From a virus: a stretch of DNA of 64,000 nucleotides. The position numbers and the translations under genes are program-made. Location of the stretch: positions 1 through 64,000 of IMG/VR virus record IMGVR_UViG_3300032116_000102; one strand, 5' to 3'. Positions within the stretch are counted from its first letter, which is position 1; each line of letters starts with the position of its first letter. Below, piece by piece: positions 1 through 64,000 of the stretch. The notes beneath the pieces are model-generated. The model worked only from the letters and a program-made list of their open reading frames with translations, did not search any database and was not told the DNA's origin.

Positions 1-1738
1 TTTGTAAAGCCTCTAGAGTTCGATACAGATATGGAGTTAAATCCAACCTGGGATCGGCAGCCATCGGAAGGTTCGGTGACTGCGGGTGAGGGGTCTGCAT
101 CAGGCCACCCACCAGGCGAGAGAATTGGGCAAAAGCGCCTTGTAGTTCGCTCACCATCCTGAACGGGAACCCAGATAACATCTCGGCCCGTTCCTCATCC
201 GTCTTAGACGGAAAGAGGTATTTCAGTGCTTCAATGCTATCAACACCTAATTCTTGCAAGTTGCGTACCACAATGGAGTTGTTGAGTACGTCTTGCGTGG
301 AGTCCTCATAAACAGGTCCCGTCCACCTCCACAGCATAGTGACATCACCATCTGGGATGAGGCCAGTAACACCTGGAGGTACCGATTGCTCTTGGATAGC
401 AACGTTAATTGCTTCTTGGACTAACGCCTCAAACTGAGTTGCAGCTTCTGTATAAGCATCCTTTTCTTCTTTGGGTGCATCCGCCGCTGGCTCAACAGGA
501 CGCTCAATGCCAGCAGCGGCAGCAAGTGACATGCGGAACAGTTGCTCTTCCTGGTAAATAATTAGTTCAAGACAACGGCAGACACCATAGGTGTAAATTG
601 AATTCGCTTTCTTTTTCGATGTTGCAGATACGCGACCAAAAAGGGACTTGTATTCAGTTGCAGTTACACCAGCGGAAATCGATAGTTCGTCTACACCGCC
701 CAATGCAGTCCGAATTTCTTCACGGTATTGACGTGCAAAATTATTTTGGTCACCGGTAATAGCATCTGGAACAATGTAACCAACACGGTCGTTTGGCTCC
801 AGGTTTGCAATAACGCGTGGCACTCGGATCTGACCGTCGACACCACGGGAGACAGGATCAGACTTAAAAGTCGAACGGCTCAGTGGGCTGGCACCAGCAA
901 AACCTGAGTTGGCAGCAATCGATGGACGCTGCACCACTGATTCGCTACCTGCTTCCATCAGGTCCGTCTTGGGACGAGAGGACAGAAGGGTTGGGTTGCC
1001 AAAGAACTGGACGTTCTTGCGCATGGTGCGAACCAACTCATCATGCGTGACGATGTGATTGGCTAACGCATCAAATTCGCCAACGCCTTCTTTTGAGAAA
1101 CCTTTGGGATTATTAAAAATTTCAACACAGGGAATAAAACCAAGCGAGTTTTTAAAACTCTTGGTGCGGCCTGGCGCCATGGCTGAAGGCATCTCAAACG
1201 TCATCTCAGCGTCTGAGTGAGTTTCTTCGATTTCGTTTGCTTTGATCGATAGGCGGATGTAACGTTTAGCTCCCGGCTCACCAGAGATAGTGGTACCGCT
1301 GATATTGGAGACATTAATGCCGTCCTGCGGTCCACCAGCTCTGCGAACCTTGTAGCTGTAGATGATTACAACTTCCTCAAGTTCACCATCTACGTTGTAA
1401 TAACTACGATATTCGTGTTCGCGGAAATAATAAATTCGGTAATTTTGTTTTGTAGGACGGATGTAAAAAATGCCCTTGCCATCACAAAGGAAATAATCCC
1501 AGATGGAATCAAGGCGGATGTCAATTTGATTGTATTTAACTACGCGATCAACAAAGTCTTTACGTTGGGCACCAAAATTATCTTGCCCCGGAAAAAACTC
1601 AACCCCTTGGCGAATGCCAAAGAGTTTCATTTGCGCTAAGTGCGACGCAACAACGCCGGTATCAACAACCGTACCCGAGTCTTTCTCAAGGTATGACTGA
1701 ACGATTTCGTTAAGTCTGGCCTTAGCGTCTACAGCCAT
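1..1738 (-). CDS. Portal-like virion protein (partial, C-terminus outside window)
   Basis: The frame is open from an ATG at 1738 to the window edge, giving about 579 residues without a stop. It starts MAVDAKARLNEIVQ and has a long middle part rich in charged and aromatic residues. A portal would form the dodecameric DNA gate at the capsid vertex. I infer this from size, from its place in the same block as the terminase gene, and from general resemblance to podovirus-type portals; no single diagnostic motif was seen. Its ATG overlaps the stop of the upstream 47-aa gene (TAATG), which implies translational coupling. Confidence 0.6.
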   Translation of the reverse strand, partial: MAVDAKARLNEIVQSYLEKDSGTVVDTGVVASHLAQMKLFGIRQGVEFFPGQDNFGAQRKDFVDRVVKYNQIDIRLDSIWDYFLCDGKGIFYIRPTKQNYRIYYFREHEYRSYYNVDGELEEVVIIYSYKVRRAGGPQDGINVSNISGTTISGEPGAKRYIRLSIKANEIEETHSDAEMTFEMPSAMAPGRTKSFKNSLGFIPCVEIFNNPKGFSKEGVGEFDALANHIVTHDELVRTMRKNVQFFGNPTLLSSRPKTDLMEAGSESVVQRPSIAANSGFAGASPLSRSTFKSDPVSRGVDGQIRVPRVIANLEPNDRVGYIVPDAITGDQNNFARQYREEIRTALGGVDELSISAGVTATEYKSLFGRVSATSKKKANSIYTYGVCRCLELIIYQEEQLFRMSLAAAAGIERPVEPAADAPKEEKDAYTEAATQFEALVQEAINVAIQEQSVPPGVTGLIPDGDVTMLWRWTGPVYEDSTQDVLNNSIVVRNLQELGVDSIEALKYLFPSKTDEERAEMLSGFPFRMVSELQGAFAQFSRLVGGLMQTPHPQSPNLPMAADPRLDLTPYLYRTLEALQ

Positions 1739-1881
1739 TAACTATTTTCCTTTTCTTTTTTGATCTTAGCAGCTTTCGCTTGCTTCTTGTAAAAAAGCCA
1801 ACGCTCAAAATAAGCCAATTCAGCTGACGTAAATAAGTCAGGATGTTGAAGAGCTTGTTGAGCGAGCTTTTTCTTTTTCAT
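1738..1881 (-). CDS. Small basic protein, 47 aa
   Basis: Starts MKKKKLAQQALQHPDLFTSA and ends in a lysine-rich tail. Both ends overlap neighbours by one base (TAATG at each junction), so it is coupled between the 86-aa gene and the portal. No family recognised; a small virion or assembly factor is possible. Confidence 0.6.
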   Translation of the reverse strand: MKKKKLAQQALQHPDLFTSAELAYFERWLFYKKQAKAAKIKKEKENS

Positions 1882-2141
1882 TAAACACCACGGAAACCCG
1901 TGCCGCCGATACTAGTGCGCTGAAGGATGTCTTGAATTGCCTTATCGATCAACGGGCCAGAGCCCATTTCACCTTTTTGCAACGAGCGTAGAAGGATTTG
2001 ATCTTCTGCACGTTCGCGAGCAGTGTAAGGAGGATCCATGGCAATAGCATCAGCTGCCTGGCCAAACTGAGGACCCTTAAAGAATTGAGCGTTTGCCATA
2101 CCTGCCACATTACCAATGGGTGGCGTGGATTGGTAGTACAT
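1881..2141 (-). CDS. Unknown protein, 86 aa
   Basis: Begins MYYQSTPPIGN, much like the start of the next upstream protein (MYYSGES). The C-terminal half is charged and helical. Its stop overlaps the start of the 47-aa gene. Unrecognised; position in the virion block suggests a structural or assembly role. Confidence 0.6.
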   Translation of the reverse strand: MYYQSTPPIGNVAGMANAQFFKGPQFGQAADAIAMDPPYTARERAEDQILLRSLQKGEMGSGPLIDKAIQDILQRTSIGGTGFRGV

Positions 2142-2142
2142 A

Positions 2143-2775
2143 TCAGAAGCGTCCCCCCATATTCATCATGGCTCCATAACCACCGGCACCTGGCATACCA
2201 GGCATCGGCTGAGTGCGCGTAACATTCACATCAAAACCAAAGGTTGGCGTTTGATAACCAAGGCCAAAACGGCCGCTTTGATCTTGAACGTTGTATTGGC
2301 CGCCAAAGTTAACGCTTTGATTTTTATCCAGCTGTGCACGGACATTGCCGCGAAGGTTTTTAACTTTTTCGTTTTCGATATCAACGCCAAAATTAACTGG
2401 AGGCTGACCGCCACCTTGCTGCTCCATTTGCTGCATCTGCTGCATCATTGCTTCGTAGTTTTGGGGGCCAACTCCCATTTGCCCACCAAGTGCTGCAGCA
2501 TTACCAAGTGCCTGCCCACCAGGATAAGCTTGGGCGATTAAAGTGCTTGAGTCAAGACCATAAGCCATGGGGAGTTGTGGACCCGTACGCTTCAAGAAAA
2601 TCTCCCGCTCATTAGGATTATCAGTTCCCATCCCTTTGTTATAAATTTTTTGTTGACGAGAGTCTTTTTTAAACGCCTCTGGATTGATGGCACTACCTTG
2701 ACCACCTAAGAAATTGCCACCGGCAAAAAGATTACCAGGTGCTCCAGGTACGTTTGACTCTCCGCTGTAATACAT
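2143..2775 (-). CDS. Gly/Gln/Met-rich putative virion protein, 210 aa
   Basis: The N-terminus is Gly/Asn/Pro-rich, the middle has a Gln/Met-rich stretch around residues 100-125, and the C-terminus contains FGLGYQTPTFGFDV and ends in Gly/Met repeats. The GxGYQTP motif recurs at the C-terminus of the 245-aa protein at 7484-8221, so the two may share a beta-rich domain. One base separates it from the next gene. Confidence 0.6.
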   Translation of the reverse strand: MYYSGESNVPGAPGNLFAGGNFLGGQGSAINPEAFKKDSRQQKIYNKGMGTDNPNEREIFLKRTGPQLPMAYGLDSSTLIAQAYPGGQALGNAAALGGQMGVGPQNYEAMMQQMQQMEQQGGGQPPVNFGVDIENEKVKNLRGNVRAQLDKNQSVNFGGQYNVQDQSGRFGLGYQTPTFGFDVNVTRTQPMPGMPGAGGYGAMMNMGGRF

Positions 2776-2799
2776 TTTTAATCCTTCAGTTTTTATATT

Positions 2800-2982
2800 C
2801 TACTCTTCTATAACTTCATAGCCAGATGAGTCGTGGACCTTTGAAAGGACGATGCCTTCACCGCGTACATCCCAATTAAGGATGTCGCCTTCTTGCCAGC
2901 CCAACTCTTCGATTACTTCTTCGGGGAACTCAATGTAAAGTTCTCCATTTTCGTCCTCTTGGACCTCAAGAATGTAACTCAT
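2800..2982 (-). CDS. AbrB/MazE-like (SpoVT-AbrB fold) small protein, 60 aa
   Basis: The sequence ELYIEFPEEVIEELGW followed by QEGDILNWDVRGEGIVLSKV matches the swapped-hairpin AbrB/MazE pattern (small beta strand, helix with LGW, GD turn, two strands). In this family such proteins bind DNA as dimers, often as antitoxins. No toxin-like partner lies beside it, so a stand-alone regulator or virion-associated protein is possible. Its ATG overlaps the stop of the 98-aa gene (ATGA). Confidence 0.6.
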   Translation of the reverse strand: MSYILEVQEDENGELYIEFPEEVIEELGWQEGDILNWDVRGEGIVLSKVHDSSGYEVIEE

Positions 2983-3275
2983 TTTGCTTCGAGCAGTTTC
3001 TCAACTAGCTTATCAAGCTTCGCATTGATCTGATTAAAGTTATCATGCATCTGCTGGATCTCCCTCAAGAAGTCAACTTTAAGGACGTACTCTAGAGGCA
3101 TACGCTTTAAGTCGTCTTCCAAGATGTCAATCCTTCGTTTTTGAGATCCGATGTAATTAAAGGCTTGCTGGATTTGGTCGTTCTGTCTACCAAGTATTTT
3201 ACCTGCGACCCAACTTCCACCAGTAATAGCTGATACAACGGCCGTCAAGCCGATAGCAATGTATTCGGGACCCAC
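2979..3275 (-). CDS. Membrane-anchored coiled-coil protein, 98 aa
   Basis: An N-terminal hydrophobic segment (about residues 5-25, IAIGLTAVVSAITGGSW) is followed by a long charged helix with heptad-like spacing through the C-terminus (KLDKLVEKLLEAK). This layout occurs in phage holins and spanin-like proteins and in small ejection factors. Which of these it is cannot be decided from sequence. Confidence 0.6.
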   Translation of the reverse strand: MGPEYIAIGLTAVVSAITGGSWVAGKILGRQNDQIQQAFNYIGSQKRRIDILEDDLKRMPLEYVLKVDFLREIQQMHDNFNQINAKLDKLVEKLLEAK

Positions 3276-3306
3276 GACCTAAAATGTATTTTTTCTAATT
3301 CTAAGT

Positions 3307-4833
3307 TCAGTAATCAAGCTGAAGCTGTCCTTTCCTTGCCAACCCAGTGACTAACCACACAAGTGCGTCGACCGTGTCATCGTGACTGCTAACGCCAAAA
3401 TTAGTCAGTTCTTCAAACATAGTAGTGAAATTCCTGTAGCGGTTAAAGATAATCTTGCGGTCTTCAAACATGCCCATGATTCCACGAAAGCGAGCAAGTT
3501 TATCGGCACGGAATCCTTTGACTGGATGCCAGATTAAGTTGTAAAGGCTCTCTTGATTTAAACAAACACGTTTGAAGTCGGCCTCCAGGGATGCCTGGTA
3601 CTGGACAGCTTCACTCCAAATGTCACACGTTGAATAGGTAGGGAAGTAATTATCGTTTGCATCCTTGCCAAGAATTGACCAGTCATTGAGAAGTTCTTTG
3701 AGGGCGTCCAGTTTCTCAAGGTTGCCCATGACGCGCAGGCGCCGATAATCAATGATGTGAATGCGATCTCCAATGCGACCACCAAGAACCATGACGGTGT
3801 AATCGTTCTTTTCCTTTGTACCAGCAGAAAGATCAACCCCAACTCCCAAGGTGTCAAACTCTGTAGAGATCTCAGCTTTAACAATCAGCTCAGGCGCAAG
3901 CGATAGCTCGTTCTGTCTGATGATTTGATTCATGTACTGGAATGAAAAAGCAATTGGTGCTTGCCTTTTCTTTTCCTTTAGGTAGTCCAATGACCACATC
4001 TCTGGCCAATAGGAAATTTCATCCCCAGTCTTGGGATCATTGCCAATGGCGGAAAGAACAATTTGCGTCCAGTTGTTTTGTTCGTTGAATGTAGTGGCAT
4101 GAATATCGTCATGTCGGAAGCGAGTGCCAAGGCAGATCGCCCTTGCACCCTCAAACATGGTTGGTGCAATCACAGCATTCCAGTTGTCCTGCATCATCTT
4201 TCGGATGTCAGGGTTAGAAATATCCGCAGCTGATTTAATAGCGTCATCAATCATGACGAGGTGAGAACGCTTGGAGGTCACCGAACCCTTAAGACCTGCG
4301 GCGCAAAGCGTAAATTGTTCGTCACCTGTTACGTCAATACCAGCAAACTTGTGATCAATGGACCAGTACTCATTACTGGTGACATTCTTGAGCAGACGTA
4401 CCTCAGGGAATACTTCTTGATATCGTTTGCTTTCAATGATTCTTTTAATGGTTGCCGACTTAGAGCGAGCAATATCAACCGTATAGGACAAATACAGGAT
4501 TTGAAGCGGACGCTTGGCTTGCGTGTGGATTCCAATAGCCCAAGCTGTCAACAAGCCAAGGACTGTACTTTTGGCTGAACCCCGTGGGGCAAGTAGATCA
4601 ACGTTGGGTCCAGCAATCCGAAGCAGGCAGCTACTGTCCTCTTCTGTTACAAAGTGACGATGCCAGTCTTTATGGTGTTGAGCAGGAGGCTTATCAGCTA
4701 CGTACTCACAAAAGAAACCAAAATCTTCCCGTGCCTTTTTAAGGGAATCAATATCTTTATGTGGCTTGATCGCGTAGTTTTTGGAAGCAGCACGTGCGTT
4801 CCTTCGATAAGCCAGATGAAGATAAGAAGGCAC
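3307..4833 (-). CDS. terL: Terminase large subunit
   Basis: 508 aa. The ATPase that threads DNA through the portal plus the nuclease that cuts the concatemer. Walker A is APRGSAKST (residues 82-90), Walker B is HLVMIDDAI (191-199). The RNase H-like nuclease domain starts at about 330 with VGVDLSAG (acidic D334) and ends with an acidic HDDTVDALVWL motif near the C-terminus. Length is normal for TerL. Genes before and after run in the same direction and belong to the virion block. Confidence 0.93.
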   Translation of the reverse strand: MPSYLHLAYRRNARAASKNYAIKPHKDIDSLKKAREDFGFFCEYVADKPPAQHHKDWHRHFVTEEDSSCLLRIAGPNVDLLAPRGSAKSTVLGLLTAWAIGIHTQAKRPLQILYLSYTVDIARSKSATIKRIIESKRYQEVFPEVRLLKNVTSNEYWSIDHKFAGIDVTGDEQFTLCAAGLKGSVTSKRSHLVMIDDAIKSAADISNPDIRKMMQDNWNAVIAPTMFEGARAICLGTRFRHDDIHATTFNEQNNWTQIVLSAIGNDPKTGDEISYWPEMWSLDYLKEKKRQAPIAFSFQYMNQIIRQNELSLAPELIVKAEISTEFDTLGVGVDLSAGTKEKNDYTVMVLGGRIGDRIHIIDYRRLRVMGNLEKLDALKELLNDWSILGKDANDNYFPTYSTCDIWSEAVQYQASLEADFKRVCLNQESLYNLIWHPVKGFRADKLARFRGIMGMFEDRKIIFNRYRNFTTMFEELTNFGVSSHDDTVDALVWLVTGLARKGQLQLDY

Positions 4834-4865
4834 GGATAATATTCAATCAGTTACTGAATACTAAC

Positions 4866-5027
4866 TCAATCTTCTTGTTCTTTACGTTTCTTGTTTTGAT
4901 ACTTACGTGCTTTATCAAGAGCAGCGCGACGTTTTTCTTTGTCGTTCATCTCTGTGCCGTCCTCATTTTTTGCTTCTTTTTTCTTGAAGTGTTCAAGAAG
5001 TTGAGGCGGCATTTTTCCTTTGGCCAT
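4866..5027 (-). CDS. Lysine-rich small protein, 53 aa
   Basis: Starts MAKGKMPPQLLEHFKKKE and ends RKYQNKKRKEQED; strongly basic and probably helical. The same-strand gap between terminase and the 184-aa gene leaves room only for this frame. Small basic proteins with the MPPQLLEHFKKK start occur in phage structural clusters. Function unknown. Confidence 0.55.
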   Translation of the reverse strand: MAKGKMPPQLLEHFKKKEAKNEDGTEMNDKEKRRAALDKARKYQNKKRKEQED

Positions 5028-5058
5028 AACAAATGTTTTTCTTTATTTTAATGTCCGT

Positions 5059-5613
5059 TTATTCTTCTAGTTGCATGCGAGCCCAAACGCTCATGCTTGC
5101 TTCATGCAAAGGAGATTCCACAGGGTCATCTTTAAAGATAAACATTAACTCGCGAATGGCGCGATCAGCTCCAGCCATCAACAAGCCTTTGCGATCTTTG
5201 ACTGAAGTGTACTGTTCAACTTGATTGATTGTGCCGCGCAATTCTTTTTCCATTGCGGCAATACGGGCAACACCTGCATCGCGTTTAACAACACAGTTTT
5301 CAATATCATCTCGAAGCTTGCGGATATCCTCCCGCATTTCTTCAATTTCCATAAGAAGCATTTTCCTATGATCAGGCTTTGGATACTGATTCTTAATCCA
5401 TGCTTCGCACGAAATAATATTGCCTACATAGCCAAGGAAACGAGCATAGAGAAAACATTCAATGAATGAATAGTTCTCACAGGAGAAGGCATGAAAAGAT
5501 TCTTGAACAGCAGAAGACTGCTCAAGAAACCACTCTTCAAAAGCGTTCGTATCAAGCGAGTTAACGCCGTCAGTTTTTTTAGTAGGTGTATGCCGCTTTT
5601 GCTGTACGCTCAT
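5059..5613 (-). CDS. Unknown 184-aa protein, possible terminase small subunit
   Basis: The N-terminal half is Cys/Phe-rich and helical (EEWFLEQSSAVQESFHAF). A coiled coil follows at about 90-140 (EIEEMREDIRKLRDDIENC). Position just upstream of terL and the helix plus coiled-coil layout fit a DNA-recognising TerS oligomer, but no HTH motif is clear. The start overlaps the end of the upstream gene by 35 bases. The TerS assignment is inference only. Confidence 0.6.
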   Translation of the reverse strand: MSVQQKRHTPTKKTDGVNSLDTNAFEEWFLEQSSAVQESFHAFSCENYSFIECFLYARFLGYVGNIISCEAWIKNQYPKPDHRKMLLMEIEEMREDIRKLRDDIENCVVKRDAGVARIAAMEKELRGTINQVEQYTSVKDRKGLLMAGADRAIRELMFIFKDDPVESPLHEASMSVWARMQLEE

Positions 5614-6520
5614 TCCACTGCTTTTGGCGGTACTTGGAAGATTCTAACTCGCCCAAGAGGTTTCTAAAGAGATCAGGGTCAAATGCCCCGGTGTCTTTTA
5701 CTTCAGAGAAAGATTGAAGCCAATTATCAAATTCACTTGGACCGGCAGCCACAGGCTCTTGTGTTGGAGTGGTAACCGCTTCAGGTTCTTGACGTTGACT
5801 TAATTGTGTAGTCAAATCACCAAGTTGTGTTTTAAGGCCACCAATTTCTTCTCCATAACTGGATTTTAGCTCTTCCAGGAGTTTATCTAGTTCTTCTTGG
5901 GTGTAGCCACCAGGAGGATTGCCTCCTGGAGGAGGGTTTTCTCCTGGTGGAGGATTGCCTCCTGGAGGAGGTTGTTGAGCTGCTGCATCACGTGCTGCTG
6001 TTACTGCAGTTTTCTTTTGCTCTTGAAGACTTTCAACACGTCCACCTTTGCCAAGATCTTTTAACTTGCCAAGAATGTCTTTAAATTTACCTGGATCTGC
6101 AATGCCTTCACTAGTCGCGCCCGCGATCATACCCTTGGCTTTTTCAGTCAAGGTCTGAACACGATCTTGTTTCTTATCAGTTTGCTTTGCTGGCGTACCT
6201 GTTTTTTGTTGTGCTACGGGCGTAGGCGTTGGCATAGCCGCCTGATACGTCTTTGCGACCTCGACAGCTTTTTGTCCCTTAGGTTTATCATCTTTCTTGT
6301 CATCTTTTTTGCCTCCACCCCCAGTGTCTTTTTTCTGGGCAGGAGATGGCTCTACAGCGCGGGGAGTTGGTGCCGGGGGAGGTGCAGGCCTTGGAGCGGG
6401 AGCAGGTGCGGGCGCTGGTGCAGGGGCAGACCGTGCTCCGCCACCACCACCTCCACCCCCTCCTCCGGAAGGAGCACCGCCACCGCCGCCACCTTTGTTG
6501 CCGCCGCCACCTTTTGCCAT
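5579..6520 (-). CDS. Low-complexity Gly/Pro/Ala-rich virion protein, 313 aa
   Basis: Residues 4-30 are almost pure glycine, followed by an Ala-Pro repeat (about 32-55), a Lys-rich stretch, and a PPGGNPPPGEN repeat near 185-200. The C-terminal 100 residues are more ordinary (EELDKLLEELKSSYGEEIGG). Probably a disordered structural or scaffold protein. The GC-rich tract creates long false reading frames on the plus strand. Confidence 0.65.
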   Translation of the reverse strand: MAKGGGGNKGGGGGGAPSGGGGGGGGGGARSAPAPAPAPAPAPRPAPPPAPTPRAVEPSPAQKKDTGGGGKKDDKKDDKPKGQKAVEVAKTYQAAMPTPTPVAQQKTGTPAKQTDKKQDRVQTLTEKAKGMIAGATSEGIADPGKFKDILGKLKDLGKGGRVESLQEQKKTAVTAARDAAAQQPPPGGNPPPGENPPPGGNPPGGYTQEELDKLLEELKSSYGEEIGGLKTQLGDLTTQLSQRQEPEAVTTPTQEPVAAGPSEFDNWLQSFSEVKDTGAFDPDLFRNLLGELESSKYRQKQWNERTAKAAYTY

Positions 6521-6522
6521 AT

Positions 6523-6669
6523 TTATTCCTCTGGGTTGTATACAGGTTTTGCTTTAGTTTCTTGCTGCTCTTTTGATCTTTTTAAGGTGTCAAGCAAGTT
6601 CTTGAAACCTTGCACATCAAAAGGAGAATCTTGAGAAGATTCCTGAGTAGCAGAAGAATTAAAGTCCAT
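6523..6669 (-). CDS. Small acidic/Ser-rich protein, 48 aa
   Basis: Starts MDFNSSATQESSQDSPF and contains FKNLLDTLKRSKEQQ. It fills the gap between two minus-strand genes and ends two bases before the ATG of the next gene. Unrecognised. Confidence 0.5.
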   Translation of the reverse strand: MDFNSSATQESSQDSPFDVQGFKNLLDTLKRSKEQQETKAKPVYNPEE

Positions 6670-6701
6670 CGTATTAACTAAAATTAATTATATCAGCAGC
6701 T

Positions 6702-7445
6702 TTAGAAAGCAGAAGGAATCAAGTTGTACAGATAATTAGCTTGTTGCATGCGTGATTTGGTCAAGTCGGTTGCTTGCTCCATGCGTGCACGGCGCTCTGC
6801 CGATTTAGCTTGAATTTTATAAGGATCAATTTGAGCCATATACTCCATTTCTGCAATGGTTGAGCCTGGCGCGTCATCTGGGTTGATGCCCGCATAAATA
6901 CCGCTAACAGTTCCAGGGGGGACCGTAGTGATCGCGGAAGAAGTGTCAGTACCTGTCACTGTGATTTCTGGCTTTGCAGACCAGCGGCCGGTTGTTGGGT
7001 CAAGCTGATAATTGCCTTGGCCCATAAACTTAGATACTTGTTCGTCTAGTTCACCTTGAGCAAATTTGCCGGCAAGATATGAACGAATATCTTTCTCGCC
7101 AAAACCTGCACCCGTCGCTTTACTTAAAACATCTTGCGTAATATTCCCCGCTTTAGTGTAATACCCATCCTGCTGGGTATACCCTTGTTTTTCAAACTTC
7201 TTGCGGAGATCTTTTGCTAATTGATTGGCAGCATAAGTACGGCCAACGGTAGAAAGATAATCAGTGCCACCTGATTTTTCATAAACTTTTTGACCACCGC
7301 GCACTTCGGCAGCGGTAATAGTCTTCCCTTTGCCTTTTTTGCCGGATTGTTGAATTGCCTTTGTTAGTTCTTTCCTTGGCGCACCACTTAACTGTACACC
7401 TTTGCGACGAGCCTGTTCAATTAAAGACTCAAGAGCGTCTGCCAT
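6702..7445 (-). CDS. Unknown virion-block protein, 247 aa
   Basis: The N-terminus is basic and helical (LIEQARRKGVQLSGAPRKE), and the C-terminal quarter is helical and Gln/Met-rich. No hydrophobic segment. Same-strand neighbours suggest a virion or ejection protein. Function unknown. Confidence 0.65.
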   Translation of the reverse strand: MADALESLIEQARRKGVQLSGAPRKELTKAIQQSGKKGKGKTITAAEVRGGQKVYEKSGGTDYLSTVGRTYAANQLAKDLRKKFEKQGYTQQDGYYTKAGNITQDVLSKATGAGFGEKDIRSYLAGKFAQGELDEQVSKFMGQGNYQLDPTTGRWSAKPEITVTGTDTSSAITTVPPGTVSGIYAGINPDDAPGSTIAEMEYMAQIDPYKIQAKSAERRARMEQATDLTKSRMQQANYLYNLIPSAF

Positions 7446-7483
7446 TTAATATCTATCCGTTATCTATAGTATAAAAGATACAA

Positions 7484-8221
7484 TCAACTGTAATTTACGG
7501 TTGAGCCAGGTTTAAAGCGGTAAGTACCGGTAAATGTACCTCCAGGGGTTTGGTAGCCTACACCGTACTTTCCACCACCAGGCAGGTTAGCTGCAAATGC
7601 CAGGGGGTTCTTGCGGATATATTCCGGAGAAGACAGCATCTTCTGCCCCAGGAATTGAGAAAAGGCCTCTGGCGATGTCTTACCCAGAGCACGCGCTGCT
7701 GCTTCCGTAGACTTGATGTCTTCTTCTGATAAACCAATACCCAAAGAACGGGCTGCAAACTCCTGGAATGGGCGATATTTTTCTACAGTACCTTCAGGGG
7801 CAAGACCTGCTTTTAGGCTTCCAAGTTGCTCAGCAGTCTTAAATGCATCGGGAATGTTGTAGGCCAGGCCAAAGTCTGCATATAAATCAGAAGCTTCAAT
7901 TGCGCTACGCTCTCCACGTCCAATTTGACCGGCAAGAAACTGAGCGTAATCAGCAGCAGACTCTCTGGTTACTTTTTCTGTTTCTTGAATTTCTTTAACA
8001 GGAAGAGCACCAATTTTCTTAATGTCTTTAATGGCTGCTTTATATCCTGTTCGATCTTTCTTTTCAGTGGGTTTTGGTTGGCCACCACCAAAGAAGCTGC
8101 CGAGCGCAGTGACAGGTGCAATGCCTAACTTTTCTTCAATTGCCCCAAGGCGATCCGAAACCTCTGTGGTATCGGTACCGGTGCGCTTGGTAGCATAATC
8201 AAAATAGTTATTGGCTGGCAT
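7484..8221 (-). CDS. Unknown virion-block protein with GxGYQTP motif, 245 aa
   Basis: Mostly helical (KDIKKIGALPVKEIQETEKV), with a beta-rich C-terminus containing KYGVGYQTPGGTFTGTYRF. That tail resembles FGLGYQTPTFGF in the protein at 2143-2775. A paralogous surface or assembly tag is possible. Function unknown. Confidence 0.65.
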   Translation of the reverse strand: MPANNYFDYATKRTGTDTTEVSDRLGAIEEKLGIAPVTALGSFFGGGQPKPTEKKDRTGYKAAIKDIKKIGALPVKEIQETEKVTRESAADYAQFLAGQIGRGERSAIEASDLYADFGLAYNIPDAFKTAEQLGSLKAGLAPEGTVEKYRPFQEFAARSLGIGLSEEDIKSTEAAARALGKTSPEAFSQFLGQKMLSSPEYIRKNPLAFAANLPGGGKYGVGYQTPGGTFTGTYRFKPGSTVNYS

Positions 8222-8251
8222 AGCGCTTCATCGACTTGTATTTATTTTATA

Positions 8252-8767
8252 TCACGCAAACAAAGCGGAAGGAGGCATGAATCCAGGCATTGCATTGCGA
8301 AGACGATCTTCGTAACGCTCAACAGAACGCAACGTATTAAATGCCGGATTATTTGCTTCGATATTTGCTTTTTGAACAAGATCTCGTGCAGCATTTACAC
8401 GGGCAAGTGCGCCACCTGCTCCTCCTTCATAACGAGAAGTCAGATAGTCATAACCAAAGCCTGCTTGCTTGCCCCGCAAAGAAGCAACGGCACCTGTTTG
8501 AGCAGCTTTCTCAGTAGCCGCAGCAGCTGTTTTTGCAGCATCTTCTACTGCTTGAGCTTGTTCTCGTGCAGCTTGTTCTTGTTTGGAAGCACCAAAGATA
8601 CCTGCTCCGATACTTGCAACACTTAAGCCAATTGTAACGGGATCCATACCTGTAGGTTTAGCTGACGATACTGCTGAGCCGGTAAAACCAGTTGATGAAA
8701 CTGGAGAAGAAACATTTGAATAGCTAGTATTTGGAATACTGCTTAGTGGTGTGCCGAATCCAGCCAT
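8252..8767 (-). CDS. Putative ejection-type protein with hydrophobic segment and Ala-rich helix, 171 aa
   Basis: A Ser/Thr-rich start is followed by a short glycine-zipper segment (VTIGLSVASIGAGIFGA, about 45-61) and a long Ala/Gln/Glu helix (about 62-95). The arrangement recalls small podovirus internal virion proteins that enter the host membrane with the DNA. Inference from composition and neighbourhood. Confidence 0.6.
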   Translation of the reverse strand: MAGFGTPLSSIPNTSYSNVSSPVSSTGFTGSAVSSAKPTGMDPVTIGLSVASIGAGIFGASKQEQAAREQAQAVEDAAKTAAAATEKAAQTGAVASLRGKQAGFGYDYLTSRYEGGAGGALARVNAARDLVQKANIEANNPAFNTLRSVERYEDRLRNAMPGFMPPSALFA

Positions 8768-8787
8768 GACTTAATTATATGCCAGTG

Positions 8788-9243
8788 TTAGCTAAAGGTC
8801 CGGCCACGAGGAATATCAATGGCTGGCATCGAACCGTAGGCAGAACGAATCTGATCTGGAATGCCTGCCAGGATCTGGAGACGTGGGGCGTTGTAGCGCA
8901 TTTGCGCCAAGCTGCTTCCAATTTGAGTAATGGTTTGCGGAATGCTTGCCATCAGGTTGTACTGGAATGAACGCTTGTCACGTTCAGCCTGAATCTTGGC
9001 GGCACCAGCAGCTTCCTCTGCGCGGAACTCCTTCATTACCTTGAGTAATTCACCGAAACGTGAAGGATCGTTGTAAATATCTTCCCGTTTACGGTTTAAA
9101 AGAAGAGCACCAGCAATATCTGGACTCATCTTCTTTAAGATATCCTGCTCCCAAGGATCGTACGCACCTGCTTGCGGAGTCATGGCACTACCCATGCCAG
9201 ACGAAGCAGAAACAAAGCTTCCAAACATAGAGGGGTCTGCCAT
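8788..9243 (-). CDS. Unknown virion-block protein, 151 aa
   Basis: Starts MADPSMFGSFVSASSGMG and is mostly helical, with a central segment EFRAEEAAGAAKIQAERDKR. It lies between two proteins with membrane-type segments and is probably co-transcribed with them. Unrecognised. Confidence 0.6.
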   Translation of the reverse strand: MADPSMFGSFVSASSGMGSAMTPQAGAYDPWEQDILKKMSPDIAGALLLNRKREDIYNDPSRFGELLKVMKEFRAEEAAGAAKIQAERDKRSFQYNLMASIPQTITQIGSSLAQMRYNAPRLQILAGIPDQIRSAYGSMPAIDIPRGRTFS

Positions 9244-9254
9244 GAATCTATACC

Positions 9255-10151
9255 TCAGCTAATAGAAATGTTTGGAGCACCAAGTGCAACCACGTAGGGA
9301 TTCGTGGCCAGAGCCTGACGCATTGTTGCACCACGCTCGCGTTGAGCGCCAAGAGCAAGATTGGCTTGTGCGCCAACCATCATCTGTTGGATATAAGCAT
9401 TGTTCTGAGTGTTAACCATTGCTTGTGCACGGGTTAACTGATCGTTTGCAAGTTTCGTGGTGATAGGAAGCATTGACTTTGCCATTGTCACCTCTTGCTC
9501 ATTCTGGAACTGCGTCAGGTCCTTCAGATTGGAGGTGGTCATGCCCATCATGGTGCCGTAATAATCAAGCTGACGCTTTTGATTACGGTTCGTGAAATCT
9601 TCTTGGGCTGCGGCATCATTAAGGTTGATGCGTCCCAGGGGGGTATCAATGAAACGAGGTGGTTGAGCAACTTCGGTCCCCGTCTTGCCGGTGGGTGGTT
9701 TACCGGTGTAAGCAGAGACTGCTGCTTCTGCTGCGCCACCACCCAGGATGCCACCAAGAGCAGAGCCAGCAAGGCCGCCAATCACAGTGCCAACACCTGG
9801 AAGAAGTGCGGTACCAAGAGCGGCTCCAGCTGCACCACCTGCGGCAGAACCTACAAGGCCACCAGCGGCTTCAGCAGGACGGCCTTCCATCAAGGAAGGG
9901 ATAGCCATCAAAGCACCGCCGGCTAAACCGCCACGCAGGCCAGCGCGCATCGGTTTGTTACGAATATATTCCCCAGCGCCTTTAGCTTTTTCTTGTACAG
10001 ACTCAATGGTCCCGCCAAGACCGGCTTGAAGACGTGCAGCTTGTTCGTTCAAGAACTGTTGTGCCTGTTCACGGCGACCAGAAGACTGGGCTGGAGCTGC
10101 CCCGCTTGCTACTGGAGTGACAATGGGCCTGCCGTATTGATCAACTAACAT
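9255..10151 (-). CDS. Glycine-zipper membrane-inserting virion protein, 298 aa
   Basis: Residues about 70-150 form a long run of GxxxG and small residues (AAGGLVGSAAGGAAGAALG, GVGTVIGGLAGSALGGILGG), typical of proteins that insert as a channel. The C-terminal 120 residues are Gln/Met/Ala helical. A role as an ejection or pore protein is inferred from this composition. No enzymatic motif. Confidence 0.65.
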   Translation of the reverse strand: MLVDQYGRPIVTPVASGAAPAQSSGRREQAQQFLNEQAARLQAGLGGTIESVQEKAKGAGEYIRNKPMRAGLRGGLAGGALMAIPSLMEGRPAEAAGGLVGSAAGGAAGAALGTALLPGVGTVIGGLAGSALGGILGGGAAEAAVSAYTGKPPTGKTGTEVAQPPRFIDTPLGRINLNDAAAQEDFTNRNQKRQLDYYGTMMGMTTSNLKDLTQFQNEQEVTMAKSMLPITTKLANDQLTRAQAMVNTQNNAYIQQMMVGAQANLALGAQRERGATMRQALATNPYVVALGAPNISIS

Positions 10152-10186
10152 TGAATCGACCGCCGTTTGCTTATATTTCTTATATC

Positions 10187-11137
10187 TTAAATTTTATCAG
10201 TAGTCATTTCGTATTCTGCAACTGTTGGTAGTTTTGGTCTATTTCCAGAAGCAATGACTTCGTTGGCAATATTGCCACTGGTTATGCCAAGGAGAGAACC
10301 CGCTGCACCCCCAATGATTCCACGGATGGCACGTTGACGTGATGTCCCAGGAATAGAAGAACCGATTTTTGCACCTGCCGCACCAACAGCAAAACCACCT
10401 GCCATCGGAAGGTTGATTGGGAAGCCAAGCATCCGGGCTTCTGGATAACCTTGGAGATTCTCCATCGTTCCTTTAACGACACCAAGGCCAAGCAGACCCT
10501 TATCTTGGTATAGATAATTCAGATAGTTGCCGTAACGCTCTGGCGTTAAGCTTGGAATTTCTTCTTTGGCAGTGGCATACTTAAGTGGATCACCAGTACG
10601 TCCTAAGAAGAAACGTTCAAATAACTCTTGAACAGGTTGACCTGTTTGACGGCGATCTTCTGCGCCCTTTGGTGAATAGGTTTGAGCATAGCCCTCAGGG
10701 CGGAACTGCTCTTCTGGATTGGTAATGTCATAGGAACCAGCGGCTGCAATTGCCGGCACTGCAATAGCAAGTCCAGTGACTGCCTTAGCGGTTGGGCTTT
10801 CAATTTTGCCAAGACCAGCTTCTACGACACGTTGCGCGATAGCTAGCGGATGGTTCCAACGCCACCAGTAGGTCCGTGTACCGTCATTAGCTGCATCAAC
10901 CAATGCACGAGACGTATAGGCACCTGCAGCTTGCGCAGGAGTCTGCCTGACGCTGACGCCTTGTTTCTTAATATCTTCTTTAAAACGTGGATCCAGGACA
11001 CTCTGTCCGTAACCAAGGCTCCCCTGGCTGAGAATTTCGTCTCTTGCTTTGATCATTTCCCGCTGAACACGGTCGGCAGTTTTAACGCCACTGACGTATT
11101 CACCAGAAAATTCTTTTAAAAATTGAAAAGGATTCAT
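10187..11137 (-). CDS. Putative virion protein with glycine-zipper segments, 316 aa
   Basis: Starts MNPFQFLKEFSGEYVSG. Hydrophobic stretches occur near 115-135 (AVTGLAIAVPAIAAAG) and 245-300 (GFAVGAAGAKIG, GIIGGAAGSLLGITSG). The same MNPF start occurs in the next upstream protein. The start codon overlaps the end of that gene by one base. Probable ejection complex member by context. Confidence 0.65.
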   Translation of the reverse strand: MNPFQFLKEFSGEYVSGVKTADRVQREMIKARDEILSQGSLGYGQSVLDPRFKEDIKKQGVSVRQTPAQAAGAYTSRALVDAANDGTRTYWWRWNHPLAIAQRVVEAGLGKIESPTAKAVTGLAIAVPAIAAAGSYDITNPEEQFRPEGYAQTYSPKGAEDRRQTGQPVQELFERFFLGRTGDPLKYATAKEEIPSLTPERYGNYLNYLYQDKGLLGLGVVKGTMENLQGYPEARMLGFPINLPMAGGFAVGAAGAKIGSSIPGTSRQRAIRGIIGGAAGSLLGITSGNIANEVIASGNRPKLPTVAEYEMTTDKI

Positions 11138-11715
11138 TAGCCTGCCCCTCCTGTCATGATCAATTGATCAATGTAACCAGGGGGGAGATTTGGGAGCATC
11201 TTAGTAACTTGAGCGCGATAGTCATCAAGGAAGGTTTGCTCAATCCCTTGTGCTTGAAATTGCGTACCGGGGGCCACAGCCTGCGGTACTTCAAGATTAT
11301 TAACAGCTTGTCGTTGCATCATTTGCTGCATGATCTGCTGTTCTTGCGAGATCTGCGTTGGTGTTGGCTGAGAACCTCCAAGCATACCGCCTGCAACAGT
11401 TTCAGTCAGTAAAGGTGAAATCAAAGAGCCACCAAGATTGGCTGCTGATTCCAGCCTGGACGGTGCAATTTCTGCTTCGAACTTACCAGGGGATACTTCA
11501 ATACGACGACCAGTTGCTTTAGGTGGCCGAAGCTTGCGTGCCCCAAGGGTCAAAGGTAACGCAACCGCCATGTCCCCTAAGCCATAAGCCAGTCCGACGC
11601 CAGGACCACCGGCCATCGCACCAAAGCCTGCGGATAATGCACTGCCTGCTGCAACACTACCAACAACATCTTTATTCTTTGCTGCGTAACCAAGCAGGCG
11701 TGCAAAGGGATTCAT
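11137..11715 (-). CDS. Putative virion protein with hydrophobic N-terminal half, 192 aa
   Basis: Starts MNPFARLLGYAAKNKDV, then a Gly/Ala-rich membrane-type stretch (about 18-58) and a Gln/Met-rich region around 125-140 (EQQIMQQMMQRQ). Overlaps the downstream gene by one base. Function inferred only from composition. Confidence 0.65.
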   Translation of the reverse strand: MNPFARLLGYAAKNKDVVGSVAAGSALSAGFGAMAGGPGVGLAYGLGDMAVALPLTLGARKLRPPKATGRRIEVSPGKFEAEIAPSRLESAANLGGSLISPLLTETVAGGMLGGSQPTPTQISQEQQIMQQMMQRQAVNNLEVPQAVAPGTQFQAQGIEQTFLDDYRAQVTKMLPNLPPGYIDQLIMTGGAG

Positions 11716-11753
11716 ATTGTTTGCCTATATTCTTTTATTTTAAATTGCTTAGC

Positions 11754-12284
11754 TCAGATCGACAGAGAAGCCTGAGGATTCTCATTAATGAGCTCCGGGA
11801 ACTTAGGAATATCAGTATTGGTTCCTTCTGCCAGCATGGCGGAGAGGTAACCGTTTGGATCAATGTTGTCCTGACGTGGGAAAGGATTTTTAATCTTTTC
11901 GCCAGGGGGGATGACCGGGCTTAGTCCATAGGAATTATTCCACTCCGGATCAAAGTCAGGTTGCTGCTCTGGATAATTTGGAGTGGACGGACGACCGATG
12001 GTGAAGTCGTAATCCGTTTCCATGTTGAAACGTCCTCGCCCTGGAAACATTTCATAACCATCTTGAAGCTCACCTTCTGGAACGAAGTTAAGCTCGTTGA
12101 GATTTAACCGTCTGTTAGCAACACGTTTAGTTAGATCTTGCGGACCAAAACGCGACGTGATCCAAGGCGTTTCTTGTACTGCCGCCTTGAGATCGTACTG
12201 ATCTTTGAAGTTTAATTTTTTATCTTTATTGCCGCCAAACTTAATGTAATCACCCGGTGTAGTGCGCGGCCTTTCTATTTTCAT
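11754..12284 (-). CDS. Unknown protein, 176 aa
   Basis: Starts MKIERPRTTPGDYIKFGG; proline, aspartate and aromatic rich, with no hydrophobic helix and probably extended. The ATG overlaps the stop of the 72-aa gene (ATGA). Unrecognised. Confidence 0.6.
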   Translation of the reverse strand: MKIERPRTTPGDYIKFGGNKDKKLNFKDQYDLKAAVQETPWITSRFGPQDLTKRVANRRLNLNELNFVPEGELQDGYEMFPGRGRFNMETDYDFTIGRPSTPNYPEQQPDFDPEWNNSYGLSPVIPPGEKIKNPFPRQDNIDPNGYLSAMLAEGTNTDIPKFPELINENPQASLSI

Positions 12285-12499
12285 TTAGCTTTCTTTTTCT
12301 TGTGTAAGCCTACCAAGGTTTTACGTAAGTTTGCTTGCTTTACAGTTTTTTCGTCATACTTGTCTGGGCTAGACAGTACATTCTCCTGAAGCTGGGCTGC
12401 GCTGATGCCACGGGATTTGGCCTTGGCCGTAAAAGCGCCTTCCTTGATATCAGCACCCTGGATCCACTTTTTATCTTTTTTCTTTTCAGCCATGATCAA
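12281..12499 (-). CDS. Basic small protein, 72 aa
   Basis: Lysine-rich at both ends (MAEKKKDKKW after the first two residues, and GLHKKKKAK at the C-terminus), with a helical centre. The second ATG (MAEKKK, 12493) may be the true start. It overlaps its neighbours by four bases on each side. Unrecognised. Confidence 0.55.
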   Translation of the reverse strand: MIMAEKKKDKKWIQGADIKEGAFTAKAKSRGISAAQLQENVLSSPDKYDEKTVKQANLRKTLVGLHKKKKAK

Positions 12500-14481
12500 A
12501 TACCAATACCAAATTGTTTGAGAATTGATTGGGGATCGCGTCCTTCAATTGTAGCTCGACGCAATGCTTCACTTACTTCCAGGGACTTGCGTTTTTGTTC
12601 TGGAGTCGAGGTGATGGTTGTTTTAAATTCAGGGTAACTTCCCTGGCGCAATGTCAGCTTGGTCTCTTCACGTTGAAGAGCTGTGGGCCTTAACTCTGGA
12701 TCGGCAATGGGTTTGTCACGTGGTTCAATTCCATAAATCCCAATAGAACGTCCAGTTTGCGAACGATCTCCTTCAAAGATTTGGGGAAGACCGCCCGTTT
12801 CAATATCAAAGTCACGAACACGTGTTTTTTGTCCGCCTTGAAGAATTTCACGAACAGCTTCAGCGGTTGGATTACCACCACCAGCAACAAACTCAGCAAG
12901 ATTCCTGCCGCCACCACCTCTGGCTTTTGTTTCAATTGAAGGACGACCGCCACGAATCTCAAGAGTTTCAGGAATAATTTCACCAGTTGCTTCGTCCACC
13001 TCAAAGAAGGGGCGCACACCTTCCTCTCTCTTCAGCGGTTTGTATTGAGTGCCAAGGGATTCCAGGGATTCCATCCGCCCACGCACGTAGTCGCGTTCTG
13101 CGAGTGCGTCACCAAGATCGACATTGACAGAGTCTGGATTGAGAGACTGTTTCTCATTCATCATTTTGTTAAGAAGGCGGGTGTAATACCCACCCTGCCC
13201 TGGTTCATCTGCTGCGGCAAACCGGAACTGAGGCTCTAATTGATCGATTTCTTCCAGTCGATTAATAATTGCTTGTTTCTGCTCGCCAAGCTCAGAAATC
13301 CGGTTGGTTAAGTTAATATCTTTTTCAACAAGATTATCAATAAACTCCCCTTGGCCGGTCGGTTTATAAAACTTGCCGGTTGGGATGGTTTCTTCTAATA
13401 ACTCCGTTTGCACACGCGGTTGAATGGTCAAAGGAGAAGACGGTGTTTGTGACAGACGGGAAAGAACGGCTGGATCACCGGTTGAGGCGTAAAGCTCTAT
13501 AGCTTCTGCAATTGCAGGATCGGTACCCATTACACGTTCACGCCGATAACGTCCTGGGATAGTGGCACCTAATTCTTCAAACTTAGATTGAAGGAAAGAT
13601 TGTGCTTGCTCACGAGGACTGGCGGCAGCAGCAGGAAGGAGAGGAATGGTTTGCTGTTGGTTAACAGCGTCGGGAGGAATGGTTGCCTCGCCCCAGGGAT
13701 CAGCAATATTGACTTGTTTAACAATGCGGCCGGTTAGTTGATCTTCTCCGGATTCAACAGCGTTAATGAATTGATCCGCTGTGACAGGAGCTTGAATCTT
13801 TTGTAGGTCGGTTAGGGTTGCAGTATTTGTTTCAAGCCGAGCAGCTGCATTCAATAGATCTTGTTGTGCCGTGGCACGGCGGGCAGCTTGCAGTTCGGGA
13901 GACGGGGGATATTTCTTTTCAAAAGCGGCAAGTGCAGCCGAGCGGTAACCAGGTTCCGCTTGGCGCTCCCGATAACCAACACCATAGAAACGAGAGGTTG
14001 GAGCAGGGAAATTTAATTCTTCTGCCGTAGGTTCTGGCAGTTCAGATTCCAGTTGACGCCTGTATTGCGTAAAGGCCTCTTCCTCCGTAGGCATGACGCT
14101 ACGGCTTGCAATCTTTGATGGTGCTGGCACAGGGGTTGCAGGTGCAGGCTCTGCAGCAACACGACGAACAGCCTGCTCCATGTCCGCAAGATTAACTTGG
14201 CGTACACCAGCGGTTGCAGATTTGGCTGGACCCTTGGGAAGCTGTTGCCTGCGGCCCATCAAAGCCCTGGCACCAAACCCCACACCAGCCAATGCACCCA
14301 AGCCGAGAGCTGCAGTACCCAACGCGGCAAGTGGGTTGAACTCTTGTTGTGGTGCTTTGAGTTGATTACGGCGGAATTCAAGAACTTCTGGGGCCATCTG
14401 CGCCCTTTCCTGCTCATCTTCTGGAATTGGCGCTCCAGTGGCACGACTGTAGGCGTAAAAGTCAGCAGGGGAGATCGCCAT
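12496..14481 (-). CDS. Large putative internal virion protein, 661 aa
   Basis: First gene of the leftward virion block. A hydrophobic glycine-rich segment (about 48-72, PLAALGTAALGLGALAGVG) is followed by roughly 590 residues of charged helical sequence rich in Arg, Glu and Gln. Size and layout resemble large podovirus core or ejection proteins. No transglycosylase motif was seen. The ATG faces a divergent intergenic region. Confidence 0.65.
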   Translation of the reverse strand: MAISPADFYAYSRATGAPIPEDEQERAQMAPEVLEFRRNQLKAPQQEFNPLAALGTAALGLGALAGVGFGARALMGRRQQLPKGPAKSATAGVRQVNLADMEQAVRRVAAEPAPATPVPAPSKIASRSVMPTEEEAFTQYRRQLESELPEPTAEELNFPAPTSRFYGVGYRERQAEPGYRSAALAAFEKKYPPSPELQAARRATAQQDLLNAAARLETNTATLTDLQKIQAPVTADQFINAVESGEDQLTGRIVKQVNIADPWGEATIPPDAVNQQQTIPLLPAAAASPREQAQSFLQSKFEELGATIPGRYRRERVMGTDPAIAEAIELYASTGDPAVLSRLSQTPSSPLTIQPRVQTELLEETIPTGKFYKPTGQGEFIDNLVEKDINLTNRISELGEQKQAIINRLEEIDQLEPQFRFAAADEPGQGGYYTRLLNKMMNEKQSLNPDSVNVDLGDALAERDYVRGRMESLESLGTQYKPLKREEGVRPFFEVDEATGEIIPETLEIRGGRPSIETKARGGGGRNLAEFVAGGGNPTAEAVREILQGGQKTRVRDFDIETGGLPQIFEGDRSQTGRSIGIYGIEPRDKPIADPELRPTALQREETKLTLRQGSYPEFKTTITSTPEQKRKSLEVSEALRRATIEGRDPQSILKQFGIGI

Positions 14482-14602
14482 AACCTTTACAGATGTATTT
14501 ATGTTCTTTTGATGGTTACATTCTAACTTTGGATAATTAAAAAACGTAATTATCCTGTAAACTAAGGAATATAAACCGTTAACGGCGGTAAAGAACGCAA
14601 AA
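14482..14602. promoter_or_regulatory. Divergent control region with 9-bp inverted repeat
   Basis: This 121-bp gap separates the leftward virion block from the rightward early block. It holds a perfect dyad, GGATAATTA at 14531-14539 and TAATTATCC at 14547-14555, and a 10-bp palindrome CCGTTAACGG at 14577-14586. Either could be an operator. No confident -35/-10 pair was found. Confidence 0.45.
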
Positions 14603-14815
14603 ATGGACGAAGCACTTAGGGAAAGGCGCGAAAACGTACGTCAAACAATTGACCAACGCGCCAATGAACTGCGTGAAGGGGGCATGCACCCGTTCGAAGT
14701 CCAGAATCTACGGTCAGCCGCGAACCAGGAACTGGCCATGGCCGTGCCAGATACTGCAAAATACCAACAAGCACTCAACTTGGCCGCACAGCACGTACAA
14801 AAAGGCGCCGTCTAA
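14603..14815 (+). CDS. Unknown helical protein, 70 aa
   Basis: First rightward gene. Starts MDEALRERRENVRQTIDQ; highly charged and helical. It is followed within 30 bases by a strong terminator, so it appears to be a single-gene unit. Unrecognised. Confidence 0.6.
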   Translation: MDEALRERRENVRQTIDQRANELREGGMHPFEVQNLRSAANQELAMAVPDTAKYQQALNLAAQHVQKGAV

Positions 14816-14842
14816 AACAACAGTGTAATTTTTAAGTCAAAC

Positions 14843-14866
14843 GCCGGGGTTGCACCCGGCTTTTTT
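14843..14866 (+). terminator. Rho-independent terminator
   Basis: Stem GCCGGG (14843-14848) pairs with CCCGGC (14855-14860), six-base loop, followed by six T residues. It ends the 70-aa gene transcript. Confidence 0.85.
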
Positions 14867-15229
14867 GTGTGAATTTTTGGGGTAAGTAGGGAGTTTACGT
14901 ACAAATTAGGGAAAATAGTACATATTTATACAAAAAGCGGCCCTATACAGTTCTGAAAAGGGTACAAAATTACCTGACGCTTCTCCCACCCCCCAACCGA
15001 GGGAGATGCTGTGTAGAAAAAAAGAACAGCATGAGTTATCTAAGGATGATTCTCATTAATATCACCGGAATTTTGATACGAATTCGTATCGACCGAGGAA
15101 TGTCACGGTTTCCTGACATGTTTGGGGCAAACTTAGCGCCCCGCTCTCCCGCGCTCGAAATAGGACAGTGAGCGGAACGGACTTCAAGCATTCTCTTGTT
15201 TTATCAAGGGAGTTGATTGAGTTCACGTC
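14867..15229. other. 363-bp gene-free region with palindromes and hairpins
   Basis: No convincing gene. The left part is AT-rich. The right part holds the palindrome at 15075-15090, a hairpin GGGGC/GCCCC at 15124-15142 and a hairpin CCGCTC/GAGCGG at 15141-15175. Probably the control region of the early block; a replication origin cannot be excluded, but no iteron array was seen. Confidence 0.4.
15075..15090. promoter_or_regulatory. 16-bp perfect palindrome, copy 1
   Basis: GATACGAATTCGTATC, identical to 16692-16707; with flanks, 19 bases (TTGATACGAATTCGTATCG) are shared. This copy is in the gene-free region before the early block. Candidate operator for a dimeric repressor, or the tip of an RNA hairpin as at copy 2. 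Confidence 0.5.
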
Positions 15230-15255
15230 GAGCTGGACGTTAAACGTAGCGCTAC
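15230..15255 (+). promoter_or_regulatory. GACGTTAAAC element, weak member (A1)
   Basis: GACGTTAAAC at 15236-15245 matches the conserved loop of elements A2 to A4. The flanking stem is poor here (GCT 15232-15234 with AGC 15248-15250) and overlaps a palindrome GTAGCGCTAC. It lies 19-38 bases before the ATG at 15274. Confidence 0.4.
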
Positions 15256-15273
15256 CCCATCGCAACTTCACTC

Positions 15274-15456
15274 ATGTTTGCAGTTACCTACTTCGACTAC
15301 GGCTGCCCCGACTTCGGTGGTCAAGAGTATTACGAGGAGGAGAAGTTGTTCTCCAACTGGCCTGCTGCCGAAAGGTACATTCGTTCCCTCGAGGATTACG
15401 AATTCATCTCGGCGGTATATCACTTCAGCTGCTTCGAAGACGACATTCCGTTCTGA
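15274..15456 (+). CDS. 60-aa acidic protein ending in an SSB-like tip
   Basis: Starts MFAVTYFDYGCPDF; small, acidic and aromatic, without hydrophobic helix. The last residues are FEDDIPF, almost the same as the C-terminal tip of bacterial SSB (DDDIPF), which docks partner proteins such as exonuclease I, RecO and PriA. It is far too short for a full SSB OB fold. A mimic that binds host SSB partners is an inference. The leader CGCAACTTCACTC has no Shine-Dalgarno sequence. Its stop codon lies in the 5-prime strand of structure D1. Confidence 0.65.
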   Translation: MFAVTYFDYGCPDFGGQEYYEEEKLFSNWPAAERYIRSLEDYEFISAVYHFSCFEDDIPF

Positions 15457-15502
15457 GTACCAGGCGTGACGCCAGGGGATCGAATCCCCTACTCAGTATT
15501 GC
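15453..15502 (+). ncRNA. tRNA-like three-way junction RNA element D1
   Basis: Closing stem CTGAGT (15453-15458) with ACTCAG (15491-15496); hairpin GGCG-TGA-CGCC (15463-15473); T-arm-like hairpin AGGGG with 7-base loop ATCGAAT and CCCCT (15474-15490), stacked directly on the closing stem as in a tRNA. It is followed by TATTGCC. There is no D-arm or anticodon arm of normal size, so it is not a usual tRNA. The stop codon of the preceding gene is inside the closing stem. Confidence 0.5.
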
Positions 15503-15528
15503 CCCCAGCGGAGATGGGCGCCGCACAC

Positions 15529-15693
15529 ATGGAGAAATCCGTGATGGTCTACGTTGTCACATTGTGTGATCTGTATGCTGATCACCTGATGAATGTCTTT
15601 AGCAGCAAAGAAGCTGCTAATGCATGGATAGCGAAACAGGACAAGGAGGAGGGCGAGTATTGGCTTATCAATGCCATGGTCGTCATCAACTGA
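15529..15693 (+). CDS. Unknown small protein, 54 aa
   Basis: Chosen start MEKSVMVYVVTLCDLY; an upstream in-frame ATG at 15514 sits directly after GGAG and is a possible alternative. The C-terminus EEGEYWLINAMVVIN is hydrophobic. The sequence resembles small SRE-type phage proteins only in size. Its stop lies inside RNA element D2. Confidence 0.55.
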   Translation: MEKSVMVYVVTLCDLYADHLMNVFSSKEAANAWIAKQDKEEGEYWLINAMVVIN

Positions 15694-15740
15694 TCCGTCA
15701 AAGCGGGTTCCAGGGTGCAAACCCCTGGACAGTTATTGCC
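15688..15740 (+). ncRNA. tRNA-like three-way junction RNA element D2
   Basis: Closing stem AACTG (15688-15692) with CAGTT (15730-15734); short hairpin CCG/CGG (15695-15706); T-arm-like hairpin TCCAGGG, loop TGCAAAC, CCCTGGA (15709-15729) directly adjacent to the closing stem; followed by ATTGCC. Same architecture and tail as D1 with different stem bases. The stop codon of the 54-aa gene is within the closing stem. Confidence 0.5.
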
Positions 15741-15769
15741 ACAATCCCGTGGCATCCACTCAACGCAAC

Positions 15770-15937
15770 ATGATTCGTCAGCGATTGTCCCAGCTTCTTG
15801 CCGTAGCAGCGGTCAAGGTAGCTCAAGATCAAACTCCTGAGCGCATCAAAGCTCAACTCAAAGTGCGGCGTGATGCATTGACTCATGAGGTCAATGATTA
15901 TCGCAACGCACTGTCCAACTTCATCGCAGCTAAGTAA
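15770..15937 (+). CDS. Basic helical protein, 55 aa
   Basis: Starts MIRQRLSQLLAVAAVKVAQ; entirely helical with a conserved-looking DALTHEVNDYRNAL region. The leader CCACTCAACGCAAC lacks a Shine-Dalgarno sequence. Unrecognised. Confidence 0.55.
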   Translation: MIRQRLSQLLAVAAVKVAQDQTPERIKAQLKVRRDALTHEVNDYRNALSNFIAAK

Positions 15938-15939
15938 CC

Positions 15940-16182
15940 ATGAAACCTGTCATGATCTACCAGCCTTCCTGCGAACATAACTTACGTGTCGCATGGTATG
16001 GCGGTGAGAGTACACAACTTCACTTCGAGAAGCTCAACATCCAGGGCGAGTGGTACGACAGAGATGTCCGTACCCTTGGCCATGGTATCCCCACAGGGAT
16101 CAAGGAGATGCTTCTCGAGATGGAGAACTACTATCACGAAGGTATCATCCTTGAACAAGAACGTATTTACCAAATGATGTGA
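15940..16182 (+). CDS. Unknown protein, 80 aa
   Basis: Starts MKPVMIYQPSCEHNLRVAWY two bases after the previous stop, so it is in the same operon. Mixed alpha/beta, acidic C-terminus. Unrecognised. Confidence 0.6.
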   Translation: MKPVMIYQPSCEHNLRVAWYGGESTQLHFEKLNIQGEWYDRDVRTLGHGIPTGIKEMLLEMENYYHEGIILEQERIYQMM

Positions 16183-16185
16183 ATG

Positions 16186-16235
16186 ATTCCTGCTCTAAGG
16201 GGCTACGGCCCTTTACTGCAGGAATTAACTCCTGC
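16186..16235 (+). promoter_or_regulatory. Bistable RNA hairpin element C1
   Basis: ATTCCTGC (16186-16193) pairs perfectly with GCAGGAAT (16218-16225) around an inner hairpin AAGGG/CCCTT. A second TCCTGC at 16230-16235 can pair with the same GCAGGA (loop ATTAAC), giving two mutually exclusive folds. Shares TCCTGCTCT, TTTACTGCAGGA and AAC-TCCTGC with C2. Lies just before the SSB-like gene at 16260. Confidence 0.5.
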
Positions 16236-16259
16236 TTCATTCAACTCAACTCAAGTCAA

Positions 16260-16661
16260 ATGTCTGACTACAAGAAGCTCCCTGACTTCCAGCAAACCGT
16301 ACTGCACGGACGCATTGCTCACATGGAGGTGGTCGACTACCAGGATCAGAAGTTCCTCTCTGTATCCCTGGTCCACACCATCTCCGAAGCAACGGACGTA
16401 CGTGTACGGTTTACCAACAGCAACGGCCTGCTTACGGCATTCAACAATGGCACTCTTGTCGTAGGACAGGAGCTGACCATCAGCGGTACCATCAAGGGCA
16501 TTCGTTCCTTCTACATGAAGGACGATGTCCTGACACCGCTCAAGATGCCGGAACTTCAATTCCGTTGCATGAGTTATGCCTTTGGTTCCAAGCCTCAGCC
16601 CAAAGCTGAAGCTGTAATCACACCAGTGGCAGAACCTACGCTGGAAGAAATTCCCTTCTGA
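16260..16661 (+). CDS. Small SSB-like OB-fold protein, 133 aa
   Basis: Starts MSDYKKLPDFQQTVLHGRIA after the G-poor leader TCAACTCAACTCAAGTCAA. Beta-rich with an internal TISGTIKGIR strand pair and a Pro/Ala linker near the end. The C-terminal tip is TLEEIPF, like the acidic tip of SSB proteins. A single-strand DNA-binding or SSB-partner-binding role is inferred. A second tipped protein (31279-32094) is larger. Confidence 0.55.
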   Translation: MSDYKKLPDFQQTVLHGRIAHMEVVDYQDQKFLSVSLVHTISEATDVRVRFTNSNGLLTAFNNGTLVVGQELTISGTIKGIRSFYMKDDVLTPLKMPELQFRCMSYAFGSKPQPKAEAVITPVAEPTLEEIPF

Positions 16662-16669
16662 GACAGCAC

Positions 16670-16741
16670 TCCTGCTCTTAACCCTTCCGTTGATACGAAT
16701 TCGTATCGGCGGTGGGTTTACTGCAGGACTGAACATCCTGC
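16670..16741 (+). promoter_or_regulatory. Bistable RNA hairpin element C2
   Basis: TCCTGC (16670-16675) pairs with GCAGGA (16723-16728) around a long stem AACCC/GGGTT (16680-16718) capped by the palindrome GATACGAATTCGTATC. A second TCCTGC at 16736-16741 competes for the same GCAGGA. Same layout as C1. Ends 19 bases before the ATG at 16761. Confidence 0.5.
16692..16707. promoter_or_regulatory. 16-bp perfect palindrome, copy 2
   Basis: Identical to the palindrome at 15075-15090. Here it forms the tip of RNA element C2. Confidence 0.5.
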
Positions 16742-16760
16742 ATCCACCTCATACAACACT

Positions 16761-17045
16761 ATGCCAATCACCATTGATCATCACGACATCCTCAAAGCAC
16801 TTGGGCTTTACAAACTTGAGGTAACAGACTACTACCTTGAATTTGATAACAACCATGTTTATATGCATTGGGTTTCCTGTCCCAATGACATCGAAGAGTA
16901 CTTGAAGAATGAGAATGATATTTATTTATGCCTTGACTTTCAAGTCAAGGGCAAATGGTTATCTGCTGAGTACTTTGTCAACGACAAAGAGGCGGTAACT
17001 GAACGTCCTTTCATTAACTGCCGTTATCTTTTGGAGATCAACTGA
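16761..17045 (+). CDS. Unknown acidic protein, 94 aa
   Basis: Starts MPITIDHHDILKALGLYKLE. It contains CPNDIEEYLKNENDIYLCLD; mixed alpha/beta. The leader CATCCACCTCATACAACACT has no Shine-Dalgarno sequence. Unrecognised. Confidence 0.6.
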   Translation: MPITIDHHDILKALGLYKLEVTDYYLEFDNNHVYMHWVSCPNDIEEYLKNENDIYLCLDFQVKGKWLSAEYFVNDKEAVTERPFINCRYLLEIN

Positions 17046-17046
17046 C

Positions 17047-17250
17047 ATGAAACACACAACCAGGCTCGGACCCAACCGTTACATCAGACTTGATTCTTAC
17101 GGTGAGTCTCGTGAGACACGCCGTTTCAATATCCTTTGCACCCTCTTCGTCATTGCCATCACGGTTATGACGGCTGGTGCAATGGTCGGCGTCGACATCA
17201 CTAACCTCAACCCACAGAACAATGAGAACACACATCGCCCTGGTCGCTGA
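17047..17250 (+). CDS. Single-span membrane protein, 67 aa
   Basis: A basic N-terminus (about 1-26) precedes a transmembrane segment ILCTLFVIAITVMTAGAMV (about 29-47) and a short polar tail, so the N-terminus is probably cytoplasmic. Starts one base after the previous stop. Function unknown; small early membrane proteins often affect the host envelope or exclude other phages. Confidence 0.55.
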   Translation: MKHTTRLGPNRYIRLDSYGESRETRRFNILCTLFVIAITVMTAGAMVGVDITNLNPQNNENTHRPGR

Positions 17251-17449
17251 TCGTTCCGGTCGTTATGCCCATGTCTGGGGCACAGCCCAAACCTTTTCTC
17301 TGTTTCATGATCAACTCGAAGACATTGGCTGCGAGGTGATCGAAAACCAATCCGATGATTGGGACGGCTGCACCAGAGATGAAATTGCTGAGGACTGCCT
17401 GTCAGTGCATCAGCTGCTCAACGACTCGGACTTCATCCCACACGACTGA
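17222..17449 (+). CDS. Unknown acidic protein, 75 aa
   Basis: Start MRTHIALVADRSGRYAHVWG chosen over an upstream in-frame ATG because it gives the shorter overlap (29 bases) with the membrane protein gene. Ends SDFIPHD. Unrecognised. Confidence 0.55.
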   Translation: MRTHIALVADRSGRYAHVWGTAQTFSLFHDQLEDIGCEVIENQSDDWDGCTRDEIAEDCLSVHQLLNDSDFIPHD

Positions 17450-17455
17450 CTACAT

Positions 17456-17513
17456 CTGGTGTCTCGCAAACACAAGACGCTAAGGCTGGTGCTTGCATCT
17501 TTGTACGTACCAG
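17456..17513 (+). ncRNA. Possible three-way junction RNA element
   Basis: CTGGT (17456-17460) with ACCAG (17509-17513) encloses GTCT/AGAC (17461-17478) and GCTAAG/CTTGC (17479-17496). The tail CTATTC is only loosely like the TATTGCC of D1/D2. Precedes the HTH gene at 17557. Weak evidence. Confidence 0.3.
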
Positions 17514-17556
17514 CTATTCTCTACCTGCATCCACTGCACACAGCTCACCCAAAGCC

Positions 17557-18036
17557 ATGGAAGCCCTTAGCCAACTTGATGTCACAGCACCCGATCACGT
17601 CTCTGTCATTACCAGGGACGGCAAGGTGACCATCTCTGTCCTCAAGGACGGAACCTCTGTCACTCTTGGTTTCCCGATCAAAACACCTTGGATTGATACG
17701 CATCCCCGTCCCCCTTTGCAGCAGTCGCCAGCGGAGGAGATTGGGCGGCGGATTACCAAGGAAGAAGGCCTTGCCTACTTCGAAGAGCTGGCACGGAAAG
17801 ACTCAAAGAACACCACTGTTGTTACCAAGACCAAACGCAGGTCTCCCATTGGTAATTGCAAGTTGACTCCCGAAGCTGTTCGTGAAATCAAGCTGATCCT
17901 GGCTGATAACAAGACGATGAGTCGTTTTGGTTCCAGGCAGCAAGCTTACGAAAAGATTGCCGAAGGCTATTCGGTGAGTCACCATACAATTTCCAACATC
18001 CATAAGGGACTGGCCTGGCGCCAAGTCATCGTGTAA
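17557..18036 (+). CDS. Putative HTH DNA-binding protein, 159 aa
   Basis: The N-terminal half is beta-rich. The C-terminal 60 residues contain KLTPEAVREIKLILADN and then EGYSVSHHTISNIHKGLAW, a helix-turn-helix pattern like those in phage regulators and at the ends of HNH endonucleases. There are no nuclease residues here, so a regulator is more likely. Its position near the start of the early block fits. Confidence 0.55.
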   Translation: MEALSQLDVTAPDHVSVITRDGKVTISVLKDGTSVTLGFPIKTPWIDTHPRPPLQQSPAEEIGRRITKEEGLAYFEELARKDSKNTTVVTKTKRRSPIGNCKLTPEAVREIKLILADNKTMSRFGSRQQAYEKIAEGYSVSHHTISNIHKGLAWRQVIV

Positions 18037-18057
18037 TCAACAGCAACAACACAAACA

Positions 18058-18110
18058 TCTGGGCCTCCACTCTTGAGAATCATTCTCAGTAAGTGGTATA
18101 AGTCCCAGGA
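18058..18110 (+). promoter_or_regulatory. RNA element B1 (CTGGGC / TAAGTCCCAG family)
   Basis: Outer stem CTGGG (18059-18063) with CCCAG (18104-18108), second stem CCACT (18067-18071) with AGTGG (18092-18096), and a tip formed by the perfect 7-1-7 palindrome TGAGAATCATTCTCA (18074-18088). The 3-prime side reads TATAAGTCCCAG, as in B2 and B3. Ends 22 bases before the ATG at 18133. Confidence 0.55.
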
Positions 18111-18132
18111 CATTCATTCAGTTCACCTCAAC

Positions 18133-18339
18133 ATGACTGAAGACAACAAACGGTATCACCTCATCATCAACGTTGATGAGAAGTATGCCATCGTCAATGC
18201 ACTAGCTTTTTATCATGCTCATCACACGCTTGGTTCTTTGCTTGACGAAGACGAGCGTGAACAATATGAGCTTGCATTCAAAGAAGATGGTCCAACTCTT
18301 GTTGATACATTAGCCACAAGAGTTGCCAATACCTTCTGA
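18133..18339 (+). CDS. Unknown acidic protein, 68 aa
   Basis: Start MTEDNKRYHLIINVDEKYA chosen because the upstream ATG at 18073 lies inside RNA element B1 and this ATG follows the usual CACCTCAAC leader. Acidic, ends TRVANTF. Unrecognised. Confidence 0.55.
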   Translation: MTEDNKRYHLIINVDEKYAIVNALAFYHAHHTLGSLLDEDEREQYELAFKEDGPTLVDTLATRVANTF

Positions 18340-18367
18340 AAACCACACACTTCACTCAATTCAAACC

Positions 18368-18505
18368 ATGACTAACCTTCAAACACTTGACGAAAATTAC
18401 AATGCTGATCTTCTAGATGCAATGGCTGACATTGCAGCTGAACAAGAAGAATCAATGCGTAACTCAGATCCACAAGAATGGGAGGGTTACGATGACGAAT
18501 CGTAA
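18368..18505 (+). CDS. Acidic small protein, 45 aa
   Basis: Start MTNLQTLDENYNADLL follows a CTCAATTCAAACC leader. Very acidic with the C-terminus EWEGYDDES. Unrecognised. Confidence 0.5.
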   Translation: MTNLQTLDENYNADLLDAMADIAAEQEESMRNSDPQEWEGYDDES

Positions 18506-19091
18506 GCACGAAGATGACATCGTTATTGTCATCATTGCCATCATCTCCATTCTGATCACCACACTCATCGACGCAATCCAATGTCTTACATCTCTGAACT
18601 CCAAAAGTTCTACCCCAGAACCTACAAAGCTCGTCTCGCCATCCAACGATACGAAACCCACAAAGAGTGGGAACACGAAATCCCAACGACTGTCACCGTC
18701 CACGAAACCACGCTCAACTACGGCGGTCCAGAGGAAGGTGGATGGTGGTACCAAGCAGGACTCCCGGTCCTTACCCACTGCATCTTCTCCAAGAAGCAAG
18801 CGGTCCAAACCTTCATCCAATACTTCGACGAATACGAAGTCGCGGACCAGCCAAGCCTCGGGCTTTCAACAACATATCACAACTACGAAGTCAACTTCGC
18901 CAATGGATACGCTACTGTCTACCCCGAATCCAAACCACACTACTGCTGATGACTCTAACTCAGATCAAACCACCCGTAGGGTTGAGCATCAACCAACGGA
19001 ACCTCTACACATACTTTCTAAACCACAGGAAGAAGTACAAGCACACACCGTGCTACGTACCAAGGTGTCCCGGTCAAAACTCAAGGGTTGA
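18492..19091 (+). CDS. Membrane-segment ORF fully overlapping the next gene
   Basis: From MTNRKHEDD an isoleucine-rich transmembrane segment (IVIVIIAIISILITTLIDAI) runs in sequence not used by any other gene. The frame then stays open through 18581-18949 in a different frame and ends at 19091, giving a Ser/Thr/Pro-rich tail. Either a true long overlap or a real short membrane protein whose frame simply lacks an early stop. Confidence 0.35.
   Translation: MTNRKHEDDIVIVIIAIISILITTLIDAIQCLTSLNSKSSTPEPTKLVSPSNDTKPTKSGNTKSQRLSPSTKPRSTTAVQRKVDGGTKQDSRSLPTASSPRSKRSKPSSNTSTNTKSRTSQASGFQQHITTTKSTSPMDTLLSTPNPNHTTADDSNSDQTTRRVEHQPTEPLHILSKPQEEVQAHTVLRTKVSRSKLKG
18581..18949 (+). CDS. Unknown protein, 122 aa
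   Basis: Starts MSYISELQKFYPRTYKARLA. Contains YGGPEEGGWWYQAG and an acidic aromatic C-terminal half ending SKPHYC. The residue pattern looks like a normal soluble protein. The stop overlaps the next ATG (ATGA). Unrecognised. Confidence 0.55.
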   Translation: MSYISELQKFYPRTYKARLAIQRYETHKEWEHEIPTTVTVHETTLNYGGPEEGGWWYQAGLPVLTHCIFSKKQAVQTFIQYFDEYEVADQPSLGLSTTYHNYEVNFANGYATVYPESKPHYC

Positions 19092-19197
19092 ACAATATCT
19101 CAATGCATTAATCAAGCTGGAACAATACGGCTTGATACGCGTTGACAGAAGCAGTGATCACTACACAAGTTGGATCATGCTTCCACCAAAGAACTAA
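18949..19197 (+). CDS. Small basic, possibly winged-helix protein, 82 aa
   Basis: Start MTLTQIKPPVGLSINQRN overlaps the previous stop. The sequence SRVEQYLNALIKLEQYGLIR followed by VDRSSDHYTSWIML resembles a helix plus wing, and two Cys sit in CYVPRC. DNA binding is a guess. A longer in-frame upstream extension (from 18667) is a shadow of the 122-aa gene. Confidence 0.5.
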   Translation: MTLTQIKPPVGLSINQRNLYTYFLNHRKKYKHTPCYVPRCPGQNSRVEQYLNALIKLEQYGLIRVDRSSDHYTSWIMLPPKN

Positions 19198-19276
19198 TCA
19201 CCTACGTCATATAACACTTCCGTTATATTGTTTGCTATTCGCAAATAGCGAATACATGCCAATACTTCAATCCACA

Positions 19277-19318
19277 CCTGGGCATCACCAACGTAAGTAC
19301 GGTGTGTAAGTCCCAGGA
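19277..19318 (+). promoter_or_regulatory. RNA element B2
   Basis: CCTGGG (19277-19282) pairs with CCCAGG (19312-19317); inner stem CACC/GGTG; 3-prime side reads TGTAAGTCCCAGG. Same constant parts as B1 and B3 with a different inner stem. Ends 28 bases before the ATG at 19346. Confidence 0.55.
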
Positions 19319-19345
19319 TTTACTCAAACTTTACCTCACTTCACC

Positions 19346-19549
19346 ATGTCTCAAAGCGAGTACTTCTACCTTGAAGAAGTTCGTTCCATCTTGAAGAATG
19401 TCCTTGCACGTGAGAGCAAGAGACATCAGATGGACCAACATCTCACGCCACATACCGAAGATGTGATCGAAGAGATCCTCAACATGCTTGAAGAGGAGCT
19501 CGACTACGATCCAACGCCTCAATACGATCCAAGCCTTGCTGGCATCTAA
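19346..19549 (+). CDS. Acidic helical protein, 67 aa
   Basis: Starts MSQSEYFYLEEVRSILKN; two amphipathic helices and an acidic tail (MLEEELDYDPTPQYDP). The leader is CTTTACCTCACTTCACC. Unrecognised. Confidence 0.55.
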   Translation: MSQSEYFYLEEVRSILKNVLARESKRHQMDQHLTPHTEDVIEEILNMLEEELDYDPTPQYDPSLAGI

Positions 19550-19554
19550 GTCAG

Positions 19555-19586
19555 CCCCCTACAACCCCCGAGGAAGTACCAGGGGG
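19555..19586 (+). promoter_or_regulatory. Intergenic hairpin CCCCCT/AGGGGG
   Basis: CCCCCT (19555-19560) pairs with AGGGGG (19581-19586). It lies between two early genes, 97 bases before the next ATG. Neither a T-run nor a known family is apparent. Confidence 0.35.
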
Positions 19587-19637
19587 GATACCTTTAGTTC
19601 TATAAGAAACTATTATGTATTCCCCCTTATCCACTCC

Positions 19638-19656
19638 TTGACAACCCTGGTAGACT
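19638..19656 (+). promoter_or_regulatory. TTGACNNNCCTGGTAGACT motif, copy 1
   Basis: TTGACAACCCTGGTAGACT shares 16 of 19 bases with 35875-35893. TTGACA could be a -35 box or the TGGTAGACT part an extended -10; spacing fits neither arrangement well. Located 27 bases before the ATG at 19683. Confidence 0.3.
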
Positions 19657-19682
19657 CAACACACTTACCACACACTCAACTC

Positions 19683-19889
19683 ATGTCTTCCAACAAACCA
19701 ACCATTCCCAACTCTGTAGATCCTCAAAAGCTTCAGTTCATGCAACTGACTGCAAAGATGAAAGAATCTGCAGACAAATATGGCGTCGGCTTCATCGGAG
19801 GCTTTGTTGCCTCCGATGGAGAAGTCTTTTACATGTCAAATATGAATGACGAAGACACCCAAGCATTGATGCCGGACAGTCTCAAATGA
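19683..19889 (+). CDS. Unknown protein, 68 aa
   Basis: Start MSSNKPTIPNSVDPQKLQFM follows CACACTCAACTC. It contains YGVGFIGGFVASDGEVFYMS, a beta-hairpin-like core. Overlaps the next gene by four bases (ATGA). Unrecognised. Confidence 0.55.
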   Translation: MSSNKPTIPNSVDPQKLQFMQLTAKMKESADKYGVGFIGGFVASDGEVFYMSNMNDEDTQALMPDSLK

Positions 19890-20056
19890 AACAAGTTATT
19901 TACAAAGAAATCATTACTATTGATGGACGTGAATACACAGTTGCTAACTGTGATTATTCTGAATCAATCTACGAATTACTTAAAGACAATGTCTTAGAAG
20001 ATGACAACCAAGAGATTGTTAATCACATTGTTGATGACATTGTTAATTCCCAATGA
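19886..20056 (+). CDS. Acidic small protein, 56 aa
   Basis: Starts MKQVIYKEIITIDGREYTV and ends with an acidic helix. ATGA overlaps at both ends couple it to its neighbours. Unrecognised. Confidence 0.55.
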   Translation: MKQVIYKEIITIDGREYTVANCDYSESIYELLKDNVLEDDNQEIVNHIVDDIVNSQ

Positions 20057-20250
20057 CTAAGAAATCAATCATCAGTTTTGATCGCACCATCCATGGTGTA
20101 AACATCACCGAACACGGTATCAAATCTGTATCTAAAGCAATCAAGCTTGGGCCATTTCAACTCACACTCAACGCCAATCCCAATGGTGTCAAAGGATCAC
20201 TCAGTATTCCTGGCACAGGCTTGAGCATCCCAAACATTAAATTAATCTAA
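20053..20250 (+). CDS. DUF4236-like small beta protein, 65 aa
   Basis: The segment LGPFQLTLNANPNGVKGSLS followed by IPGTGLSIP recalls DUF4236 domains (GPFRxNxSxxGxGxSxG...GTGxS). That domain has no assigned function. Assignment from memory of the pattern only. Confidence 0.5.
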   Translation: MTKKSIISFDRTIHGVNITEHGIKSVSKAIKLGPFQLTLNANPNGVKGSLSIPGTGLSIPNIKLI

Positions 20251-20251
20251 A

Positions 20252-20313
20252 GATCTGGGCGTCTGTACTCGTTGTGCAAACAGCACAGAAAGAGACAGTG
20301 TAAGTCCCAGATC
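20252..20313 (+). promoter_or_regulatory. RNA element B3
   Basis: Outer stem GATCTGGG (20252-20259) pairs perfectly with CCCAGATC (20306-20313). Inner CTGT/ACAG and tip TGTGC-AAACA-GCACA. The 3-prime strand carries the shared TGTAAGTCCCAG. Ends 22 bases before the ATG at 20336. Confidence 0.6.
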
Positions 20314-20335
20314 CTGTCCACTTACTCAACTCAAC

Positions 20336-20524
20336 ATGTCACTATTCCTCGACGAACTTACGTTGTTTGATCGCATCAATCTTGCTGCCTGCGCTGCACG
20401 CAGGGCACAGGACAACACACTTGATGCTGATCGATTCCACAATGAGTACAAGACTGCACGTCTGTGGCATAACCACAAGTGCGTCATCACCAAAACTTAT
20501 TCCTACGTGGATGACAACTCATGA
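20336..20524 (+). CDS. Unknown protein, 62 aa
   Basis: Starts MSLFLDELTLFDRINLAACA. Helical with a basic centre. The leader is CCACTTACTCAACTCAAC. Overlaps the next gene (ATGA). Unrecognised. Confidence 0.55.
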   Translation: MSLFLDELTLFDRINLAACAARRAQDNTLDADRFHNEYKTARLWHNHKCVITKTYSYVDDNS

Positions 20525-20769
20525 CAATCCTTGCCATCGAAGACACTCACTTCACTGATACCCATGTCACAGTTACAGCAGTTGTGGAGGACATGCGTCT
20601 GCTCTATCGGGCGACTCGCTTCGACCCTGAAGAGTGGGCTCCTGCATTGTGTACAACAACTGTCGAACTGGATCCAGAGGAACCAATCCCTCTTGATGAA
20701 GATGGGTTCGCTGAGTATCTTGATCACCTCGATCCTCAATGGCAACTCGTTGACATGAGCGAAGAATGA
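20521..20769 (+). CDS. Acidic protein, 82 aa
   Basis: Starts MTILAIEDTHFTDTHVTVTA and ends acidic (LDHLDPQWQLVDMSEE). Overlaps both neighbours by four bases. Unrecognised. Confidence 0.55.
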   Translation: MTILAIEDTHFTDTHVTVTAVVEDMRLLYRATRFDPEEWAPALCTTTVELDPEEPIPLDEDGFAEYLDHLDPQWQLVDMSEE

Positions 20770-20858
20770 TTGGTTTCTCAATTGAATTCAAACGCTGGTA
20801 CTTTGTACTGCGTGGTCCCAGGGGCAGGATCTACCTAGCCACTGGCTTCATGAAGTGA
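20766..20858 (+). CDS. Very small basic protein, 30 aa
   Basis: MIGFSIEFKRWYFVLRGPRG starts by ATGA overlap with the preceding gene and ends GRIYLATGFMK. Coupling and amphipathic composition support it, but at this size it could be spurious. Confidence 0.4.
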   Translation: MIGFSIEFKRWYFVLRGPRGRIYLATGFMK

Positions 20859-20896
20859 CGTGTTAAAACAACACCGCTTTAGTTAACACATCGTCC

Positions 20897-20919
20897 TGGA
20901 CATGACGTTAAACTGTCCA
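20897..20919 (+). promoter_or_regulatory. GACGTTAAAC hairpin A2
   Basis: Stem TGGACA (20897-20902) with TGTCCA (20914-20919) closes the loop TGACGTTAAAC. The preceding CGTCC is shared with A3 to A5. An additional dyad TGTTAA/TTAACA lies just upstream. Ends 22 bases before the ATG at 20942. Confidence 0.6.
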
Positions 20920-20941
20920 TTCCTTTTACCCATTCAATTCA

Positions 20942-22648
20942 ATGCATTTCCAACTTCCCTCCAACCTCCAACAAGAACTCCTGGCTTATGATCCAAAGCT
21001 CAAGGCTTTGGTTAAGCAGGATGACAACAAGAAGCCTGCTAAGAAAGCTAAGTATCCCCTTGGCAACATCCCGCATCTCATCCCTGAAGACATCGTGCGC
21101 TCCAGCTACCAACAGGATGCAATCAACTACATCAACTCACAGCTAGCACCAGGGCGCTTTCGTTTGTTTACCAAGCTTGTGGACGTAGCAAGTTCACAAG
21201 CACGCACTGTACCTATTGCTGTTATTTATCACTTCGAGCAATGCTGGTACGCAGCATGGCTTCCACAGAAAGGCGAAGACTATGTCTATGGCTACGCCTA
21301 CGCATTCAAGAACACCTCAGCTGCTGCTAAGCAAGTTCCAAACAGCATCTGGAACAGCAAAGAACAGTGCACTGAACACACCATCGGTCGTGGTGCACAG
21401 GTCTTTACCTACTCAAGAACAGTAACTAAGCAAGACATTATCAACGGCAAGGACGGTCGCAACTGGCGTGCGATGGGTATAGCTAGCTACTACCAGAAGA
21501 CATGCGATATCAATGAAGCAATCAACTCGTTTGATTCTGCATTGATGGAAACCATTCCTACATGGAGTGACTGTCGTTCTATGTTTGATCGCTTGCGTTG
21601 CAACAACATTGTTGATGCACTTGATATGCCTTCTTTCTTTAGCAAGCCTATTGCCGATAAGACTAAGTATGAACTCACGATTGATAACTTGATTGCAACA
21701 TCTAAGTTACTAAAGAATGACTATGGTTATTCTTCTTACGGTACATGTTTAACCAAGACTGAAGCAATCATTACTACTCCGTATATTAAGAAGCAGCTTC
21801 AAGCAATGCTTGATCGTTCAACTGCTGAGTACAGCAACCCAGAGAATACACAACGGAAGGCTATCAAGTATGGCTTCAAGGAATTTGAGCAGACCTGTAA
21901 TTCTATTGAATTCATTATTCGTATCTGGCCTGATTGCCCTATTGACCACTACCGTACTTACTTCAATGAACTACGTTGCATCAACTTAAACAACCTGAGG
22001 TATGACGAACGTCTTGTCGAATGGCTACGCACCAACATGTCTGTTGCATCGTTCTTCAACATGCTGCGTAAGTTCAATGAGGCAGAACCTACCTCTCATC
22101 GCAGTTCATACAGTGACTATGATTACCACGTCAAATCATTCTTTGAAATGAATGACACTTTCTCCATGATCATGCGCATCCTGGAGAACGACAAACAAAT
22201 CGAGGCACCTAAGCGCTGGCGCATGCCTGACTTCCATGACTACGTGCAAGCCGAAGCATGGAAGGTAACCAACCGCAAGGAATCACTGCACCAGGATTTG
22301 TTCCCTACTCCGATCAAGGTCAACGTAGACGGCAGTGACTGGACATTCTTCCAGCCTGTCGACACACACCAGCTGGCACAGTGGGGACAAGCAGTCCGTA
22401 ACTGTGTGGGTTCTGCAGGACGCTATGCAGATGACATCAAGAAACGCAAGCACTTCATTGTGCTCTGCATGATTGATGGCAAGCCCACCTTCACCATCCA
22501 ACTGGATGTATCCATGGGTGTCATGAACGTCGTACAGATTGCTGGCGTAGCGAACCAGCGCCTGTCTGTTGACCAACATGAGCAGTACTCCACTGCCTTC
22601 AAGCAAGCCTTGCAATCTCGTGAATCTGAGCTAAGCTCTAAGAGCTGA
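20942..22648 (+). CDS. PcfJ-like protein, 568 aa
   Basis: The C-terminal 170 residues contain LHQDLFPTPIKV, then QWGQAVRNCVGSAGRYADDI and a VVQIAGVANQRLS strand, matching the PcfJ-like domain pattern (NCVG followed by a beta sheet and a Q-x-x-G-x-x-N motif). PcfJ-like proteins occur on plasmids and phages; their biochemical role is not established. The N-terminal part is unrecognised. The leader TTTTACCCATTCAATTCA has no Shine-Dalgarno sequence. Confidence 0.65.
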   Translation: MHFQLPSNLQQELLAYDPKLKALVKQDDNKKPAKKAKYPLGNIPHLIPEDIVRSSYQQDAINYINSQLAPGRFRLFTKLVDVASSQARTVPIAVIYHFEQCWYAAWLPQKGEDYVYGYAYAFKNTSAAAKQVPNSIWNSKEQCTEHTIGRGAQVFTYSRTVTKQDIINGKDGRNWRAMGIASYYQKTCDINEAINSFDSALMETIPTWSDCRSMFDRLRCNNIVDALDMPSFFSKPIADKTKYELTIDNLIATSKLLKNDYGYSSYGTCLTKTEAIITTPYIKKQLQAMLDRSTAEYSNPENTQRKAIKYGFKEFEQTCNSIEFIIRIWPDCPIDHYRTYFNELRCINLNNLRYDERLVEWLRTNMSVASFFNMLRKFNEAEPTSHRSSYSDYDYHVKSFFEMNDTFSMIMRILENDKQIEAPKRWRMPDFHDYVQAEAWKVTNRKESLHQDLFPTPIKVNVDGSDWTFFQPVDTHQLAQWGQAVRNCVGSAGRYADDIKKRKHFIVLCMIDGKPTFTIQLDVSMGVMNVVQIAGVANQRLSVDQHEQYSTAFKQALQSRESELSSKS

Positions 22649-22657
22649 AGCCACAGC

Positions 22658-22691
22658 AGGGGCATCCTATCCTCGTAAATGGGATGCCTCT
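22658..22691 (+). terminator. Terminator-like hairpin
   Basis: AGGGGCATCC (22658-22667) pairs with GGATGCCTCT (22682-22691), ten pairs including one G-T, followed by TTTAA. It could end the PcfJ-like transcript, but it lies only seven bases before the next ATG, so it may instead be a leader hairpin. Confidence 0.5.
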
Positions 22692-22698
22692 TTAACTC

Positions 22699-22917
22699 AT
22701 GTCTGATTACACCGACGAACAACTCCTTGCCATGGCCATGGCAAACATTGGTGAGTACATCACAGATAACTCACCTCAATACATCCTGATCGAAGACGAT
22801 CCTCGTAATGAGGATGATTACGACACATGGAGTTACGGTACTGAACCGTTACCTCATGATCACACTTGGCACTCCACATCGATTGATGTAGAGGTAAGCC
22901 CAAGTCAGGCCGACTAG
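22699..22917 (+). CDS. Acidic protein, 72 aa
   Basis: Starts MSDYTDEQLLAMAMANIGEY; acidic and soluble. Its stop lies inside the tRNA 5-prime fragment at 22908-22936. Unrecognised. Confidence 0.55.
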   Translation: MSDYTDEQLLAMAMANIGEYITDNSPQYILIEDDPRNEDDYDTWSYGTEPLPHDHTWHSTSIDVEVSPSQAD

Positions 22918-22936
22918 TCCAACGGCAGAGACAAGC
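22908..22936 (+). pseudogene. tRNA 5-prime fragment
   Basis: GGCCGAC (acceptor strand), TA, then a D-arm GTC...GAC, then A and AGC, ending exactly at the ATG of the HNH gene. The acceptor strand is identical to that of the complete tRNA at 23306, and the D-stem differs by a compensatory pair (GTC/GAC versus GCC/GGC). Interpreted as the left half of a tRNA gene interrupted by the endonuclease gene. Confidence 0.6.
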
Positions 22937-23323
22937 ATGAAACTCTATGGTCCATACACTCGCAAAGATGGCAGACAACATGTCATTCTTTACGAGAACG
23001 GCAAACGCAAAACAGTAAGCTATCCCAAGTATTTACTTGAGACAAAGCTTGGTCGATCTCTTTTGCCTCATGAAACCTGCGATCACATTGATGGAGATCC
23101 TTTAAACAATTCTTTAGATAACTTGCAGATGCTATCCAGATCGGATAACGTACGCAAGCACGCAGCTCTTTCACCTGCAGAGCTGGGGACTTTCACTTGT
23201 CCTATTTGTTTGTGTTCATTTACCAAACGAATGCATAGCACTAGGCACAATCGAAAGCAAGGAAAACGTGGACCTTATTGTTCACGTTCATGCGCAGGTA
23301 AAGCTGGCCGACTAGCCCAATAG
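22937..23323 (+). CDS. HNH homing endonuclease, 128 aa
   Basis: The HNH core CDHIDGDPLNNSLDNLQ (about 47-63) has the DH and N residues of the HNH_3 type. A C-terminal zinc finger follows (CPICLCSF ... YCSRSCAGK). It starts immediately after a tRNA 5-prime fragment, and its TAG stop lies inside the D-arm of the downstream tRNA, so gene and tRNA travel as one unit. A free-standing homing endonuclease that targets a tRNA gene is inferred. Confidence 0.8.
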   Translation: MKLYGPYTRKDGRQHVILYENGKRKTVSYPKYLLETKLGRSLLPHETCDHIDGDPLNNSLDNLQMLSRSDNVRKHAALSPAELGTFTCPICLCSFTKRMHSTRHNRKQGKRGPYCSRSCAGKAGRLAQ

Positions 23324-23383
23324 GAAGCAGGCAAGTGACTTAAAATCACTCCAGTCCCGGTTCGAATCCGGGGTCGGCTACCA
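23306..23383 (+). tRNA. tRNA with UAA anticodon (Leu-type), encoded CCA
   Basis: Acceptor GGCCGAC/GTCGGCT, D-stem GCC/GGC, anticodon stem AGTGA/TCACT with loop CTTAAAA (anticodon TAA at 23341-23343), T-stem CCCGG/CCGGG with loop TTCGAAT, and an encoded CCA end. The variable region is only five bases, although tRNA-Leu normally has a long variable arm. Leu identity is therefore by anticodon only. Confidence 0.8.
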
Positions 23384-23412
23384 ACTCAACACTCAACACT
23401 CAACACAACATC

Positions 23413-23775
23413 ATGCAACTCTTTGCAGCCTTCAAGCATCTCATCCCTGAATTCCACGCTTACTCTGATGAAGAGCAGCGTTACAACCTTGGAGCAACCT
23501 GGACAGCGGCTGACGGCCTTAAGGACTATTACAACCTCGAACTACGGTACGTTCATAACTCAGAGCGTCTTGCCCTCAACGGCGATCCCCAGCCTGATGG
23601 CAGCTGGAAATATGTGGAACCCTCCGGCCGTGTCCATACCATGTCGGCAGAGCGAGCCAAGATGTTCATGGAACAAACCCATGCCCATGCCACTATCATG
23701 TGCGGCATGCTGGATCGCCTCAAAGAATCAGGATTGATGGACCAGGTGGTAGACACCAACGCCCAACCTGCCTAA
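23413..23775 (+). CDS. Unknown protein, 120 aa
   Basis: Starts MQLFAAFKHLIPEFHAYSDE. The leader is an extreme CAACTCAACACTCAACACT repeat. Mixed alpha/beta; ends MDQVVDTNAQPA. Unrecognised. Confidence 0.6.
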   Translation: MQLFAAFKHLIPEFHAYSDEEQRYNLGATWTAADGLKDYYNLELRYVHNSERLALNGDPQPDGSWKYVEPSGRVHTMSAERAKMFMEQTHAHATIMCGMLDRLKESGLMDQVVDTNAQPA

Positions 23776-23795
23776 GATCACAGCGGAATGTTCGG

Positions 23796-23819
23796 CCCCT
23801 GCGCAAGCGGGGGTCTTTT
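23796..23819 (+). terminator. Terminator-like hairpin with GCAA tetraloop
   Basis: CCCCTGC (23796-23802) pairs with GCGGGGG (23807-23813) around GCAA, followed by TCTTTT. Placed between two genes; the next ATG is at 23824, so it may also act as a leader hairpin. Confidence 0.5.
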
Positions 23820-23823
23820 CTTC

Positions 23824-24147
23824 ATGATCTCCAAATCAATTATCTATCACGATGTAACCGAACTCATTGCTGATTGCATACCAGACAAAGCATGGCCTGC
23901 AGTACGTCATGAAATCATTCAGCAAATGCTAGACAACATGCCGTCAGATGTCATGATTCAATTGACTGGAAGACCTGATGCATTTGATACTGCTGAGCAA
24001 TTGCTCCAACAGTTTTATATGAATGAACCAGGTCACAAACTGATACAAGATTCATTTGATCTTGTTGGCAAAGAAGAAACTGCATTCATTCTTGATTCAC
24101 TGAACCTCACATCATCTGATGGCGTTTCAGAAACAGATCCTTCCTGA
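23824..24147 (+). CDS. Acidic helical protein, 107 aa
   Basis: Start MISKSIIYHDVTELIADCIP chosen because the upstream in-frame ATG at 23788 lies in the hairpin. Helical with no membrane segment. Overlaps the next gene by 29 bases. Unrecognised. Confidence 0.6.
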   Translation: MISKSIIYHDVTELIADCIPDKAWPAVRHEIIQQMLDNMPSDVMIQLTGRPDAFDTAEQLLQQFYMNEPGHKLIQDSFDLVGKEETAFILDSLNLTSSDGVSETDPS

Positions 24148-24469
24148 CTGTCCACAATGTAATCAACCTGGATTACGTGTCATCGAATCCAGGAAGACAC
24201 ACCACAGTACACGCCGCCGCAAGGCATGTGAGTGCTGTGACTACCGCCTCACAACGCATGAAGTATCTGCTGACTTTTACAACGAAGCACAGCAGAACTT
24301 GATCTTGGTCTCTAAGCTTTATGCGCTGCTGGGTACTGGTTCTTTGCCACAAGAAACCATGGCAATCAAATGCAATGACTGCACTCACAACCAAGGGGGT
24401 GCATGTGCATTTGATTTCCCTGAATACGACACTGCTCAATCATTCGACTGCAATCACTATGTCAACTAA
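24119..24469 (+). CDS. Zinc-ribbon protein, NrdR-like N-terminus, 116 aa
   Basis: CPQCNQPGLRVIESRK followed by TRRRKACECCDYRLTTHEV reproduces the NrdR zinc ribbon (CxxC, SR, RRRxxC, CxxRxTT). The NrdR ATP-cone is missing. A second Cys cluster lies at the C-terminus (CNDCTHNQGGACAF). It may bind DNA or regulate nucleotide genes by analogy with NrdR; the thyX gene is nearby. Confidence 0.6.
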   Translation: MAFQKQILPDCPQCNQPGLRVIESRKTHHSTRRRKACECCDYRLTTHEVSADFYNEAQQNLILVSKLYALLGTGSLPQETMAIKCNDCTHNQGGACAFDFPEYDTAQSFDCNHYVN

Positions 24470-24758
24470 ACGTCAATTCACTTACACCGTTGGTGATCGC
24501 GTAGCAGAACGCCCCAAGGCTCATGGCATTTTTGCTGTTCGCAATGAAGTCAAAGAACGTATTGCTCAATACCGTACACAAAGGTATGGTCACGTTCTAA
24601 ACATTGTTGAGAAACCAAATAGCCTTGGTCGCAAACAAAAGTTCTTAGTGATCCAGTGGGATCACCTGTCATCACCAACAGAACACGCTACGATGCGTAT
24701 CTGTCCAGCATCAGAACTCCAGCGTCTGATGAAGGAAGTCATTGTTCCAGGGGAATGA
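24459..24758 (+). CDS. Unknown protein, 99 aa
   Basis: Start MSTKRQFTYTVGDRVAERPK chosen for minimal overlap. Basic and beta-rich (QKFLVIQWDHLSS), like a small SH3-type barrel. Unrecognised. Confidence 0.55.
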   Translation: MSTKRQFTYTVGDRVAERPKAHGIFAVRNEVKERIAQYRTQRYGHVLNIVEKPNSLGRKQKFLVIQWDHLSSPTEHATMRICPASELQRLMKEVIVPGE

Positions 24759-24759
24759 C

Positions 24760-24966
24760 ATGGATCATCGCACAGATATGATTATGCGAGCTGTTGTAAC
24801 TTCCATTGCAATCCTTGGATTTCTGCTTCTCACCTATGCAATTGTTGAGAGCAATTCTGAACCTGTAGAAAAGTTTAAAGTTGTAGATAAATACAAGAAT
24901 TGCAACGTAGTCAGATACACTGATCCCAGTAATCAATGGCACTACCTACTGCACTGCGGTCTATGA
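24760..24966 (+). CDS. Single-span membrane protein, 68 aa
   Basis: Transmembrane helix MRAVVTSIAILGFLLLTYAI (about 9-28) is followed by a polar domain with two Cys (NCNVVRYTDPSNQWHYLLHC). It overlaps thyX by ATGA. Unknown function. Confidence 0.55.
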   Translation: MDHRTDMIMRAVVTSIAILGFLLLTYAIVESNSEPVEKFKVVDKYKNCNVVRYTDPSNQWHYLLHCGL

Positions 24967-25601
24967 ACGTTCAACTCATTTGGTCTACACCCAATGCAGA
25001 AGAAATGATTACGAGAATGGCGCGTGTTTCAGCACCCAGCAATCAAGACAACATGGATACTGCACCACGCCTACTTAGGTATCTGATCAATAACAAACAT
25101 TGGTCACCGTTTGAGATGGCAAACATGTGCGTTGAGATTGAAACAACACGTGCAATCTCACCTCAAATCTTGCGTCATCGTTCCTTCTCGTTCCAGGAAT
25201 TCAGCCAGCGCTATGCAGATACCACTGAGCTTGGCTCTGCTGTAATACCGCATTTGCGTCGGCAAGATTACAAGAACAGACAGAACAGTATTGATGACCT
25301 ATCAGCAGAAGACATTGCTTCTTATTACAGACGCATCAGTGCGTTGTATGAAGATGCTGAACATCTCTATCGCGAGATGCTAAGCAACGGCGTGGCAAAG
25401 GAATGTGCTCGTTCCATTCTGCCACTTTCGACACAGACACGTCTTTTTATGAATGGCACAATCAGGTCATGGATCCACTACCTTGATCTCAGAACTGACA
25501 ATGGAACTCAACTCGAACACAGACAAATTGCAGGAGAAATCAAACGAATCTTCTGCAAACAATTCCCCATCATCGGAGAAGCAGCCTTCTCCGAAGAATG
25601 A
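24963..25601 (+). CDS. thyX: Flavin-dependent thymidylate synthase
   Basis: 212 aa from MNVQLIWSTP. Converts dUMP to dTMP using methylene-THF, FAD and NADPH, feeding phage DNA synthesis. The signature RHRSFSFQEFSQRY is at residues 71-84, and SRISQQ-like and C-terminal RTDNGTQLEHRQIAGEI segments fit ThyX. Start chosen at 24963 rather than the longer frame because it matches the family N-terminus and overlaps the previous stop by ATGA. Confidence 0.93.
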   Translation: MNVQLIWSTPNAEEMITRMARVSAPSNQDNMDTAPRLLRYLINNKHWSPFEMANMCVEIETTRAISPQILRHRSFSFQEFSQRYADTTELGSAVIPHLRRQDYKNRQNSIDDLSAEDIASYYRRISALYEDAEHLYREMLSNGVAKECARSILPLSTQTRLFMNGTIRSWIHYLDLRTDNGTQLEHRQIAGEIKRIFCKQFPIIGEAAFSEE

Positions 25602-25722
25602 CACACCATGGCTTGATTGTATGGATGGGTTTAAATACAGTGAACCCTCTGATTCAGTTAAAGAACCAGAGGATGACGTAGACAACTGGCGATCAGAAGG
25701 TCGCGGTTGTTTGTTTTTCTAA
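25498..25722 (+). CDS. Polar acidic protein overlapping thyX, 74 aa
   Basis: MELNSNTDKLQEKSNESSAN starts 104 bases inside thyX; after the thyX stop the frame continues with PWLDCMDGFKYSEPSD and ends GRGCLFF. The downstream half looks like real protein. The start is uncertain. Confidence 0.4.
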   Translation, partial: TMELNSNTDKLQEKSNESSANNSPSSEKQPSPKNDTPWLDCMDGFKYSEPSDSVKEPEDDVDNWRSEGRGCLFF

Positions 25723-25809
25723 TTGTTTGACGGCATGCTTGGATTCCACATCCTTGCGTGCCGCTTTCTTTTTTTTATCTACCAGGTAAATGATTAATGC
25801 TTTGTTCAT
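25693..25809 (-). CDS. Small basic protein, 38 aa
   Basis: MNKALIIYLVDKKKKAARKD is coupled by ATGA to the DUF4278-like gene and overlaps the plus-strand gene tail by 30 bases. Low-complexity; may be spurious. Confidence 0.35.
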   Translation of the reverse strand: MNKALIIYLVDKKKKAARKDVESKHAVKQLEKQTTATF

Positions 25810-25958
25810 TTGATTTGACCTCCGGTGACATATGGAAAGTAGCAGATGTTACGGTACGTCAGGCAGAGCCAGGGGCGGTGGGCTAAGTTCCACCAGGCCC
25901 TGTCTGCCTTGGCCTGATCCTCCTGTTCGTACTTGACACCACGGTATGTAAGCGTCAT
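25806..25958 (-). CDS. DUF4278-like protein, 50 aa
   Basis: MTLTYRGVKYE at the start and LCLTYRNICY near the end reproduce the paired YRGxxY repeats of DUF4278, a small domain common in cyanobacteria. The start is the ATG that begins the repeat. It is the only leftward pair inside the early block and faces a 73-bp divergent gap. Confidence 0.6.
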   Translation of the reverse strand: MTLTYRGVKYEQEDQAKADRAWWNLAHRPWLCLTYRNICYFPYVTGGQIK

Positions 25959-26031
25959 TATTCTGTAGCGGTTTATACGGAAAGTATATGACCGTTGCTG
26001 TATATGATGTCGTTCACCACGTAACACAACC

Positions 26032-26223
26032 ATGATTTCAATTTCTAAAACTTGCACAGAATTCCGTAAAGCCTTGGGCTTTAAGGGAAGACTCATGTTA
26101 TTTGTCCTTGGTTTTGTAGGTCTTCTCTTCCCTGGTTGGGTAGCCTATGTTGTCATCGCTGGTCTAGCCAAGTGCACCAAGGATCAAGACATGTTTAAGT
26201 TCTTAGTACAATTTGCTGATTGA
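26032..26223 (+). CDS. Two-segment membrane protein, 63 aa
   Basis: Hydrophobic stretch LMLFVLGFVGLLFPGWVAYV continues into VVIAGLA (about 21-47). Divergent from the DUF4278-like gene. Unknown function. Confidence 0.5.
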   Translation: MISISKTCTEFRKALGFKGRLMLFVLGFVGLLFPGWVAYVVIAGLAKCTKDQDMFKFLVQFAD

Positions 26224-26226
26224 ACC

Positions 26227-26382
26227 ATGACTGAAGAACAGCTTGATGCTTTACGTCATCTAATCCAACAAGAGATTAACTGTGCCCAAATTGATGGCAT
26301 GGAACATGGTGTCTGGGGCTGGGCAGAAAAACAACTAGATGAAGGATGGCAAGACTTGAAAGATAGTTTTAAATCCACCTAA
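26227..26382 (+). CDS. Acidic helical protein, 51 aa
   Basis: MTEEQLDALRHLIQQEINCA; contains a Trp-rich centre (HGVWGWAEKQ). Starts three bases after the previous stop. Unrecognised. Confidence 0.5.
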   Translation: MTEEQLDALRHLIQQEINCAQIDGMEHGVWGWAEKQLDEGWQDLKDSFKST

Positions 26383-26407
26383 GTTCTACACACTACGAGG
26401 TTCACCA

Positions 26408-26767
26408 ATGACTCAACGACACCCAATCACTCCGCCGCCTGAGCTTGTACAGCAGTGGCTTGGCACCTACTTCGGTGCCACCGTTACTGGTGAAGTAAGC
26501 GATGTTGAGCTTGCTCTTGCCACCCAATCCGCCCGCTGGGGCGCTGATCAGGAGCTGGAGGCGTGCTGTGAGTTGCTGAACTGTGAACTTGGCACTGGCT
26601 GGGGGCATGGAACCAAACTCCGCGCCGCCCGCCGCCCCAAGCCGCCGAGCTTGAAGGAGCAGGCGCTAGGTGCCCTCTATGCCATAGCCACAGGCGCTGA
26701 TGACACTAGAGAGTTTCACCAAGACCTTGAAACCATTAAGCAAGCTCTTGAATCCCTGCCCGATTAG
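26408..26767 (+). CDS. Picocyanobacterial PPPELVQQW-family protein, 119 aa
   Basis: Starts MTQRHPITPPPELVQQWLG, a start that I recall from abundant small proteins of marine and freshwater Synechococcus and their phages. Function unknown. Its GC content is clearly higher than that of the genes around it (long CGCCGCCCGCCGCC run). First of three similar cassette genes. Confidence 0.65.
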   Translation: MTQRHPITPPPELVQQWLGTYFGATVTGEVSDVELALATQSARWGADQELEACCELLNCELGTGWGHGTKLRAARRPKPPSLKEQALGALYAIATGADDTREFHQDLETIKQALESLPD

Positions 26768-26791
26768 TCAACATCACTACAAGGTTCAACA

Positions 26792-27178
26792 ATGACTCAA
26801 AAACAATCACCTACACAGGCAGAGCCAACAGACAAAGAGCTGGCAGAGCTGTACCGCAAATCCTATTACGAATGCGAAGACAGACAAGGTGATGCGGCGC
26901 AAGTATTTGCGCTACGTGCTGTTCTCGCCCGCTGGGGCAACCATCCGGAATCTCCAGGTAGTTCAACGCCGCAGCCCATCCCAGTGAGTGAGCGCCTGCC
27001 AAGACCGGAGGATTGGGATGAAGAAGGGAGGTGTTGGGGTTTTCACCAGTACAACCCGGAAGACGACGACATTTGGGAATCTTGGTATTTAGTACCAACT
27101 CAACACCTGTTGCCTTCTGTCCAATGGCTGGGCTTTTCCCACTGGCTCCCCGCCAACGCTTTGCCCCAGCCCTCTTAG
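26792..27178 (+). CDS. DUF551-like protein, 128 aa
   Basis: Contains PQPIPVSERLPRPEDWDEEG followed by Trp-rich sequence and GFSHWLPANALP, matching the DUF551 pattern (W/P-x-S-x-RLP ... THW-x-P). Typical of picocyanobacteria and phages. Function not known. GC-rich like its neighbours. Confidence 0.65.
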   Translation: MTQKQSPTQAEPTDKELAELYRKSYYECEDRQGDAAQVFALRAVLARWGNHPESPGSSTPQPIPVSERLPRPEDWDEEGRCWGFHQYNPEDDDIWESWYLVPTQHLLPSVQWLGFSHWLPANALPQPS

Positions 27179-27190
27179 TCCGATCAACTA

Positions 27191-27472
27191 ATGAAACTTG
27201 AAATCAAGCTCACCGATGAGCGCTACAAGCATACAAGCATTGATGAGCCCGCTGAAATGACCACCACTTGGGAAGCCGAGATGGATGACTGCTCAGTTCA
27301 CGCTTGGTTCAAAGTGTTTGAGAGCGTGCTCGGTGCTGCTGGCATGACCGAAAAGCTGATCATGCGCGGCGCTTGCCAGCTCGCCTTTAACGAGTGCCGC
27401 GACTTTGAGGAGATGAAGAAGCTGAGCAGCGACTACGACCTTGACTTCAGCGACAACGCTGCTCCCCAGTAG
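27191..27472 (+). CDS. Unknown protein of the GC-rich cassette, 93 aa
   Basis: Starts MKLEIKLTDERYKHTSIDEP. Acidic, mixed alpha/beta. Codon use is GC-rich, as in the two genes before it. Unrecognised. Confidence 0.6.
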   Translation: MKLEIKLTDERYKHTSIDEPAEMTTTWEAEMDDCSVHAWFKVFESVLGAAGMTEKLIMRGACQLAFNECRDFEEMKKLSSDYDLDFSDNAAPQ

Positions 27473-27487
27473 TCAGACCCACTACTT

Positions 27488-27784
27488 ATGAAAGGATTTA
27501 GTTCAACACAAAAACACACACGTTCATCTAGTTATTGGGTGGCAGCGTATGTTAAAGATAATGACGATGAACCAATCAACATTCACAAAAAGATCTTGAT
27601 CTATAAACAAGGTCAAGACAAAGAAGCATTGATGACAAACTATTGTAACTCCATCATGAAGATCAACAGAAACATATGGGAGATCCTGGTGCACCAGGGA
27701 CCATCTGAGATCCCAGACTCGGGTGATCAGATTGTGATTCGTTTATCCCGTGAACCATTCAAGGGCTCTCACATCCTGAAGTAA
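27488..27784 (+). CDS. Unknown protein, 98 aa
   Basis: Starts MKGFSSTQKHTRSSSYWVAA; AT-richer than the preceding cassette. Mixed alpha/beta. Unrecognised. Confidence 0.55.
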   Translation: MKGFSSTQKHTRSSSYWVAAYVKDNDDEPINIHKKILIYKQGQDKEALMTNYCNSIMKINRNIWEILVHQGPSEIPDSGDQIVIRLSREPFKGSHILK

Positions 27785-27864
27785 TAGTCCCGAACGGGAA
27801 GATGGACCTGAGCACGTCCTTAAACTACTCATTAGTTTTATTTATCATTCAATTCATCACAATC

Positions 27865-28632
27865 ATGAAACTCCTCAAGTTCTCCAGTGGTAATGCCAAG
27901 CTGCGTAATCGTTTGATCTTCAGCCTGCCAGCTGGTTATTCGTGTCCACATGCTGGTGTCTGCAAGACCATGGCTGATCGGGTCACTGGTGAGATCCGTG
28001 ACCTGCCTCAGCTTACAGGCACACAAGCAGATGACTACCGCTGCTTTGCTGCTATGGCAGAGACCAGGCCCAACGTACGTGATGCTCGTTGGCACAACTG
28101 GGATCTGCTGCGTGAAACTATCCACATGAACGGCAATCAAGTCACACTTCTCCGTGACCTGATCGATATGTCCCTCTTGATGCACGCACCAAAACCTTTG
28201 GTACGCATCCATGAGTCAGGTGACTTTTGGACTGAGAACTACATGAGGGCTTGGATGATGGTTGCCAGGGAACGGCCCAACCAAAAGTTCTACGCATTTA
28301 CAAAATCATTAGGCATGTGGATTAATCTGCGTGAGCAGATCCCATCCAACTTCTATCTCACCGCATCCTTCGGTGGGACACTTGATTACCTCATTCCAAA
28401 GTATCCACACGTTTTTCAACGAGTTGCTTATGTGGTTTACACAGAAGCTGAGGCAGCAGAGCGTGGGCTGGAGATCGACCATGACGACAGCCATTGCTTA
28501 GGTGACAAACCGTTTGCACTCCTGGTCCATGGGTCCCAGAGGGCTGGGTCCGACGCAAGCAAAGCCATCTCTCAACGCAAGAAGGAAGGTGGCTTTGTGG
28601 GATACAGCACATCAAAACAAAAGACAACTTGA
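27865..28632 (+). CDS. Gp88-like phage protein, 255 aa
   Basis: Start MKLLKFSSGNAKLRNRLIFS follows the leader CATTCAATTCATCACAATC; the longer frame from 27802 adds a hydrophobic stretch that is probably leader sequence. LPAGYSCPHAGVCKTMAD, IHESGDFWTENYMRAW and the Cys pattern match the mycobacteriophage gene product 88 family as I recall it. Its function is not established. Confidence 0.6.
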   Translation: MKLLKFSSGNAKLRNRLIFSLPAGYSCPHAGVCKTMADRVTGEIRDLPQLTGTQADDYRCFAAMAETRPNVRDARWHNWDLLRETIHMNGNQVTLLRDLIDMSLLMHAPKPLVRIHESGDFWTENYMRAWMMVARERPNQKFYAFTKSLGMWINLREQIPSNFYLTASFGGTLDYLIPKYPHVFQRVAYVVYTEAEAAERGLEIDHDDSHCLGDKPFALLVHGSQRAGSDASKAISQRKKEGGFVGYSTSKQKTT

Positions 28633-28637
28633 AGGAC

Positions 28638-28684
28638 CTTGACGGGAATGAAAGATCGGATAGTATCTGTCCGTCTTTCATTCC
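28638..28684 (+). promoter_or_regulatory. 11-bp stem hairpin with possible promoter
   Basis: GGAATGAAAGA (28645-28655) pairs perfectly with TCTTTCATTCC (28674-28684) around an inner CGGA/TCCG stem; the ATG follows three bases later. TTGACG just upstream and TAGTAT inside the loop are 16 bases apart and could form a promoter. Confidence 0.5.
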
Positions 28685-28687
28685 TTT

Positions 28688-28921
28688 ATGTCTTACGTCA
28701 TTGCTGCCTGGAAGGATGGTCGTCCATTCGCCATCACTGCCTGTCAAACTTCTAATCAATTCCATTTAATTCCGTTAGATTCAGAAGTAGCTCTGAACAA
28801 GATCTTCTCCCACCCATACCGGGCTGGTGCTCAGCAGATCTTGACGTGGATTAACAAAAATGACAGCAGCCTTGCCAGTGAAAACCTCCAGGTTCGAGAT
28901 GAAGCCCAGTTCAGAAAATGA
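28688..28921 (+). CDS. Unknown protein, 77 aa
   Basis: Starts MSYVIAAWKDGRPFAITACQ right after a strong hairpin. Mixed alpha/beta. Overlaps the polymerase start. Unrecognised. Confidence 0.55.
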   Translation: MSYVIAAWKDGRPFAITACQTSNQFHLIPLDSEVALNKIFSHPYRAGAQQILTWINKNDSSLASENLQVRDEAQFRK

Positions 28922-30725
28922 AAGGTGGTACGTTTTCGATTTGGAAACGAATGGGTTGTATGACCAAGCCACCGTGGTTCACTGTGCTGTCCTCTATGAC
29001 ATCAACAGCAACAGCATTTTGTCTTTTGGTCCTGACGACATTGACTCTGCTCTTGAGCATTTGCGTAACGCTGATGTTCTTATTGGCCACAACATCTGCT
29101 TTTACGATGTACCCGTCCTAAAGAAACTGTATCCAACATTTGAAACAAAAGCTCGCATCGTTGACACGCTCATCTGTTCACGTTTGATCTGGCCCAAGGA
29201 GGTTCTCTATGAGCTTGACATTGAACAATATCCGCAGGTTCCAAAGGCAAACCGTGGATCCCCATCGCTTAAGGCCTGGGGATGGCGCTTGGCCAGCCAC
29301 AAGCTTGACTTCAAGGACTTCACGGAATACTCGCAAGAGATGCTTGACTACTGCATCCAAGACGTGGTGGTTACCTTCAATCTCTGGCAACTTATTGTTG
29401 CGCAAAACTATGCAGAGTCCTCCCTTCTGCTGGAGCACAACTTTGCTTTGGCGATTAACAAACAAATTCGATCAGGTGTTCCTTTCGATTTGGATGCTGC
29501 TCTTGATCTGGTGGATAGCCTCCGAGCAAAGGAAACACAACTTGAATCACATCTAAAACAAATCTTTCCACCTATCAAACATGAATCAACATTTGTTCCT
29601 AAGGTAAATAACAAGAACCGTGGTTATGTCAAAGGACAACCTTTCACTAAGGTCAGCTACGAAGAGTTCAATCCTGGATCTCGTCAGCAGATTGCTGATC
29701 GACTCCGCAAAAAATACGGATGGATTTCAGAGAAAACAACTGAGAAAGGAAATCCAGTTCTTGATGACGAAGTATTAGAGAAGCTTCCGTATCCAGAAGC
29801 CAAAGCATTAGCAGAATATATGTTGGTCAAGAAACGCCTTGGTCAAATTGCTGATGGTAACAATGCTTGGATCAAGCTCTTCAACAATGACACTGGTCGT
29901 ATCCACGGCGACCTTATTACTAACGGTTGCATTACTGGGCGCTGTGCACACCGCAATCCAAATATGGGTCAAGTGCCAGCGGGTTACTCCCCTTATGGAA
30001 AGGAATGTCGAAGTCTGTTCATTCCTCCTGACGGCTGGGATCTCATTGGTATTGACGCTAAAGCACTTGAGTTACGTTGCCTTGCTGGATACCTTGCCGT
30101 CTGGGATGGTGGTGAATACGCAAAGCTGGTAACGGATGAATCCGTTGACATCCATACCTACAACCAAAAACAATTTGGGGTAGAGACCAGGGACATTTCT
30201 AAGCGTCTGCTATACGGAATGTTATACGGGTGTGGATCTGTAAAAGCTGGTTCGATCATTGATCCAAACCTTAAGGATGAAGATGAACTACGTATGCTTG
30301 GTCGTAATGCCATCGATGGTTTTATGCGTGGTGTCCCAGCATTGAAAGCTCTTAAGTTAGAGATCGATAAGACCATTGGCCTGCGTGGTTACTTGATTGG
30401 TCTGGATCGTCGTCAGTTGTATTGCCGTTCTGCATTCAAAGGATTAAATGTATTGTTGCAATCAGCTGGTGCAATCTTAATGAAGCAAGTTGTTATCAAC
30501 ATCCAGAACAATATCAAAACAAACCTTGGCCTGGAATACGATCACGACTGGCAGCAACTGTTGATGGTGCATGATGAAGTCCAACTAGCATGCAAGCCTC
30601 AACACACAGAAGCCATCAGGGAGCAGGCCATGCTTGCCTTCCCGCAGGCACAGGAATTCTTTGGTTTCCGCTGCAGTATTGAAGGTGATTCCAGGGTAGG
30701 ATCTGACTGGTCGCAGACCCATTAA
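28899..30725 (+). CDS. polA: Family A DNA polymerase with 3-5 exonuclease
   Basis: 608 aa from MKPSSENERWYVFDLETNG; the longer start at 28860 overlaps the upstream gene more. Exonuclease: DLE (14-16), YCIQD (151-155). Polymerase: motif A GIDAKALELR (about 384-393), motif B RDISKRLLYGMLYG (about 431-444), motif C VHDEV (about 557-561). Length and order match the short T7-type replicative polymerases of podoviruses and related cyanophages. It is the replicative polymerase by inference. Confidence 0.92.
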   Translation: MKPSSENERWYVFDLETNGLYDQATVVHCAVLYDINSNSILSFGPDDIDSALEHLRNADVLIGHNICFYDVPVLKKLYPTFETKARIVDTLICSRLIWPKEVLYELDIEQYPQVPKANRGSPSLKAWGWRLASHKLDFKDFTEYSQEMLDYCIQDVVVTFNLWQLIVAQNYAESSLLLEHNFALAINKQIRSGVPFDLDAALDLVDSLRAKETQLESHLKQIFPPIKHESTFVPKVNNKNRGYVKGQPFTKVSYEEFNPGSRQQIADRLRKKYGWISEKTTEKGNPVLDDEVLEKLPYPEAKALAEYMLVKKRLGQIADGNNAWIKLFNNDTGRIHGDLITNGCITGRCAHRNPNMGQVPAGYSPYGKECRSLFIPPDGWDLIGIDAKALELRCLAGYLAVWDGGEYAKLVTDESVDIHTYNQKQFGVETRDISKRLLYGMLYGCGSVKAGSIIDPNLKDEDELRMLGRNAIDGFMRGVPALKALKLEIDKTIGLRGYLIGLDRRQLYCRSAFKGLNVLLQSAGAILMKQVVINIQNNIKTNLGLEYDHDWQQLLMVHDEVQLACKPQHTEAIREQAMLAFPQAQEFFGFRCSIEGDSRVGSDWSQTH

Positions 30726-30727
30726 TC

Positions 30728-30976
30728 ATGGTATCCAAACGTAAGCCAACTCTTAAACAACTATTTAAAGAATGGATTTGCTATGAAAAAAAGAAAAGTG
30801 AGCTTACAAAACTTAAATGGAACTTAGATGCCCTTGGTAATCAGGTTGCGTCAGGTACTGAATTAATTGTTTATGAGGATGATGTGTATCGAATTACTAA
30901 GACAAATTATTCAAGATACGGAATGAACTATAGCGTTGAACGTATTGCTAGCGCTGAAGAACTTCCTGAGAAATAA
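30728..30976 (+). CDS. Unknown basic protein, 82 aa
   Basis: Starts MVSKRKPTLKQLFKEWICYE two bases after the polymerase stop, so it is in the same operon. Basic N-terminus, acidic centre. Unrecognised. Confidence 0.55.
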   Translation: MVSKRKPTLKQLFKEWICYEKKKSELTKLKWNLDALGNQVASGTELIVYEDDVYRITKTNYSRYGMNYSVERIASAEELPEK

Positions 30977-31240
30977 ATGGATTACCTTGACATCACCAAA
31001 ATAGAGCAGTGCCCAGTCTGCGAAGTCAGCTGGATTCATTCCTATATTCCTCAAGAATCTATTGACAAAGGTTATTATTCACCAGAGTCAAAATTCTTTA
31101 GCCGTGTTATTGGTGTGGAGTATCTGGGCACTGACCGTATTAATCATTATCAGTGTCCTGATTGTGGTCAATGTTGGAATAGAAAAGGTGAGATGATTGA
31201 AGTTAAACATAAACCAGTTGATCTCTCGTCCTTGAGGTAA
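30977..31240 (+). CDS. Zinc-ribbon protein, 87 aa
   Basis: CPVC near residue 12 and CPDCGQCW near 62 form a split zinc ribbon. Directly abuts the previous stop. Its own stop codon is inside hairpin A3. Possible nucleic acid or protein adaptor. Confidence 0.55.
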   Translation: MDYLDITKIEQCPVCEVSWIHSYIPQESIDKGYYSPESKFFSRVIGVEYLGTDRINHYQCPDCGQCWNRKGEMIEVKHKPVDLSSLR

Positions 31241-31256
31241 GACGTTAAACTGCCTC
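31234..31256 (+). promoter_or_regulatory. GACGTTAAAC hairpin A3
   Basis: Stem GAGGTA (31234-31239) with TGCCTC (31251-31256), one G-T pair, loop AGACGTTAAAC. The stem bases differ fully from A2 while the loop is kept. The stop codon of the zinc-ribbon gene spans the stem edge. Ends 22 bases before the ATG at 31279. Confidence 0.6.
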
Positions 31257-31278
31257 TCACACAACCTTCTGGCATCAC

Positions 31279-32094
31279 ATGAACCAAGCTTTTGTCTGTG
31301 CTCAAACCACAGAAGAACCCCGTGAGGTTTCTATCTCTGCAACCTCGTACGCCCTGCGTTGCAACATCCTTCTACCACCTGTTGGTAATAAGGCACCTAC
31401 TCCAATTGAACTCAACGTCTACGGCAAGAACTCTGAGCGATTTGCACGCACTGCAAAGAACTCATTGATCTATATCCATGGCGCCAAGTTGCGTTATGAC
31501 TTGGAGTCACGCACCCATTCACTTCATGGTGGTGTGATTACCACGGTCACAGAATCCTTTCCGATTTTGAACACAATCATCCTCAGTGGTCGTTGTGTTA
31601 AAGACATTCAACAGGATGATACGCGTGCCTTTAAGACAACAGCAGAAGGCCTGATGATTTGCAATCAGACGCTCTCTGTTAATACAGGGCGTAACCAAGC
31701 AGATCTCTTTAACTTTTACGCAATCAACTCCCATCAAGACAAGCTGAATAATGCTCAGCTTTTGGTAGACTTCACTCGCAAGGGCACAGGCCTGACGATC
31801 AATGGTCGTCTGGTTACTGATGCCTGGCAAGATAAGGAAACCAATCAGCGCCGCAGCATCACCAAGATTCAACTGGTTTCCATGACCTTGGCACCAAAAG
31901 CATCGGGTGATACAGCAGCTCAGCCGATCAAGGCACAGACTGTGGTCGCTAATGCAGATAACGTCACTCCACTCTGGGGTGGACGCACCGCTGAAGAACC
32001 AACAGATCCCTGGAACGCAGCATCGGGTGGTGGACTGCCAGATCTGCCTGGGCAATACGGCAATGCACCTGACCTTGAAGAGGTTCCTTTCTGA
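31279..32094 (+). CDS. Single-stranded DNA-binding protein, 271 aa
   Basis: Beta-rich N-terminal part, a second OB-like part (about 95-205) with NTIILSGRCVKDI and FYAINSHQDKL, then a Gly/Pro-rich linker and the acidic tip DLEEVPF, as in SSB proteins. It lies two genes after DNA polymerase, as expected for a replication SSB. Longer than typical SSB, so a two-domain form is inferred. The leader CTCACACAACCTTCTGGCATCAC is unusual only for lacking a Shine-Dalgarno sequence. Confidence 0.65.
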   Translation: MNQAFVCAQTTEEPREVSISATSYALRCNILLPPVGNKAPTPIELNVYGKNSERFARTAKNSLIYIHGAKLRYDLESRTHSLHGGVITTVTESFPILNTIILSGRCVKDIQQDDTRAFKTTAEGLMICNQTLSVNTGRNQADLFNFYAINSHQDKLNNAQLLVDFTRKGTGLTINGRLVTDAWQDKETNQRRSITKIQLVSMTLAPKASGDTAAQPIKAQTVVANADNVTPLWGGRTAEEPTDPWNAASGGGLPDLPGQYGNAPDLEEVPF

Positions 32095-32336
32095 TGTCAA
32101 CACCAACTCACGATCAATTCACTTTTCTTTACGAAGACGAAGGCAAAAAAGTTTTGTGCGAATTCCAGGCGGTCTTCACTGAAGAAGTCGTCCGGGAATT
32201 TGCAGACTTTGTACGGGGCTGTGGGCATCATGACGACAATGTTTTTGGTGCCATGGCTCAGTTAGCTGCAGACTACTTTGAGTGTAAAGAGAATCCTGTC
32301 CTTCCAATTGCTAAGGACAATGAGGATCTAGACTGA
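32094..32336 (+). CDS. Acidic protein, 80 aa
   Basis: Starts MSTPTHDQFTFLYEDEGKKV by TGATG overlap with the SSB gene. Acidic C-terminus. Probably co-expressed with SSB. Unrecognised. Confidence 0.55.
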   Translation: MSTPTHDQFTFLYEDEGKKVLCEFQAVFTEEVVREFADFVRGCGHHDDNVFGAMAQLAADYFECKENPVLPIAKDNEDLD

Positions 32337-32346
32337 GCCTCCGTCC

Positions 32347-32369
32347 TGGGATGACGTTAAACTCATCCA
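32347..32369 (+). promoter_or_regulatory. GACGTTAAAC hairpin A4
   Basis: GGATGA (32349-32354) pairs with TCATCC (32363-32368) around CGTTAAAC. Preceded by CGTCCTG as in A2. Ends about 20 bases before the ATG at 32390. Confidence 0.6.
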
Positions 32370-32389
32370 CTCCTGACTACGAACAAACC

Positions 32390-33406
32390 ATGACTACCTC
32401 CATGACCACCAAGAAAACTGCTGCGCTTGCAACACGTGGACTCGACTCCTTCCGGATGTTTCAGTCCAAAGAATTTGTATCTGGCTACCAGAACCTCGTC
32501 ACAATTCAACCTCTCAACAAATCAAAAGTACGCGGATGGTTCATCCGTAAATCCGATCTTGATACCTGCGGTTGGCTTGCAACTGAAGATCAGTTTGCTA
32601 AAGGCTCAGTCATCTGGGATTACAAGCAAACGTTTGGCATGGCACCCAACACCTCCGTTGAAGAGGGCTTGAACTTTACTGAGCCACGCATTCAAATCCT
32701 GTTGCGTTCTCCTCTGATGGTTGAAGAAACCACAGGAATGCGTCAAACGATTGGTACCTTTGAGCACCCAGAGGTTAAGGAATTGTTTGATGCCGACAAG
32801 ATTGCAGCCGACCTTGCCAACAGCAAGGGCGAGATGTACAAGCGTAAGTACAGCGTACGCACCAAATACCTCATCTACATTGTGACTGAGGACAACAAGC
32901 GTGCCCATAAGATCCCAATGGTCCTTACCCTCAAGGGTCTAAACGGTACCGATGTATCCGATAAGGTCAAGCTGTACGAGAAAGAAATGTCCAAGTGCCT
33001 GAGCAAGGCGCTGGATTCTGAAGTGCCCCTTGCCTTTAATGAAAAGTTCTACGCCACTACCGTATTTGCTCCGGTACTTGCCAATGAGATGCGTGGAGCC
33101 AACAACGTTGAGATCTGCGCAATTGAATCTTTTGACATCCCTGATTACAGCGATCAAGACGCCGCCGTCGAATCGCTGAGCCGCATGTCAATTCCTGATG
33201 AAGATCGTGAATCAACCTGGAAGTTCCAGGAGATGTTTGGTGATTACATCAATCAACATGCACGTCAAGATGCAGAGAAGTTGGGTGGTGCCTATGGCAT
33301 CAAGCAAGGTGTCGAGATTCTGCCTGTGTCCCGTACCACGGATACAGTTGATGTGAAGGCTCTGCCCTCTCGTGATCCAATGACTGGAGAAGACAGCTCA
33401 CTTTGA
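32390..33406 (+). CDS. Possible DUF5895-type protein, 338 aa
   Basis: Start MTTSMTTKKTAALATRGLDS after the leader CTACGAACAAACC; the longer frame starts inside hairpin A4. The central region has VRGWFIRKSDLDTCGW and IPMVLTLKGLNGTDV. The pattern recalls DUF5895, a domain I associate with cyanobacteria and their mobile elements, but this is from memory. Location next to SSB suggests a DNA replication or recombination role. Confidence 0.55.
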   Translation: MTTSMTTKKTAALATRGLDSFRMFQSKEFVSGYQNLVTIQPLNKSKVRGWFIRKSDLDTCGWLATEDQFAKGSVIWDYKQTFGMAPNTSVEEGLNFTEPRIQILLRSPLMVEETTGMRQTIGTFEHPEVKELFDADKIAADLANSKGEMYKRKYSVRTKYLIYIVTEDNKRAHKIPMVLTLKGLNGTDVSDKVKLYEKEMSKCLSKALDSEVPLAFNEKFYATTVFAPVLANEMRGANNVEICAIESFDIPDYSDQDAAVESLSRMSIPDEDRESTWKFQEMFGDYINQHARQDAEKLGGAYGIKQGVEILPVSRTTDTVDVKALPSRDPMTGEDSSL

Positions 33407-33658
33407 GTTGACATCTGGGTTAGCCAATCCGTCAGGTTCAACTGAAACATTGTTGAAAATGAACATGTCTTGGACTAACCCACGAATTACACCTTGACGT
33501 TGCGTAGCGATCCTTGCTAAAAGGGTCGCTATTTCCTTTAACGTATTAACCGAATCACAATCTTGAATTGATCGTTTGACTTTTTCTTCCCAGAACTTGT
33601 CATCAAGCGTTGGTTCGATTTGAAATTTGGTTAAAGGTACGTATTTAATTTCGTCCAT
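33398..33658 (-). CDS. Helical protein on opposite strand, 86 aa
   Basis: Starts MDEIKYVPLTKFQIEPTLDD and has amphipathic helices (IQDCDSVNTLKEIATLLARI). Converges tail-to-tail with the 338-aa gene with a nine-base overlap. A lone leftward gene in the early block may have independent control. Unrecognised. Confidence 0.55.
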   Translation of the reverse strand: MDEIKYVPLTKFQIEPTLDDKFWEEKVKRSIQDCDSVNTLKEIATLLARIATQRQGVIRGLVQDMFIFNNVSVEPDGLANPDVNSK

Positions 33659-33739
33659 TTTGTATTAATTTGTTGCAACAATTCTACTTACCTAATCAAC
33701 TACCACGCAAACTTTCCATTTGTGTTAAGGATTCCTAAC

Positions 33740-33949
33740 ATGAAACCTGAAGAAACGTCAGCGATTAAAACAGCTGGTGCAACATTTGCAGCTAGTGCAG
33801 TAGTTGCTTCTATCATTGGAAACCCCGTGTGCTGGGCCGCTGTTCTCTACGGCACCTACCGCATGGGCAAGGCTGCGTACAAACACGCCAAAGCCAATGC
33901 TAAGATCAAACCGAATCAGGAAGAAGACACGTCGTTTTGGCACGTCTGA
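33740..33949 (+). CDS. Membrane protein, 69 aa
   Basis: Start MKPEETSAIKTAGATFAASA; an Ala-rich hydrophobic stretch (about 10-43) followed by a Lys-rich tail. Membrane insertion likely. Unknown function. Confidence 0.5.
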   Translation: MKPEETSAIKTAGATFAASAVVASIIGNPVCWAAVLYGTYRMGKAAYKHAKANAKIKPNQEEDTSFWHV

Positions 33950-33979
33950 TTTCCGTTCCACTCAACCCAACTCAAACTC

Positions 33980-34924
33980 ATGTCGATCCAGGCGCAGACC
34001 GAACTCCATTCGGCGCAAGCTCTTATTTATTCTCGCTCCAACATCCGGAGGGCGTATCCGGAATTTGATGACACCGCAATTGCTGGGATTTATTTGCGAG
34101 GCGACAATTGCATTGTGGTGCGTCATGATGGTAGCGAGCAAAGCTACGACCGGACACTAATCAAAGCTCGGTTCCAGACTTACACCAATCGTCTCAAAGA
34201 TTTCTTTTCTTACCTTGGTCCCAATTACCGTGGCCCTAGTGTATGGCATAACAATGCTTACATTCTTTTTAAGGGCTGGCACTACACGCACGCACTCGGA
34301 CATCTGACCTCCAATGCAAAACTACAAGCTCACTGGGCAGACAAATTTATACACGTATCAGACCCCGCTAAAATCACAGCGCTCCTTCAGTCTGACCAAA
34401 CGGACCTGGGCCATCTGGTGGCGCCAGACGGACTTCGGCTTCCGAATCGGCCGCTTGATATGGACACTGAGCTGGACGACAGCCAAGAACAACAGCCGTT
34501 GTTTGGCAAACCTAGCTGCTCGTGTGGGTCGTTTCAACGTCAGCTCAACAACCTATCTGCTTTCCAAGAAGAGATCGAGGGATTTAAACCCTGGTGCATC
34601 CATCTGACTTGGTTCAACAAGTACAGGGAACTATTGTGTAAGCGCACGGATGTCCGGAATGCCAGTCCTAGTGGTACCCCAGATAAGTGTGTGGCCTGGT
34701 GGTATGCACCGACCGCTGATCACGTCAGTGACGGACGCTTTGTTTTATTGCATACTAAGTCAGGGGCACAGGCTCCACTGACGCACTGGCGTACTTACAA
34801 ACCCAAAGAAGTGTTCACACAGCATGATGCTTGGGATTTATTTTTCAATATGATGGAGGCGGGTTACACACCATTCCCTGGTACATCACTGCCACAACTC
34901 AAAGCTGCTATCAAAAAACAATGA
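33980..34924 (+). CDS. SWIM zinc-finger protein, 314 aa
   Basis: SCSCGSFQRQ ... FKPWCIHLTWF (about residues 180-212) is the CxC...CxH pattern of SWIM fingers, which bind DNA or proteins. The rest is unrecognised. The leader is CACTCAACCCAACTCAAACTC. Overlaps the next gene by ATGA. Confidence 0.6.
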   Translation: MSIQAQTELHSAQALIYSRSNIRRAYPEFDDTAIAGIYLRGDNCIVVRHDGSEQSYDRTLIKARFQTYTNRLKDFFSYLGPNYRGPSVWHNNAYILFKGWHYTHALGHLTSNAKLQAHWADKFIHVSDPAKITALLQSDQTDLGHLVAPDGLRLPNRPLDMDTELDDSQEQQPLFGKPSCSCGSFQRQLNNLSAFQEEIEGFKPWCIHLTWFNKYRELLCKRTDVRNASPSGTPDKCVAWWYAPTADHVSDGRFVLLHTKSGAQAPLTHWRTYKPKEVFTQHDAWDLFFNMMEAGYTPFPGTSLPQLKAAIKKQ

Positions 34925-35178
34925 CACCTGACACAAAAGAACTGGTTGACAAAGCACTTGAGTTGCTTGATAAACCAGTTGAAGCTAAAGCAACCACTGA
35001 ATTTCACACCTATCACCTTGAAATCCCTGATGATATCCACTGGATTTTGGTGGCATTGGGGGCAGGATCCAAACAACATCAAGAAGATTATGCAGAAAAA
35101 GTATTGATTGATTACGCTGTCTTGTGTTATGACCGCATGGCAGCTATGGATTCAGACAAAACTAAACAAGAAAAATGA
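34921..35178 (+). CDS. Small protein, paralogue of the next gene, 85 aa
   Basis: MTPDTKELVDKALELLDKPV; the core YHLEIPDDIHWILVALGAG then EDYAEKVL aligns with YSLHLEVDEDTYWGLVKLGA then ETYAENLL in the following 55-aa protein. Tandem duplication of a small unknown domain. Confidence 0.55.
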   Translation: MTPDTKELVDKALELLDKPVEAKATTEFHTYHLEIPDDIHWILVALGAGSKQHQEDYAEKVLIDYAVLCYDRMAAMDSDKTKQEK

Positions 35179-35342
35179 TGTTATCTAACGGCAAATACTC
35201 TTTGCACCTTGAGGTTGATGAAGACACCTACTGGGGTCTTGTTAAACTTGGTGCCGAGATTAGAACCGATTGTGAAACCTATGCAGAAAACCTACTTGGA
35301 GGACATGTTGAATCTGAACTCGATCGAAAAGCTGCAGATTGA
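35175..35342 (+). CDS. Small protein, paralogue of the previous gene, 55 aa
   Basis: MMLSNGKYSLHLEVDEDTYW starts by ATGA overlap. See the previous gene for the alignment. The following gene starts within its 3-prime end. Confidence 0.5.
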   Translation: MMLSNGKYSLHLEVDEDTYWGLVKLGAEIRTDCETYAENLLGGHVESELDRKAAD

Positions 35343-35496
35343 ATACATTGATGAAGAGGATGGTACCGGTACCATTCATATTGAATGGGATGACACAGAT
35401 CCTGATCTTCAATGGTGGACCGACTTGGGTCCAGAAGGTCAAGAAACCTTTATAATTGATGCACTCTATGCTGCCCTTGAGTGCTATGTCGATTGA
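35305..35496 (+). CDS. Acidic protein, 63 aa
   Basis: Start MLNLNSIEKLQIEYIDEEDG gives a 38-base overlap with the preceding gene; other starts overlap more. Strongly acidic (IEWDDTDPDLQWWTDLGPEG). Unrecognised. Confidence 0.5.
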   Translation: MLNLNSIEKLQIEYIDEEDGTGTIHIEWDDTDPDLQWWTDLGPEGQETFIIDALYAALECYVD

Positions 35497-35878
35497 CACC
35501 TACGGACTCCCGTCCGAGCAATACGAAGAGTTCTTTGAAGACAACCTACAATTTTCTGCAAAGCTCTACGTCAAGGCCTGTCAGATCCTTAGGGATAACG
35601 GTGCTGGTGCCATTGATTTCAAGACGACTCTTGATCTGTATCAAGAAGCTATCTATGGAACCAATGATGACTGTCGCAAGTACCAGAAGGTCAACAACCC
35701 TGAAGCCGTCAAGGACAACGATTTGTTTGGCCTGACCCCATCCAGGGAAGAGCTGATGGAAGAGATCCAGGCTGTCAACGTCAAGGTTGAAGCGCTGGTC
35801 GACTACATCGCACGGCTAGTCGAGACCACAACCGATGGTCTCGATCGACTAGCTGAAGCCATGGATAAAGACGCTTGA
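35486..35878 (+). CDS. Unknown helical protein, 130 aa
   Basis: Start MSIDTYGLPSEQYEEFFEDN. C-terminal helices VNVKVEALVDYIARLVETT suggest a coiled coil. Unrecognised. Confidence 0.55.
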   Translation: MSIDTYGLPSEQYEEFFEDNLQFSAKLYVKACQILRDNGAGAIDFKTTLDLYQEAIYGTNDDCRKYQKVNNPEAVKDNDLFGLTPSREELMEEIQAVNVKVEALVDYIARLVETTTDGLDRLAEAMDKDA

Positions 35879-35893
35879 CTGGCCTGGTAGACT
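35875..35893 (+). promoter_or_regulatory. TTGACNNNCCTGGTAGACT motif, copy 2
   Basis: TTGACTGGCCTGGTAGACT, 16 of 19 bases as at 19638-19656. Followed by TAATAT. Lies upstream of hairpin A5. Confidence 0.3.
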
Positions 35894-35919
35894 AATATCC
35901 CACGGGGGTGTGGGCGTCC

Positions 35920-35942
35920 TGGTCATGACGGTAAACTGACCA
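35920..35942 (+). promoter_or_regulatory. GACG(G/T)TAAAC hairpin A5
   Basis: Stem TGGTCA (35920-35925) with TGACCA (35937-35942), loop TGACGGTAAAC (one base different from A2). Preceded by CGTCC. Ends 19 bases before the ATG at 35962. Confidence 0.6.
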
Positions 35943-35961
35943 CTCCACTTCATCTCAACTC

Positions 35962-36081
35962 ATGTTTGAATCCTTGTTTGCTGCTGTACTTCCAGTTGTT
36001 AAAGATCTTCTTTGGGCCGCCGCAGGCATGGCCCTTACCTACTTGCTCAACAAAATCCAAACTCAATTCAACACCATTTGA
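35962..36081 (+). CDS. Small amphipathic/membrane peptide, 39 aa
   Basis: MFESLFAAVLPVVKDLLWAA is followed by AGMALTYLLNKIQTQFNTI; one probable membrane helix. The leader CCACTTCATCTCAACTC and hairpin A5 support it as a real gene. Confidence 0.5.
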   Translation: MFESLFAAVLPVVKDLLWAAAGMALTYLLNKIQTQFNTI

Positions 36082-36083
36082 TC

Positions 36084-36797
36084 ATGGCTCACATCACTCA
36101 GACTAAACTTGAAGATCTAAATATCATCAAGCTATACGAGCACTATGGTGCCCTGGAACGCTCTCTTCCTCTCCTTACTCCTGAGTCCCAGGAACTGGCA
36201 AAGGCCGAGCTGGAATGTTGCGCCAACCTACGGTCTGAAAAGATTGATCGTGTCCATTACGCGATGGCTGCCCATGAAGATGCTCTGGAGCGAATTAAGA
36301 AAGAAGGAGATCTGATCGCCCAGGCCAAGCGTCACCATGAGTCGCAACTAAATCAACTCAAGAACTTGCTAGGTTGGCTACGGCGTGCATTGCCGCTGGA
36401 CTGCAACAGAATTCAAGGCAGGAACTATGAGTTTGTCCTTTCCAAGAAGAAGGACCTCACGGTCGAGATCACATCGGATCCGGAGTTTTGGCACACTGAC
36501 GAAAGAAAAAAGTACTGCATCCAGCAGGAAGTCACCACAACCAAAAGAATCGTGGTACGTTCAATGTCAGGAGAAGTTCTATCCGATAGAACAGAACCCA
36601 AAACAAAAACAGAAACCCTCCCAAACCTTGATGCAATCCGCAACGCTTACCAAAACGGTGAACACCTACCGACTGGAGTCAAAGTCGAGCAACAATATGC
36701 AATCCGAAAAAATCGCCTCTTCTCTACCAAGTGGATGGAAGCACAAGCACCCGAATATTTCGGAGAGCTTCTACCGGAACCTGACTCCGCCGACTGA
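36084..36797 (+). CDS. Unknown helical protein, 237 aa
   Basis: Start MAHITQTKLEDLNIIKLYEH two bases after the previous stop. Long helical N-terminal half, then SKKKDLTVEITSDPEFW. This pattern resembles phage siphovirus Gp157-type proteins (helical array plus beta domain), but that is tentative. Confidence 0.5.
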   Translation: MAHITQTKLEDLNIIKLYEHYGALERSLPLLTPESQELAKAELECCANLRSEKIDRVHYAMAAHEDALERIKKEGDLIAQAKRHHESQLNQLKNLLGWLRRALPLDCNRIQGRNYEFVLSKKKDLTVEITSDPEFWHTDERKKYCIQQEVTTTKRIVVRSMSGEVLSDRTEPKTKTETLPNLDAIRNAYQNGEHLPTGVKVEQQYAIRKNRLFSTKWMEAQAPEYFGELLPEPDSAD

Positions 36798-36816
36798 CTT
36801 GGAAGATGCACACATC

Positions 36817-37047
36817 ATGATGTGCTGCCATCAACAATCCGTTGATGACTTCCAGATGCAGATCGATATGCTGGATATTGAAATCAGCATGCTCTGTGAA
36901 GAGGGGCGTGAAGTTCCCGCCTATCAAGAAGCCAAGCTTGATGAGCTAGAAGAACGTAAACTCAAACTGCTTTCGGGTAAACGGTTTCATCAGAATGCAC
37001 GCCATGCCTATTGGTATGTCACTGCACGTGGTGATAAAAACAACTGA
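36817..37047 (+). CDS. Coiled-coil protein, 76 aa
   Basis: MMCCHQQSVDDFQMQIDMLD; two charged helices (YQEAKLDELEERKLKLLSG). A longer in-frame upstream start would overlap the 237-aa gene by about 100 bases. Unrecognised. Confidence 0.5.
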   Translation: MMCCHQQSVDDFQMQIDMLDIEISMLCEEGREVPAYQEAKLDELEERKLKLLSGKRFHQNARHAYWYVTARGDKNN

Positions 37048-37080
37048 AGTAAAATAACCTAACAGTGCAGTTGGGGTTCC

Positions 37081-37344
37081 ATGGCAAATGAAGAGCTGAT
37101 CAGTAAATTACTGCAGAGCTTCACGGCAGATGGGACCCCACTTCCTGCGTTAATCGGTAATAAGTTGGAATGGTCGGTCACAATCTTGACCGCTGCCATG
37201 CTTTCCAATGAAAACCTGGCATCATCAATGGATGCAGAAGAGATGGTTGATGCTGCAATCAACTACTCCAATCTGATCCAAGAACGTCTTGGTTATTACG
37301 AAAGCGTCAAGGTCCATTCTTTAGAACGACTTCTCGGTACTTGA
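37081..37344 (+). CDS. Unknown protein, 87 aa
   Basis: Starts MANEELISKLLQSFTADGTP; helical. Unrecognised. Confidence 0.55.
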   Translation: MANEELISKLLQSFTADGTPLPALIGNKLEWSVTILTAAMLSNENLASSMDAEEMVDAAINYSNLIQERLGYYESVKVHSLERLLGT

Positions 37345-37385
37345 TAAAAGTTACTGCTACAGTATTTGAGTCTTCTTTGGATTAA

Positions 37386-37583
37386 ATGGAACCTGTTGTT
37401 GTGCCAAGGTTGACCGTATCCTTTGCGGTTGACATTGACGTTGAATATAATTCCTTCGGTGGTAAAACTGCCGATGAAATTGCAGACGCTCTACAAGATG
37501 ATCTTGATGATCTGTTATTTGAGTTGAGCCCTTACGTCAAAGGCGTCTATACTTCTACAACAGCCGTTAACTTCAATGACTGA
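37386..37583 (+). CDS. Acidic protein, 65 aa
   Basis: Starts MEPVVVPRLTVSFAVDIDVE; beta strand then acidic helix (EIADALQDDLDDLLFEL). Unrecognised. Confidence 0.5.
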   Translation: MEPVVVPRLTVSFAVDIDVEYNSFGGKTADEIADALQDDLDDLLFELSPYVKGVYTSTTAVNFND

Positions 37584-37866
37584 CAACCTCGAAAAGAAGC
37601 TCCGCACTGCCGGTGCCTTTGATACGCCTTGGCTGAAAGAGCAGCTCCGTAATTGGAACACCAAAGCCGAGCAAAAGAAAGCAGACTTTATGGAGCACAT
37701 GTATCAGTGCTCTGGTCGTAGCAACGGTTTGTACACCGGCCTGTGGCAAGACTTCTGCCTGACAGAAGCTGGTCCTTACTGCCGTGATGAATACTTCCGT
37801 CGCGTTGAATTTGTCAAAGATTTAGAAGCCGGTAAGTTTGCAGGACAAGAAGTTATTCTTTCTTGA
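37576..37866 (+). CDS. Unknown protein, 96 aa
   Basis: Starts MTDNLEKKLRTAGAFDTPWL, overlapping the previous gene by eight bases. Aromatic-rich centre. Last gene before a strong terminator. Confidence 0.55.
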   Translation: MTDNLEKKLRTAGAFDTPWLKEQLRNWNTKAEQKKADFMEHMYQCSGRSNGLYTGLWQDFCLTEAGPYCRDEYFRRVEFVKDLEAGKFAGQEVILS

Positions 37867-37896
37867 CAACGTAACTGAAGCTACAACTTAGAATAG

Positions 37897-37930
37897 GGGA
37901 GTGCTTCATTATTAAAGCATTCCCTTTTTT
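37897..37930 (+). terminator. Rho-independent terminator
   Basis: GGGAGTGCTT (37897-37906) pairs with AAGCATTCCC (37915-37924), followed by six T residues. Marks the end of the early block; the next ATG follows at once. Confidence 0.85.
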
Positions 37931-38107
37931 ATGGATGAGCGATCTCCTATCGCTGCTCTTAGGCAGCTTGATATCAATTACATCCTTTATGTAACAGAAA
38001 GAAATAACCCCAAATGTAAACAACCGGTGTCAGATGATTGGTTGCAGGGCTATCATCAAGCTGTAAAGGATCTTGCTTCTTACCTTGGCACAAACCACGC
38101 AACCTGA
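37931..38107 (+). CDS. Small protein, 58 aa
   Basis: MDERSPIAALRQLDINYILY starts directly after the terminator T-run. Overlaps the next frame by 35 bases. Unrecognised. Confidence 0.45.
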   Translation: MDERSPIAALRQLDINYILYVTERNNPKCKQPVSDDWLQGYHQAVKDLASYLGTNHAT

Positions 38108-38498
38108 TACGCTTAACCAGGTTTATTCAGAAGCCTTTGAAGAGTTCAATAAAAAATTACGTGCACCTGATGGGCTAACGGCTAAAGACCGTAGAGAATC
38201 CACCAAAGAAAAATCAGACTACATCAAACAAAACTTCAAACCAGAGGCTGATGTGCTTAAAGCCCCAGACAACAAATGGTCGGACTTTTTTCAGGAGTCC
38301 AAGAGCAAAGCAAAAGAACGCCTGCGTGAACACCTAGGCGATACCGTTAGCGAATTTGTTGACACCAACGTCTTGACTGGCAATGAATTTTTTGAGGTAT
38401 TGCTTGAAGTGGTCTATGACAACTGGCAATACTACCAAAAAAATGCAAACGAAAATCAAGCTTTACTCAAGCTTTTGCAGAATGTAAATAACGATTAA
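38073..38498 (+). CDS. Helical protein with TTG start, 141 aa
   Basis: No upstream ATG fits; TTG at 38073 after AAAGGATC is the best start. The body (EAFEEFNKKLRAPDGLTAKD) is charged and helical. Possibly a scaffold or assembly protein, as it precedes virion genes. Confidence 0.55.
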   Translation: MLLTLAQTTQPDTLNQVYSEAFEEFNKKLRAPDGLTAKDRRESTKEKSDYIKQNFKPEADVLKAPDNKWSDFFQESKSKAKERLREHLGDTVSEFVDTNVLTGNEFFEVLLEVVYDNWQYYQKNANENQALLKLLQNVNND

Positions 38499-38517
38499 TT
38501 ACATTTGATGCGTATTT

Positions 38518-38545
38518 GCAGTGGCCGTAAGGTCACTGCTTTTTT
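38518..38545 (+). terminator. Rho-independent terminator
   Basis: GCAGTGGCC (38518-38526), GTAA loop, GGTCACTGC (38531-38539), then six T residues. Confidence 0.85.
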
Positions 38546-38592
38546 ATGTCAAACATACTGAACCTAAAATAAAATCACGTAGCTAAAGACTA

Positions 38593-39912
38593 ATGCCTAA
38601 CTATAGAGATCCAACGGACGAGAACTTATACCCCGTACATAAAGTTCAGACTTGTAGTGGGCGTCCATTAGAAGTAATTACTGCAAGTGGAAATAATGTT
38701 TACGTCCAGCCAGCTGGCATGGCAGGCGATGCTTTTGGACGTACTCGCGTATCAGCGCCTTTAACTTTATTTGATTCAAGCCATCGTTATAACGACAATG
38801 GTTTGTGGTCGACATCCAGTGGCACAGGGGCAACTTATGCATTTAATGCAAACGAAGGCCTTGTTGATCTCAATGTAACCACTGCATCTGGATCTGAAAT
38901 CATCCGGGAAACAACTAAGGTTTGTTCATATCAACCAGGGAAATCCCTGTTGTTTATGTCAACCTTTGTCATGAATCCTGCAAAGGCAAACCTACGACAG
39001 CGAGTTGGTTACTACGGTGCTGCCAATGGCATGTACCTGGAAGTCAGTGGTACTACAGGACCAGCCCTGGTCGAACGTAGCTCAGTAAGCGGAAGCGTTA
39101 ATGAGACACGGGTGCTACAAGCCAACTGGAATATTGACAAACTGGATGGCAACGGACCATCTGATTTTACCCTTGATATCAGCAAGGCGCAAATCCTTTG
39201 GTTTGATATTGAATGGCTTGGTCTTGGTACTGTGCGTGCAGGGTTTGTAATCAATGGTTCATTTATTCACTGCCATTCATTCCATCACGCCAACTTAATT
39301 ACATCCACCTATATAACAACGGCATCGTTGCCGTTGCGTTATGAAATTACCAATGTAGGTACTACGGCAAGCAGTAGTACCTTAAAGCAAGTCTGCTCAA
39401 CCGTACTGTCGGAAGGCGGCTATGAACTGCGTGGTGCACAGTCTGCAATCGGAACTCCAGTTGCCTCTCCGCGTGATTTGACAAACGCTTCTACTGAGTA
39501 TCCTGTCATCTCTATCCGCCTTAAATCAACCCGTCTTGACGCAATTGTCATCTTGACTGCGTTGTCAATTATGGGTATCACCAATAACGCAAACTACAAC
39601 TGGAAAGTGATTGTTGGTGGTACAACCTCAGCTGGTTCATGGGATACCACGGGAACTAATTCATCCGTTGAATACAACATCACTGGTACATCCTTTACGA
39701 TTGGTACAGGACGCATCCTGGCCAGTGGTTTTGCCACCGGTTCCAACCAAGGGTCGACTGTTATTGACATCTTGAAAGAAGCATTGTTTTCATTCCAGCT
39801 AGAGCGTAATGGTCTGACTGGTACGCCCATAGAATTAACTTTGGCGTGCAGTACTGCACAAGCTGGTTCTGACATCCTTGCCTCTATGGACTGGGAAGAG
39901 ATCAGTCGTTAG
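38593..39912 (+). CDS. Virion structural protein, 439 aa
   Basis: Beta-rich throughout with many Ser/Thr/Gly repeats; it contains GMAGDAFGRTRVSAPLTLFD and GYELRGAQSAIGTPVA. Proteins with this layout are annotated as structural in cyanophages as I recall them. It may be a tail, decoration or capsid-surface protein. Stands alone between a terminator and a short gap. Confidence 0.65.
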   Translation: MPNYRDPTDENLYPVHKVQTCSGRPLEVITASGNNVYVQPAGMAGDAFGRTRVSAPLTLFDSSHRYNDNGLWSTSSGTGATYAFNANEGLVDLNVTTASGSEIIRETTKVCSYQPGKSLLFMSTFVMNPAKANLRQRVGYYGAANGMYLEVSGTTGPALVERSSVSGSVNETRVLQANWNIDKLDGNGPSDFTLDISKAQILWFDIEWLGLGTVRAGFVINGSFIHCHSFHHANLITSTYITTASLPLRYEITNVGTTASSSTLKQVCSTVLSEGGYELRGAQSAIGTPVASPRDLTNASTEYPVISIRLKSTRLDAIVILTALSIMGITNNANYNWKVIVGGTTSAGSWDTTGTNSSVEYNITGTSFTIGTGRILASGFATGSNQGSTVIDILKEALFSFQLERNGLTGTPIELTLACSTAQAGSDILASMDWEEISR

Positions 39913-39964
39913 CATGAAATTGTGTAATTAGTTCCCGTTACAATAGAATTACTGCTAAAAAATT

Positions 39965-40516
39965 ATGTATACTCCTGGTCCTCAAACGGTTCCTATCCCA
40001 CAAACCCCTGGACCTGAAGCGTTGCCTGAACCCCAGGCTAAGCCAAAAGGTCCGGCGCGTTCAAAGAATGGTGATGTTGGGGCCTTCATCCAGCAGTGCA
40101 TCTCCCTCTGCTCCTACCTCAAGGAACTTCAGACACAATCCCATCTGATTCACTTGAACTACGAGGGGCCGAACTTCCTCGGGGTGCATGCCTTCCTTGG
40201 AGATCAGTACGAAGCTCATCTGACTCAATTCGATACGTTGGCTGAATTCATCAGGTCGATGGATTACCTGATGCCAATGTGCGCCAGGGGTTTGGCTGAT
40301 GCCGGCCCTGGTATCCAACACGTTACCAGCTACAAGGGAACCGATCAACTCACCACGTACTACAAGAACCTGGAGGAGCTGGGCATGAAGACCAAAAAGC
40401 TGGAGCCCATTGCCGCCAAGGTGGGTGCCATTGATATCCAGAACTACATGGCTGACCTCTGTGGTCAAGCCTTTAAGGCCGCTTGGTTCGTTAAGGCTAC
40501 GTTGCGGAATGGTTGA
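39965..40516 (+). CDS. Unknown protein, 183 aa
   Basis: Starts MYTPGPQTVPIPQTPGPEAL; Pro-rich start (about 1-30), then a helical domain. Overlaps the next gene by TGATG. Probably a virion protein. Confidence 0.6.
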   Translation: MYTPGPQTVPIPQTPGPEALPEPQAKPKGPARSKNGDVGAFIQQCISLCSYLKELQTQSHLIHLNYEGPNFLGVHAFLGDQYEAHLTQFDTLAEFIRSMDYLMPMCARGLADAGPGIQHVTSYKGTDQLTTYYKNLEELGMKTKKLEPIAAKVGAIDIQNYMADLCGQAFKAAWFVKATLRNG

Positions 40517-41097
40517 TGGAATTTTTTAATGAAGAATCACTAGCCAATCTTCCTGTTGATTACGGTGATATTGCAATGACGCGTGGACAAGCGCGTCAAA
40601 TCATTGATCGGTTTGCCCAGGAAGCTGTTAAGAAAAACATCACGCCAGATGCTTTGTATGATGGTCTTTATTACTTAGGACAAGTTGGACAAAGTCCTGA
40701 CTTTTCTCGTAGCATGATTCGCAACACGTTAAAGAGTCCTATGGGATCTTTAGTTGTGGAAAATCCTGGGCTTGCATCTCAAGTTGTTGGTCAATTTGGG
40801 GGGATGCTTCAAGCCGGTGGTGTTAATCCAGCCTTAGCTGGTAAACATATGGGATTAATTGGAAGCCTTTTACAAGAAGCAAAAAAAGATAATCTACTCC
40901 GTTCAAACGTAACAACTGAAGAGGTTCGTAAAGAAATTCAACAACCTATGCACGGTGCCTTGCAAGACTGGTTAAAAGCAAATCAAAAAAACTCTGCAGT
41001 TGCTGATGTTTTATTAAAGTCTCGTTTCGGTGCTGCAAACATCGGTGCAGCAGCAGCAACTAAGTTTGACCTACCACGTCTTGCTGTTGATTTTTAA
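40516..41097 (+). CDS. Unknown helical protein, 193 aa
   Basis: Starts MEFFNEESLANLPVDYGDIA. Helical with Gly-rich loops (QVVGQFGGMLQAGG). Overlaps the preceding stop by one base; a run of virion genes is likely. Confidence 0.6.
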   Translation: MEFFNEESLANLPVDYGDIAMTRGQARQIIDRFAQEAVKKNITPDALYDGLYYLGQVGQSPDFSRSMIRNTLKSPMGSLVVENPGLASQVVGQFGGMLQAGGVNPALAGKHMGLIGSLLQEAKKDNLLRSNVTTEEVRKEIQQPMHGALQDWLKANQKNSAVADVLLKSRFGAANIGAAAATKFDLPRLAVDF

Positions 41098-41112
41098 TTA
41101 AGGAGTAAATAA

Positions 41113-43107
41113 ATGGCTGGCTTTGAAACACGTGCAATTTGGGGTTCTGATCCGGGACTCGTATCAGATCGTTTCCGCTACACAGGTGTAAGTGTTCCGC
41201 TTCTTGATGAAGAAGCAATTAAACGTATCCAAGAAGGTGCCAAGGAGTTGGAAAAAACACCTTTTGCGCCTGCGGAAGATTACCCTGCAATTTCGGAACT
41301 CCAGTCACGCGGTCAAGTAGGACTGCCTAGCCCTTCTGAAATTATTGCAATACAAGATATTAACCGTCTCAAAGCGTTTGAAGATGTAATAAACCAACGA
41401 CAACAACCTGTAGTTCCTTCTTCTCTTAATACAAACCAGCTAAACCTCGAGGGAACTAATCCATTTGAACCTGGGCGTCAGGCAGCGGAGAAAGAATGGA
41501 AACGGCGCATTGATGCAGGTGAACCAGAAGGATCTGTTTTTGATCGCTTAATGAGCGTTCGCGATAAAGCCATAGAGTGGGACGCAATGAAACAAGGCGC
41601 TCTTCAACCAGGGCGTATTGCAGGAATTAAACCAGAACCCAGAAACCTAAATGTTTATAGCGGTTCGCAGCCAGGGAGTCCCTTTGATAACATGCGGACT
41701 TCTCAAGTAGAAGCCGCGCTTAATCAACAAAAAGCAATCTCTGCTGCAGAAAATAATCCCAATGTTTTCCAGCAACTACTAAATGAAGTCGGCAAAGAAC
41801 TAAAAGGTGCTGGTTCTGGTATTAAAGAACTTGGGCGCATGGCAGCTGACGTTGTTGTGCCAAATAGAAATAAAGTTCCTGACTACATGCTCGATGTAGT
41901 AGAAACACCTGAATTTATAGAAGCAAAAAAACAACTTAAATTCTTTGGTTCGCTTCCAGGGGAATCAATTGCTCCTGGTGTTCTTTCTGAAAAACAAAGT
42001 CGCTGGCTTGTTGATAACAGACGTACTCCTGTTGTTGGTGGTGGTGCTTTTGGCGCTGTAATGGTGCCTGAACGCAGCGGAAAGGCATTTAAAGTACAAG
42101 AAGGTCAAAGCAAACGATTCCTAGAAAATGAAATTGAAATGGCTTTGCGGACGGCGGAGCTTGGCCTTGGCCCTCAGGTTCATGCCGCTACTCTTCAGCC
42201 AACAGGTAAACCACTTTCTCACTTAGGCAGTTCTGATCCCGAAGGAGAGGCTTATCGTGCAATCGTGCGGACAGAAGCTGTACCTCATCGCAAATTCAAA
42301 GATCTATCTCCCGAAGAACAGCAGTTTTTAGAGCTGGAAAAATTTAAATTAAACGAAGGTTTATATCGAGGTGGTGTTGAAAATAGGGACAGTCACTTTG
42401 AAAACATTTTATTAAATGATGCAACTAAAAAAGCAGTACAAGTAGACTCGGGCTTGGCTCGTGAGTATGACGCATTTAATGAAGAGCATCTGCAAAATCG
42501 TCTTAGAAATATTGTCTACGGTTTAGAAACCGTAGGTCTTAAAGAAGTTGCACGTGATACCAGTGAACTTGGTAATGCTTTAATTGATGAAGCCTGGAAA
42601 ACAAAAACTCCTGAGTTATACGCTGAAGTAGAAAACTTCTTCAACAGAAGTGGAAATATCTTAATGAGTCAATCCAGGCCTCTTGCAAAAGCTGTGCCTC
42701 CCGCAATTAAAGGAACCAATAAAATCCCTATGTTAAAAACAGGAACAGCTGCTATTGGTGTAGATGCTCTTCTTGGTTATGCTCTTGGGCAACCCAAAGA
42801 ACAGGCGGTAGTTGATGCTGTTACCGCACCAATTAGCGCTGATGCAATTGGCGGAATACCATTAGCTTCCATTGAACGCCTTGGTCCCAGGGGGGAATTT
42901 GTTGATACGCGCACAAATACAGTCCTCAATCCACAAGGTCGTTACACCAACACTGGTATTGCAATTAAAGGCGGTAAACCAATCATTGTTCCCCGTGGTT
43001 CCGTTGCAGGTGAAGGCAATATCCTGACGCAAGGCGCTGGGGTTCTTCGTAATGCAGCCAATGTCTGGAAGCAACGTTTAGGTGCATTGGGTATCTTTGG
43101 ACGTTAA
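41113..43107 (+). CDS. Virion-block protein with protein-kinase-like domain, 664 aa
   Basis: A real Shine-Dalgarno (AAGGAG) precedes MAGFETRAIWGSD. Residues 308-460 look like a protein kinase fold: glycine-rich loop GGGAFGAV (309-316), KAFKV (K327), a catalytic-loop-like ENRDSHFENILL (D426, N431) and a DSG in place of DFG (445-447). The C-terminal 200 residues include a hydrophobic glycine-rich part. The kinase call is inference from the motif order; the atypical residues may mean reduced or no activity. The rest is virion-like. Confidence 0.6.
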   Translation: MAGFETRAIWGSDPGLVSDRFRYTGVSVPLLDEEAIKRIQEGAKELEKTPFAPAEDYPAISELQSRGQVGLPSPSEIIAIQDINRLKAFEDVINQRQQPVVPSSLNTNQLNLEGTNPFEPGRQAAEKEWKRRIDAGEPEGSVFDRLMSVRDKAIEWDAMKQGALQPGRIAGIKPEPRNLNVYSGSQPGSPFDNMRTSQVEAALNQQKAISAAENNPNVFQQLLNEVGKELKGAGSGIKELGRMAADVVVPNRNKVPDYMLDVVETPEFIEAKKQLKFFGSLPGESIAPGVLSEKQSRWLVDNRRTPVVGGGAFGAVMVPERSGKAFKVQEGQSKRFLENEIEMALRTAELGLGPQVHAATLQPTGKPLSHLGSSDPEGEAYRAIVRTEAVPHRKFKDLSPEEQQFLELEKFKLNEGLYRGGVENRDSHFENILLNDATKKAVQVDSGLAREYDAFNEEHLQNRLRNIVYGLETVGLKEVARDTSELGNALIDEAWKTKTPELYAEVENFFNRSGNILMSQSRPLAKAVPPAIKGTNKIPMLKTGTAAIGVDALLGYALGQPKEQAVVDAVTAPISADAIGGIPLASIERLGPRGEFVDTRTNTVLNPQGRYTNTGIAIKGGKPIIVPRGSVAGEGNILTQGAGVLRNAANVWKQRLGALGIFGR

Positions 43108-43358
43108 CTAACCCAGTGCTCAAGCCTGTGGCAGTTGCAGCAAAGCGGGATGCATTTCTCGATCTCTTGCTCGACCCTGCTCCAGGCGTAGCCATGATTC
43201 ACCATGCTTGAGATGTTGTTATCCTTATCACCTACGTGGTGGAACTCAAGGACACGGTGATCATCCAACCCACACTGCTTGCACTCCAAAGTCTTCTTGT
43301 ACTCCAGAAGCTTTTGTCGGTTTTTATCGATACGTTTTTTGGCATCAACCCAAGCCAC
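43104..43358 (-). CDS. HNH endonuclease, 84 aa
   Basis: CKQCGLDDHRVLEFHHVGDK, then a CIPLCCNCHRLEH zinc/HNH end: the HNH pattern with two CxxC pairs. Probably a free-standing homing endonuclease. Tail-to-tail with the 664-aa gene (four-base overlap), and just downstream of the tRNA-Pro gene on the same strand. Confidence 0.75.
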   Translation of the reverse strand: MAWVDAKKRIDKNRQKLLEYKKTLECKQCGLDDHRVLEFHHVGDKDNNISSMVNHGYAWSRVEQEIEKCIPLCCNCHRLEHWVS

Positions 43359-43433
43359 GTATAGTTTTTTGTCAGACGTACATATAATTTATCAGTATTC
43401 TTGATAAACGCAATTTATTAGGATTCTCGATAA

Positions 43434-43507
43434 TCGGAGATGCAGGATTTGAACCTGCGACCCATTGCTCCCAAAGCAATTGCGCTACCAAGCTGCGCTA
43501 ATCCCCG
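43434..43507 (-). tRNA. tRNA-Pro (UGG)
   Basis: Minus-strand cloverleaf: acceptor CGGGGAT/ATCTCCG (one G-T), anticodon stem ATTGC/GCAAT with loop TTTGGGA (anticodon TGG at 43473-43471), T-arm loop TTCAAAT. No encoded CCA. Confidence 0.9.
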
Positions 43508-43773
43508 TTAAAGGGCAAGGATGTCCGCCTACGATGAGCGACTTGGCAGCTTATGCTGAAGCTAGTTTCGCCATTTTACGATGCGGCCGAGGGGATCCTT
43601 CGTTTAATGCAACGTTCCTTGTTGCACCCTTGATAATAGATGGAGCAAGTGTGATACACCTCAAGGATGTAACAGGGACTTGCCCTCTATCTCAACCAGG
43701 GAAGGTGACCCGCAACCAACGACGGACCTCAGAACTGGCTGACTGCCCCATCGAAAAGAGAGGGGGAACGCAA
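43508..43773. other. 266-bp stretch without a convincing gene
   Basis: A plus-strand frame from 43534 (MSDLAAYAEASFAILRCG) is open to 43812, but it runs antisense to the neighbouring leftward genes, lacks a ribosome-binding site and has no recognisable domain. No tRNA was found in it. Confidence 0.35.
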
Positions 43774-44409
43774 TTATTCTACATGCTTCACTTCGTACAT
43801 GTAATGGTCTGAGGTCTCCAGCTTCCTTTTGTTTTCAACGGAGTACACTGTCATGTCAATCTCATATCCTGGGTTCTCCTTGATTCGATTGAAGGTCCAG
43901 GCATTGTCGTACCAGATGATTCGGTTATTGGGATACGCGTAGTAATTACCGCTCTCCATCTTGAAGAGGTGCGCACATTTATGCTCAGGCGTCTCTGAGA
44001 AACTAAAGTCGGTGGTACCCTTATTCTCCCATGACCAGTCAAGGGTAAACATGTAAGCCCCAAGAGCTTTCTCGCCGTTGGGTTTGATCAACTCCGCCTG
44101 CAAGCCAGCGAGGCGAGCCCGTTTCTGCACATCAATATAAGGGGAGAAACAATCCCAATACATCACATCTTCCAGCGGTTCGATGGGTGCATCAGGCTTC
44201 CAGCAGAAGGCATGCAGTGGGCGCCGTGTCCAATTCACACCGTTCTCAAGGAATGCTTCAAAGAGGGGCACACGCTTTTCAATGCTGGCAACAGAGTGCA
44301 CGTCACATTTTGTTACTTCGCCGTGACCCTGCTTGTGGTTGTAGAGAAACTCATTACGGATGTAGCAAGACCAATCGGGAAGATTGTGATTCAAATACGC
44401 CACGCACAA
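43774..44409 (-). CDS. Unknown protein, about 211 aa
   Basis: The conserved-looking body begins with AYLNHNLPDWSCYIRNEFLY. No ATG fits upstream; the start is TTG (44409) or GTG (44403), overlapping the T-run of a terminator. Rich in Trp and Tyr; ends HYMYEVKHVE. Unrecognised. Confidence 0.6.
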   Translation of the reverse strand: MCVAYLNHNLPDWSCYIRNEFLYNHKQGHGEVTKCDVHSVASIEKRVPLFEAFLENGVNWTRRPLHAFCWKPDAPIEPLEDVMYWDCFSPYIDVQKRARLAGLQAELIKPNGEKALGAYMFTLDWSWENKGTTDFSFSETPEHKCAHLFKMESGNYYAYPNNRIIWYDNAWTFNRIKENPGYEIDMTVYSVENKRKLETSDHYMYEVKHVE

Positions 44410-44434
44410 AAAATCCCGGTTGTTATACCGGGAT
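44408..44434 (-). terminator. Rho-independent terminator, minus strand
   Basis: ATCCCGG (44434-44428 on minus) pairs with CCGGGAT around an eight-base loop, followed by a run of T. It ends the leftward operon that includes 44536-45539 and overlaps the start of the next gene. Confidence 0.8.
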
Positions 44435-44454
44435 CATAACTTCCTTCTCGCTCA

Positions 44455-44520
44455 ACCGCTGTAAGCACCACGTTCGTAACGTGGAAGGGGTTTCGACTAT
44501 TACCCCTAGAGCGGTATTGC
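44455..44520 (+). ncRNA. Possible tRNA-like RNA element D3
   Basis: On plus: ACCGCT (44455-44460) with AGCGGT (44510-44515); arm CCACG/CGTGG with 7-base loop TTCGTAA (44468-44484); T-arm-like AGGGG/CCCCT with loop TTTCGACTATTA (44486-44507); tail TATTGC as in D1/D2. The strand is opposite to its neighbours. On minus, the same sequence also folds, so orientation is uncertain. Confidence 0.35.
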
Positions 44521-44535
44521 TCCGCTGTCAGGATA

Positions 44536-44736
44536 TCATGACTTTGATTGTTTGTAACGCCGGGCTGCACGACCAGCTAATTTTGCTTTCTGGGTGTTCG
44601 GTACAAATTGCTTGCCCTCGCGACTAGCGGCGCGTTTCTTTTGGTCTGTCTCCGCACGTTCTTCTGGGGATAAGGAGGCCCAGGCGCTCTCTGGTAGGTA
44701 TCGCTTGGTGTATCCCTTTTGAATTGCTTTATCCAT
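44536..44736 (-). CDS. Basic small protein, 66 aa
   Basis: MDKAIQKGYTKRYLPESAWA; basic with a Lys-rich C-terminus. Directly overlaps the stop/start region of the 93-aa gene. Typical of small nucleic acid-binding phage proteins. Unrecognised. Confidence 0.55.
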   Translation of the reverse strand: MDKAIQKGYTKRYLPESAWASLSPEERAETDQKKRAASREGKQFVPNTQKAKLAGRAARRYKQSKS

Positions 44737-45017
44737 TACTTTGAATCTTTGTATTTCTGCGCAGCAGACTTAGCTTGTTTCCTTTTTTCATACTCATCTT
44801 TCGTCATCCAAGATTCACGGCCCCACTTCTCTAAAGACTTTTGCTTCTCTCCTTTGCCGCCTTTGTATCCGCCACCAGCTTTTTTATACTCCTGAGCTAC
44901 AAGCTGAGCCTTACGCCCGGACCATTGACCTGGTTTCCCTCCACGAGAGCCAGACATTACGCGATCTTTGATGCGTTCGCGCAACTCTGGTTTGGTATAT
45001 TTATTCTCCTGAGACAT
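44736..45017 (-). CDS. DUF5872-like basic protein, 93 aa
   Basis: SGSRGGKPGQWSGRKAQLVA followed by EYKKAGGGYKGGKGEKQKSL and WGRESWMTKDEYEKRK resembles DUF5872, a domain I recall from cyanophages and algal viruses. No known function. Strongly basic. Confidence 0.6.
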   Translation of the reverse strand: MSQENKYTKPELRERIKDRVMSGSRGGKPGQWSGRKAQLVAQEYKKAGGGYKGGKGEKQKSLEKWGRESWMTKDEYEKRKQAKSAAQKYKDSK

Positions 45018-45252
45018 CAGGATTATCTTTACGTTCTTTTAGTATTTTAGCCCACTTGCACTCCTTAGCATTTACCGCCCAGTTCGCAGGCGGATTAGGG
45101 ATTAATTTTTCTAAATCCCAAAAATATTTTTGGAGGCGATCAGCCTCCGTTAAACGATGACGCTCTGGCTTAGCCAAGATCTTGGGGTGAAGGTAAGTTA
45201 CCTGTCTTTGATTTAGAGCCAAAGCGCTGCATAATCTCATCCATTGATTCAA
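45001..45252 (-). CDS. Unknown protein, 83 aa
   Basis: Starts MNQWMRLCSALALNQRQVTY; contains RLQKYFWDLEKLIPNPPANW and ends DNPDVSGE. Overlaps both neighbours (17 and 83 bases), so the start may be later. Unrecognised. Confidence 0.45.
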   Translation of the reverse strand: MNQWMRLCSALALNQRQVTYLHPKILAKPERHRLTEADRLQKYFWDLEKLIPNPPANWAVNAKECKWAKILKERKDNPDVSGE

Positions 45253-45436
45253 TACTTTCGCAACGAACCAAAAGATCGGAGAGTGTTGCGATGGTCATCG
45301 AATGTTCCGACCGCGATGCAAACGCCAGTGCATCACGCAGATGGTGAATTGCTTGCTCCACTGATTCCTTGACTTGAGTCGAGAGAGACATCTGAGCTTC
45401 CGTTGGTTGTTTGGTCAGTATAAACGTTGTTGTCAT
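45170..45436 (-). CDS. Unknown helical protein, 88 aa
   Basis: A later ATG (MSLSTQVKESVEQAIHHLRD, start 45391) would reduce the overlap with the upstream gene. Helical, ends QDLG. Unrecognised. Confidence 0.45.
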   Translation of the reverse strand: MTTTFILTKQPTEAQMSLSTQVKESVEQAIHHLRDALAFASRSEHSMTIATLSDLLVRCESIESMDEIMQRFGSKSKTGNLPSPQDLG

Positions 45437-45539
45437 TGGCTTGCCTCGATAGCAATAAACTTTCCAAAAGCTTGTTGTGGTTTGCGACCAGGGTTTTGCC
45501 CTCTTCTATCGCTTGGATATAGTCTGGCAGTTTTTCCAT
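45333..45539 (-). CDS. Unknown small protein, 68 aa
   Basis: MEKLPDYIQAIEEGKTLVAN; helical start and Ser-rich tail. First gene of the leftward operon ending at terminator 44408-44434. Overlaps the next gene by 104 bases. Confidence 0.45.
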   Translation of the reverse strand: MEKLPDYIQAIEEGKTLVANHNKLLESLLLSRQANDNNVYTDQTTNGSSDVSLDSSQGISGASNSPSA

Positions 45540-45582
45540 TTAGATCAAATACGGAGAACTCGAATGAACAGTGCGGTTTACT

Positions 45583-46320
45583 TTAATTCCCTAGGTGGGT
45601 CAAGAGAATATTGTAGAGTCCGATGCGATCATACCCACGCATGCTGAACTCATAACAGATGTTTGTGGTGTCGCAGTCCCAGGAATCTGTCCATGGGTTA
45701 ATGCCTGAGAAGCGGGCGCCTTCTGCAAAAGGTTTCCCTCGATAAATACAAAAACAATTAAATGTTGCCACTACATCCAGGCGGGGTGGCATCTCATAAA
45801 TTCTGGGGCCTTTGAAGATATCATCCTCAACGGAAAGGCGGGTGGCCCAGCTGTCATAAATCCAACGATGACTTTGGATGTTCATGGGATGCACGCTGTA
45901 AGGCGATGCAATGTCGTCATCGGTAAAGAAAAGCTGACTAATTTCCTCCGGATCAAAGTCAATGTCAGGTTCAATGAATAAAACTTTGTCGTACTGCTTG
46001 AGTCCAACTTCTTGTTCAGCTTTTTCCAGGCATTCATTCCGTGCCTCAGCTAAATACTTGACGCGATCCTCGGCACGCACTGAGCCAAAGTAAGGCCAGT
46101 CCTTTTTGACACACTGGATCCAGACCTTGTTAAGTTCAGCCTTTAGTTCGGGTTCGATCATCTGCAGATAATCAACACTGCCGTCGTCTGAATCGTTTTC
46201 AAAAACGGAAAGATCAAATGTGATGCCAGGGTTTTCGTCCTTGAGGCAAAGGATTTGATCCTTCCATCCAAACAGGAATGGTTCCCTGTTGCGAATAATG
46301 CTGCAAATCAGTATCCGCAT
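45583..46320 (-). CDS. Glycosyltransferase, CAP59/mannosyltransferase-like, 245 aa
   Basis: MRILICSIIRNREPFLFGW start, then FENDSDDGSVDYLQ, ARNECLEKA and YDKVLFIEPDIDFDPEEISQ. The ENDS-DGT and acidic metal-site pattern recalls GT69 / cryptococcal mannosyltransferase-type enzymes with a GT-A fold. It probably transfers a nucleotide sugar to a surface or virion glycan. Overlaps the upstream ColD-like gene by 13 bases. Confidence 0.65.
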   Translation of the reverse strand: MRILICSIIRNREPFLFGWKDQILCLKDENPGITFDLSVFENDSDDGSVDYLQMIEPELKAELNKVWIQCVKKDWPYFGSVRAEDRVKYLAEARNECLEKAEQEVGLKQYDKVLFIEPDIDFDPEEISQLFFTDDDIASPYSVHPMNIQSHRWIYDSWATRLSVEDDIFKGPRIYEMPPRLDVVATFNCFCIYRGKPFAEGARFSGINPWTDSWDCDTTNICYEFSMRGYDRIGLYNILLTHLGN

Positions 46321-47510
46321 CGGTCCATTACTTTCGAGAGTTCTTTGATGTCGGCTTCTTTAATGAAGTGGTTATTGCCGATGTAAAACGAATGGGTATG
46401 CATCCGCTCGCTATTGGGCAGAGGAATCAACGATTCGTAGTCCTCCATGAAGGGCTGACGTAGGAGGTTGCCCACCAGGAACGGACGGGTCTCAATGCCA
46501 ATCAATTGGAGAAACTTCTTGATTTCAAACGCAATGTCGGGATCTGTGCAATGGAATGGAAGGGTCATGGCACTGTTACCGGTCGGCTCGGGCAGCGTGT
46601 CGAACCAAGGGCGACCCATCATTTCTTTTCGGAACGTCACATAGTTTTTGCTGCGTTGTTCATTCCAGCTGTCTAGCTTTTTAAGTTGGACGCGCCCCAG
46701 GACTGCCCCGGTTTCAACGTTACGGAAGTTGTATCCCTTGGTGGGAAACAGGAACGTAGGGTCAATGTCCGGATATTTCTCTTGGATTTCGGTTCGATAG
46801 GCAGGCAGCATTTCACGCGACAAACCATGAGAACGCTTGGCACGCAAGAGGTTATATAGTTTTTCGTTTTGTACGCAAATCATGCCACCTTCAATGGTGG
46901 TCATGTGATGCCCAAAGTAAAACGAGAAGGTTGAGCCGATGCCTGTATTGCCAACCTTGACACCGGTTTTGGCATCACGGGCACCATGTGATTCACAGCA
47001 GTCTTCAATAATGGCGGCATGGGGCCACAGTTCCTTAATCCTCTCCATGTCGTTGGAGATGCCAAGGACGTGTGTCAGGTAGATAACATCAGGCTGGAGT
47101 CCTTTCAGAGATAACTGATGGACTGACTCAGGCGTTGGACTATAAGTCTCGTAATCAATGTCATAAAAATACACATTGTGGTTCTGTTGGCAGAACGTCG
47201 AGATGTTTGTGGCCCAGTTAATGGCTGGGGCAAAGATAGTCAGCTGTTTTTTGGTTGGGAAATAATACTCATGTATTGCATCAAGCAGTAGGAAGTTGGC
47301 GACAGAACCGTTGGCTACATACAAGGAATACGGTGCACCCTGCCATTCACTCCACTCGTTCTCAAATTGCCGACACTCCGGGCCATTAGTAAAACGGTCG
47401 GAAGTCAAAATAAATTTTGTCAGCGCCAGGCGCTCTTTCCAACCGATGGTGTTTTTCTGGAGGGGCCAATCAAACACCGAGTAAGCCGTCATAACCAAAC
47501 GTCGTTTCAA
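46308..47510 (-). CDS. ColD-like PLP-dependent sugar 3-dehydratase (DegT/AHBA family)
   Basis: 400 aa. PLP fold I family: VANGSVANF, IIEDCCESHGA (168-177) and SFYFGHHMTTIEGGM (196-210). In aminotransferases of the family a lysine stands where HH (201-202) is here; in GDP-4-keto-6-deoxymannose 3-dehydratase (ColD) a histidine replaces it and the reaction is dehydration. The next divergent gene makes the GDP-4-keto-6-deoxymannose substrate. ColD identity is inferred from this residue and context. Confidence 0.7.
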   Translation of the reverse strand: MKRRLVMTAYSVFDWPLQKNTIGWKERLALTKFILTSDRFTNGPECRQFENEWSEWQGAPYSLYVANGSVANFLLLDAIHEYYFPTKKQLTIFAPAINWATNISTFCQQNHNVYFYDIDYETYSPTPESVHQLSLKGLQPDVIYLTHVLGISNDMERIKELWPHAAIIEDCCESHGARDAKTGVKVGNTGIGSTFSFYFGHHMTTIEGGMICVQNEKLYNLLRAKRSHGLSREMLPAYRTEIQEKYPDIDPTFLFPTKGYNFRNVETGAVLGRVQLKKLDSWNEQRSKNYVTFRKEMMGRPWFDTLPEPTGNSAMTLPFHCTDPDIAFEIKKFLQLIGIETRPFLVGNLLRQPFMEDYESLIPLPNSERMHTHSFYIGNNHFIKEADIKELSKVMDRCGY

Positions 47511-47527
47511 TGGTTATACTTTAACCA
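47511..47527. promoter_or_regulatory. Dyad in divergent gap of sugar genes
   Basis: TGGTTA (47511-47516) and TAACCA (47522-47527) form an inverted repeat in the 31-bp gap between the ColD-like and GMD genes. A shared operator for both is plausible; no -35/-10 fits in so short a gap. Confidence 0.35.
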
Positions 47528-47541
47528 CGCAGATATGGCAA

Positions 47542-48564
47542 ATGAAACGCGCATTAATTACCGGAATTACCGGCCAAGATGGTGCCTATTTGGCACGAAA
47601 CCTGATCGATAATGGCTACAAAGTCTGCGGTGTTGTTAGAAACCACACGCAACCAAACCATCTCAACAAGCTGAAATGGGTTTTTGGTGGTGACATCCCA
47701 GGGGATGTTCAGCTGGAATACTCTGATCTGACTGATGCGCCATCTTTGACCAGGGTTGTCCAGGACTTTGTGCCTGATGAGGTCTATAACTTGGCTGCCC
47801 AAAGCCATGTTGGCGTCAGCTTTAAGTCTCCCGTCAGCACTGCTTCTGCAAATGCCATCGGTGTCATGAATGTCCTGGAGGCATGCCGGGCCGGGTCTTC
47901 TAATCCACGGTTCTACCAGGCATCAACCTCCGAGATGTTTGGGAAAGTCCAGTCGTTCCCGCAAAATGAAGAGACCGGCTTCTATCCCAGGAGTCCCTAT
48001 GGTGTCGCCAAGCTCTTTGGCTACTGGCTGACGGTGAATTACCGTGAGAGCTACGACATGTTTGGTGCAAACGGAATCCTCTTCAATCATGAGAGCCCAA
48101 TCCGTGGTGATAACTTTGTCACTAAGAAAATTACTAAAGGATTAGTTTCTGTTATCAGAGGTAAACTTCCTGTTCTTGAGCTGGGAAACCTGGAGGCAAA
48201 ACGTGACTGGGGCCATGCCAAAGACTATGTCGATGCCATGCGTCTGATCTTGCAACAATCACAGCCCAAAGACTATGTCATTGCAAGTGGCATCCAGCAC
48301 AGCGTTCGGCAATTCTGTGAAATTGCCGCTGACTACTTGGATCTTGGCTTGGAATGGCGGGGGGAAGGCGTCAATGAAACTGGGTACAGCACCAAGCTGG
48401 ATAAGACGATCATCACCATCAACCCTCAGTTCTATCGTCCGGCTGAAGTTGATACTCTCCTGGGTGACTGCACCAAGGCGCATCGGGAACTTGGTTGGGA
48501 GCCTCGAATCTCCTTTGAAGACATGGTAAAAGAGATGATCACCTACGATCTAGCAACCGTCTAA
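47542..48564 (+). CDS. gmd: GDP-mannose 4,6-dehydratase
   Basis: 340 aa short-chain dehydrogenase fold. Converts GDP-mannose to GDP-4-keto-6-deoxymannose using bound NADP. Nucleotide loop TGITGQDGAYL (8-18), active-site STSEMFG, and the catalytic SPYGVAKLFGYW (YxxxK) motif. Length is normal. Divergent from the ColD-like gene, giving a two-step route to a 3,6-dideoxy intermediate. Confidence 0.93.
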   Translation: MKRALITGITGQDGAYLARNLIDNGYKVCGVVRNHTQPNHLNKLKWVFGGDIPGDVQLEYSDLTDAPSLTRVVQDFVPDEVYNLAAQSHVGVSFKSPVSTASANAIGVMNVLEACRAGSSNPRFYQASTSEMFGKVQSFPQNEETGFYPRSPYGVAKLFGYWLTVNYRESYDMFGANGILFNHESPIRGDNFVTKKITKGLVSVIRGKLPVLELGNLEAKRDWGHAKDYVDAMRLILQQSQPKDYVIASGIQHSVRQFCEIAADYLDLGLEWRGEGVNETGYSTKLDKTIITINPQFYRPAEVDTLLGDCTKAHRELGWEPRISFEDMVKEMITYDLATV

Positions 48565-48818
48565 AGGTCAATGCGTAGATACAGCTCGCCTTCTTGGATC
48601 AACTTTTCCTCGAAGGCAGCTGCTTCTTGCGTTTCAATATCGTTAAAGGCCACACCATTGCGGCTTCGGTGTTCAAGCCTTATAAACGACTTGAGATCAA
48701 GGCTTGGATCACAGTAATAGAAACGAGTAATGTTGCAAGACATACAGTCAAAGCTTCCCAGTTCAATTTGATGGCAATCCAAACGATTTGCAGGAGGACC
48801 CCCAGGCAGCCCCACCAC
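48561..48818 (-). CDS. Unknown protein, 85 aa (or 60 aa)
   Basis: The last 60 residues (from MSCNITRFYYCDPSLDLKSF, start near 48743) look like real protein; the N-terminal part is Gly/Pro low-complexity and overlaps another frame. Tail-to-tail overlap of four bases with gmd. Unrecognised. Confidence 0.45.
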   Translation of the reverse strand: MVGLPGGPPANRLDCHQIELGSFDCMSCNITRFYYCDPSLDLKSFIRLEHRSRNGVAFNDIETQEAAAFEEKLIQEGELYLRIDL

Positions 48819-48847
48819 CCCTCAATCGAAAGCCTAATGCGCGTCAA
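48680..48847 (-). CDS. Small membrane protein with TTG start, 55 aa
   Basis: Two hydrophobic segments, GWWGCLGVLLQIVWIAI and ALTVCLATLLVSITVIQALI, joined by KLNWE. The TTG start overlaps the stop of an upstream 29-aa membrane peptide. It shares DNA with the 85-aa frame. A holin-like pair is possible but unproven. Confidence 0.4.
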   Translation of the reverse strand: MTRIRLSIEGWWGCLGVLLQIVWIAIKLNWEALTVCLATLLVSITVIQALISSRL

Positions 48848-48933
48848 TGGATCCAATGGGGGACTAGCTCAACGACGACTGTAATGAGCATAGACAATAA
48901 AATAGTCAAAACGATGAGCTTGAATTCCTGCAT
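48844..48933 (-). CDS. Membrane peptide, 29 aa
   Basis: MQEFKLIVLTILLSMLITVV continues VELVPHWIH. One transmembrane segment; stop and next start overlap. Small size limits confidence. Confidence 0.35.
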   Translation of the reverse strand: MQEFKLIVLTILLSMLITVVVELVPHWIH

Positions 48934-48981
48934 TCTTAGTTTTATATCTGCTACATTGTAACCAATATACAAAACCTGTTA

Positions 48982-49836
48982 ATGGTTGCTAAACTGAATA
49001 CATCAGATCCTTGGATTCAAGCCAAAGAAGAGCAACCGGAAGTAATGCGGTCGATTAATCGGACCGCAGCCAGGATAACACTTAACGGAAAACGTCACTA
49101 CACAACTCCGTTACCCACTGGACCTGCACCGTCCGTAACCACTATCATCAGCGAGACAGCTTCCGAAGCAAACAAACGGAAGCTTGAAATGTGGTCGAAA
49201 GCAAATCCAGGTGTCAAAGAACAAGCAGCCGAGCGGGGCACTGCCATTCACTATGGTATGGAGCAGTACCTCAAAGGGAATAAAACGCCGGAAATCAAAG
49301 ATGAATATGCGGACTTTTGGGCTGGCATGCCGGCGATTCTGGATCAATTCCAGGAAATCCTTTGGGCCGAGTCTCCAGTTCTGGATAAGTTTGACTTTAC
49401 TATTGGTGCTGATGACGTTGCTCGCGTCTGGGGTTGTGACGGAGAAGGACGCGCTTGGGCTGGTGCTCCTGATATTATTGCTGTGGCTAACAATAAGCTG
49501 ACGCTTGCTGACTTAAAAACCAGCGTCAAACCCTATAGCCGCAAGTGGCCTAAAGACCTGGAAAAAGGTTCGCCTGAATGGCGTGATCTCCTCGGGGGTC
49601 ATCTTAAATTCAAAAAGACTTGCAAACAACTCGCTGCGTATGATATAGCTATTACCCAGACATTGGGAATAAAAGTTCAACAAGCAGCAATCCTAGTTTC
49701 TACACCAGTAAGAACTCAGGTTTTTAAAATATCACGCAGGTTCTTAGACTCTTTGCATGAAGATTGGTACAAAATTGTTGAAGAGTATTATGCGCAAATA
49801 GAAAATTGCAATGCGTATGACCCTGATCTAATTTAA
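48982..49836 (+). CDS. PD-(D/E)XK exonuclease (Cas4/RecB-type), 284 aa
   Basis: N-terminal PSVTTIISETASE, an ERGTAIHYGMEQYLKG helix and the core GAPDIIAVANNKLTLADLKT (D, then D-x-K) match phage exonucleases of the Cas4/RecB nuclease superfamily, which process DNA ends in replication and recombination. The final 53 codons (49675-49836) are recoded relative to the surviving old copy at 50282-50443. The gene remains intact. Confidence 0.75.
   Translation: MVAKLNTSDPWIQAKEEQPEVMRSINRTAARITLNGKRHYTTPLPTGPAPSVTTIISETASEANKRKLEMWSKANPGVKEQAAERGTAIHYGMEQYLKGNKTPEIKDEYADFWAGMPAILDQFQEILWAESPVLDKFDFTIGADDVARVWGCDGEGRAWAGAPDIIAVANNKLTLADLKTSVKPYSRKWPKDLEKGSPEWRDLLGGHLKFKKTCKQLAAYDIAITQTLGIKVQQAAILVSTPVRTQVFKISRRFLDSLHEDWYKIVEEYYAQIENCNAYDPDLI
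49675..49836 (+). repeat. Recoded copy of exonuclease 3-prime tail
   Basis: 53 codons plus stop, in frame with the exonuclease. Compared with 50282-50443: 46 of 53 amino acids identical, but 47 of 162 bases differ, mostly at third positions and with AT-rich codons. This copy is the one in use. Confidence 0.9.
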
Positions 49837-49839
49837 AAA

Positions 49840-50334
49840 ATGCAAAACAAAGTCTGTACAATTTGCAAAGAATTAAAAGATTTGTCTTGCTTTAGCAAAG
49901 CGGGCAGAAAAGACGCTTTACGTAGTAATTGTAAAACTTGTGACGCTAAAAAGTATAAAGAATGGAAAAATAAAAATAGAACAAAATATCTACGTAGTTC
50001 TAGTAATTCTGGATTAAAAATACGATATGGAATCGGGCTTGAAGAATATGAAAAACTTTTAGCGCAGCAAAACCATAGCTGTAAAATTTGTGGAACAAAA
50101 AAACCTGGCAGAAAAGATGTTAAAAGATTTGCTGTAGATCATTGCCATAAGACAAACAAAATCAGAGGCTTGCTTTGCATGGCATGCAATACTGCAATAG
50201 GACTGTTAAACGAAGACCCAAAACTTTTTGATGCTGCTCAAAACTATTTGAGAGAGCATCGAGCAGACCCTTGGTATGAAAGTACAACAGGCGGCAATCT
50301 TGGTATCGACGCCTGTTCGTACTCAAGTCTTTAA
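49840..50334 (+). CDS. Recombination endonuclease VII-like homing endonuclease
   Basis: 164 aa. Two CxxC pairs (CTICKELK, CKTCDAKK), then CKICGTKKPG, VDHCHKTNKIRGLLCMACN and a GLLNEDP tail reproduce the endonuclease VII HNH fold. The gene is much more AT-rich than the exonuclease. It starts three bases after the exonuclease stop, and its last 17 codons run in another frame over the old exonuclease tail. A homing enzyme is inferred from the duplicated target (see finding). Confidence 0.8.
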   Translation: MQNKVCTICKELKDLSCFSKAGRKDALRSNCKTCDAKKYKEWKNKNRTKYLRSSSNSGLKIRYGIGLEEYEKLLAQQNHSCKICGTKKPGRKDVKRFAVDHCHKTNKIRGLLCMACNTAIGLLNEDPKLFDAAQNYLREHRADPWYESTTGGNLGIDACSYSSL

Positions 50335-50443
50335 GATCTCCAGGCGATTCCTGGATTCCTTACGGGATGATTGGCTCAAGATCGTTGCCGAGTACTACAC
50401 CCAAATTGAAAATTGTGGTGTTTATGACCCTGATCTCATTTGA
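50282..50443 (+). pseudogene. Old 3-prime tail of exonuclease gene
   Basis: Codes in one open frame for VQQAAILVSTPVRTQVFK and onward to DPDLI plus stop, without a start or any upstream part. Its codons look like those of the rest of the exonuclease gene. It is the displaced original end of that gene. The first 53 bases are overlapped by the endonuclease. Confidence 0.85.
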
Positions 50444-50941
50444 TCACTGGAAGCCGTAGTTCATGTTGCTGCCCAGTCCAATATTTGGAGTGGTGCCGAG
50501 TCCAATATTGGGTTTGGTGCCAAGGGCGGAACCGGTTTGTGCAGCAACCGACTGCGAACGCATCTGGTCCAGCATGTTCATGTAGCTGGACTGAGTACCA
50601 GTGCTGCCGCCAAGCTGAGTTGGTTTCGCTGCGCCACTGGGAGTTGGCTTGGTAGGAGCAGGACGCTTGGGCGCTGCAGTTGCACCGGTCGTTGGACGTG
50701 CTCCTGCTTTACCTTTGTTTTCTACTGCGCGACGCACTGGTTTTTCAGCCGGGCGAGCCGCTGGTTTTGGAGTACGTGCAGTAGGTGCCGCAGCTTGGCG
50801 TGGAGCTGGGGTGCCGGCTTTGGCAGTTGGGCGCTTGGCTTCTTGTTTTTTCGTAGGTGCTGGCATTGCTTTCTTGCCTGCTTTATCAACAGCACCCTTG
50901 ACAGGTTCTTTGCGTGCTGCGCCGGTACGCTTCTCTTTCAT
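50444..50941 (-). CDS. Lys/Ala/Pro-rich histone-H1-like protein, 165 aa
   Basis: About 100 residues of KPA/APKR-type repeats (VKGAVDKAGKKAMPAPTKKQ), then a shorter polar end with repeated PNIGLGTTPNIGLG. Basic low-complexity proteins like this bind DNA nonspecifically; a virion or nucleoid role is a guess. Its stop is adjacent to the old exonuclease tail. Confidence 0.6.
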   Translation of the reverse strand: MKEKRTGAARKEPVKGAVDKAGKKAMPAPTKKQEAKRPTAKAGTPAPRQAAAPTARTPKPAARPAEKPVRRAVENKGKAGARPTTGATAAPKRPAPTKPTPSGAAKPTQLGGSTGTQSSYMNMLDQMRSQSVAAQTGSALGTKPNIGLGTTPNIGLGSNMNYGFQ

Positions 50942-50981
50942 GGTTATAAAACTTATAAACTAATTATATCGAAACAACGTT

Positions 50982-51266
50982 ATGTTCAAACTTCTATTCA
51001 AAGACATCATCGATGCCGTAATCAAATGGTGGAAACGCACCTGGTTTGAAGCCAAAATTAAAGCTAAATTGGATATGATCGAGCTTGAAAACCGTATTGA
51101 ATCCGAATTAGAACGAGAAGAACAAAACAAGCCAATCTACAGAGAGCATCCGATTGATCCTGTACTCCAAGCCGGTGAATCCCAAAAGCTGGGTGGAGCC
51201 ATGCAATTGACAGCGCCTTGGTATAAAGATGAACAGCAACAAGATCAGCAAACTGGAGAGTCGTAA
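50982..51266 (+). CDS. Unknown protein, 94 aa
   Basis: Starts MFKLLFKDIIDAVIKWWKRT; basic amphipathic N-terminus then a charged helix and Gln-rich end. Could bind membranes. Overlaps the next gene by 38 bases. Confidence 0.55.
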   Translation: MFKLLFKDIIDAVIKWWKRTWFEAKIKAKLDMIELENRIESELEREEQNKPIYREHPIDPVLQAGESQKLGGAMQLTAPWYKDEQQQDQQTGES

Positions 51267-51396
51267 ACGTCACGCTTGGGATGTGGCGTGCCAGACCGTG
51301 GTGGTCACGAGAGAAGATGTGCTGCAGGTTTATGACCGGTTAATGAAACAATTTGACACCATTGATCCGATTAATGAGTCTCATAAGACTCGCTAA
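51229..51396 (+). CDS. Small protein, 55 aa, ending in a repeat
   Basis: MNSNKISKLESRKRHAWDVA, ending PINESHKTR. Its last codons are the 15-bp repeat (51377-51391) found again after the HNH gene. Possibly a gene whose end was altered by insertion of the HNH cassette. Confidence 0.5.
   Translation: MNSNKISKLESRKRHAWDVACQTVVVTREDVLQVYDRLMKQFDTIDPINESHKTR
51377..51391 (+). repeat. 15-bp direct repeat, left copy
   Basis: AGTCTCATAAGACTC, containing the small hairpin AGTCT/AGACT. The right copy is 51951-51965. They bracket the HNH gene. Confidence 0.7.
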
Positions 51397-51463
51397 TTCC
51401 GGTAAAATTTAAGGACAGCGGTGCGTCAACACCCTGCCCACGGCAACCACTACCACTGGTTAC

Positions 51464-51952
51464 ATGCATAAACTAACTGATTTTAAGGTCTGTCGCAAAG
51501 GCTTGCATCAATACCCTTTAAACCTAAGGCAATGCCCTGAGTGTAGAAAAATAGCTAAAGAAAAATGGTACAAAAATAATAAAGAACTTTGTAAAACATT
51601 TAGAAAAACTTGGAACGAAAAAAATAAACAACAAAGAAACAAATTAAATCAAAAATGGAAGCAAAATAATAAAAATAAAATAAACGCAATAAATTCTAAA
51701 CGTCGAGCAAACAAAAGAAAGGCTGTCCCTGCTTGGGCTGATTTAAAAGAAATATTTAAAATTTATCAAGAGGCTGTAGAGCTCACCAAAAAAACGGGTG
51801 TTAAGCATGAAGTTGATCACATATATCCGCTTCAAAATAAATATATGTGCGGTTTGCACGTACAAGAGAACTTGCAAATTTTAACAAAGAAAGAAAATCT
51901 TGCAAAAGGTAATCGAACTTGGCCTGGGCAGCTTGATTGCCAAAGAGAATAG
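51464..51952 (+). CDS. HNH homing endonuclease, 162 aa
   Basis: N-terminal CPECRK finger, a very Lys/Asn-rich middle (KRRANKRKAV) and a C-terminal HNH core EVDHIYPLQNKYMCGLHVQE with NLQILTKKENLAKGNR. Much more AT-rich than the neighbouring genes. It is bounded by 15-bp direct repeats, and its TAG stop overlaps the right one. A mobile endonuclease cassette is inferred. Confidence 0.8.
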   Translation: MHKLTDFKVCRKGLHQYPLNLRQCPECRKIAKEKWYKNNKELCKTFRKTWNEKNKQQRNKLNQKWKQNNKNKINAINSKRRANKRKAVPAWADLKEIFKIYQEAVELTKKTGVKHEVDHIYPLQNKYMCGLHVQENLQILTKKENLAKGNRTWPGQLDCQRE

Positions 51953-51965
51953 TCTCATAAGACTC
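51951..51965 (+). repeat. 15-bp direct repeat, right copy
   Basis: AGTCTCATAAGACTC, identical to 51377-51391. Confidence 0.7.
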
Positions 51966-52037
51966 ATAACTTAAGGATTGTTTTGAGAGTGCTTTGGTTT
52001 AGGCCGTCTAGGATAAGAAAACAGCGCAAAAACCACC

Positions 52038-52226
52038 ATGAGCACCTACGTCATTGGCGTAGGCGAATGGATGCAGACCCTCTCAAGCCGCATGGAAACT
52101 GCGGTTGATGGGGATCTCTTTGTCCTTCCGTCTGCAATGCACCTTCACGCATACAACATATTGAAAGAAAGCCTTTTTTCAACTCAAGACTTTAAAGTAG
52201 AAGTTCGAATCGACAACCAGGCATGA
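52038..52226 (+). CDS. Unknown protein, 62 aa
   Basis: Starts MSTYVIGVGEWMQTLSSRME; mixed alpha/beta. Overlaps the primase-helicase gene by ATGA. Unrecognised. Confidence 0.55.
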   Translation: MSTYVIGVGEWMQTLSSRMETAVDGDLFVLPSAMHLHAYNILKESLFSTQDFKVEVRIDNQA

Positions 52227-54850
52227 CCAATACCAACCAGCAAGCCCTCAAGCCTGGCGAAATTAAGCTTGATTACATCCCGGTTGACTGGCCCTTGACT
52301 CCCTTGGGTCCAAATAAAGATCCGTATATTGCAGGCTGGCAAAACAAACCACTTAGCCCAAAAGAAATAGAAGATGAGATTCTGAGCGGACGTTGCAAGG
52401 CAATTGGTCTGCTCGGTGGTCCCGTCTACAACCATCCCTACGGTTTTGTCTGGGTTGATGTTGACGGCCCTACCGTCTATCAACTCATCGAAGATCTCTC
52501 GGAACTTCCGTTTGAGCAGGCACTCCCCCCAACACTGACAATCCTCAGTGGAAAAGAGGGGCGTGAGCGTAAATTATACAAATTGTCACGAGATCAACAC
52601 AAACAATTCGTACGAAATAAGTACACCTGGCACTCGGAGGGGCCAAAAGAAAAACTTGAGATCCTCTGGAAGCGGCACCAGGGTGTTCTCATGGGTCTGC
52701 ACCCTGAAACCGAAGGGTATTTCACCGCTCCAGATCAAGGGTTTGAGTGGATCCAGCAGTTGCCTGAGTTTCCGGACTGGCTACTGAATGCCATCGTCCA
52801 GAAAAATGTCAAGCAGGGTGTTCCCGCCAAGGAAACGACACGCATCATCGGTCCTTCCTTTGCCATTAATGCTGAGATTTCCCTTGAGCGGGACATGCAG
52901 CTGGCCTTGGAAGCAATGTGGGGCATGCCACCAGAAGCAACTGATGATTACGACATCTGGATCACGGTTGGTCAGTCGCTTCATTCATTGGATGAATCAC
53001 TGCTCGATCACTGGGATGAATGGTCCCGGCAATCGGATAAATATCAGGATGGTGAATGCCAACGGCGTTGGCTTTCCTTCTCAAAAGGTGGCGGTCGGGG
53101 TGTTGGATCTTTGGTGCACGTCGCCAAGGAGAACGGATGGAAGCCGTCTGAAAATCACAAGGCAATGAATGTGGACGATTCAATGCTTGATCATGTGTCC
53201 AAACTGTTAAACGAATTAGAAAAAGATTTGGGTATGACAAATACTGCAACCGTTCCCGAAGTAGACAGTGCACCCGTTAATCGGTGGGCTGCAACAAGTG
53301 CATACAAAGAAAAAGAAGGGAAAAAACAAAAGACTCGCAATCCATCGTCTGATGTCATTGCTGGAATCCTGCTTCAGGATTACAAAGGGAACCTGCGCTA
53401 CAGCCAAGCTCATGACGCATTCTTCATGTATGAGTACCAGCGGAAGGGTCTTTGGTCTCAGCTGTCTGACTATGAGGTGAAGGGTGACATCAAAGGTCGG
53501 TTGGATGCCATCAAAGAAGGTCTTCTGCACAGCGGCTACTCCATGAATCTGATCTCTGATTTGATGGAGCAATTGAGGATTTCAACTATTTTTGATGATT
53601 GGTATGAAAGCAATGATTATCTGCTCTTTACCAACGGAATCCTGAAAGTTGATACGCGAGAGTTGCTTCCTTTTGACAGGGAAATGCACATCACGCAACA
53701 GCTGCCTTACGAATACGATCCCTACGCCACATGTGAACCCATCATTAAATGGCTCAAGAGTACACAACATGACAGCTGGGGTCGGGTCCAGGTGCTGCGG
53801 GCTTGGTTGCGGGCAGTGCTGTTAAGTCACTCCGACATTCAAAAGTTTGTTGAGATTGTTGGTCCAGGTAAATCAGGGAAGTCCACCTACAGCAACCTTG
53901 CTCACGCACTGGTCGGTGATGACAACGCAATGATCTCCTCGCTAGAGCACCTGGAAAAGAACAGATTTGAAACATCAAACCTCTATAAGAAAAAGCTTCT
54001 GCTCTTTAATGATGTGGAGCGTTATGGCGGCTCGGTTTCAGTCCTTAAAGCGATCACCGGTCGTGACCTGATTCGTAATGAGCGTAAGTTCCAGGCCGGC
54101 AGCCAGAAACCATTCAAGTTCAATGGTCTGGTCATGATCACCGCCAACGAACCAATCCAAACAACTGACCCAACATCTGGTTTAGCGCGTCGTCGCCTCA
54201 CCATTCCTTTTGACAAACCATTCACTGGTAGTTCTGCTGAGCAGCGCACGTTGATTGATATGGATGATCGTGGTCATCCCTTCGGTGAATTTGCTGCTTT
54301 GCTGCCAGGTCTTGTCAACTGGGTCTTGGATATGACTGAGGCAGAGATGCGGGAATACTTGATGGAGACCAATGACAAAGTTGACTTCTTCGCCAAGCAT
54401 CACCGTGAACAGATCCTTAAATCCAACCAGATCCTTGATTGGATGCAGCATTGTGTTGTGTTTGATCCAGGTATTGCCACTCCTGTGGGCCTTGCAAAAC
54501 ACGCGCCAGGTGGTGTCTCCAACCTGTACATCAACTGGGACAAGTGGTTGTATGCCAGCTACTGCGAATTCTCACGTGGTTCAAACAGCAACATCCTTGG
54601 TCGCAGCCGGTTTGAATCCCTCTTGATGGACGTATGTGTGCATCAGCTCAAGCTGAATGTCTATCAATTTAAGAACAGTCGTGGCATGCGGGTTGTCAAC
54701 ATCGCATTGCGAGCATCCGGCCCTAAGTACGAGCAATATCCTTCCCTTGTGGAAGTGGGTCTGAACAAGGAAGAGTGGCGTGCGTTCTATGGGGACATCA
54801 TTGACAAAGCATCTAATGCGACAATGGAAGAGGCTGCTGAAGAACTGTGA
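52223..54850 (+). CDS. Primase-SF3 helicase replication protein, 875 aa
   Basis: N-terminal primase-polymerase-like region with GFVWVDVDGP (about 77-86). C-terminal D5/SF3 helicase: Walker A GPGKSGKST (about 547-555), Walker B LLLFNDVE (about 592-599), VMITANEP sensor and LARRRLTIPF arginine region. It unwinds and primes the replication fork. Single long gene, as in many phages with D5-type proteins. The next gene starts by GTGA overlap. Confidence 0.85.
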   Translation: MTNTNQQALKPGEIKLDYIPVDWPLTPLGPNKDPYIAGWQNKPLSPKEIEDEILSGRCKAIGLLGGPVYNHPYGFVWVDVDGPTVYQLIEDLSELPFEQALPPTLTILSGKEGRERKLYKLSRDQHKQFVRNKYTWHSEGPKEKLEILWKRHQGVLMGLHPETEGYFTAPDQGFEWIQQLPEFPDWLLNAIVQKNVKQGVPAKETTRIIGPSFAINAEISLERDMQLALEAMWGMPPEATDDYDIWITVGQSLHSLDESLLDHWDEWSRQSDKYQDGECQRRWLSFSKGGGRGVGSLVHVAKENGWKPSENHKAMNVDDSMLDHVSKLLNELEKDLGMTNTATVPEVDSAPVNRWAATSAYKEKEGKKQKTRNPSSDVIAGILLQDYKGNLRYSQAHDAFFMYEYQRKGLWSQLSDYEVKGDIKGRLDAIKEGLLHSGYSMNLISDLMEQLRISTIFDDWYESNDYLLFTNGILKVDTRELLPFDREMHITQQLPYEYDPYATCEPIIKWLKSTQHDSWGRVQVLRAWLRAVLLSHSDIQKFVEIVGPGKSGKSTYSNLAHALVGDDNAMISSLEHLEKNRFETSNLYKKKLLLFNDVERYGGSVSVLKAITGRDLIRNERKFQAGSQKPFKFNGLVMITANEPIQTTDPTSGLARRRLTIPFDKPFTGSSAEQRTLIDMDDRGHPFGEFAALLPGLVNWVLDMTEAEMREYLMETNDKVDFFAKHHREQILKSNQILDWMQHCVVFDPGIATPVGLAKHAPGGVSNLYINWDKWLYASYCEFSRGSNSNILGRSRFESLLMDVCVHQLKLNVYQFKNSRGMRVVNIALRASGPKYEQYPSLVEVGLNKEEWRAFYGDIIDKASNATMEEAAEEL

Positions 54851-55197
54851 GCAATGGGCGTCACCTGATCCTCGATCTCTACGATTGCGATAAGGATCTA
54901 CTGGATAATTACGAAGAGCTAGAGCGGTTGCTCCAGGTGGCGCTCAACATGGCGGGTGCAAAGATTCTGCGGGTCTTTGGTGAGAAGTTTCAGCCGCAAG
55001 GCGTGACACTCTTGGCATTACTGGCGGAATCACATGCATCCATCCACACATGGCCCTGTGAAGGTTATTGTGCCATTGACCTTTATACCTGTGGTGATAC
55101 AACCCATACCCATCGGGCTGCCGAATTCTTGAAGACGAAACTAAAAGCGAAGCAATCAGAGGAAAAAGAACTAGTGCGGTCTATAACTCCTCAATAA
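54847..55197 (+). CDS. speD: S-adenosylmethionine decarboxylase
   Basis: 116 aa with GTG start overlapping the previous stop. Makes decarboxylated SAM for spermidine. The processing site LAESHASIHTWP (residues 59-70; cleavage before the first Ser) yields the pyruvoyl enzyme, followed by EGYCAIDLYTCG (72-83). Length is normal for the bacterial short form. speD is a known auxiliary metabolic gene of cyanophages. Confidence 0.92.
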   Translation: MSNGRHLILDLYDCDKDLLDNYEELERLLQVALNMAGAKILRVFGEKFQPQGVTLLALLAESHASIHTWPCEGYCAIDLYTCGDTTHTHRAAEFLKTKLKAKQSEEKELVRSITPQ

Positions 55198-55230
55198 TTC
55201 GTATACTGTTTTCAGTCAATAAACAATTAA

Positions 55231-56502
55231 ATGACTGAAAATAAACCCAAGCTCCTATGGGTGGGTGACATTGTTGCCACCACTGGTTTTGCGCGTGTCA
55301 CTGAAAACGTACTGAGCCGCTTGAAGGATCGGTATGAAATTCATGTATTGGGTTGCAACTGGCACGGTGATTACACTCCGCTGCAGCAGGAGTACTTCAT
55401 GTATCCAGCTGCAAACATGTACCAGAACCAACCGTTTGGTGAGGCACGGATTCGTGAAATCACTGAACGAGTGCGGCCTGATGTGATCTTCACGATCAAT
55501 GACTGCTGGATCATCAACAATCAGTGGAATCAAATTAAAGACCTAAAAGAAGATATTGGCTTTAAGTTTGTCGGCTACTACCCCATGGACTCCTATGGCT
55601 GGTATGGGTGTCTGACGGAGACCATGCATGAATGGGACGCAGCTGTTTGCTACACCAAATTCGGTGCAGAAGAAACGTTGAGTTCTGGAGTGGACCGCCC
55701 CATCTGGGTCATTCCCCATGGCGTTACCGCTGGTCAGTTCTATCCCAAGGACAAGGCTGAGTGCCGGAAGGAACTGAACCTGGACCCCGATGATTTCATT
55801 GTGTTCAATGGGAACAGGAATCAATTCCGCAAACGCATCGATTTAACAATTTCCGCGTTTGCCAAATTTGCAGTTGATAAGCCTGACGCAAAGCTCTACC
55901 TGCATATGGGTCAAAAGGACCAGGGATGGGACATCATGCCTCTCTTCCACCGGGAGATGACCCGTCAAGGGTTGGATCCCAATGGCCGCATCATCATGAC
56001 GACGCCCACTCCGCACGGCCCATCGGTGCCAGTGGAACTGCTCAATACCATCTATAACGTTGCTGACGTTGGTATCAATACCTGCAAAGGTGAGGGCTGG
56101 GGTCTGGTCAACTTCGAGCATGCAGCCTGCCGCGTTGCTCAGGTGGTACCCGATCACACCTCCTGTAAAGAAATCTTTGATGGCTGCGGTCCCCTCATTC
56201 GCAACATCCATGCCGATGTGGATACGAACTTCGGTCGGATCATGCCGTGTCCCGACGACAACCATCTGGCCAGCATCCTGACAGATCTTTACGAAAACCG
56301 GGACAAGCTCGATGACGTGGCACAGAAGTGCTACGACCGCGTCACTGATTCTTGCTTCAACTGGGACACCGTCGCATCTGACTTCAACGATGTGTTCCAA
56401 GAGGTGCTAACCCAGAAGGAGGAACCGCAGATCAAGACGAGCAAGCGGAAGAAGCCGCGCAAAGAAGCTGAGAATAAGGAGTTGGCTGAGGTGACTGCAT
56501 GA
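55231..56502 (+). CDS. GT-B glycosyltransferase, family 4-type, 423 aa
   Basis: Two Rossmann domains: N-terminal LLWVGDIVATTGFARVTENV, C-terminal IVFNGNRNQFRKRIDLTISA and the donor-site CKGEGWGLVNFEHAAC. Basic C-terminal tail (SKRKKPRKEAENK). Probably adds mannose or a deoxysugar to a glycan. Overlaps the isomerase cupin by four bases, suggesting one pathway. Confidence 0.8.
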   Translation: MTENKPKLLWVGDIVATTGFARVTENVLSRLKDRYEIHVLGCNWHGDYTPLQQEYFMYPAANMYQNQPFGEARIREITERVRPDVIFTINDCWIINNQWNQIKDLKEDIGFKFVGYYPMDSYGWYGCLTETMHEWDAAVCYTKFGAEETLSSGVDRPIWVIPHGVTAGQFYPKDKAECRKELNLDPDDFIVFNGNRNQFRKRIDLTISAFAKFAVDKPDAKLYLHMGQKDQGWDIMPLFHREMTRQGLDPNGRIIMTTPTPHGPSVPVELLNTIYNVADVGINTCKGEGWGLVNFEHAACRVAQVVPDHTSCKEIFDGCGPLIRNIHADVDTNFGRIMPCPDDNHLASILTDLYENRDKLDDVAQKCYDRVTDSCFNWDTVASDFNDVFQEVLTQKEEPQIKTSKRKKPRKEAENKELAEVTA

Positions 56503-56840
56503 CCTATGCGGAAGAGCGGCCTTGGGGGACGTTTGAAACGATCTCTTCGGGGCCGACGTACAAAGTCAAACGAATCTCAGTTAAGCCTCAATCGAGACTG
56601 AGTCTTCAGAGGCACGAACATCGCTCGGAACACTGGGTGGTGGTAACAGGTACGGGTGTGATCACCGTGGAGGACGCGGAAATCCTCGCTTCCCCTGGTA
56701 CGACTGCCTTTATCCCCGTTGGTGCCGTCCATCGTCTAGAGGCTGGGGACATAGAACTCGTGCTGATTGAGGTCCAGAGGGGTACCAAGCTGTACGAGGA
56801 GGACATCACCCGCCTTAGTGACGACTACGGCCGCAAATAG
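56499..56840 (+). CDS. Mannose-6-phosphate isomerase-type cupin, 113 aa
   Basis: RPWGTFETISSGPTYKVKRI, SLQRHEHRSEHWVVVTGTG (metal-binding His/Glu), FIPVGAVHRLEAG and LIEVQRGTKLYEEDITRLS follow the type II PMI cupin found alone or at the end of ManC. It would interconvert fructose-6-P and mannose-6-P to feed GDP-mannose. The ManC nucleotidyltransferase part is absent from this window. Confidence 0.85.
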   Translation: MTYAEERPWGTFETISSGPTYKVKRISVKPQSRLSLQRHEHRSEHWVVVTGTGVITVEDAEILASPGTTAFIPVGAVHRLEAGDIELVLIEVQRGTKLYEEDITRLSDDYGRK

Positions 56841-56872
56841 GGGCTAAGGTGCCCCAGGAGACGATCCGGGTA

Positions 56873-56901
56873 GGGAGCTGTTGGACGCGGCTCCCTTTTT
56901 T
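56873..56901 (+). terminator. Rho-independent terminator
   Basis: GGGAGC (56873-56878) pairs with GCTCCC (56890-56895), then six T residues. A second hairpin GGGGC/GCCCC lies at 56840-56855. Confidence 0.85.
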
Positions 56902-57200
56902 ATGCATTGGACACCCCTTTTTTTACGCATTGAATCTCATGTTGAGACTAGTGTGAGGTGCATGAGAACAGAGAATAGGACCCCGCCTACTCCCCCCCTA
57001 AGGCAAATGACACTATGGCAAACGGTGTAATGTTCAAAAGTTCGGAAAGAAAGCAAAGAGAAATAAAACACGTACACTTTGGTCAAGCGGCGTCATTTAA
57101 CTGTATATAAAGAGTAAATTCCCCCATTCTTAGTTTTCTCTGCACACTTGACCTCCCTTGGCACTCCCATTACTATGTTTTTCAACCCCAACGCATCCAA
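56902..57200 (+). promoter_or_regulatory. 299-bp gap with a sigma70-type promoter
   Basis: TTGACC (57148-57153), 17-base spacer, TACTAT (57171-57176), placed 24 bases before the HNH gene. A TATATAA stretch is at about 57103. No gene seen in the rest. Confidence 0.5.
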
Positions 57201-57557
57201 ATGTCCCGCAACCACAAGGAAATGCCGCCCCTCTGGCGTGTCCAAGAGTTGCTCCGACTTTCGGATCAGTACCCCAGTGGCTTGGAGTGGCGCATCAAGA
57301 AGGCATGTAACCCCGCTGGGAGCCAGGCAGGCCGCCTCAACAAGGTCAGCGGCTATTACATGGTCTGTATTGATAACGTCGTCTACCTTGCGCACCGGGT
57401 GGTGTACTACTTACGTACTGGCACCGACCCAATCAACATGGACGTACTGCACGAAGAATCCAATAAGTCCAAAGACAACCGAAAGTCCCTGGTCACCACC
57501 AACAAATACTCAAAAAAGAAACAACCTCACCCTGAGACTCAATTGATACAGCTGTAA
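57201..57557 (+). CDS. HNH endonuclease-like, 118 aa
   Basis: SGLEWRIKKACNPAGSQAGR, GYYMVCIDNVVYLAHRVVYY, then VLHEESNKSKDNRKSLVTTN: the order of an HNH_3-type homing endonuclease, but the usual DH pair reads LH and other core residues are weak, so activity is uncertain. It is followed five bases later by another zinc/HNH-type gene. Confidence 0.6.
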   Translation: MSRNHKEMPPLWRVQELLRLSDQYPSGLEWRIKKACNPAGSQAGRLNKVSGYYMVCIDNVVYLAHRVVYYLRTGTDPINMDVLHEESNKSKDNRKSLVTTNKYSKKKQPHPETQLIQL

Positions 57558-57562
57558 CTGCT

Positions 57563-58225
57563 ATGGCAAACCTCCATCGGTCCGAACGGAAGCTGTTTGA
57601 ATCCGTTGCTTTCCGCTTCGTACCTGATATTGATAGTCTCAATGATGACGCACTTGAGACGCACGGGTACTACCGAGGTTTCGTGTGTCCTCACAACCAT
57701 GTGATCAGGGATATTGCTGAAAACTGGTGTTATCACTGCGTTCACAAGATCCAATCCAACATCTGTGGCTTTGATATCAACTACCTCCATGTTGAATACA
57801 AGGCCAAATATCAGAAATTGTGGCAAAAAATCACGGTTGGCGGTCCAGATGACTGCTGGCCTATCGATGCACCTGGCCCCTACACACCCAAGCGTGTATG
57901 CATGCCCTCCTATCGCTCTGCCTACAGTCACCAAAAGTCTGAAAACCTAAGCTTCCATAAGGCGATCTACAACTGTGCCTGGGGGGATGTGGGGGGAATG
58001 GTGGTGACACGTCTGTGTGGGAATCCAAGATGTGGCAATCCTCTCCACATGGTCTCCAGTTGGAATAAACTCTTCCCGCCATCGGTCGTCCATCCCTTTG
58101 AGCTTGAGTTTCAAGCAGAAAAACTCATGGCATACGGCCATAACAAAGAACAACCTTTAGTCTTTAACCAGTCCTTTCGTAACACCATTACTTTCCCAGA
58201 GGGTATAGAAATACCAGACGAGTAG
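57563..58225 (+). CDS. HNH/zinc-binding protein, 220 aa
   Basis: CPHNH and CYHCVHK in the N-terminal half; VVTRLCGNPRCGNPLHMVSS near 155-174 matches the LCxNPxCxNPxHL core of His-Me finger endonucleases. C-terminal part unrecognised. Its neighbour is also HNH-like, so this is an endonuclease-rich gap. Either a homing enzyme or a phage nuclease. Confidence 0.6.
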   Translation: MANLHRSERKLFESVAFRFVPDIDSLNDDALETHGYYRGFVCPHNHVIRDIAENWCYHCVHKIQSNICGFDINYLHVEYKAKYQKLWQKITVGGPDDCWPIDAPGPYTPKRVCMPSYRSAYSHQKSENLSFHKAIYNCAWGDVGGMVVTRLCGNPRCGNPLHMVSSWNKLFPPSVVHPFELEFQAEKLMAYGHNKEQPLVFNQSFRNTITFPEGIEIPDE

Positions 58226-58253
58226 AATACATACAAAGGTTTACAAAATATAA

Positions 58254-58994
58254 ATGGCACGTAATCAGGATGTTCAACGTCAAAGGACGCAGGACAATCC
58301 TTTAAGTATGGGTCAGTTCTCCCAACTTTCCCTGCGCAATTTAAAAGGAAGTCTTGGGCCTAAAAGCCAGGTTGTTGGTCGTAGGGATACAAACCAAAAT
58401 TCCAATGGTGGTTATGGTGGCGGTGCGTACAATCACTGGTTTAGCTTTACGATCACATCAAAGGCTTGGATTATTGTTGCCAAGGGTGGTCCAAGGCCTA
58501 AGTACATCAACACATCAGTGTACGACCTGAACCTAACACCCATTGAAGGCAGGGGAATTTTTCAGGACGATAGTATTACGGTCGATATTAACGGCGAGGT
58601 TTACAACCCGTATGTCGGCCATGTCATGAACGCTCAATCAGATCTGTACAACCTGTTCAATCCCAATCGTTTAGACAAGGGAGATGAACGGTACTATCCT
58701 TTGAACTCTGGGACGTATCTTTTGTGCGTCTCAACGACACGCAATGAACCACTTGATTATGAGGTGGGGGTTGTCATTGAGTTTCCATCCGGTGACTTTG
58801 AGTTGCTACTGGAGGATTTTGCTTATATTCTGCTTGAGAACAATGATTTTATTGAGAACGACCATACAGAATTCTACGAAGGCCAAGATGCCCACGACCA
58901 CTCCTTAAGTGAATGGGAAGAAGCATGGCAACGTGAGCACCAGGCCGATGATCGGTTTCCAGCGTTTCTTGTACCCCTTGCCACTGTACCGTGA
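58254..58994 (+). CDS. Putative virion protein, 246 aa
   Basis: Basic, Gln/Asn-rich start (MARNQDVQRQRTQDNPLSMG), a Gly-rich stretch, then beta-rich sequence (LNSGTYLLCVSTTRNEPLDY) and an acidic end. The layout fits a structural protein. The next gene starts by GTGA overlap. No clear family. Confidence 0.55.
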   Translation: MARNQDVQRQRTQDNPLSMGQFSQLSLRNLKGSLGPKSQVVGRRDTNQNSNGGYGGGAYNHWFSFTITSKAWIIVAKGGPRPKYINTSVYDLNLTPIEGRGIFQDDSITVDINGEVYNPYVGHVMNAQSDLYNLFNPNRLDKGDERYYPLNSGTYLLCVSTTRNEPLDYEVGVVIEFPSGDFELLLEDFAYILLENNDFIENDHTEFYEGQDAHDHSLSEWEEAWQREHQADDRFPAFLVPLATVP

Positions 58995-59128
58995 TCAAGT
59001 TCTACAACTGGTTTATCTGTAAGTTGTCCAGGCGTTTTCACCTTGGCACGCCAAGTCCAGCAAAAGCATTTGAGACATATTGCGATCGCAACCCTTGGGA
59101 ACGTGCCTGCCGCATTTATGAAGATTAA
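58991..59128 (+). CDS. Small basic protein with GTG start, 45 aa
   Basis: VIKFYNWFICKLSRRFHLGT; GTG overlaps the previous stop. Contains the octamer GCGATCGC typical of cyanobacterial genomes (single copy, so weak evidence). Unrecognised. Confidence 0.45.
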   Translation: MIKFYNWFICKLSRRFHLGTPSPAKAFETYCDRNPWERACRIYED

Positions 59129-59180
59129 ATAAAATCTTTAGTACGCAGTCATAGAATATAAACAGATCCGGAGATCAACC

Positions 59181-59345
59181 ATGCATGATTTTAATCGTTA
59201 TCTAGAAGTAGCACTGGCTATTCATGCCGCATGTTCTGCTATTTGTGCTCTCACCCCAACCCCCAAAGATGATGCTGCAGTTCGTAAGCTGTATCGTCTC
59301 ATTGAAATCTGTGGCCTTGTGATTGGCCGCGCCAAGCAGCGTTAA
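59181..59345 (+). CDS. Small helical protein, 54 aa
   Basis: MHDFNRYLEVALAIHAACSA, with a GGAG ribosome-binding site nine bases before the ATG. Hydrophobic N-terminal half. Converges with a minus-strand gene (four-base overlap). Confidence 0.55.
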   Translation: MHDFNRYLEVALAIHAACSAICALTPTPKDDAAVRKLYRLIEICGLVIGRAKQR

Positions 59346-59503
59346 TCAGGTAACGCCTGAAACCAGAAACAAACACCATTGTTTCGTTCAACCCAATCCC
59401 TTGTTGCGTACGCTTGCTCTTTGGGCAGTGTTACGCATTTTTTTTCAGTGCCAACTTCATAACATACGTTGACGCGTATGTATGGCTCCTTGTATTTCTT
59501 CAT
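59342..59503 (-). CDS. Basic/aromatic small protein, 53 aa
   Basis: MKKYKEPYIRVNVCYEVGTE; ends NNGVCFWFQALPD. Directly follows the lysin stop on the same strand. Unrecognised. Confidence 0.5.
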   Translation of the reverse strand: MKKYKEPYIRVNVCYEVGTEKKCVTLPKEQAYATRDWVERNNGVCFWFQALPD

Positions 59504-60526
59504 TTAATAATCCCATCTGACTCGAGGCTTTCCTTCTCTCATTCCCAAATGCAAGAACCCCTTTGGAGCGCCGTATCCAACTGAGTACGGCCAATTTTTA
59601 TCGCACCAGGCTTGCACCTTATAGATATCGACTCCCTCAATGTAAAAATCTATCGCTCCTTTGGAGGGCGCATTGTAAGTGTGCTCGCTATTTTTTGCTC
59701 CTCCAACTTGTGTATTGATGGGTTCTGGACGTGATGCACTTGTAATGATTAACGGTTTATTTCCAAATGCAGTTCTAACTTTCTCAAGAAATCGACAAAG
59801 CTCCAAGGCTGTATCGCATTGATACTGTTTACTGAAACGACGCGCCTCCTGGTTGAGTGTTAATTCTCCGTAAGTAATGTGAGGGGTGATCTTATATGTA
59901 AAAGGGCTCCAAGGATTAAACTTTGGTTTCTCAACTGGTTTAGGTGCTGGTTCAGCTGGTTTGTTTCCGGCAGTACCAAGCTGCCGATCCATGATCTGAA
60001 TTAATTTTGTGCTGTATTCAGGATCGGTGGCGTATTTTTCCTTTACTAAAAACTGCGCACACTCATTCCTTGTCTTTGCTCTATTAACACCTTGATATGT
60101 ACTGAAGTCTTTATACCAACGATCTACAAGGTAGTAAATGCAGGTCTTGAGATCAGGAAAGTCAATGAACCCAGCTTTGATTGTGACCCATTGACCGTTA
60201 AGGAATTCCTGCGTATTGACGCTTGTGCCAGATCCTTTTAAACCAAATGCGTTCCAGGTACCTGAGAAATGCTGACCCCAGCCTGATTCAAGTGCCCATT
60301 GTGCTGCAACAACTTCAGGGAATTTGGCTCCTGCTTCTTTTGCTGCTGCTTGAACACCGGCCCAATTATTTTCAATTTTAGGTTGCGGTTTAAGAGAAGC
60401 TCGGTATTTAGTAGCAAAAGACTCCAAAACCTCAGAAGAAATCTGAGACTGGAGCCAGTTCCAAGCATCAATCTGATGGTTTTCTTTTTTAAAAAATTCA
60501 GCAGCGTCTGTTAGTTTAATTGACAT
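59504..60526 (-). CDS. Two-domain lysin: glucosaminidase plus M15 peptidase
   Basis: 340 aa. Residues about 60-190: a glucosaminidase domain (AAQWALESGWGQHFSGTWNA, FGLKG). Residues about 215-340: an M15-type peptidase (SASRPEPINTQVGGAKNSEH, GAIDFYIEG, FLHLGMREGKP) with the SxxH and HLG metal ligands. A Pro/Lys linker joins them. Cuts glycan and peptide of peptidoglycan, so probably the endolysin. No signal peptide is visible. Confidence 0.85.
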   Translation of the reverse strand: MSIKLTDAAEFFKKENHQIDAWNWLQSQISSEVLESFATKYRASLKPQPKIENNWAGVQAAAKEAGAKFPEVVAAQWALESGWGQHFSGTWNAFGLKGSGTSVNTQEFLNGQWVTIKAGFIDFPDLKTCIYYLVDRWYKDFSTYQGVNRAKTRNECAQFLVKEKYATDPEYSTKLIQIMDRQLGTAGNKPAEPAPKPVEKPKFNPWSPFTYKITPHITYGELTLNQEARRFSKQYQCDTALELCRFLEKVRTAFGNKPLIITSASRPEPINTQVGGAKNSEHTYNAPSKGAIDFYIEGVDIYKVQAWCDKNWPYSVGYGAPKGFLHLGMREGKPRVRWDY

Positions 60527-60569
60527 ATCGCCCCAGGGTCTTTTATTGACTCTAGGTCAACTTAATAGA

Positions 60570-60773
60570 TTAAACAGAGGCACTACCTGCGTCTTCTTCT
60601 TGTGCTTGTTTCACTTCTGGGGGCTCTTCTGGATCAAACTCAAGTGTTTCAATAAGCTGACCAATAAGATTGCCAGAAAAAACAATTAAATTTCGATCAC
60701 TAGTAGAAGAAGCGGCACCAAAAGAATTGATGGCGCTAATCAACTCAGACTTTTTGCAAGCCATAGGGAACAA
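60570..60773 (-). CDS. Unknown protein, 67 aa
   Basis: MFPMACKKSELISAINSFGA; the start may be MACKKSEL (four codons later). Ser/Glu-rich C-terminus. Lies between lysin and 107-aa gene. Unrecognised. Confidence 0.5.
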   Translation of the reverse strand: MFPMACKKSELISAINSFGAASSTSDRNLIVFSGNLIGQLIETLEFDPEEPPEVKQAQEEDAGSASV

Positions 60774-60798
60774 ATAACTTCAAAAAGTATAACAAAAA

Positions 60799-61122
60799 TT
60801 ACCAAGGTACGCCAGCTTCGGAAGTAGGGTTGATTTTTTGTTGGATCTGTTGGTACAAAGATTCCTGAATAGAAGTCACTTGATCAACACCTAAAACTTC
60901 AAATACCCAATTCAGTACCTCTTCTTTGGTCAGTTCACTAAAAGGGACAAATGTTGACGGATCAGGATCACCAAATCCCACGGAGCCATAAGCACTAGCA
61001 GACTCACCATCTTCTTCCAAAGATACGGTCCAATGTGCAGTATAGACAGCACCATCGGGACAGGTGTCACCATCGGGAAGATGGCGCTCAAGTTGAGCAA
61101 TATCCCAAGTTGCGTTAGCCAT
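60799..61122 (-). CDS. Unknown acidic protein, 107 aa
   Basis: MANATWDIAQLERHLPDGDT, AYGSVGFGDPDPSTFVPFSE, GVPW end. This sequence style is frequent in phage tail-region accessory proteins. Function unknown. Confidence 0.6.
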   Translation of the reverse strand: MANATWDIAQLERHLPDGDTCPDGAVYTAHWTVSLEEDGESASAYGSVGFGDPDPSTFVPFSELTKEEVLNWVFEVLGVDQVTSIQESLYQQIQQKINPTSEAGVPW

Positions 61123-61149
61123 AACAAATGTTTTTTCTTATTCTAACAA

Positions 61150-62004
61150 TCAAAGCTCAGGTATTTCATATTCTTTTGTGCTGTTGCAATAGTGTTTGAA
61201 AATAATTTCACTTGTGTTTCCGGCCCAAGATGCTACCTGAGGCACGGGAATACCAGCCTCAATCCAGCGGCTAATTGCAGTGTGTCGACAGTCATAAGGA
61301 CGATATAAATGCGTAATCAGTTCAGCTTGATAAAAAGGTTGCAACTTTTTGCGAAAGTAACTTTGAAAAGCAAGCCTATCCCATGGAAAAACAAAACGAT
61401 CACTCTGTGGTAATTGCTTTAAAATTTCTTGGCATTTACCGTTTAATGGAACCCAGCGACGTTTGTTGGTTTTGGTGCTGTCTTTTAAACCATGTGTCAA
61501 GGTGTAGTTTTGATGCACCAGGATTTTATTGTCTTTAATGTCGTCCCAGAGTAATGCGCGTACTTCTCCGGTACGCATTGCAGTTTGAAGCATAAACTCT
61601 GTGTACCAAGCCCAGTTAACATTCTTGTAAGTTAATTTTGCTTCCAAAGCTGCAAGTACTAAACCTACTTCGTTGCGTGGAATAACCACGACTTCCTCAT
61701 CCCGTTGAGGAGCTTTTGGCATTTTAAAACTTGCCAAAGGATTTCTGTTGATGTAAGCGACATCTTCTTGTGCTGCCCATTTGTACATTGTTTTTGTGTA
61801 CATGGCAACGCGCCTAGAAGTAAGCACGGGTTTTTCTCCCAAAATCCAAATCATGATTTTGCGTGCCTCTTCAAAATCTTGTATGGGGCAGCGTCCCAGC
61901 CATTTGGTTACCTGTCTGTAATCTGACGTAAGGCTGGTCGGGCACAAAGAAATTGAACGCTCTTCGACGAAGGCGTTCCAAAGTTCAGAGAGCGTGGTTG
62001 GCAT
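61150..62004 (-). CDS. int: Tyrosine recombinase / integrase
   Basis: 284 aa from MPTTLSELWNAFVEERSISL; a longer frame starts at 62055. Core-binding N-terminal domain, then catalytic AMRTGEVRALLWDDI (first Arg), KTNKRRWVPL (beta Lys), YRPYDCRHTAISRW (second Arg), ASWAGNTSEIIFKHY (Trp in place of His, then the Tyr nucleophile). Integrates or resolves DNA by site-specific recombination. No att site was recognised beside it; the recombination target is unknown. Confidence 0.88.
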   Translation of the reverse strand: MPTTLSELWNAFVEERSISLCPTSLTSDYRQVTKWLGRCPIQDFEEARKIMIWILGEKPVLTSRRVAMYTKTMYKWAAQEDVAYINRNPLASFKMPKAPQRDEEVVVIPRNEVGLVLAALEAKLTYKNVNWAWYTEFMLQTAMRTGEVRALLWDDIKDNKILVHQNYTLTHGLKDSTKTNKRRWVPLNGKCQEILKQLPQSDRFVFPWDRLAFQSYFRKKLQPFYQAELITHLYRPYDCRHTAISRWIEAGIPVPQVASWAGNTSEIIFKHYCNSTKEYEIPEL

Positions 62005-62070
62005 GATATGAGTTGAGAAGAGCGATACACTAAGACACCACTCTCCTTTTGTCAACCACGCACACTGGGG

Positions 62071-62184
62071 TCAAAGGTCGCTAGCTTTCAACAAATTATA
62101 GATGTCCGCAAGTTGATTAGCGACAACTGATGCCCATAGTAGAAAGCAAACAAACCACCAGTGGATAAGGCTGATTTTGTTCAT
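62071..62184 (-). CDS. Small membrane protein, 37 aa
   Basis: MNKISLIHWWFVCFLLWASV then VANQLADIYNLLKASDL; one transmembrane segment with a short helical tail. Placed between integrase and small genes; holin-like function possible. Confidence 0.45.
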   Translation of the reverse strand: MNKISLIHWWFVCFLLWASVVANQLADIYNLLKASDL

Positions 62185-62193
62185 GGTAAAACT

Positions 62194-62358
62194 TTAAGTG
62201 TCAGCAAGACGTTTCATGCCTTCGTCATTATCAACGTAAAGACGATAGAGTGCGGCCAGGGCGTCAGTCTCTTTAGTATCTTTCTTAATTGTTTTCGTCT
62301 CATGCCGCACCTTTTCAATGCAATAATCAAACGGTTCTAACCAGGTGTCGTCATTCAT
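62194..62358 (-). CDS. Small acidic protein, 54 aa
   Basis: MNDDTWLEPFDYCIEKVRHE; helical and charged, ends KRLADT. Unrecognised. Confidence 0.5.
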   Translation of the reverse strand: MNDDTWLEPFDYCIEKVRHETKTIKKDTKETDALAALYRLYVDNDEGMKRLADT

Positions 62359-62372
62359 AGAAGTGCAAGTGT

Positions 62373-62690
62373 CTAGGAGTTTTGTTCGACCTTCATCTGG
62401 CCCAGCACTTCCTTCAACAAACGATGCACTTCGCCAGCGTCGTCGATGAACTCGCCTTTGTAGTAGAAACCTTCTTCGGTGAAGCGGGCAATTTCCTTAA
62501 GGGGTTCGCCGATGCTGAAGGCGATGGTAGAGGGATCCGTGTTTTCACCAACCCCAAGACCTTTGCTGGGCGCAACTACAAGCTTGTTTGAGGGGGTCAC
62601 GGATTTCCACGGTCCATTCCCGTCAACACGGGCGTACTCCTCACCGCTTGAACGGAAGACGAGATCGTTGTCGTAATCTTGTTGGGTCAT
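62373..62690 (-). CDS. Putative tail-fibre accessory protein, 105 aa
   Basis: Start MTQQDYDNDLVFRSSGEEYA is preferred; the same frame can begin 18 codons upstream. WKSVTPSNKLVVAPSKGLG and EVHRLLKEVLGQMKVEQNS; beta then helix. Lies next to the tail fibre. Unrecognised. Confidence 0.55.
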   Translation of the reverse strand: MTQQDYDNDLVFRSSGEEYARVDGNGPWKSVTPSNKLVVAPSKGLGVGENTDPSTIAFSIGEPLKEIARFTEEGFYYKGEFIDDAGEVHRLLKEVLGQMKVEQNS

Positions 62691-62783
62691 GGTTTCTAGG
62701 GAATCGTGGCCAGGGGCAGGAGGTGAGAACTCGCTGCCCCACAACTATATGCGAGCTAGGGCCAGAGGAGAAGGGGACTACTC

Positions 62784-62817
62784 ACCGAGCAAGTTACCGA
62801 GCAAGTACCGAGCAAGT
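62784..62817 (-). repeat. Three tandem 11-bp repeats inside a hairpin
   Basis: ACCGAGCAAGT occurs at 62784-62794, 62796-62806 and 62807-62817. An inverted pair CTACTCAC (62778-62785) and GTGAGTAG (62819-62826) encloses the repeats. Located just past the tail-fibre stop. Confidence 0.6.
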
Positions 62818-62828
62818 AGTGAGTAGGT

Positions 62829-64000
62829 CTAGGCGGCCTCAAGGGCTGCAACACGAGCGCGAAGCTGCTGAATCTCAGCGATCAGAAGAGGCACCAACAC
62901 CTGATGGTCCATTTGCTGGTAGATCGGATTGCCGTCATCATCAACGGCATCTTTTTCGCCCGTGACACAATAAGGCGCAACCTCCTGCGCCTCGTGTGCA
63001 ATCAGCATTGGGCGCTCAACGGTCGCGCCATTCATGACGCCTCTGTAAACTTTGAAGGCATCAATAGTGGCTCCGGCGTTCTCTAAATCGCCCAAGATGG
63101 TCTTAGAGCGATAATCCGAAGTAGTGTTGTATGCAACAACGCCGCCCCCACGGTTGTAAGTAATGCTGCCTCGTGGGGCATTTAAGTCTGTGGCAAACCT
63201 AGAAAAGATCTGATCCCCAGAGGTTTCGTTGCCCCAGATATTGAGAATAGCCGCTGATGTCGAAGCGTCTGACCTGAGCGCACACGTATTTACGCCTGTC
63301 TGGGAAAGCACAGAAAAGGTTGCACTAAGGACGGGGTCAGTAGAGTTAATAACCGTTTTGCCTGAACTCGTAATTCGCGCCCGCTCAGTCGGGCTGCTCG
63401 CTCCGTCGGCGGTAGTGGAGAACACTAATCTCGATCTATGGTTAGATCCAGAAGTCCAGCTACCGTCTGCGATGCCTTCAATAGATGCGCCAAGATTAGA
63501 TGAGTTGTCTGTAAAGTAAATTGCGCCAATTCCTGAAGTGCTCGCACTCGGCAAACTGTCTCGTGAAAGCTGGATGGTGCCATCAACACCGGAAGCAGCG
63601 GGGTTTCCTCTAATCACCACCCTTGCATTACTGAGAGTGTTACTAGACGTGCCAACTAACAACCTGCCGGAGCTGTCGATGCGGGCGCGTTCTGTTCCTT
63701 GTATTCCAAATAGAAGTGGAAATGCCCCACGAGTTTCTAATGTCCCCGTGCCTGCGTCTGAACGAAGCTCTACGCCCTGCGTATTGCTACTGACACGGAT
63801 AGTAGAAACACCGGAACGAGCTACCTCTAAGCCATCACCAACACCAAACGCAGGACTAGTAGTGCCAATCCCTACACGGCCTCCCGTTGTGATGTTTAGA
63901 ACTTCAGTGTTAGATACTCCTTCATAAAGGCGAAGATTACTAGAACCTGTTCCTCCGTTCGTGGGAATTAAGCGCCACTGGTTTCCGCCATCTGCCCTGC
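62829..64000 (-). CDS. Tail fibre with S74 intramolecular chaperone (N-terminus outside window)
   Basis: The frame is open from 62829 to the window edge (390 codons). Repeated GRVGIGTTSP / RARIDSSGRLLVGTSS modules form beta-helix fibre. The C-terminal S74 domain has TTSDYRSKTILGDLENA (Ser-Asp self-cleavage site), PMLIAHEAQEVAPYCV and the helical end. In this family the chaperone trimerises the fibre and then cuts itself off. Likely the receptor-binding fibre. Confidence 0.85.
   Translation of the reverse strand, partial: RADGGNQWRLIPTNGGTGSSNLRLYEGVSNTEVLNITTGGRVGIGTTSPAFGVGDGLEVARSGVSTIRVSSNTQGVELRSDAGTGTLETRGAFPLLFGIQGTERARIDSSGRLLVGTSSNTLSNARVVIRGNPAASGVDGTIQLSRDSLPSASTSGIGAIYFTDNSSNLGASIEGIADGSWTSGSNHRSRLVFSTTADGASSPTERARITSSGKTVINSTDPVLSATFSVLSQTGVNTCALRSDASTSAAILNIWGNETSGDQIFSRFATDLNAPRGSITYNRGGGVVAYNTTSDYRSKTILGDLENAGATIDAFKVYRGVMNGATVERPMLIAHEAQEVAPYCVTGEKDAVDDDGNPIYQQMDHQVLVPLLIAEIQQLRARVAALEAA

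Follow-up and report, generated by a model that had tools for sequence, protein, structure and literature searches.

Two short stretches at adjacent gene junctions of a freshwater cyanobacterial virus, C1 (16184-16235) and C2 (16667-16741), were identified by sequence comparison as two instances of a new RNA element that lies between cistrons and has two conserved folds, each excluding the other. Both pairings of this element, termed family C, are almost certainly real and conserved, and its 107 distinct copies stem from S-EIV1-like phage contigs. We propose, with a probability of roughly one half, that family C acts as a reversible, attenuator-like toggle in which a ribosome terminating on the upstream gene would be the sensor and the downstream gene would be the target. 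The analysed window comprised bases 1-64,000 of an 85,559-base IMG/VR virus record, and its region 14500-18500 gave a single blastn match in the phage collection, to the freshwater Synechococcus phage S-EIV1 (218 bases, 72.5%).

The two copies and their homologues

C1 is flanked upstream by an 80-aa gene and downstream by an SSB-like gene, and C2 separates the SSB-like gene from a 94-aa gene (Table 1). The initial annotation had claimed that in each copy one GCAGGA (strand M) could pair with a TCCTGC on either side (strands S1 and S3), within constant parts common to both copies and around unrelated inner stems. All three strands were located as claimed in C1 and C2, the shared parts were recovered (TCCTGCTCT, and an AAC preceding S3, lengthened by an A in C2), and the inner stems were indeed different. 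The sequence TTTACTGCAGGA occurs exactly twice in the 85,559-base record.

Table 1. Features of C1, C2 and the adjoining genes (positions in the window).
Feature	Position	Strand	Remarks
Upstream gene of C1, 80 aa	15940..16182	+	UGA stop 16180-16182, 5 nt before S1 of C1
C1 fold A 5' strand: TGAT + S1 (TCCTGC, 16188-16193)	16184..16193	+	predicted partner 16218-16227
C1 inner stem P2, 8 pairs (one G.U), UACG loop	16196..16215	+	in both predicted folds
C1 strand M (GCAGGA), common to both folds	16218..16223	+	
C1 strand S3 (TCCTGC), partner of M in fold B	16230..16235	+	24 nt before next ATG
SSB-like gene, 133 aa, downstream of C1 and upstream of C2	16260..16661	+	
C2 fold A 5' strand: CA, C, S1 (TCCTGC, 16670-16675)	16667..16675	+	CA pairs with TG 16730-16731
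C2 inner stem P2, includes palindrome GATACGAATTCGTATC (16692-16707)	16680..16718	+	predicted fold, repeats
C2 strand M (GCAGGA)	16723..16728	+	
C2 strand S3 (TCCTGC)	16736..16741	+	19 nt before next ATG
Gene downstream of C2, 94 aa	16761..17045	+	no PHROG match

The + strand of the window contains 4 exact triples of the form X..rc(X)..X and the - strand 8 (some overlapping); in 60 dinucleotide shuffles each strand averaged 2.6, with a maximum of 7. Because a lone exact triple is thus common by chance, we relied on homologues for family C; a chance origin of C1 and C2 was ruled out by the hexamer and flanks shared between the two triples, together with these homologues. A known RNA family was likewise rejected as the identity of the element, with no Rfam family at threshold in C1 or C2, nor at an E of 5 in 15000-18400. 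One exact pattern had no match in bacterial genome contigs, a search that says little about diverged copies, and no description of family C was found among the full-text matches listed, by which subscription papers are mostly uncovered.

Loci with the SSB-like gene were fetched as two overlapping sets of eleven and then 49, and the layout was recognised by eye 5' of this gene in 45 of the 49, the exceptions being L030-L032, with another element, and L063, with none visible. A search model, R2, was built only from the part up to M, so that S3 was not required by the search. Run over 71 sources, it returned 155 matches; the best 150 of 155 were aligned and 107 were distinct after duplicate removal, and dropping copies over 95 nt and near-identical ones reduced these to 86. 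Among the 5 weakest matches, outside the 150 aligned, one (L039, E 0.063) runs antisense across a true copy. Left out of the search were L001-L014 (other copies or shorter cuts of later ids) and nine loci from represented contigs. Eight copies missed by R2 (L023 7573 and 7908; L024 7413 and 7895; L026 7428 and 7910; L027 7388; L028 7418) are uncounted, and M and S3 pair at 6/6 positions in each of them. All 20 records searched held 1-4 matches, which is no frequency since records had been chosen for the SSB-like gene or the element, and in the 15 records with at least two matches these lay less than 1.4 kb apart. S-EIV1 has one copy, 5' of its SSB-like gene.

The first pair counts were biased, the copies having been chosen for pairing. 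As R2 was trained on such copies and S3 was picked as the best window, two further checks were made, one in which S3 was re-picked after shuffling and one at orthologous sites that was blind to pairing. In the latter, M was located without reference to pairing, G.U and A.C were scored alike, and 34 of 39 distinct sites were used; the other five had no anchor (three with family B, described below, L063 with no visible element, and L060, whose element falls outside the anchor window), and at L027 the script took a wrong S1. Related copies share history, and the shuffle and pairing counts that follow are therefore not probabilities.

Two mutually exclusive folds

In the comparison, fold A consists of UGA-Y-S1 paired with M-N-UCA around the inner stem P2, and in fold B, P2 is retained and M is paired with S3 instead. 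When the 86 copies were aligned with plain MAFFT, standard pairing was present in 95.3% of the 1290 fold A cells, and both partners vary in 10 of the 15 pairs; sliding the partner by one column brought pairing down to 43-47%. Out of 500 shuffles, 10 reached the observed count of doubly changed pairs, and the other four measures were reached in none. Beyond S1:M the helix continues past a one-base mismatch, mostly pyrimidine against pyrimidine, where the upstream UGA pairs with the UCA just after M. Across the 107 copies this arm is paired at -2:+2 in 105, at -3:+3 in 106 (G-C in 82, G-U in 16, A-U in 6, C-G in 2, unpaired in 1) and at -4:+4 in 90, with -1:+1 paired in only 6. Altogether 301 of 321 UGA:UCA pairs form, against at most 296 after shuffling, a small margin because both sides are conserved; compensated forms of the arm occur in C2 (CA with TG) and in L017.

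The initial annotation had set loss of the third strand in close homologues as the outcome that would count against the switch, and the opposite was found. Pairing of S3 with M reaches at least 5/6 in 106 of the 107 distinct copies (6/6 in 98, 5/6 in 8, less in 1). When the downstream stretches were shuffled and the best S3 was picked again, a mean of 37 and at most 45 of the 86 copies reached 6/6, compared to 78 observed; for the 38 copies with an unusual M the observed number was 30, compared to a mean of 8 and at most 14. At the 34 orthologous sites, with M picked blind to pairing, S3 matches M by Watson-Crick pairs throughout in 29 cases, and the remaining 5 contain one G.U each. Examples of S1/M/S3 sets are TCCTGC/GCAGGA/TCCTGC, GTTTGC/GCAGAC/GTCTGC, GACTGC/GCAGTC/GACTGC, GGTTAC/GTAGCC/GGCTAC and ATCTGC/GCAGGT/ACCTGC. 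Among 34 distinct triplets, only S3 is the exact complement of M in 15, only S1 in 3, both in 4 and neither in 12, so S3 tracks M and is not a mere repeat of S1. Two copies (L037 8413 and L040 8395) have a longer M-S3 loop of 13-14 nt, a mostly lost UGA:UCA arm and a stop codon further off (16 nt).

Wobble pairs point to family C acting as a sense-strand RNA. In S1:M, all copies together hold 63 U.G against 10 A.C or C.A among 642 cells, a count in which copy selection favoured G.U; at the orthologous sites, where the two kinds were treated alike, the numbers are 24 against 5 in S1:M and 5 against 0 in M:S3. In addition, 19 of the 86 copies have an inner stem capped by a UNCG-type loop. This wobble bias, these loops and the tracking of M by S3 all speak against a cassette boundary or recombination site acting at the DNA level, with repeats complementary by accident, which as a main function has only a very small chance of being correct. 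It would fit two observations: L026 7428 and 7910, which belong to one genome, share about 46 nt without a difference, which suggests recent duplication or gene conversion between junctions, and the gene immediately downstream of the corresponding element in L016 is separated from C2 in the window by an extra gene. Recombination may still shuffle family C copies. The palindrome GATACGAATTCGTATC was found in the window in the long gap before the operon (15075-15090) as well as in P2 of C2 (16692-16707), and in relatives in 9 of the 86 aligned copies; it is possibly an operator or a small mobile insert.

According to prediction, fold A with the UGA arm included is the more stable in 104 of 107 copies, by 4.1 kcal/mol on average, and fold B leads (base-pair probability over 0.5) in 5 of 107, the S-EIV1 copy among them. 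When the UGA and S1 were blocked in the prediction, to mimic a ribosome covering them, P2 plus M:S3 remained. The predicted cost of opening the start region -20..+12 then changed by a mean of -0.17 kcal/mol (97 copies), and the -35..+12 region became 5.06 kcal/mol harder to open, with a change above 1 in 87 of the 97 copies.

Adjoining genes and a proposed response to terminating ribosomes

The element sits between genes, with spacings, downstream groups and the family B stops below taken from gene calls made by script, some of them doubtful. An upstream gene could be called for 104 copies; its stop codon precedes S1 by 1 nt in 71 of them, by no more than 9 nt in 91 and by 13-45 nt in the other 13. 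For the 106 copies whose downstream start could be called, the distance from the end of S3 to this start is 18-32 nt in 97. TGA forms the three bases before the mismatch in 89 of 107 copies (TGA ends 38 of the 76 long open frames in the window), and because it is kept in 17 copies although the real stop is another codon, the TGA belongs to the element as well.

Proteins encoded downstream (n=105) fall into groups of 32 (small, membrane-like), 31 (SSB-like), 18, 6, 6, 3 and 3, with six singles. The SSB-like family was found in none of the 14 records fetched via the element (six over 76 kb, the rest shorter fragments), and the same search found it in 7/7 records known to hold the gene. Given these varied groups and the 0/14 count, the element is not tied to one gene. 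The 133-aa product resembles single-strand DNA-binding proteins in its model, with five strands and one helix in OB order (predicted; mean pLDDT 83.8), a C-terminal EEIPF and 4dam_H as best Foldseek hit (E 4e-4, TM 0.56 by query length, 13% identity); it had no PHROG match, and S-EIV1 has another gene annotated as ssDNA-binding protein. The model and the clustering of copies around this gene would suit an SSB-like protein that regulates its own gene, as T4 gp32 does; the gp32 leader RNA, upstream of a phage single-strand-binding protein gene, is a pseudoknot tied to one gene. Family C differs in occurring without an SSB-like gene, shows no constant tie to it among the downstream genes and records above, and in only 31 of 105 cases precedes one, which makes this reading barely plausible.

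The strand order, the UGA and the spacing are best fitted by an exchange of strands driven by the terminating ribosome, towards which we lean on sequence grounds; the terminating ribosome is taken as the trigger because fold A reaches as far as a UGA with which the upstream gene ends, or which lies close to that end. The position of the stop codon in family B, an unrelated element at other junctions of these phages described below, also favours this reading. Fold A would be the resting state, as it can be the first to form while the RNA is transcribed and has the greater predicted stability in most copies. With a stop codon in the A site, the ribosome footprint extends about 10 nt further downstream, and a ribosome reading the end of the upstream gene would take the UGA and S1 into its mRNA channel. 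M would then be captured by S3, so that opening fold A would cost little, and departure of the ribosome would reverse the M:S3 flip. The weakest step of the proposal is how the flip would alter the downstream gene, perhaps through a shorter unstructured stretch before the start codon or, alternatively, because the U-rich P2-M joint becomes open to nuclease attack. Against the toggle stand the 13 of 104 copies with stops 13-45 nt away, the stops of C1 and C2 at 5 and 8 nt before S1, the 5 copies in which fold B leads, the small margin of the UGA:UCA arm over shuffling, and the unchanged -20..+12 region. In view of the 17 copies with another stop codon, pairing in the helix may also be the sole reason why the UGA is conserved, its closeness to the stop being a by-product of a compact genome.

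Nuclease action is central to a further reading, a processing element in which the long fold-A helix or the U-rich P2-M joint is cut, M:S3 then protects the 5' end of the downstream message as a hairpin, and the upstream message is capped at its 3' end by P2. The small pyrimidine-rich internal loop in the long helix, the U-rich joint, the indifference to particular genes and the placing of S3 where M could re-pair after the cut would all agree with processing; since processing alone explains neither the UGA arm nor the 1-nt spacing from the stop codon, we consider it unlikely on the whole.

The initial annotation had read the two folds as the logic of a riboswitch or attenuator. What stands is that two exclusive folds lie just before start codons and that both are kept by compensated changes; a ligand-type riboswitch and a terminator-type attenuator are not supported, as no promoter- or terminator-like site was found inside C1 or C2, the -20..+12 region is predicted to be equally open in both states, and many unrelated small genes lie downstream. 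Conserved positions are mostly the paired strands and joints, with no conserved pocket-like loop beyond them and no Rfam riboswitch match, and sensing of a ligand or protein by the element is highly unlikely. Compared to attenuators, family C has two mutually exclusive RNA folds kept by evolution and one strand where a ribosome with a footprint of the general size given above would cover it (stop at most 9 nt from S1 in 91/104). It is not filed as a member of that class because neither a terminator (scan of C1 and C2) nor a hidden ribosome-binding region (-20..+12 unchanged, 97 copies) was found.

Three other candidates were set aside. A terminator was searched for in C1 and C2 and none was found. 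Hiding of a Shine-Dalgarno sequence, considered as M often contains AGGA, is at odds with M being GCAGAC, GTAGGC, GTAGCC or GCAGTC elsewhere and lying well over 20 nt from the start. Stop codon readthrough into the next gene was thought unlikely, with element lengths varying by single bases (by eye).

Other junction elements and known systems

At the SSB-like gene of L030-L032, family C is replaced by family B, an element found at 15691-15769 of the window, at L001 1701 and 1995, and in 41 copies in the loci. Its layout is CTGATCCGT..AAGCGGGT, a variable stem with loop GTGCAAAC, then CAGTTATTGCC; the closing helix occurs in the compensated forms AACTG/CAGTT, AGTTG/CAACT and AAGTG/CACTT, and in 38 of the 41 copies the upstream gene stops at the UGA on the 5' side of the element. 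A possible H-type pseudoknot (GCGG with CCGC) was often seen by eye. Family A (TGAGTACCAGG..GCCAGGGGATCGAATCCCCTACTCAGTATTGCC), of which a strict pattern gave two copies (window 15454-15537; L068 3913), carries a tRNA T-arm-like hairpin inside a helix that includes the stop codon UGA; at 15454, UGAGUA pairs with UACUCA and this UGA is the stop (by eye and script).

From families B and C and the single family A example in the window, we put forward the speculative idea that this lineage fills its junctions with unrelated RNAs that take the upstream UGA into or beside a closing helix, and that terminating ribosomes reset the junction RNA, a form of termination-sensing control. On the same tentative footing, family C would work by three-strand exchange, with family B standing in for it at one orthologous site.

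Two other repeats were noted. TGAGAATCATTCTCA lies at window 18074-18090, with half of it at 15045-15056, and both presumably resemble a Fur box. A repeated leader, CTGGGC..TCCA..GGTATAAGTCCCAGGA, was found at window 18060-18117, at L001 4018-4057 and 4705-4770, and also in S-EIV1.

The promoter-early stem-loops (PeSL) of T4-type phages, which combine a promoter and a terminator, are similarly intergenic stem-loop modules repeated between small phage genes and perhaps linked to gene shuffling. Family C differs from them, with neither an early promoter nor a terminator stem-loop in C1 or C2 (in a scan that excludes other cyanophage promoter types) and with a three-strand exchange that lies outside the PeSL definition. 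The leaders manA, wcaG and PhotoRC-II are, like family C, conserved structured RNAs occurring in cyanophages; they differ in being listed in PMC2864571 with metabolic, exopolysaccharide or photosynthesis genes, and no Rfam family reached threshold in C1 or C2. In ribosome-controlled attenuation and 'RNA unfolding' translational coupling (review PMC12548453), a ribosome on an upstream coding sequence masks a strand and so chooses between two pairings, as is proposed for family C. Compared to those systems, the family C sensor would be the end of a full gene and not a leader peptide, the UGA lies in the helix, there is no terminator, the start codon is unburied, and a single fold family is used at many genes unrelated to one another.

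Proposals of bistable RNAs often rest on one sequence; both folds of family C are backed by compensated changes in about 100 copies, with a strand order that hints at the trigger. If the proposal is true, family C would be a compact, gene-independent tie between the end of one gene and the state of the RNA before the next, and the copy in S-EIV1 makes the element open to study in a cultured phage-host pair.

Follow-up and report, generated by a model that had tools for sequence, protein, structure and literature searches.

A probable intronless homing cassette carrying a diverged copy of its target gene's end, and related layouts in phage genes

Why should a gene end twice, with a nuclease gene lying between its two ends? 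This question is raised by the window, a stretch of 64 kb out of an 85.6-kb virus record, which is related to the Synechococcus phage S-EIV1. The gene concerned (48982–49836, plus strand) codes for a hybrid exonuclease of 284 amino acids and of the PD-(D/E)XK type, as indicated by its match to phrog_298 exonuclease (E = 6e-30), by 64% amino acid identity with the S-EIV1 exonuclease, which is complete and uninterrupted, and by its motifs: PD..DLK at residues 163–179 and QxxxY, in the form QLAAY, at residues 216–220. Q and Y of the latter motif were kept in all of the 119 loci over which motif conservation was followed.

Codons 224–284 plus the stop were present twice on the plus strand, as the tail in use (49651–49836) and, behind the nuclease gene, as a relic with intact frame (50258–50443). 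The match between the tail and the downstream flank was far above chance (E = 7e-35). An earlier reading of the same DNA, made without database searches (the sequence-only reading), had described tails of 53 codons with 46 of 53 residues the same and 47 of 162 bases different; the duplicate and these counts were confirmed, but the true length was 61 codons plus stop, with 52 of 61 amino acids and 130 of 186 nucleotides identical. The differences were mainly silent, as that reading had held (pS 0.96, pN 0.13). GC content was 0.486 in the gene body, 0.349 in the tail in use, 0.337 in the endonuclease gene and 0.457 in the relic, in agreement with the claim that the copy in use is AT-rich like the endonuclease. 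The second copy had also been called startless; an in-frame ATG does occur at 50276 and opens an ORF of 55 amino acids, although this codon corresponds to the internal Met230 of most relatives.

The gene between the two tails is an Endonuclease VII-type HNH ORF (49840–50334, plus strand; PF02945, E = 2e-22; phrog_2633, E = 4e-37), which matched T4 Endo VII and Hpy99I by sequence at E about 1e-3. Its description as an endonuclease VII-like gene following the exonuclease gene holds, except that the ORF is native only to about 50257 (about 49840–50257, 139 amino acids). Its last 25 residues or so (overlap 50258–50334, plus strand) come from out-of-frame reading of the relic, into which the ORF continues since the junction has cost it its own stop; in L084 and L026 the related nucleases are ended by a stop of their own near the equivalent of about 50257. 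The catalytic core (50137–50190, plus strand) consists of D100-H101, R109 and C-x2-CN (N117), so that DH, R and C-x2-CN, the catalytic and zinc residues conserved in Endonuclease VII-motif homing endonucleases, are present, with the same spacing as D101, H102, R110 and N118, which are necessary in F-CphI of cyanophage S-PM2 (PMC6083498). No Rfam match that could point to a group I intron was obtained in 48900–51000, and the exonuclease ORF ends before the nuclease starts, leaving no sign of an intein around the nuclease. A role as resident Holliday-junction resolvase, such as that of T4 gp49, was rejected, the gene being absent in 108 of the 119 loci (at this site only). A close-relative scan of bacterial and archaeal genomes yielded no confirmed relative of the nuclease. 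The window also holds a second AT-rich HNH-like ORF (51464–51952; phrog_26577, phrog_1035), which is optional in relatives (e.g., L022, L037, and L217) and had no duplicated flank in the flank-duplication test described below; at 52223–55197 a primase-type gene precedes an S-adenosylmethionine decarboxylase gene, an order shared with S-EIV1.

With the window counted in, two scans recovered 119 distinct exonuclease loci. The search for exonuclease genes without the cassette, which the sequence-only reading had proposed, found such empty sites in 108 of them, with neither of the two nuclease types distinguished below (A and B) behind the gene. The best match of the relic was nuclease-free L016 (89% over 183 nt), followed by L004 and L005, as compared with 70% to the tail in use. 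The gene body clustered with nuclease-free L005 and L004 (support 96/98), and the tail in use with L008 (99/93, no nuclease) and L018 (99/88, nuclease-bearing). Identity to the nearest nuclease-free relatives fell from about 0.94 before codon 160 to 0.88 in codons 217–224 and to 0.57–0.76 in the tail, and composition and identity shifted at the same codon at which the relic starts. The identity drop, the grouping with L008 and L018 and the low GC content point to the tail in use as the foreign one, and the relic, nearer to nuclease-free gene ends than the tail in use, as the native one. In AU tests on the 183 tail columns the alternatives were not rejected at 0.05 (p = 0.059, 0.12, and 0.145), and it is support values, identity and position, not the AU test, that suggest the grouping of the tail. 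The left boundary of the inserted block lies between codons 223 and 224 (49650/49651, to within a few nucleotides), four codons past QxxxY. Since the left and right borders fall on one codon, a block composed of foreign tail and nuclease appears to have gone into a single codon position just past this motif. The proposal that a cassette entered the gene end with its own tail is in this way borne out by the empty sites, by the relic matching them and by the separate grouping of gene body and tails.

Another part of that proposal, namely that the tail in use had been recoded, was not sustained, given its grouping with the natural allele L008. The exonuclease gene of L008 (positions 5001–5852 of that locus) ends in a tail resembling the one in use in the window, with neither nuclease nor relic; tail and nuclease are therefore separable. 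L008 could be a cured allele, an immune one, or a donor lineage predating the nuclease. Because a like tail occurs there without nuclease, "recoded" should give way to "diverged allele", and the tail in use is better read as a homologous allele carried along with the nuclease. Its E225T and M230I changes were found in other natural alleles too.

In 11 of the 119 distinct loci the exonuclease gene was immediately followed by an optional nuclease gene. Type A comprised the window, L084 and L026 (= L029), and type B comprised L015, L018 (= L020), L027, L070, L103, L183, L211, and L247, the nucleases of the two types being about 36% identical. With kin loci taken as independent in these counts and p values, tails of nuclease-bearing loci stood further apart from their closest nuclease-free kin (median drop 0.166 vs. 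0.078; p = 0.0015) and had lower GC3 (p = 0.0004), and Lys264, adjoining the type-B insertion point, was lost in seven of the eight type-B vs. 21 of the 108 nuclease-free loci (p = 2e-4); the type-A association test at codons 225 and 230 comprised only three loci (p = 0.022 and 0.013, respectively). A relic was absent in 8 of the 11, including L084 and L026, which carry the closest relatives of the window nuclease. Within type B, a relic of 21–22 codons was present in L018 = L020 (two samples) and in L027, and the insertion point was near codon 262, 39 codons beyond that of the window in the same gene. Codons 222–262 of L027 matched nuclease-free L016 (0.89), and the best matches of its last 22 codons were other type-B loci (0.83, 0.80, and 0.80). 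Judging from these comparisons, type B displays the layout independently of the window.

Other phage genes were covered by a flank-duplication test, asking whether the reading frame that precedes an HNH gene is repeated just downstream of it, at 145 distinct testable sites that were picked by similarity and for which no frequency is claimed. A tail case was found in L346 (KWGRLGECDDYFW..), where the gene is intact in many relatives without nuclease, and L337 is probably a further one. Mirror-image cases, at gene heads, occurred in the large terminase gene, in a small ORF and in a tail-region gene. In 12 large-terminase loci an old head of 16 codons was followed by the nuclease and by a diverged in-use head keeping 14–15 of the 16 residues, and the old head was nearer than the in-use head to the closest nuclease-free terminase in all nine loci compared. 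The HNH cassette of the large-terminase genes of L261–L273 follows codon 16, and the ATG of the in-use head is placed at the nuclease gene's end. In L162 (2923–3420; also in L160) the old head of the tail-region gene (MSEQLQIASISAPGFFGLKS) now serves as N-terminus to the HNH ORF, and a diverged head opens the gene downstream of it. Among Endonuclease VII genes of T7-like and other phages (L250–L260) this test provided no convincing case, and therefore does not fire everywhere. The flank duplication of L257 was a false positive due to psbA/psbD paralogues, and that of L335 was put aside as probably due to chance. The layout is not a one-off, and it has a mirror form at gene starts.

The small ORF (KYTKPELRERIKDRV..) had the head layout in about 25 loci; the window's own copy (44739–45017) is uninterrupted. 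Within the main subgroup (15 loci), the in-use head varied together with its nuclease (rho 0.62, p = 0.001), as did the relic with the remainder of the gene (rho 0.36, p = 0.004), and no covariation appeared between in-use head and remainder (rho -0.05, p = 0.65). Such covariation is characteristic of a mobile unit that consists of a nuclease and a gene piece. Small-ORF copies adjoining an Endonuclease VII-type HNH gene also carry an insert of 23–29 nt directly after TGG TCG (L341–L374 and L376, and also L004, L006, L013, L026, L027, L029, L070, L191, L192, L219, L230, and L234), and copies at nuclease-free loci are without it. The insert contains a TAG stop and a hairpin of the form UAGCC-GNRA-GGCUA, broken in L364, with the loops GUAA, GUGA, GCAA, or GGGA. 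Nearly all inserts also hold a second TCG, beyond which the frame goes on for 48–62 conserved residues. As the insert lengths (23, 24, 27, 28, and 29 nt) fall in all three frames, the obvious reading is that ribosomes would hop from TCG to TCG, in a putative bypass like that of T4 gene 60.

We consider it probable that the window carries an intronless homing cassette, in which an Endonuclease VII-type homing nuclease is linked to a diverged version of the target gene's end. During mixed infection the nuclease would cut a resident exonuclease gene near codon 224, past QxxxY, and repair of the break would copy the donor from the upstream homology through donor tail and nuclease. The resident tail, forming the right-hand end of the break, would be rejoined behind the nuclease and become the relic, which is the arrangement observed. 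As the 61 residues encoded by the donor tail are almost those of the old one, the exonuclease gene stays intact. The changed spelling would be expected to make the new allele uncuttable: relic and tail in use are unlike at 56 of 186 positions, the surroundings of the insertion point among them (the relic reads ATCGAGCAGACCCTTGGTATG there, the tail in use ATTACCCAGACATTGGGAATA), and this likely protects the tail in use. The relic could then supply the right-hand homology for a next round of homing. In the eight loci without relic, the tail may have been exchanged leaving no old one, or the relic may have been lost later. An insertion four codons past the conserved QxxxY is as expected of an element that would target sequence its hosts cannot easily change.

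The anatomy might also have arisen as a one-off mosaic, ordinary recombination having imported a foreign tail and a nearby nuclease that does not cut the gene, with an accidental relic. The L008-like tail without nuclease, the generally mosaic look of exonuclease tails and a window junction that is unique in the collection are in line with this. It is, however, difficult to reconcile with the recurrence of the layout in this gene, where another nuclease forms it at another codon, and at the ends and starts of other genes, with the in-use piece of the small ORF covarying with its nuclease, or with the Lys264 association in type B, and we regard it as rather unlikely. Were the tail duplicated inside the genome and then recoded in place under selection to evade the nuclease, mainly silent differences would be seen, as they are; homologous alleles show mainly silent divergence anyway, and the clustering of the tail in use with alleles of other phages (L008 and L018) and the natural occurrence of E225T and M230I make this course very unlikely.

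A pattern scan of IMG/VR for the exact junction of the window gave no second copy, the junction occurring in this one metagenomic contig only, as would be the case for an assembly chimera from two co-occurring phages; an artifact of this kind is extremely unlikely in view of the equivalent layouts from several samples (L018 and L020, L027, the 12 terminase loci and about 25 small-ORF loci). Almost no credence is given to the second tail being a functional small gene of 55 amino acids starting at 50276: its frame is open and complete to the stop, but the parent gene has an internal Met at this start, Pfam and PHROG gave no match, part of it lies within the nuclease ORF and it is missing in 8 of the 11 nuclease-bearing loci.

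If the locus is an intronless homing cassette, it shows a nuclease gene entering a coding sequence that remains unbroken, without intron or intein, by supplying the missing piece itself. This would account for patchy AT-rich gene ends and starts, for short orphan gene fragments next to HNH genes and for mosaicism of phage gene ends, and it would link phage homing to a layout hitherto described in fungal mitochondria; relic and in-use copy form a natural matched pair for the evolution of cut sites. Extending the sequence comparisons to the other genes, we lean toward the view that such homing cassettes form a general class in phages, replacing the start or end of a target gene with a diverged, presumably cut-resistant piece plus an Endonuclease VII-type nuclease, the piece of one family holding a putative programmed ribosome-hopping element at the insertion site.

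SegF and SegG of T4 belong to the GIY-YIG family, unlike the window nuclease. Their intronless homing is similar in the free-standing nuclease, in the cut made in a neighboring conserved gene and in the co-conversion of flanks, the latter being standard in T4 intronless homing; duplicated gene ends are not mentioned in the review of that process (PMC2988022). In the literature covered, including PMC2988022, PMC10448857, and PMC12724721, phage homing nucleases were nowhere described as replacing the end or start of a gene; subscription literature was mostly outside this coverage, which makes the result a lead and not a proof. With the T4 homing nuclease and the bypass insert of gene 60, the likeness is that a nuclease splits the gene and that added sequence may protect the donor, whereas the protecting sequence there is a non-coding insert of 50 nt and not a replacement gene end (PMC5009743); the small-ORF family of the related loci has both, an insert like that of gene 60 and a replacement gene piece.

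The closest enzyme is F-CphI, likewise a free-standing Endonuclease VII-motif nuclease of a cyanophage located by its target gene, and it takes part in collaborative homing, in which a change in the target protects the donor allele; a counterpart is proposed for the window, except that in S-PM2 protection comes from a group I intron in psbA, whereas in the window, without intron, the changed gene end would protect (PMC6083498). The closest known layout is that of mobile ORFs in fungal mitochondria (Allomyces macrogynus atp6; atp6, atp9, cox2, and nad3 of Glomus sp.), and the comparison with them made by the sequence-only reading was apt (PMC3630166). As in the window, a foreign carboxy-terminal piece is joined in phase, the endonuclease ORF is next and the native C-terminus lies downstream, with 91–98% identity to ORF-less relatives vs. 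64–81% for the inserted piece (PMC3630166); the window relic is in the same manner nearer to nuclease-free relatives. The fungal elements encode LAGLIDADG or GIY-YIG nucleases and reside in mitochondria, whereas the nucleases described here are of the Endonuclease VII-type HNH kind, occur in a virus and in phages, and are found at gene starts as well.
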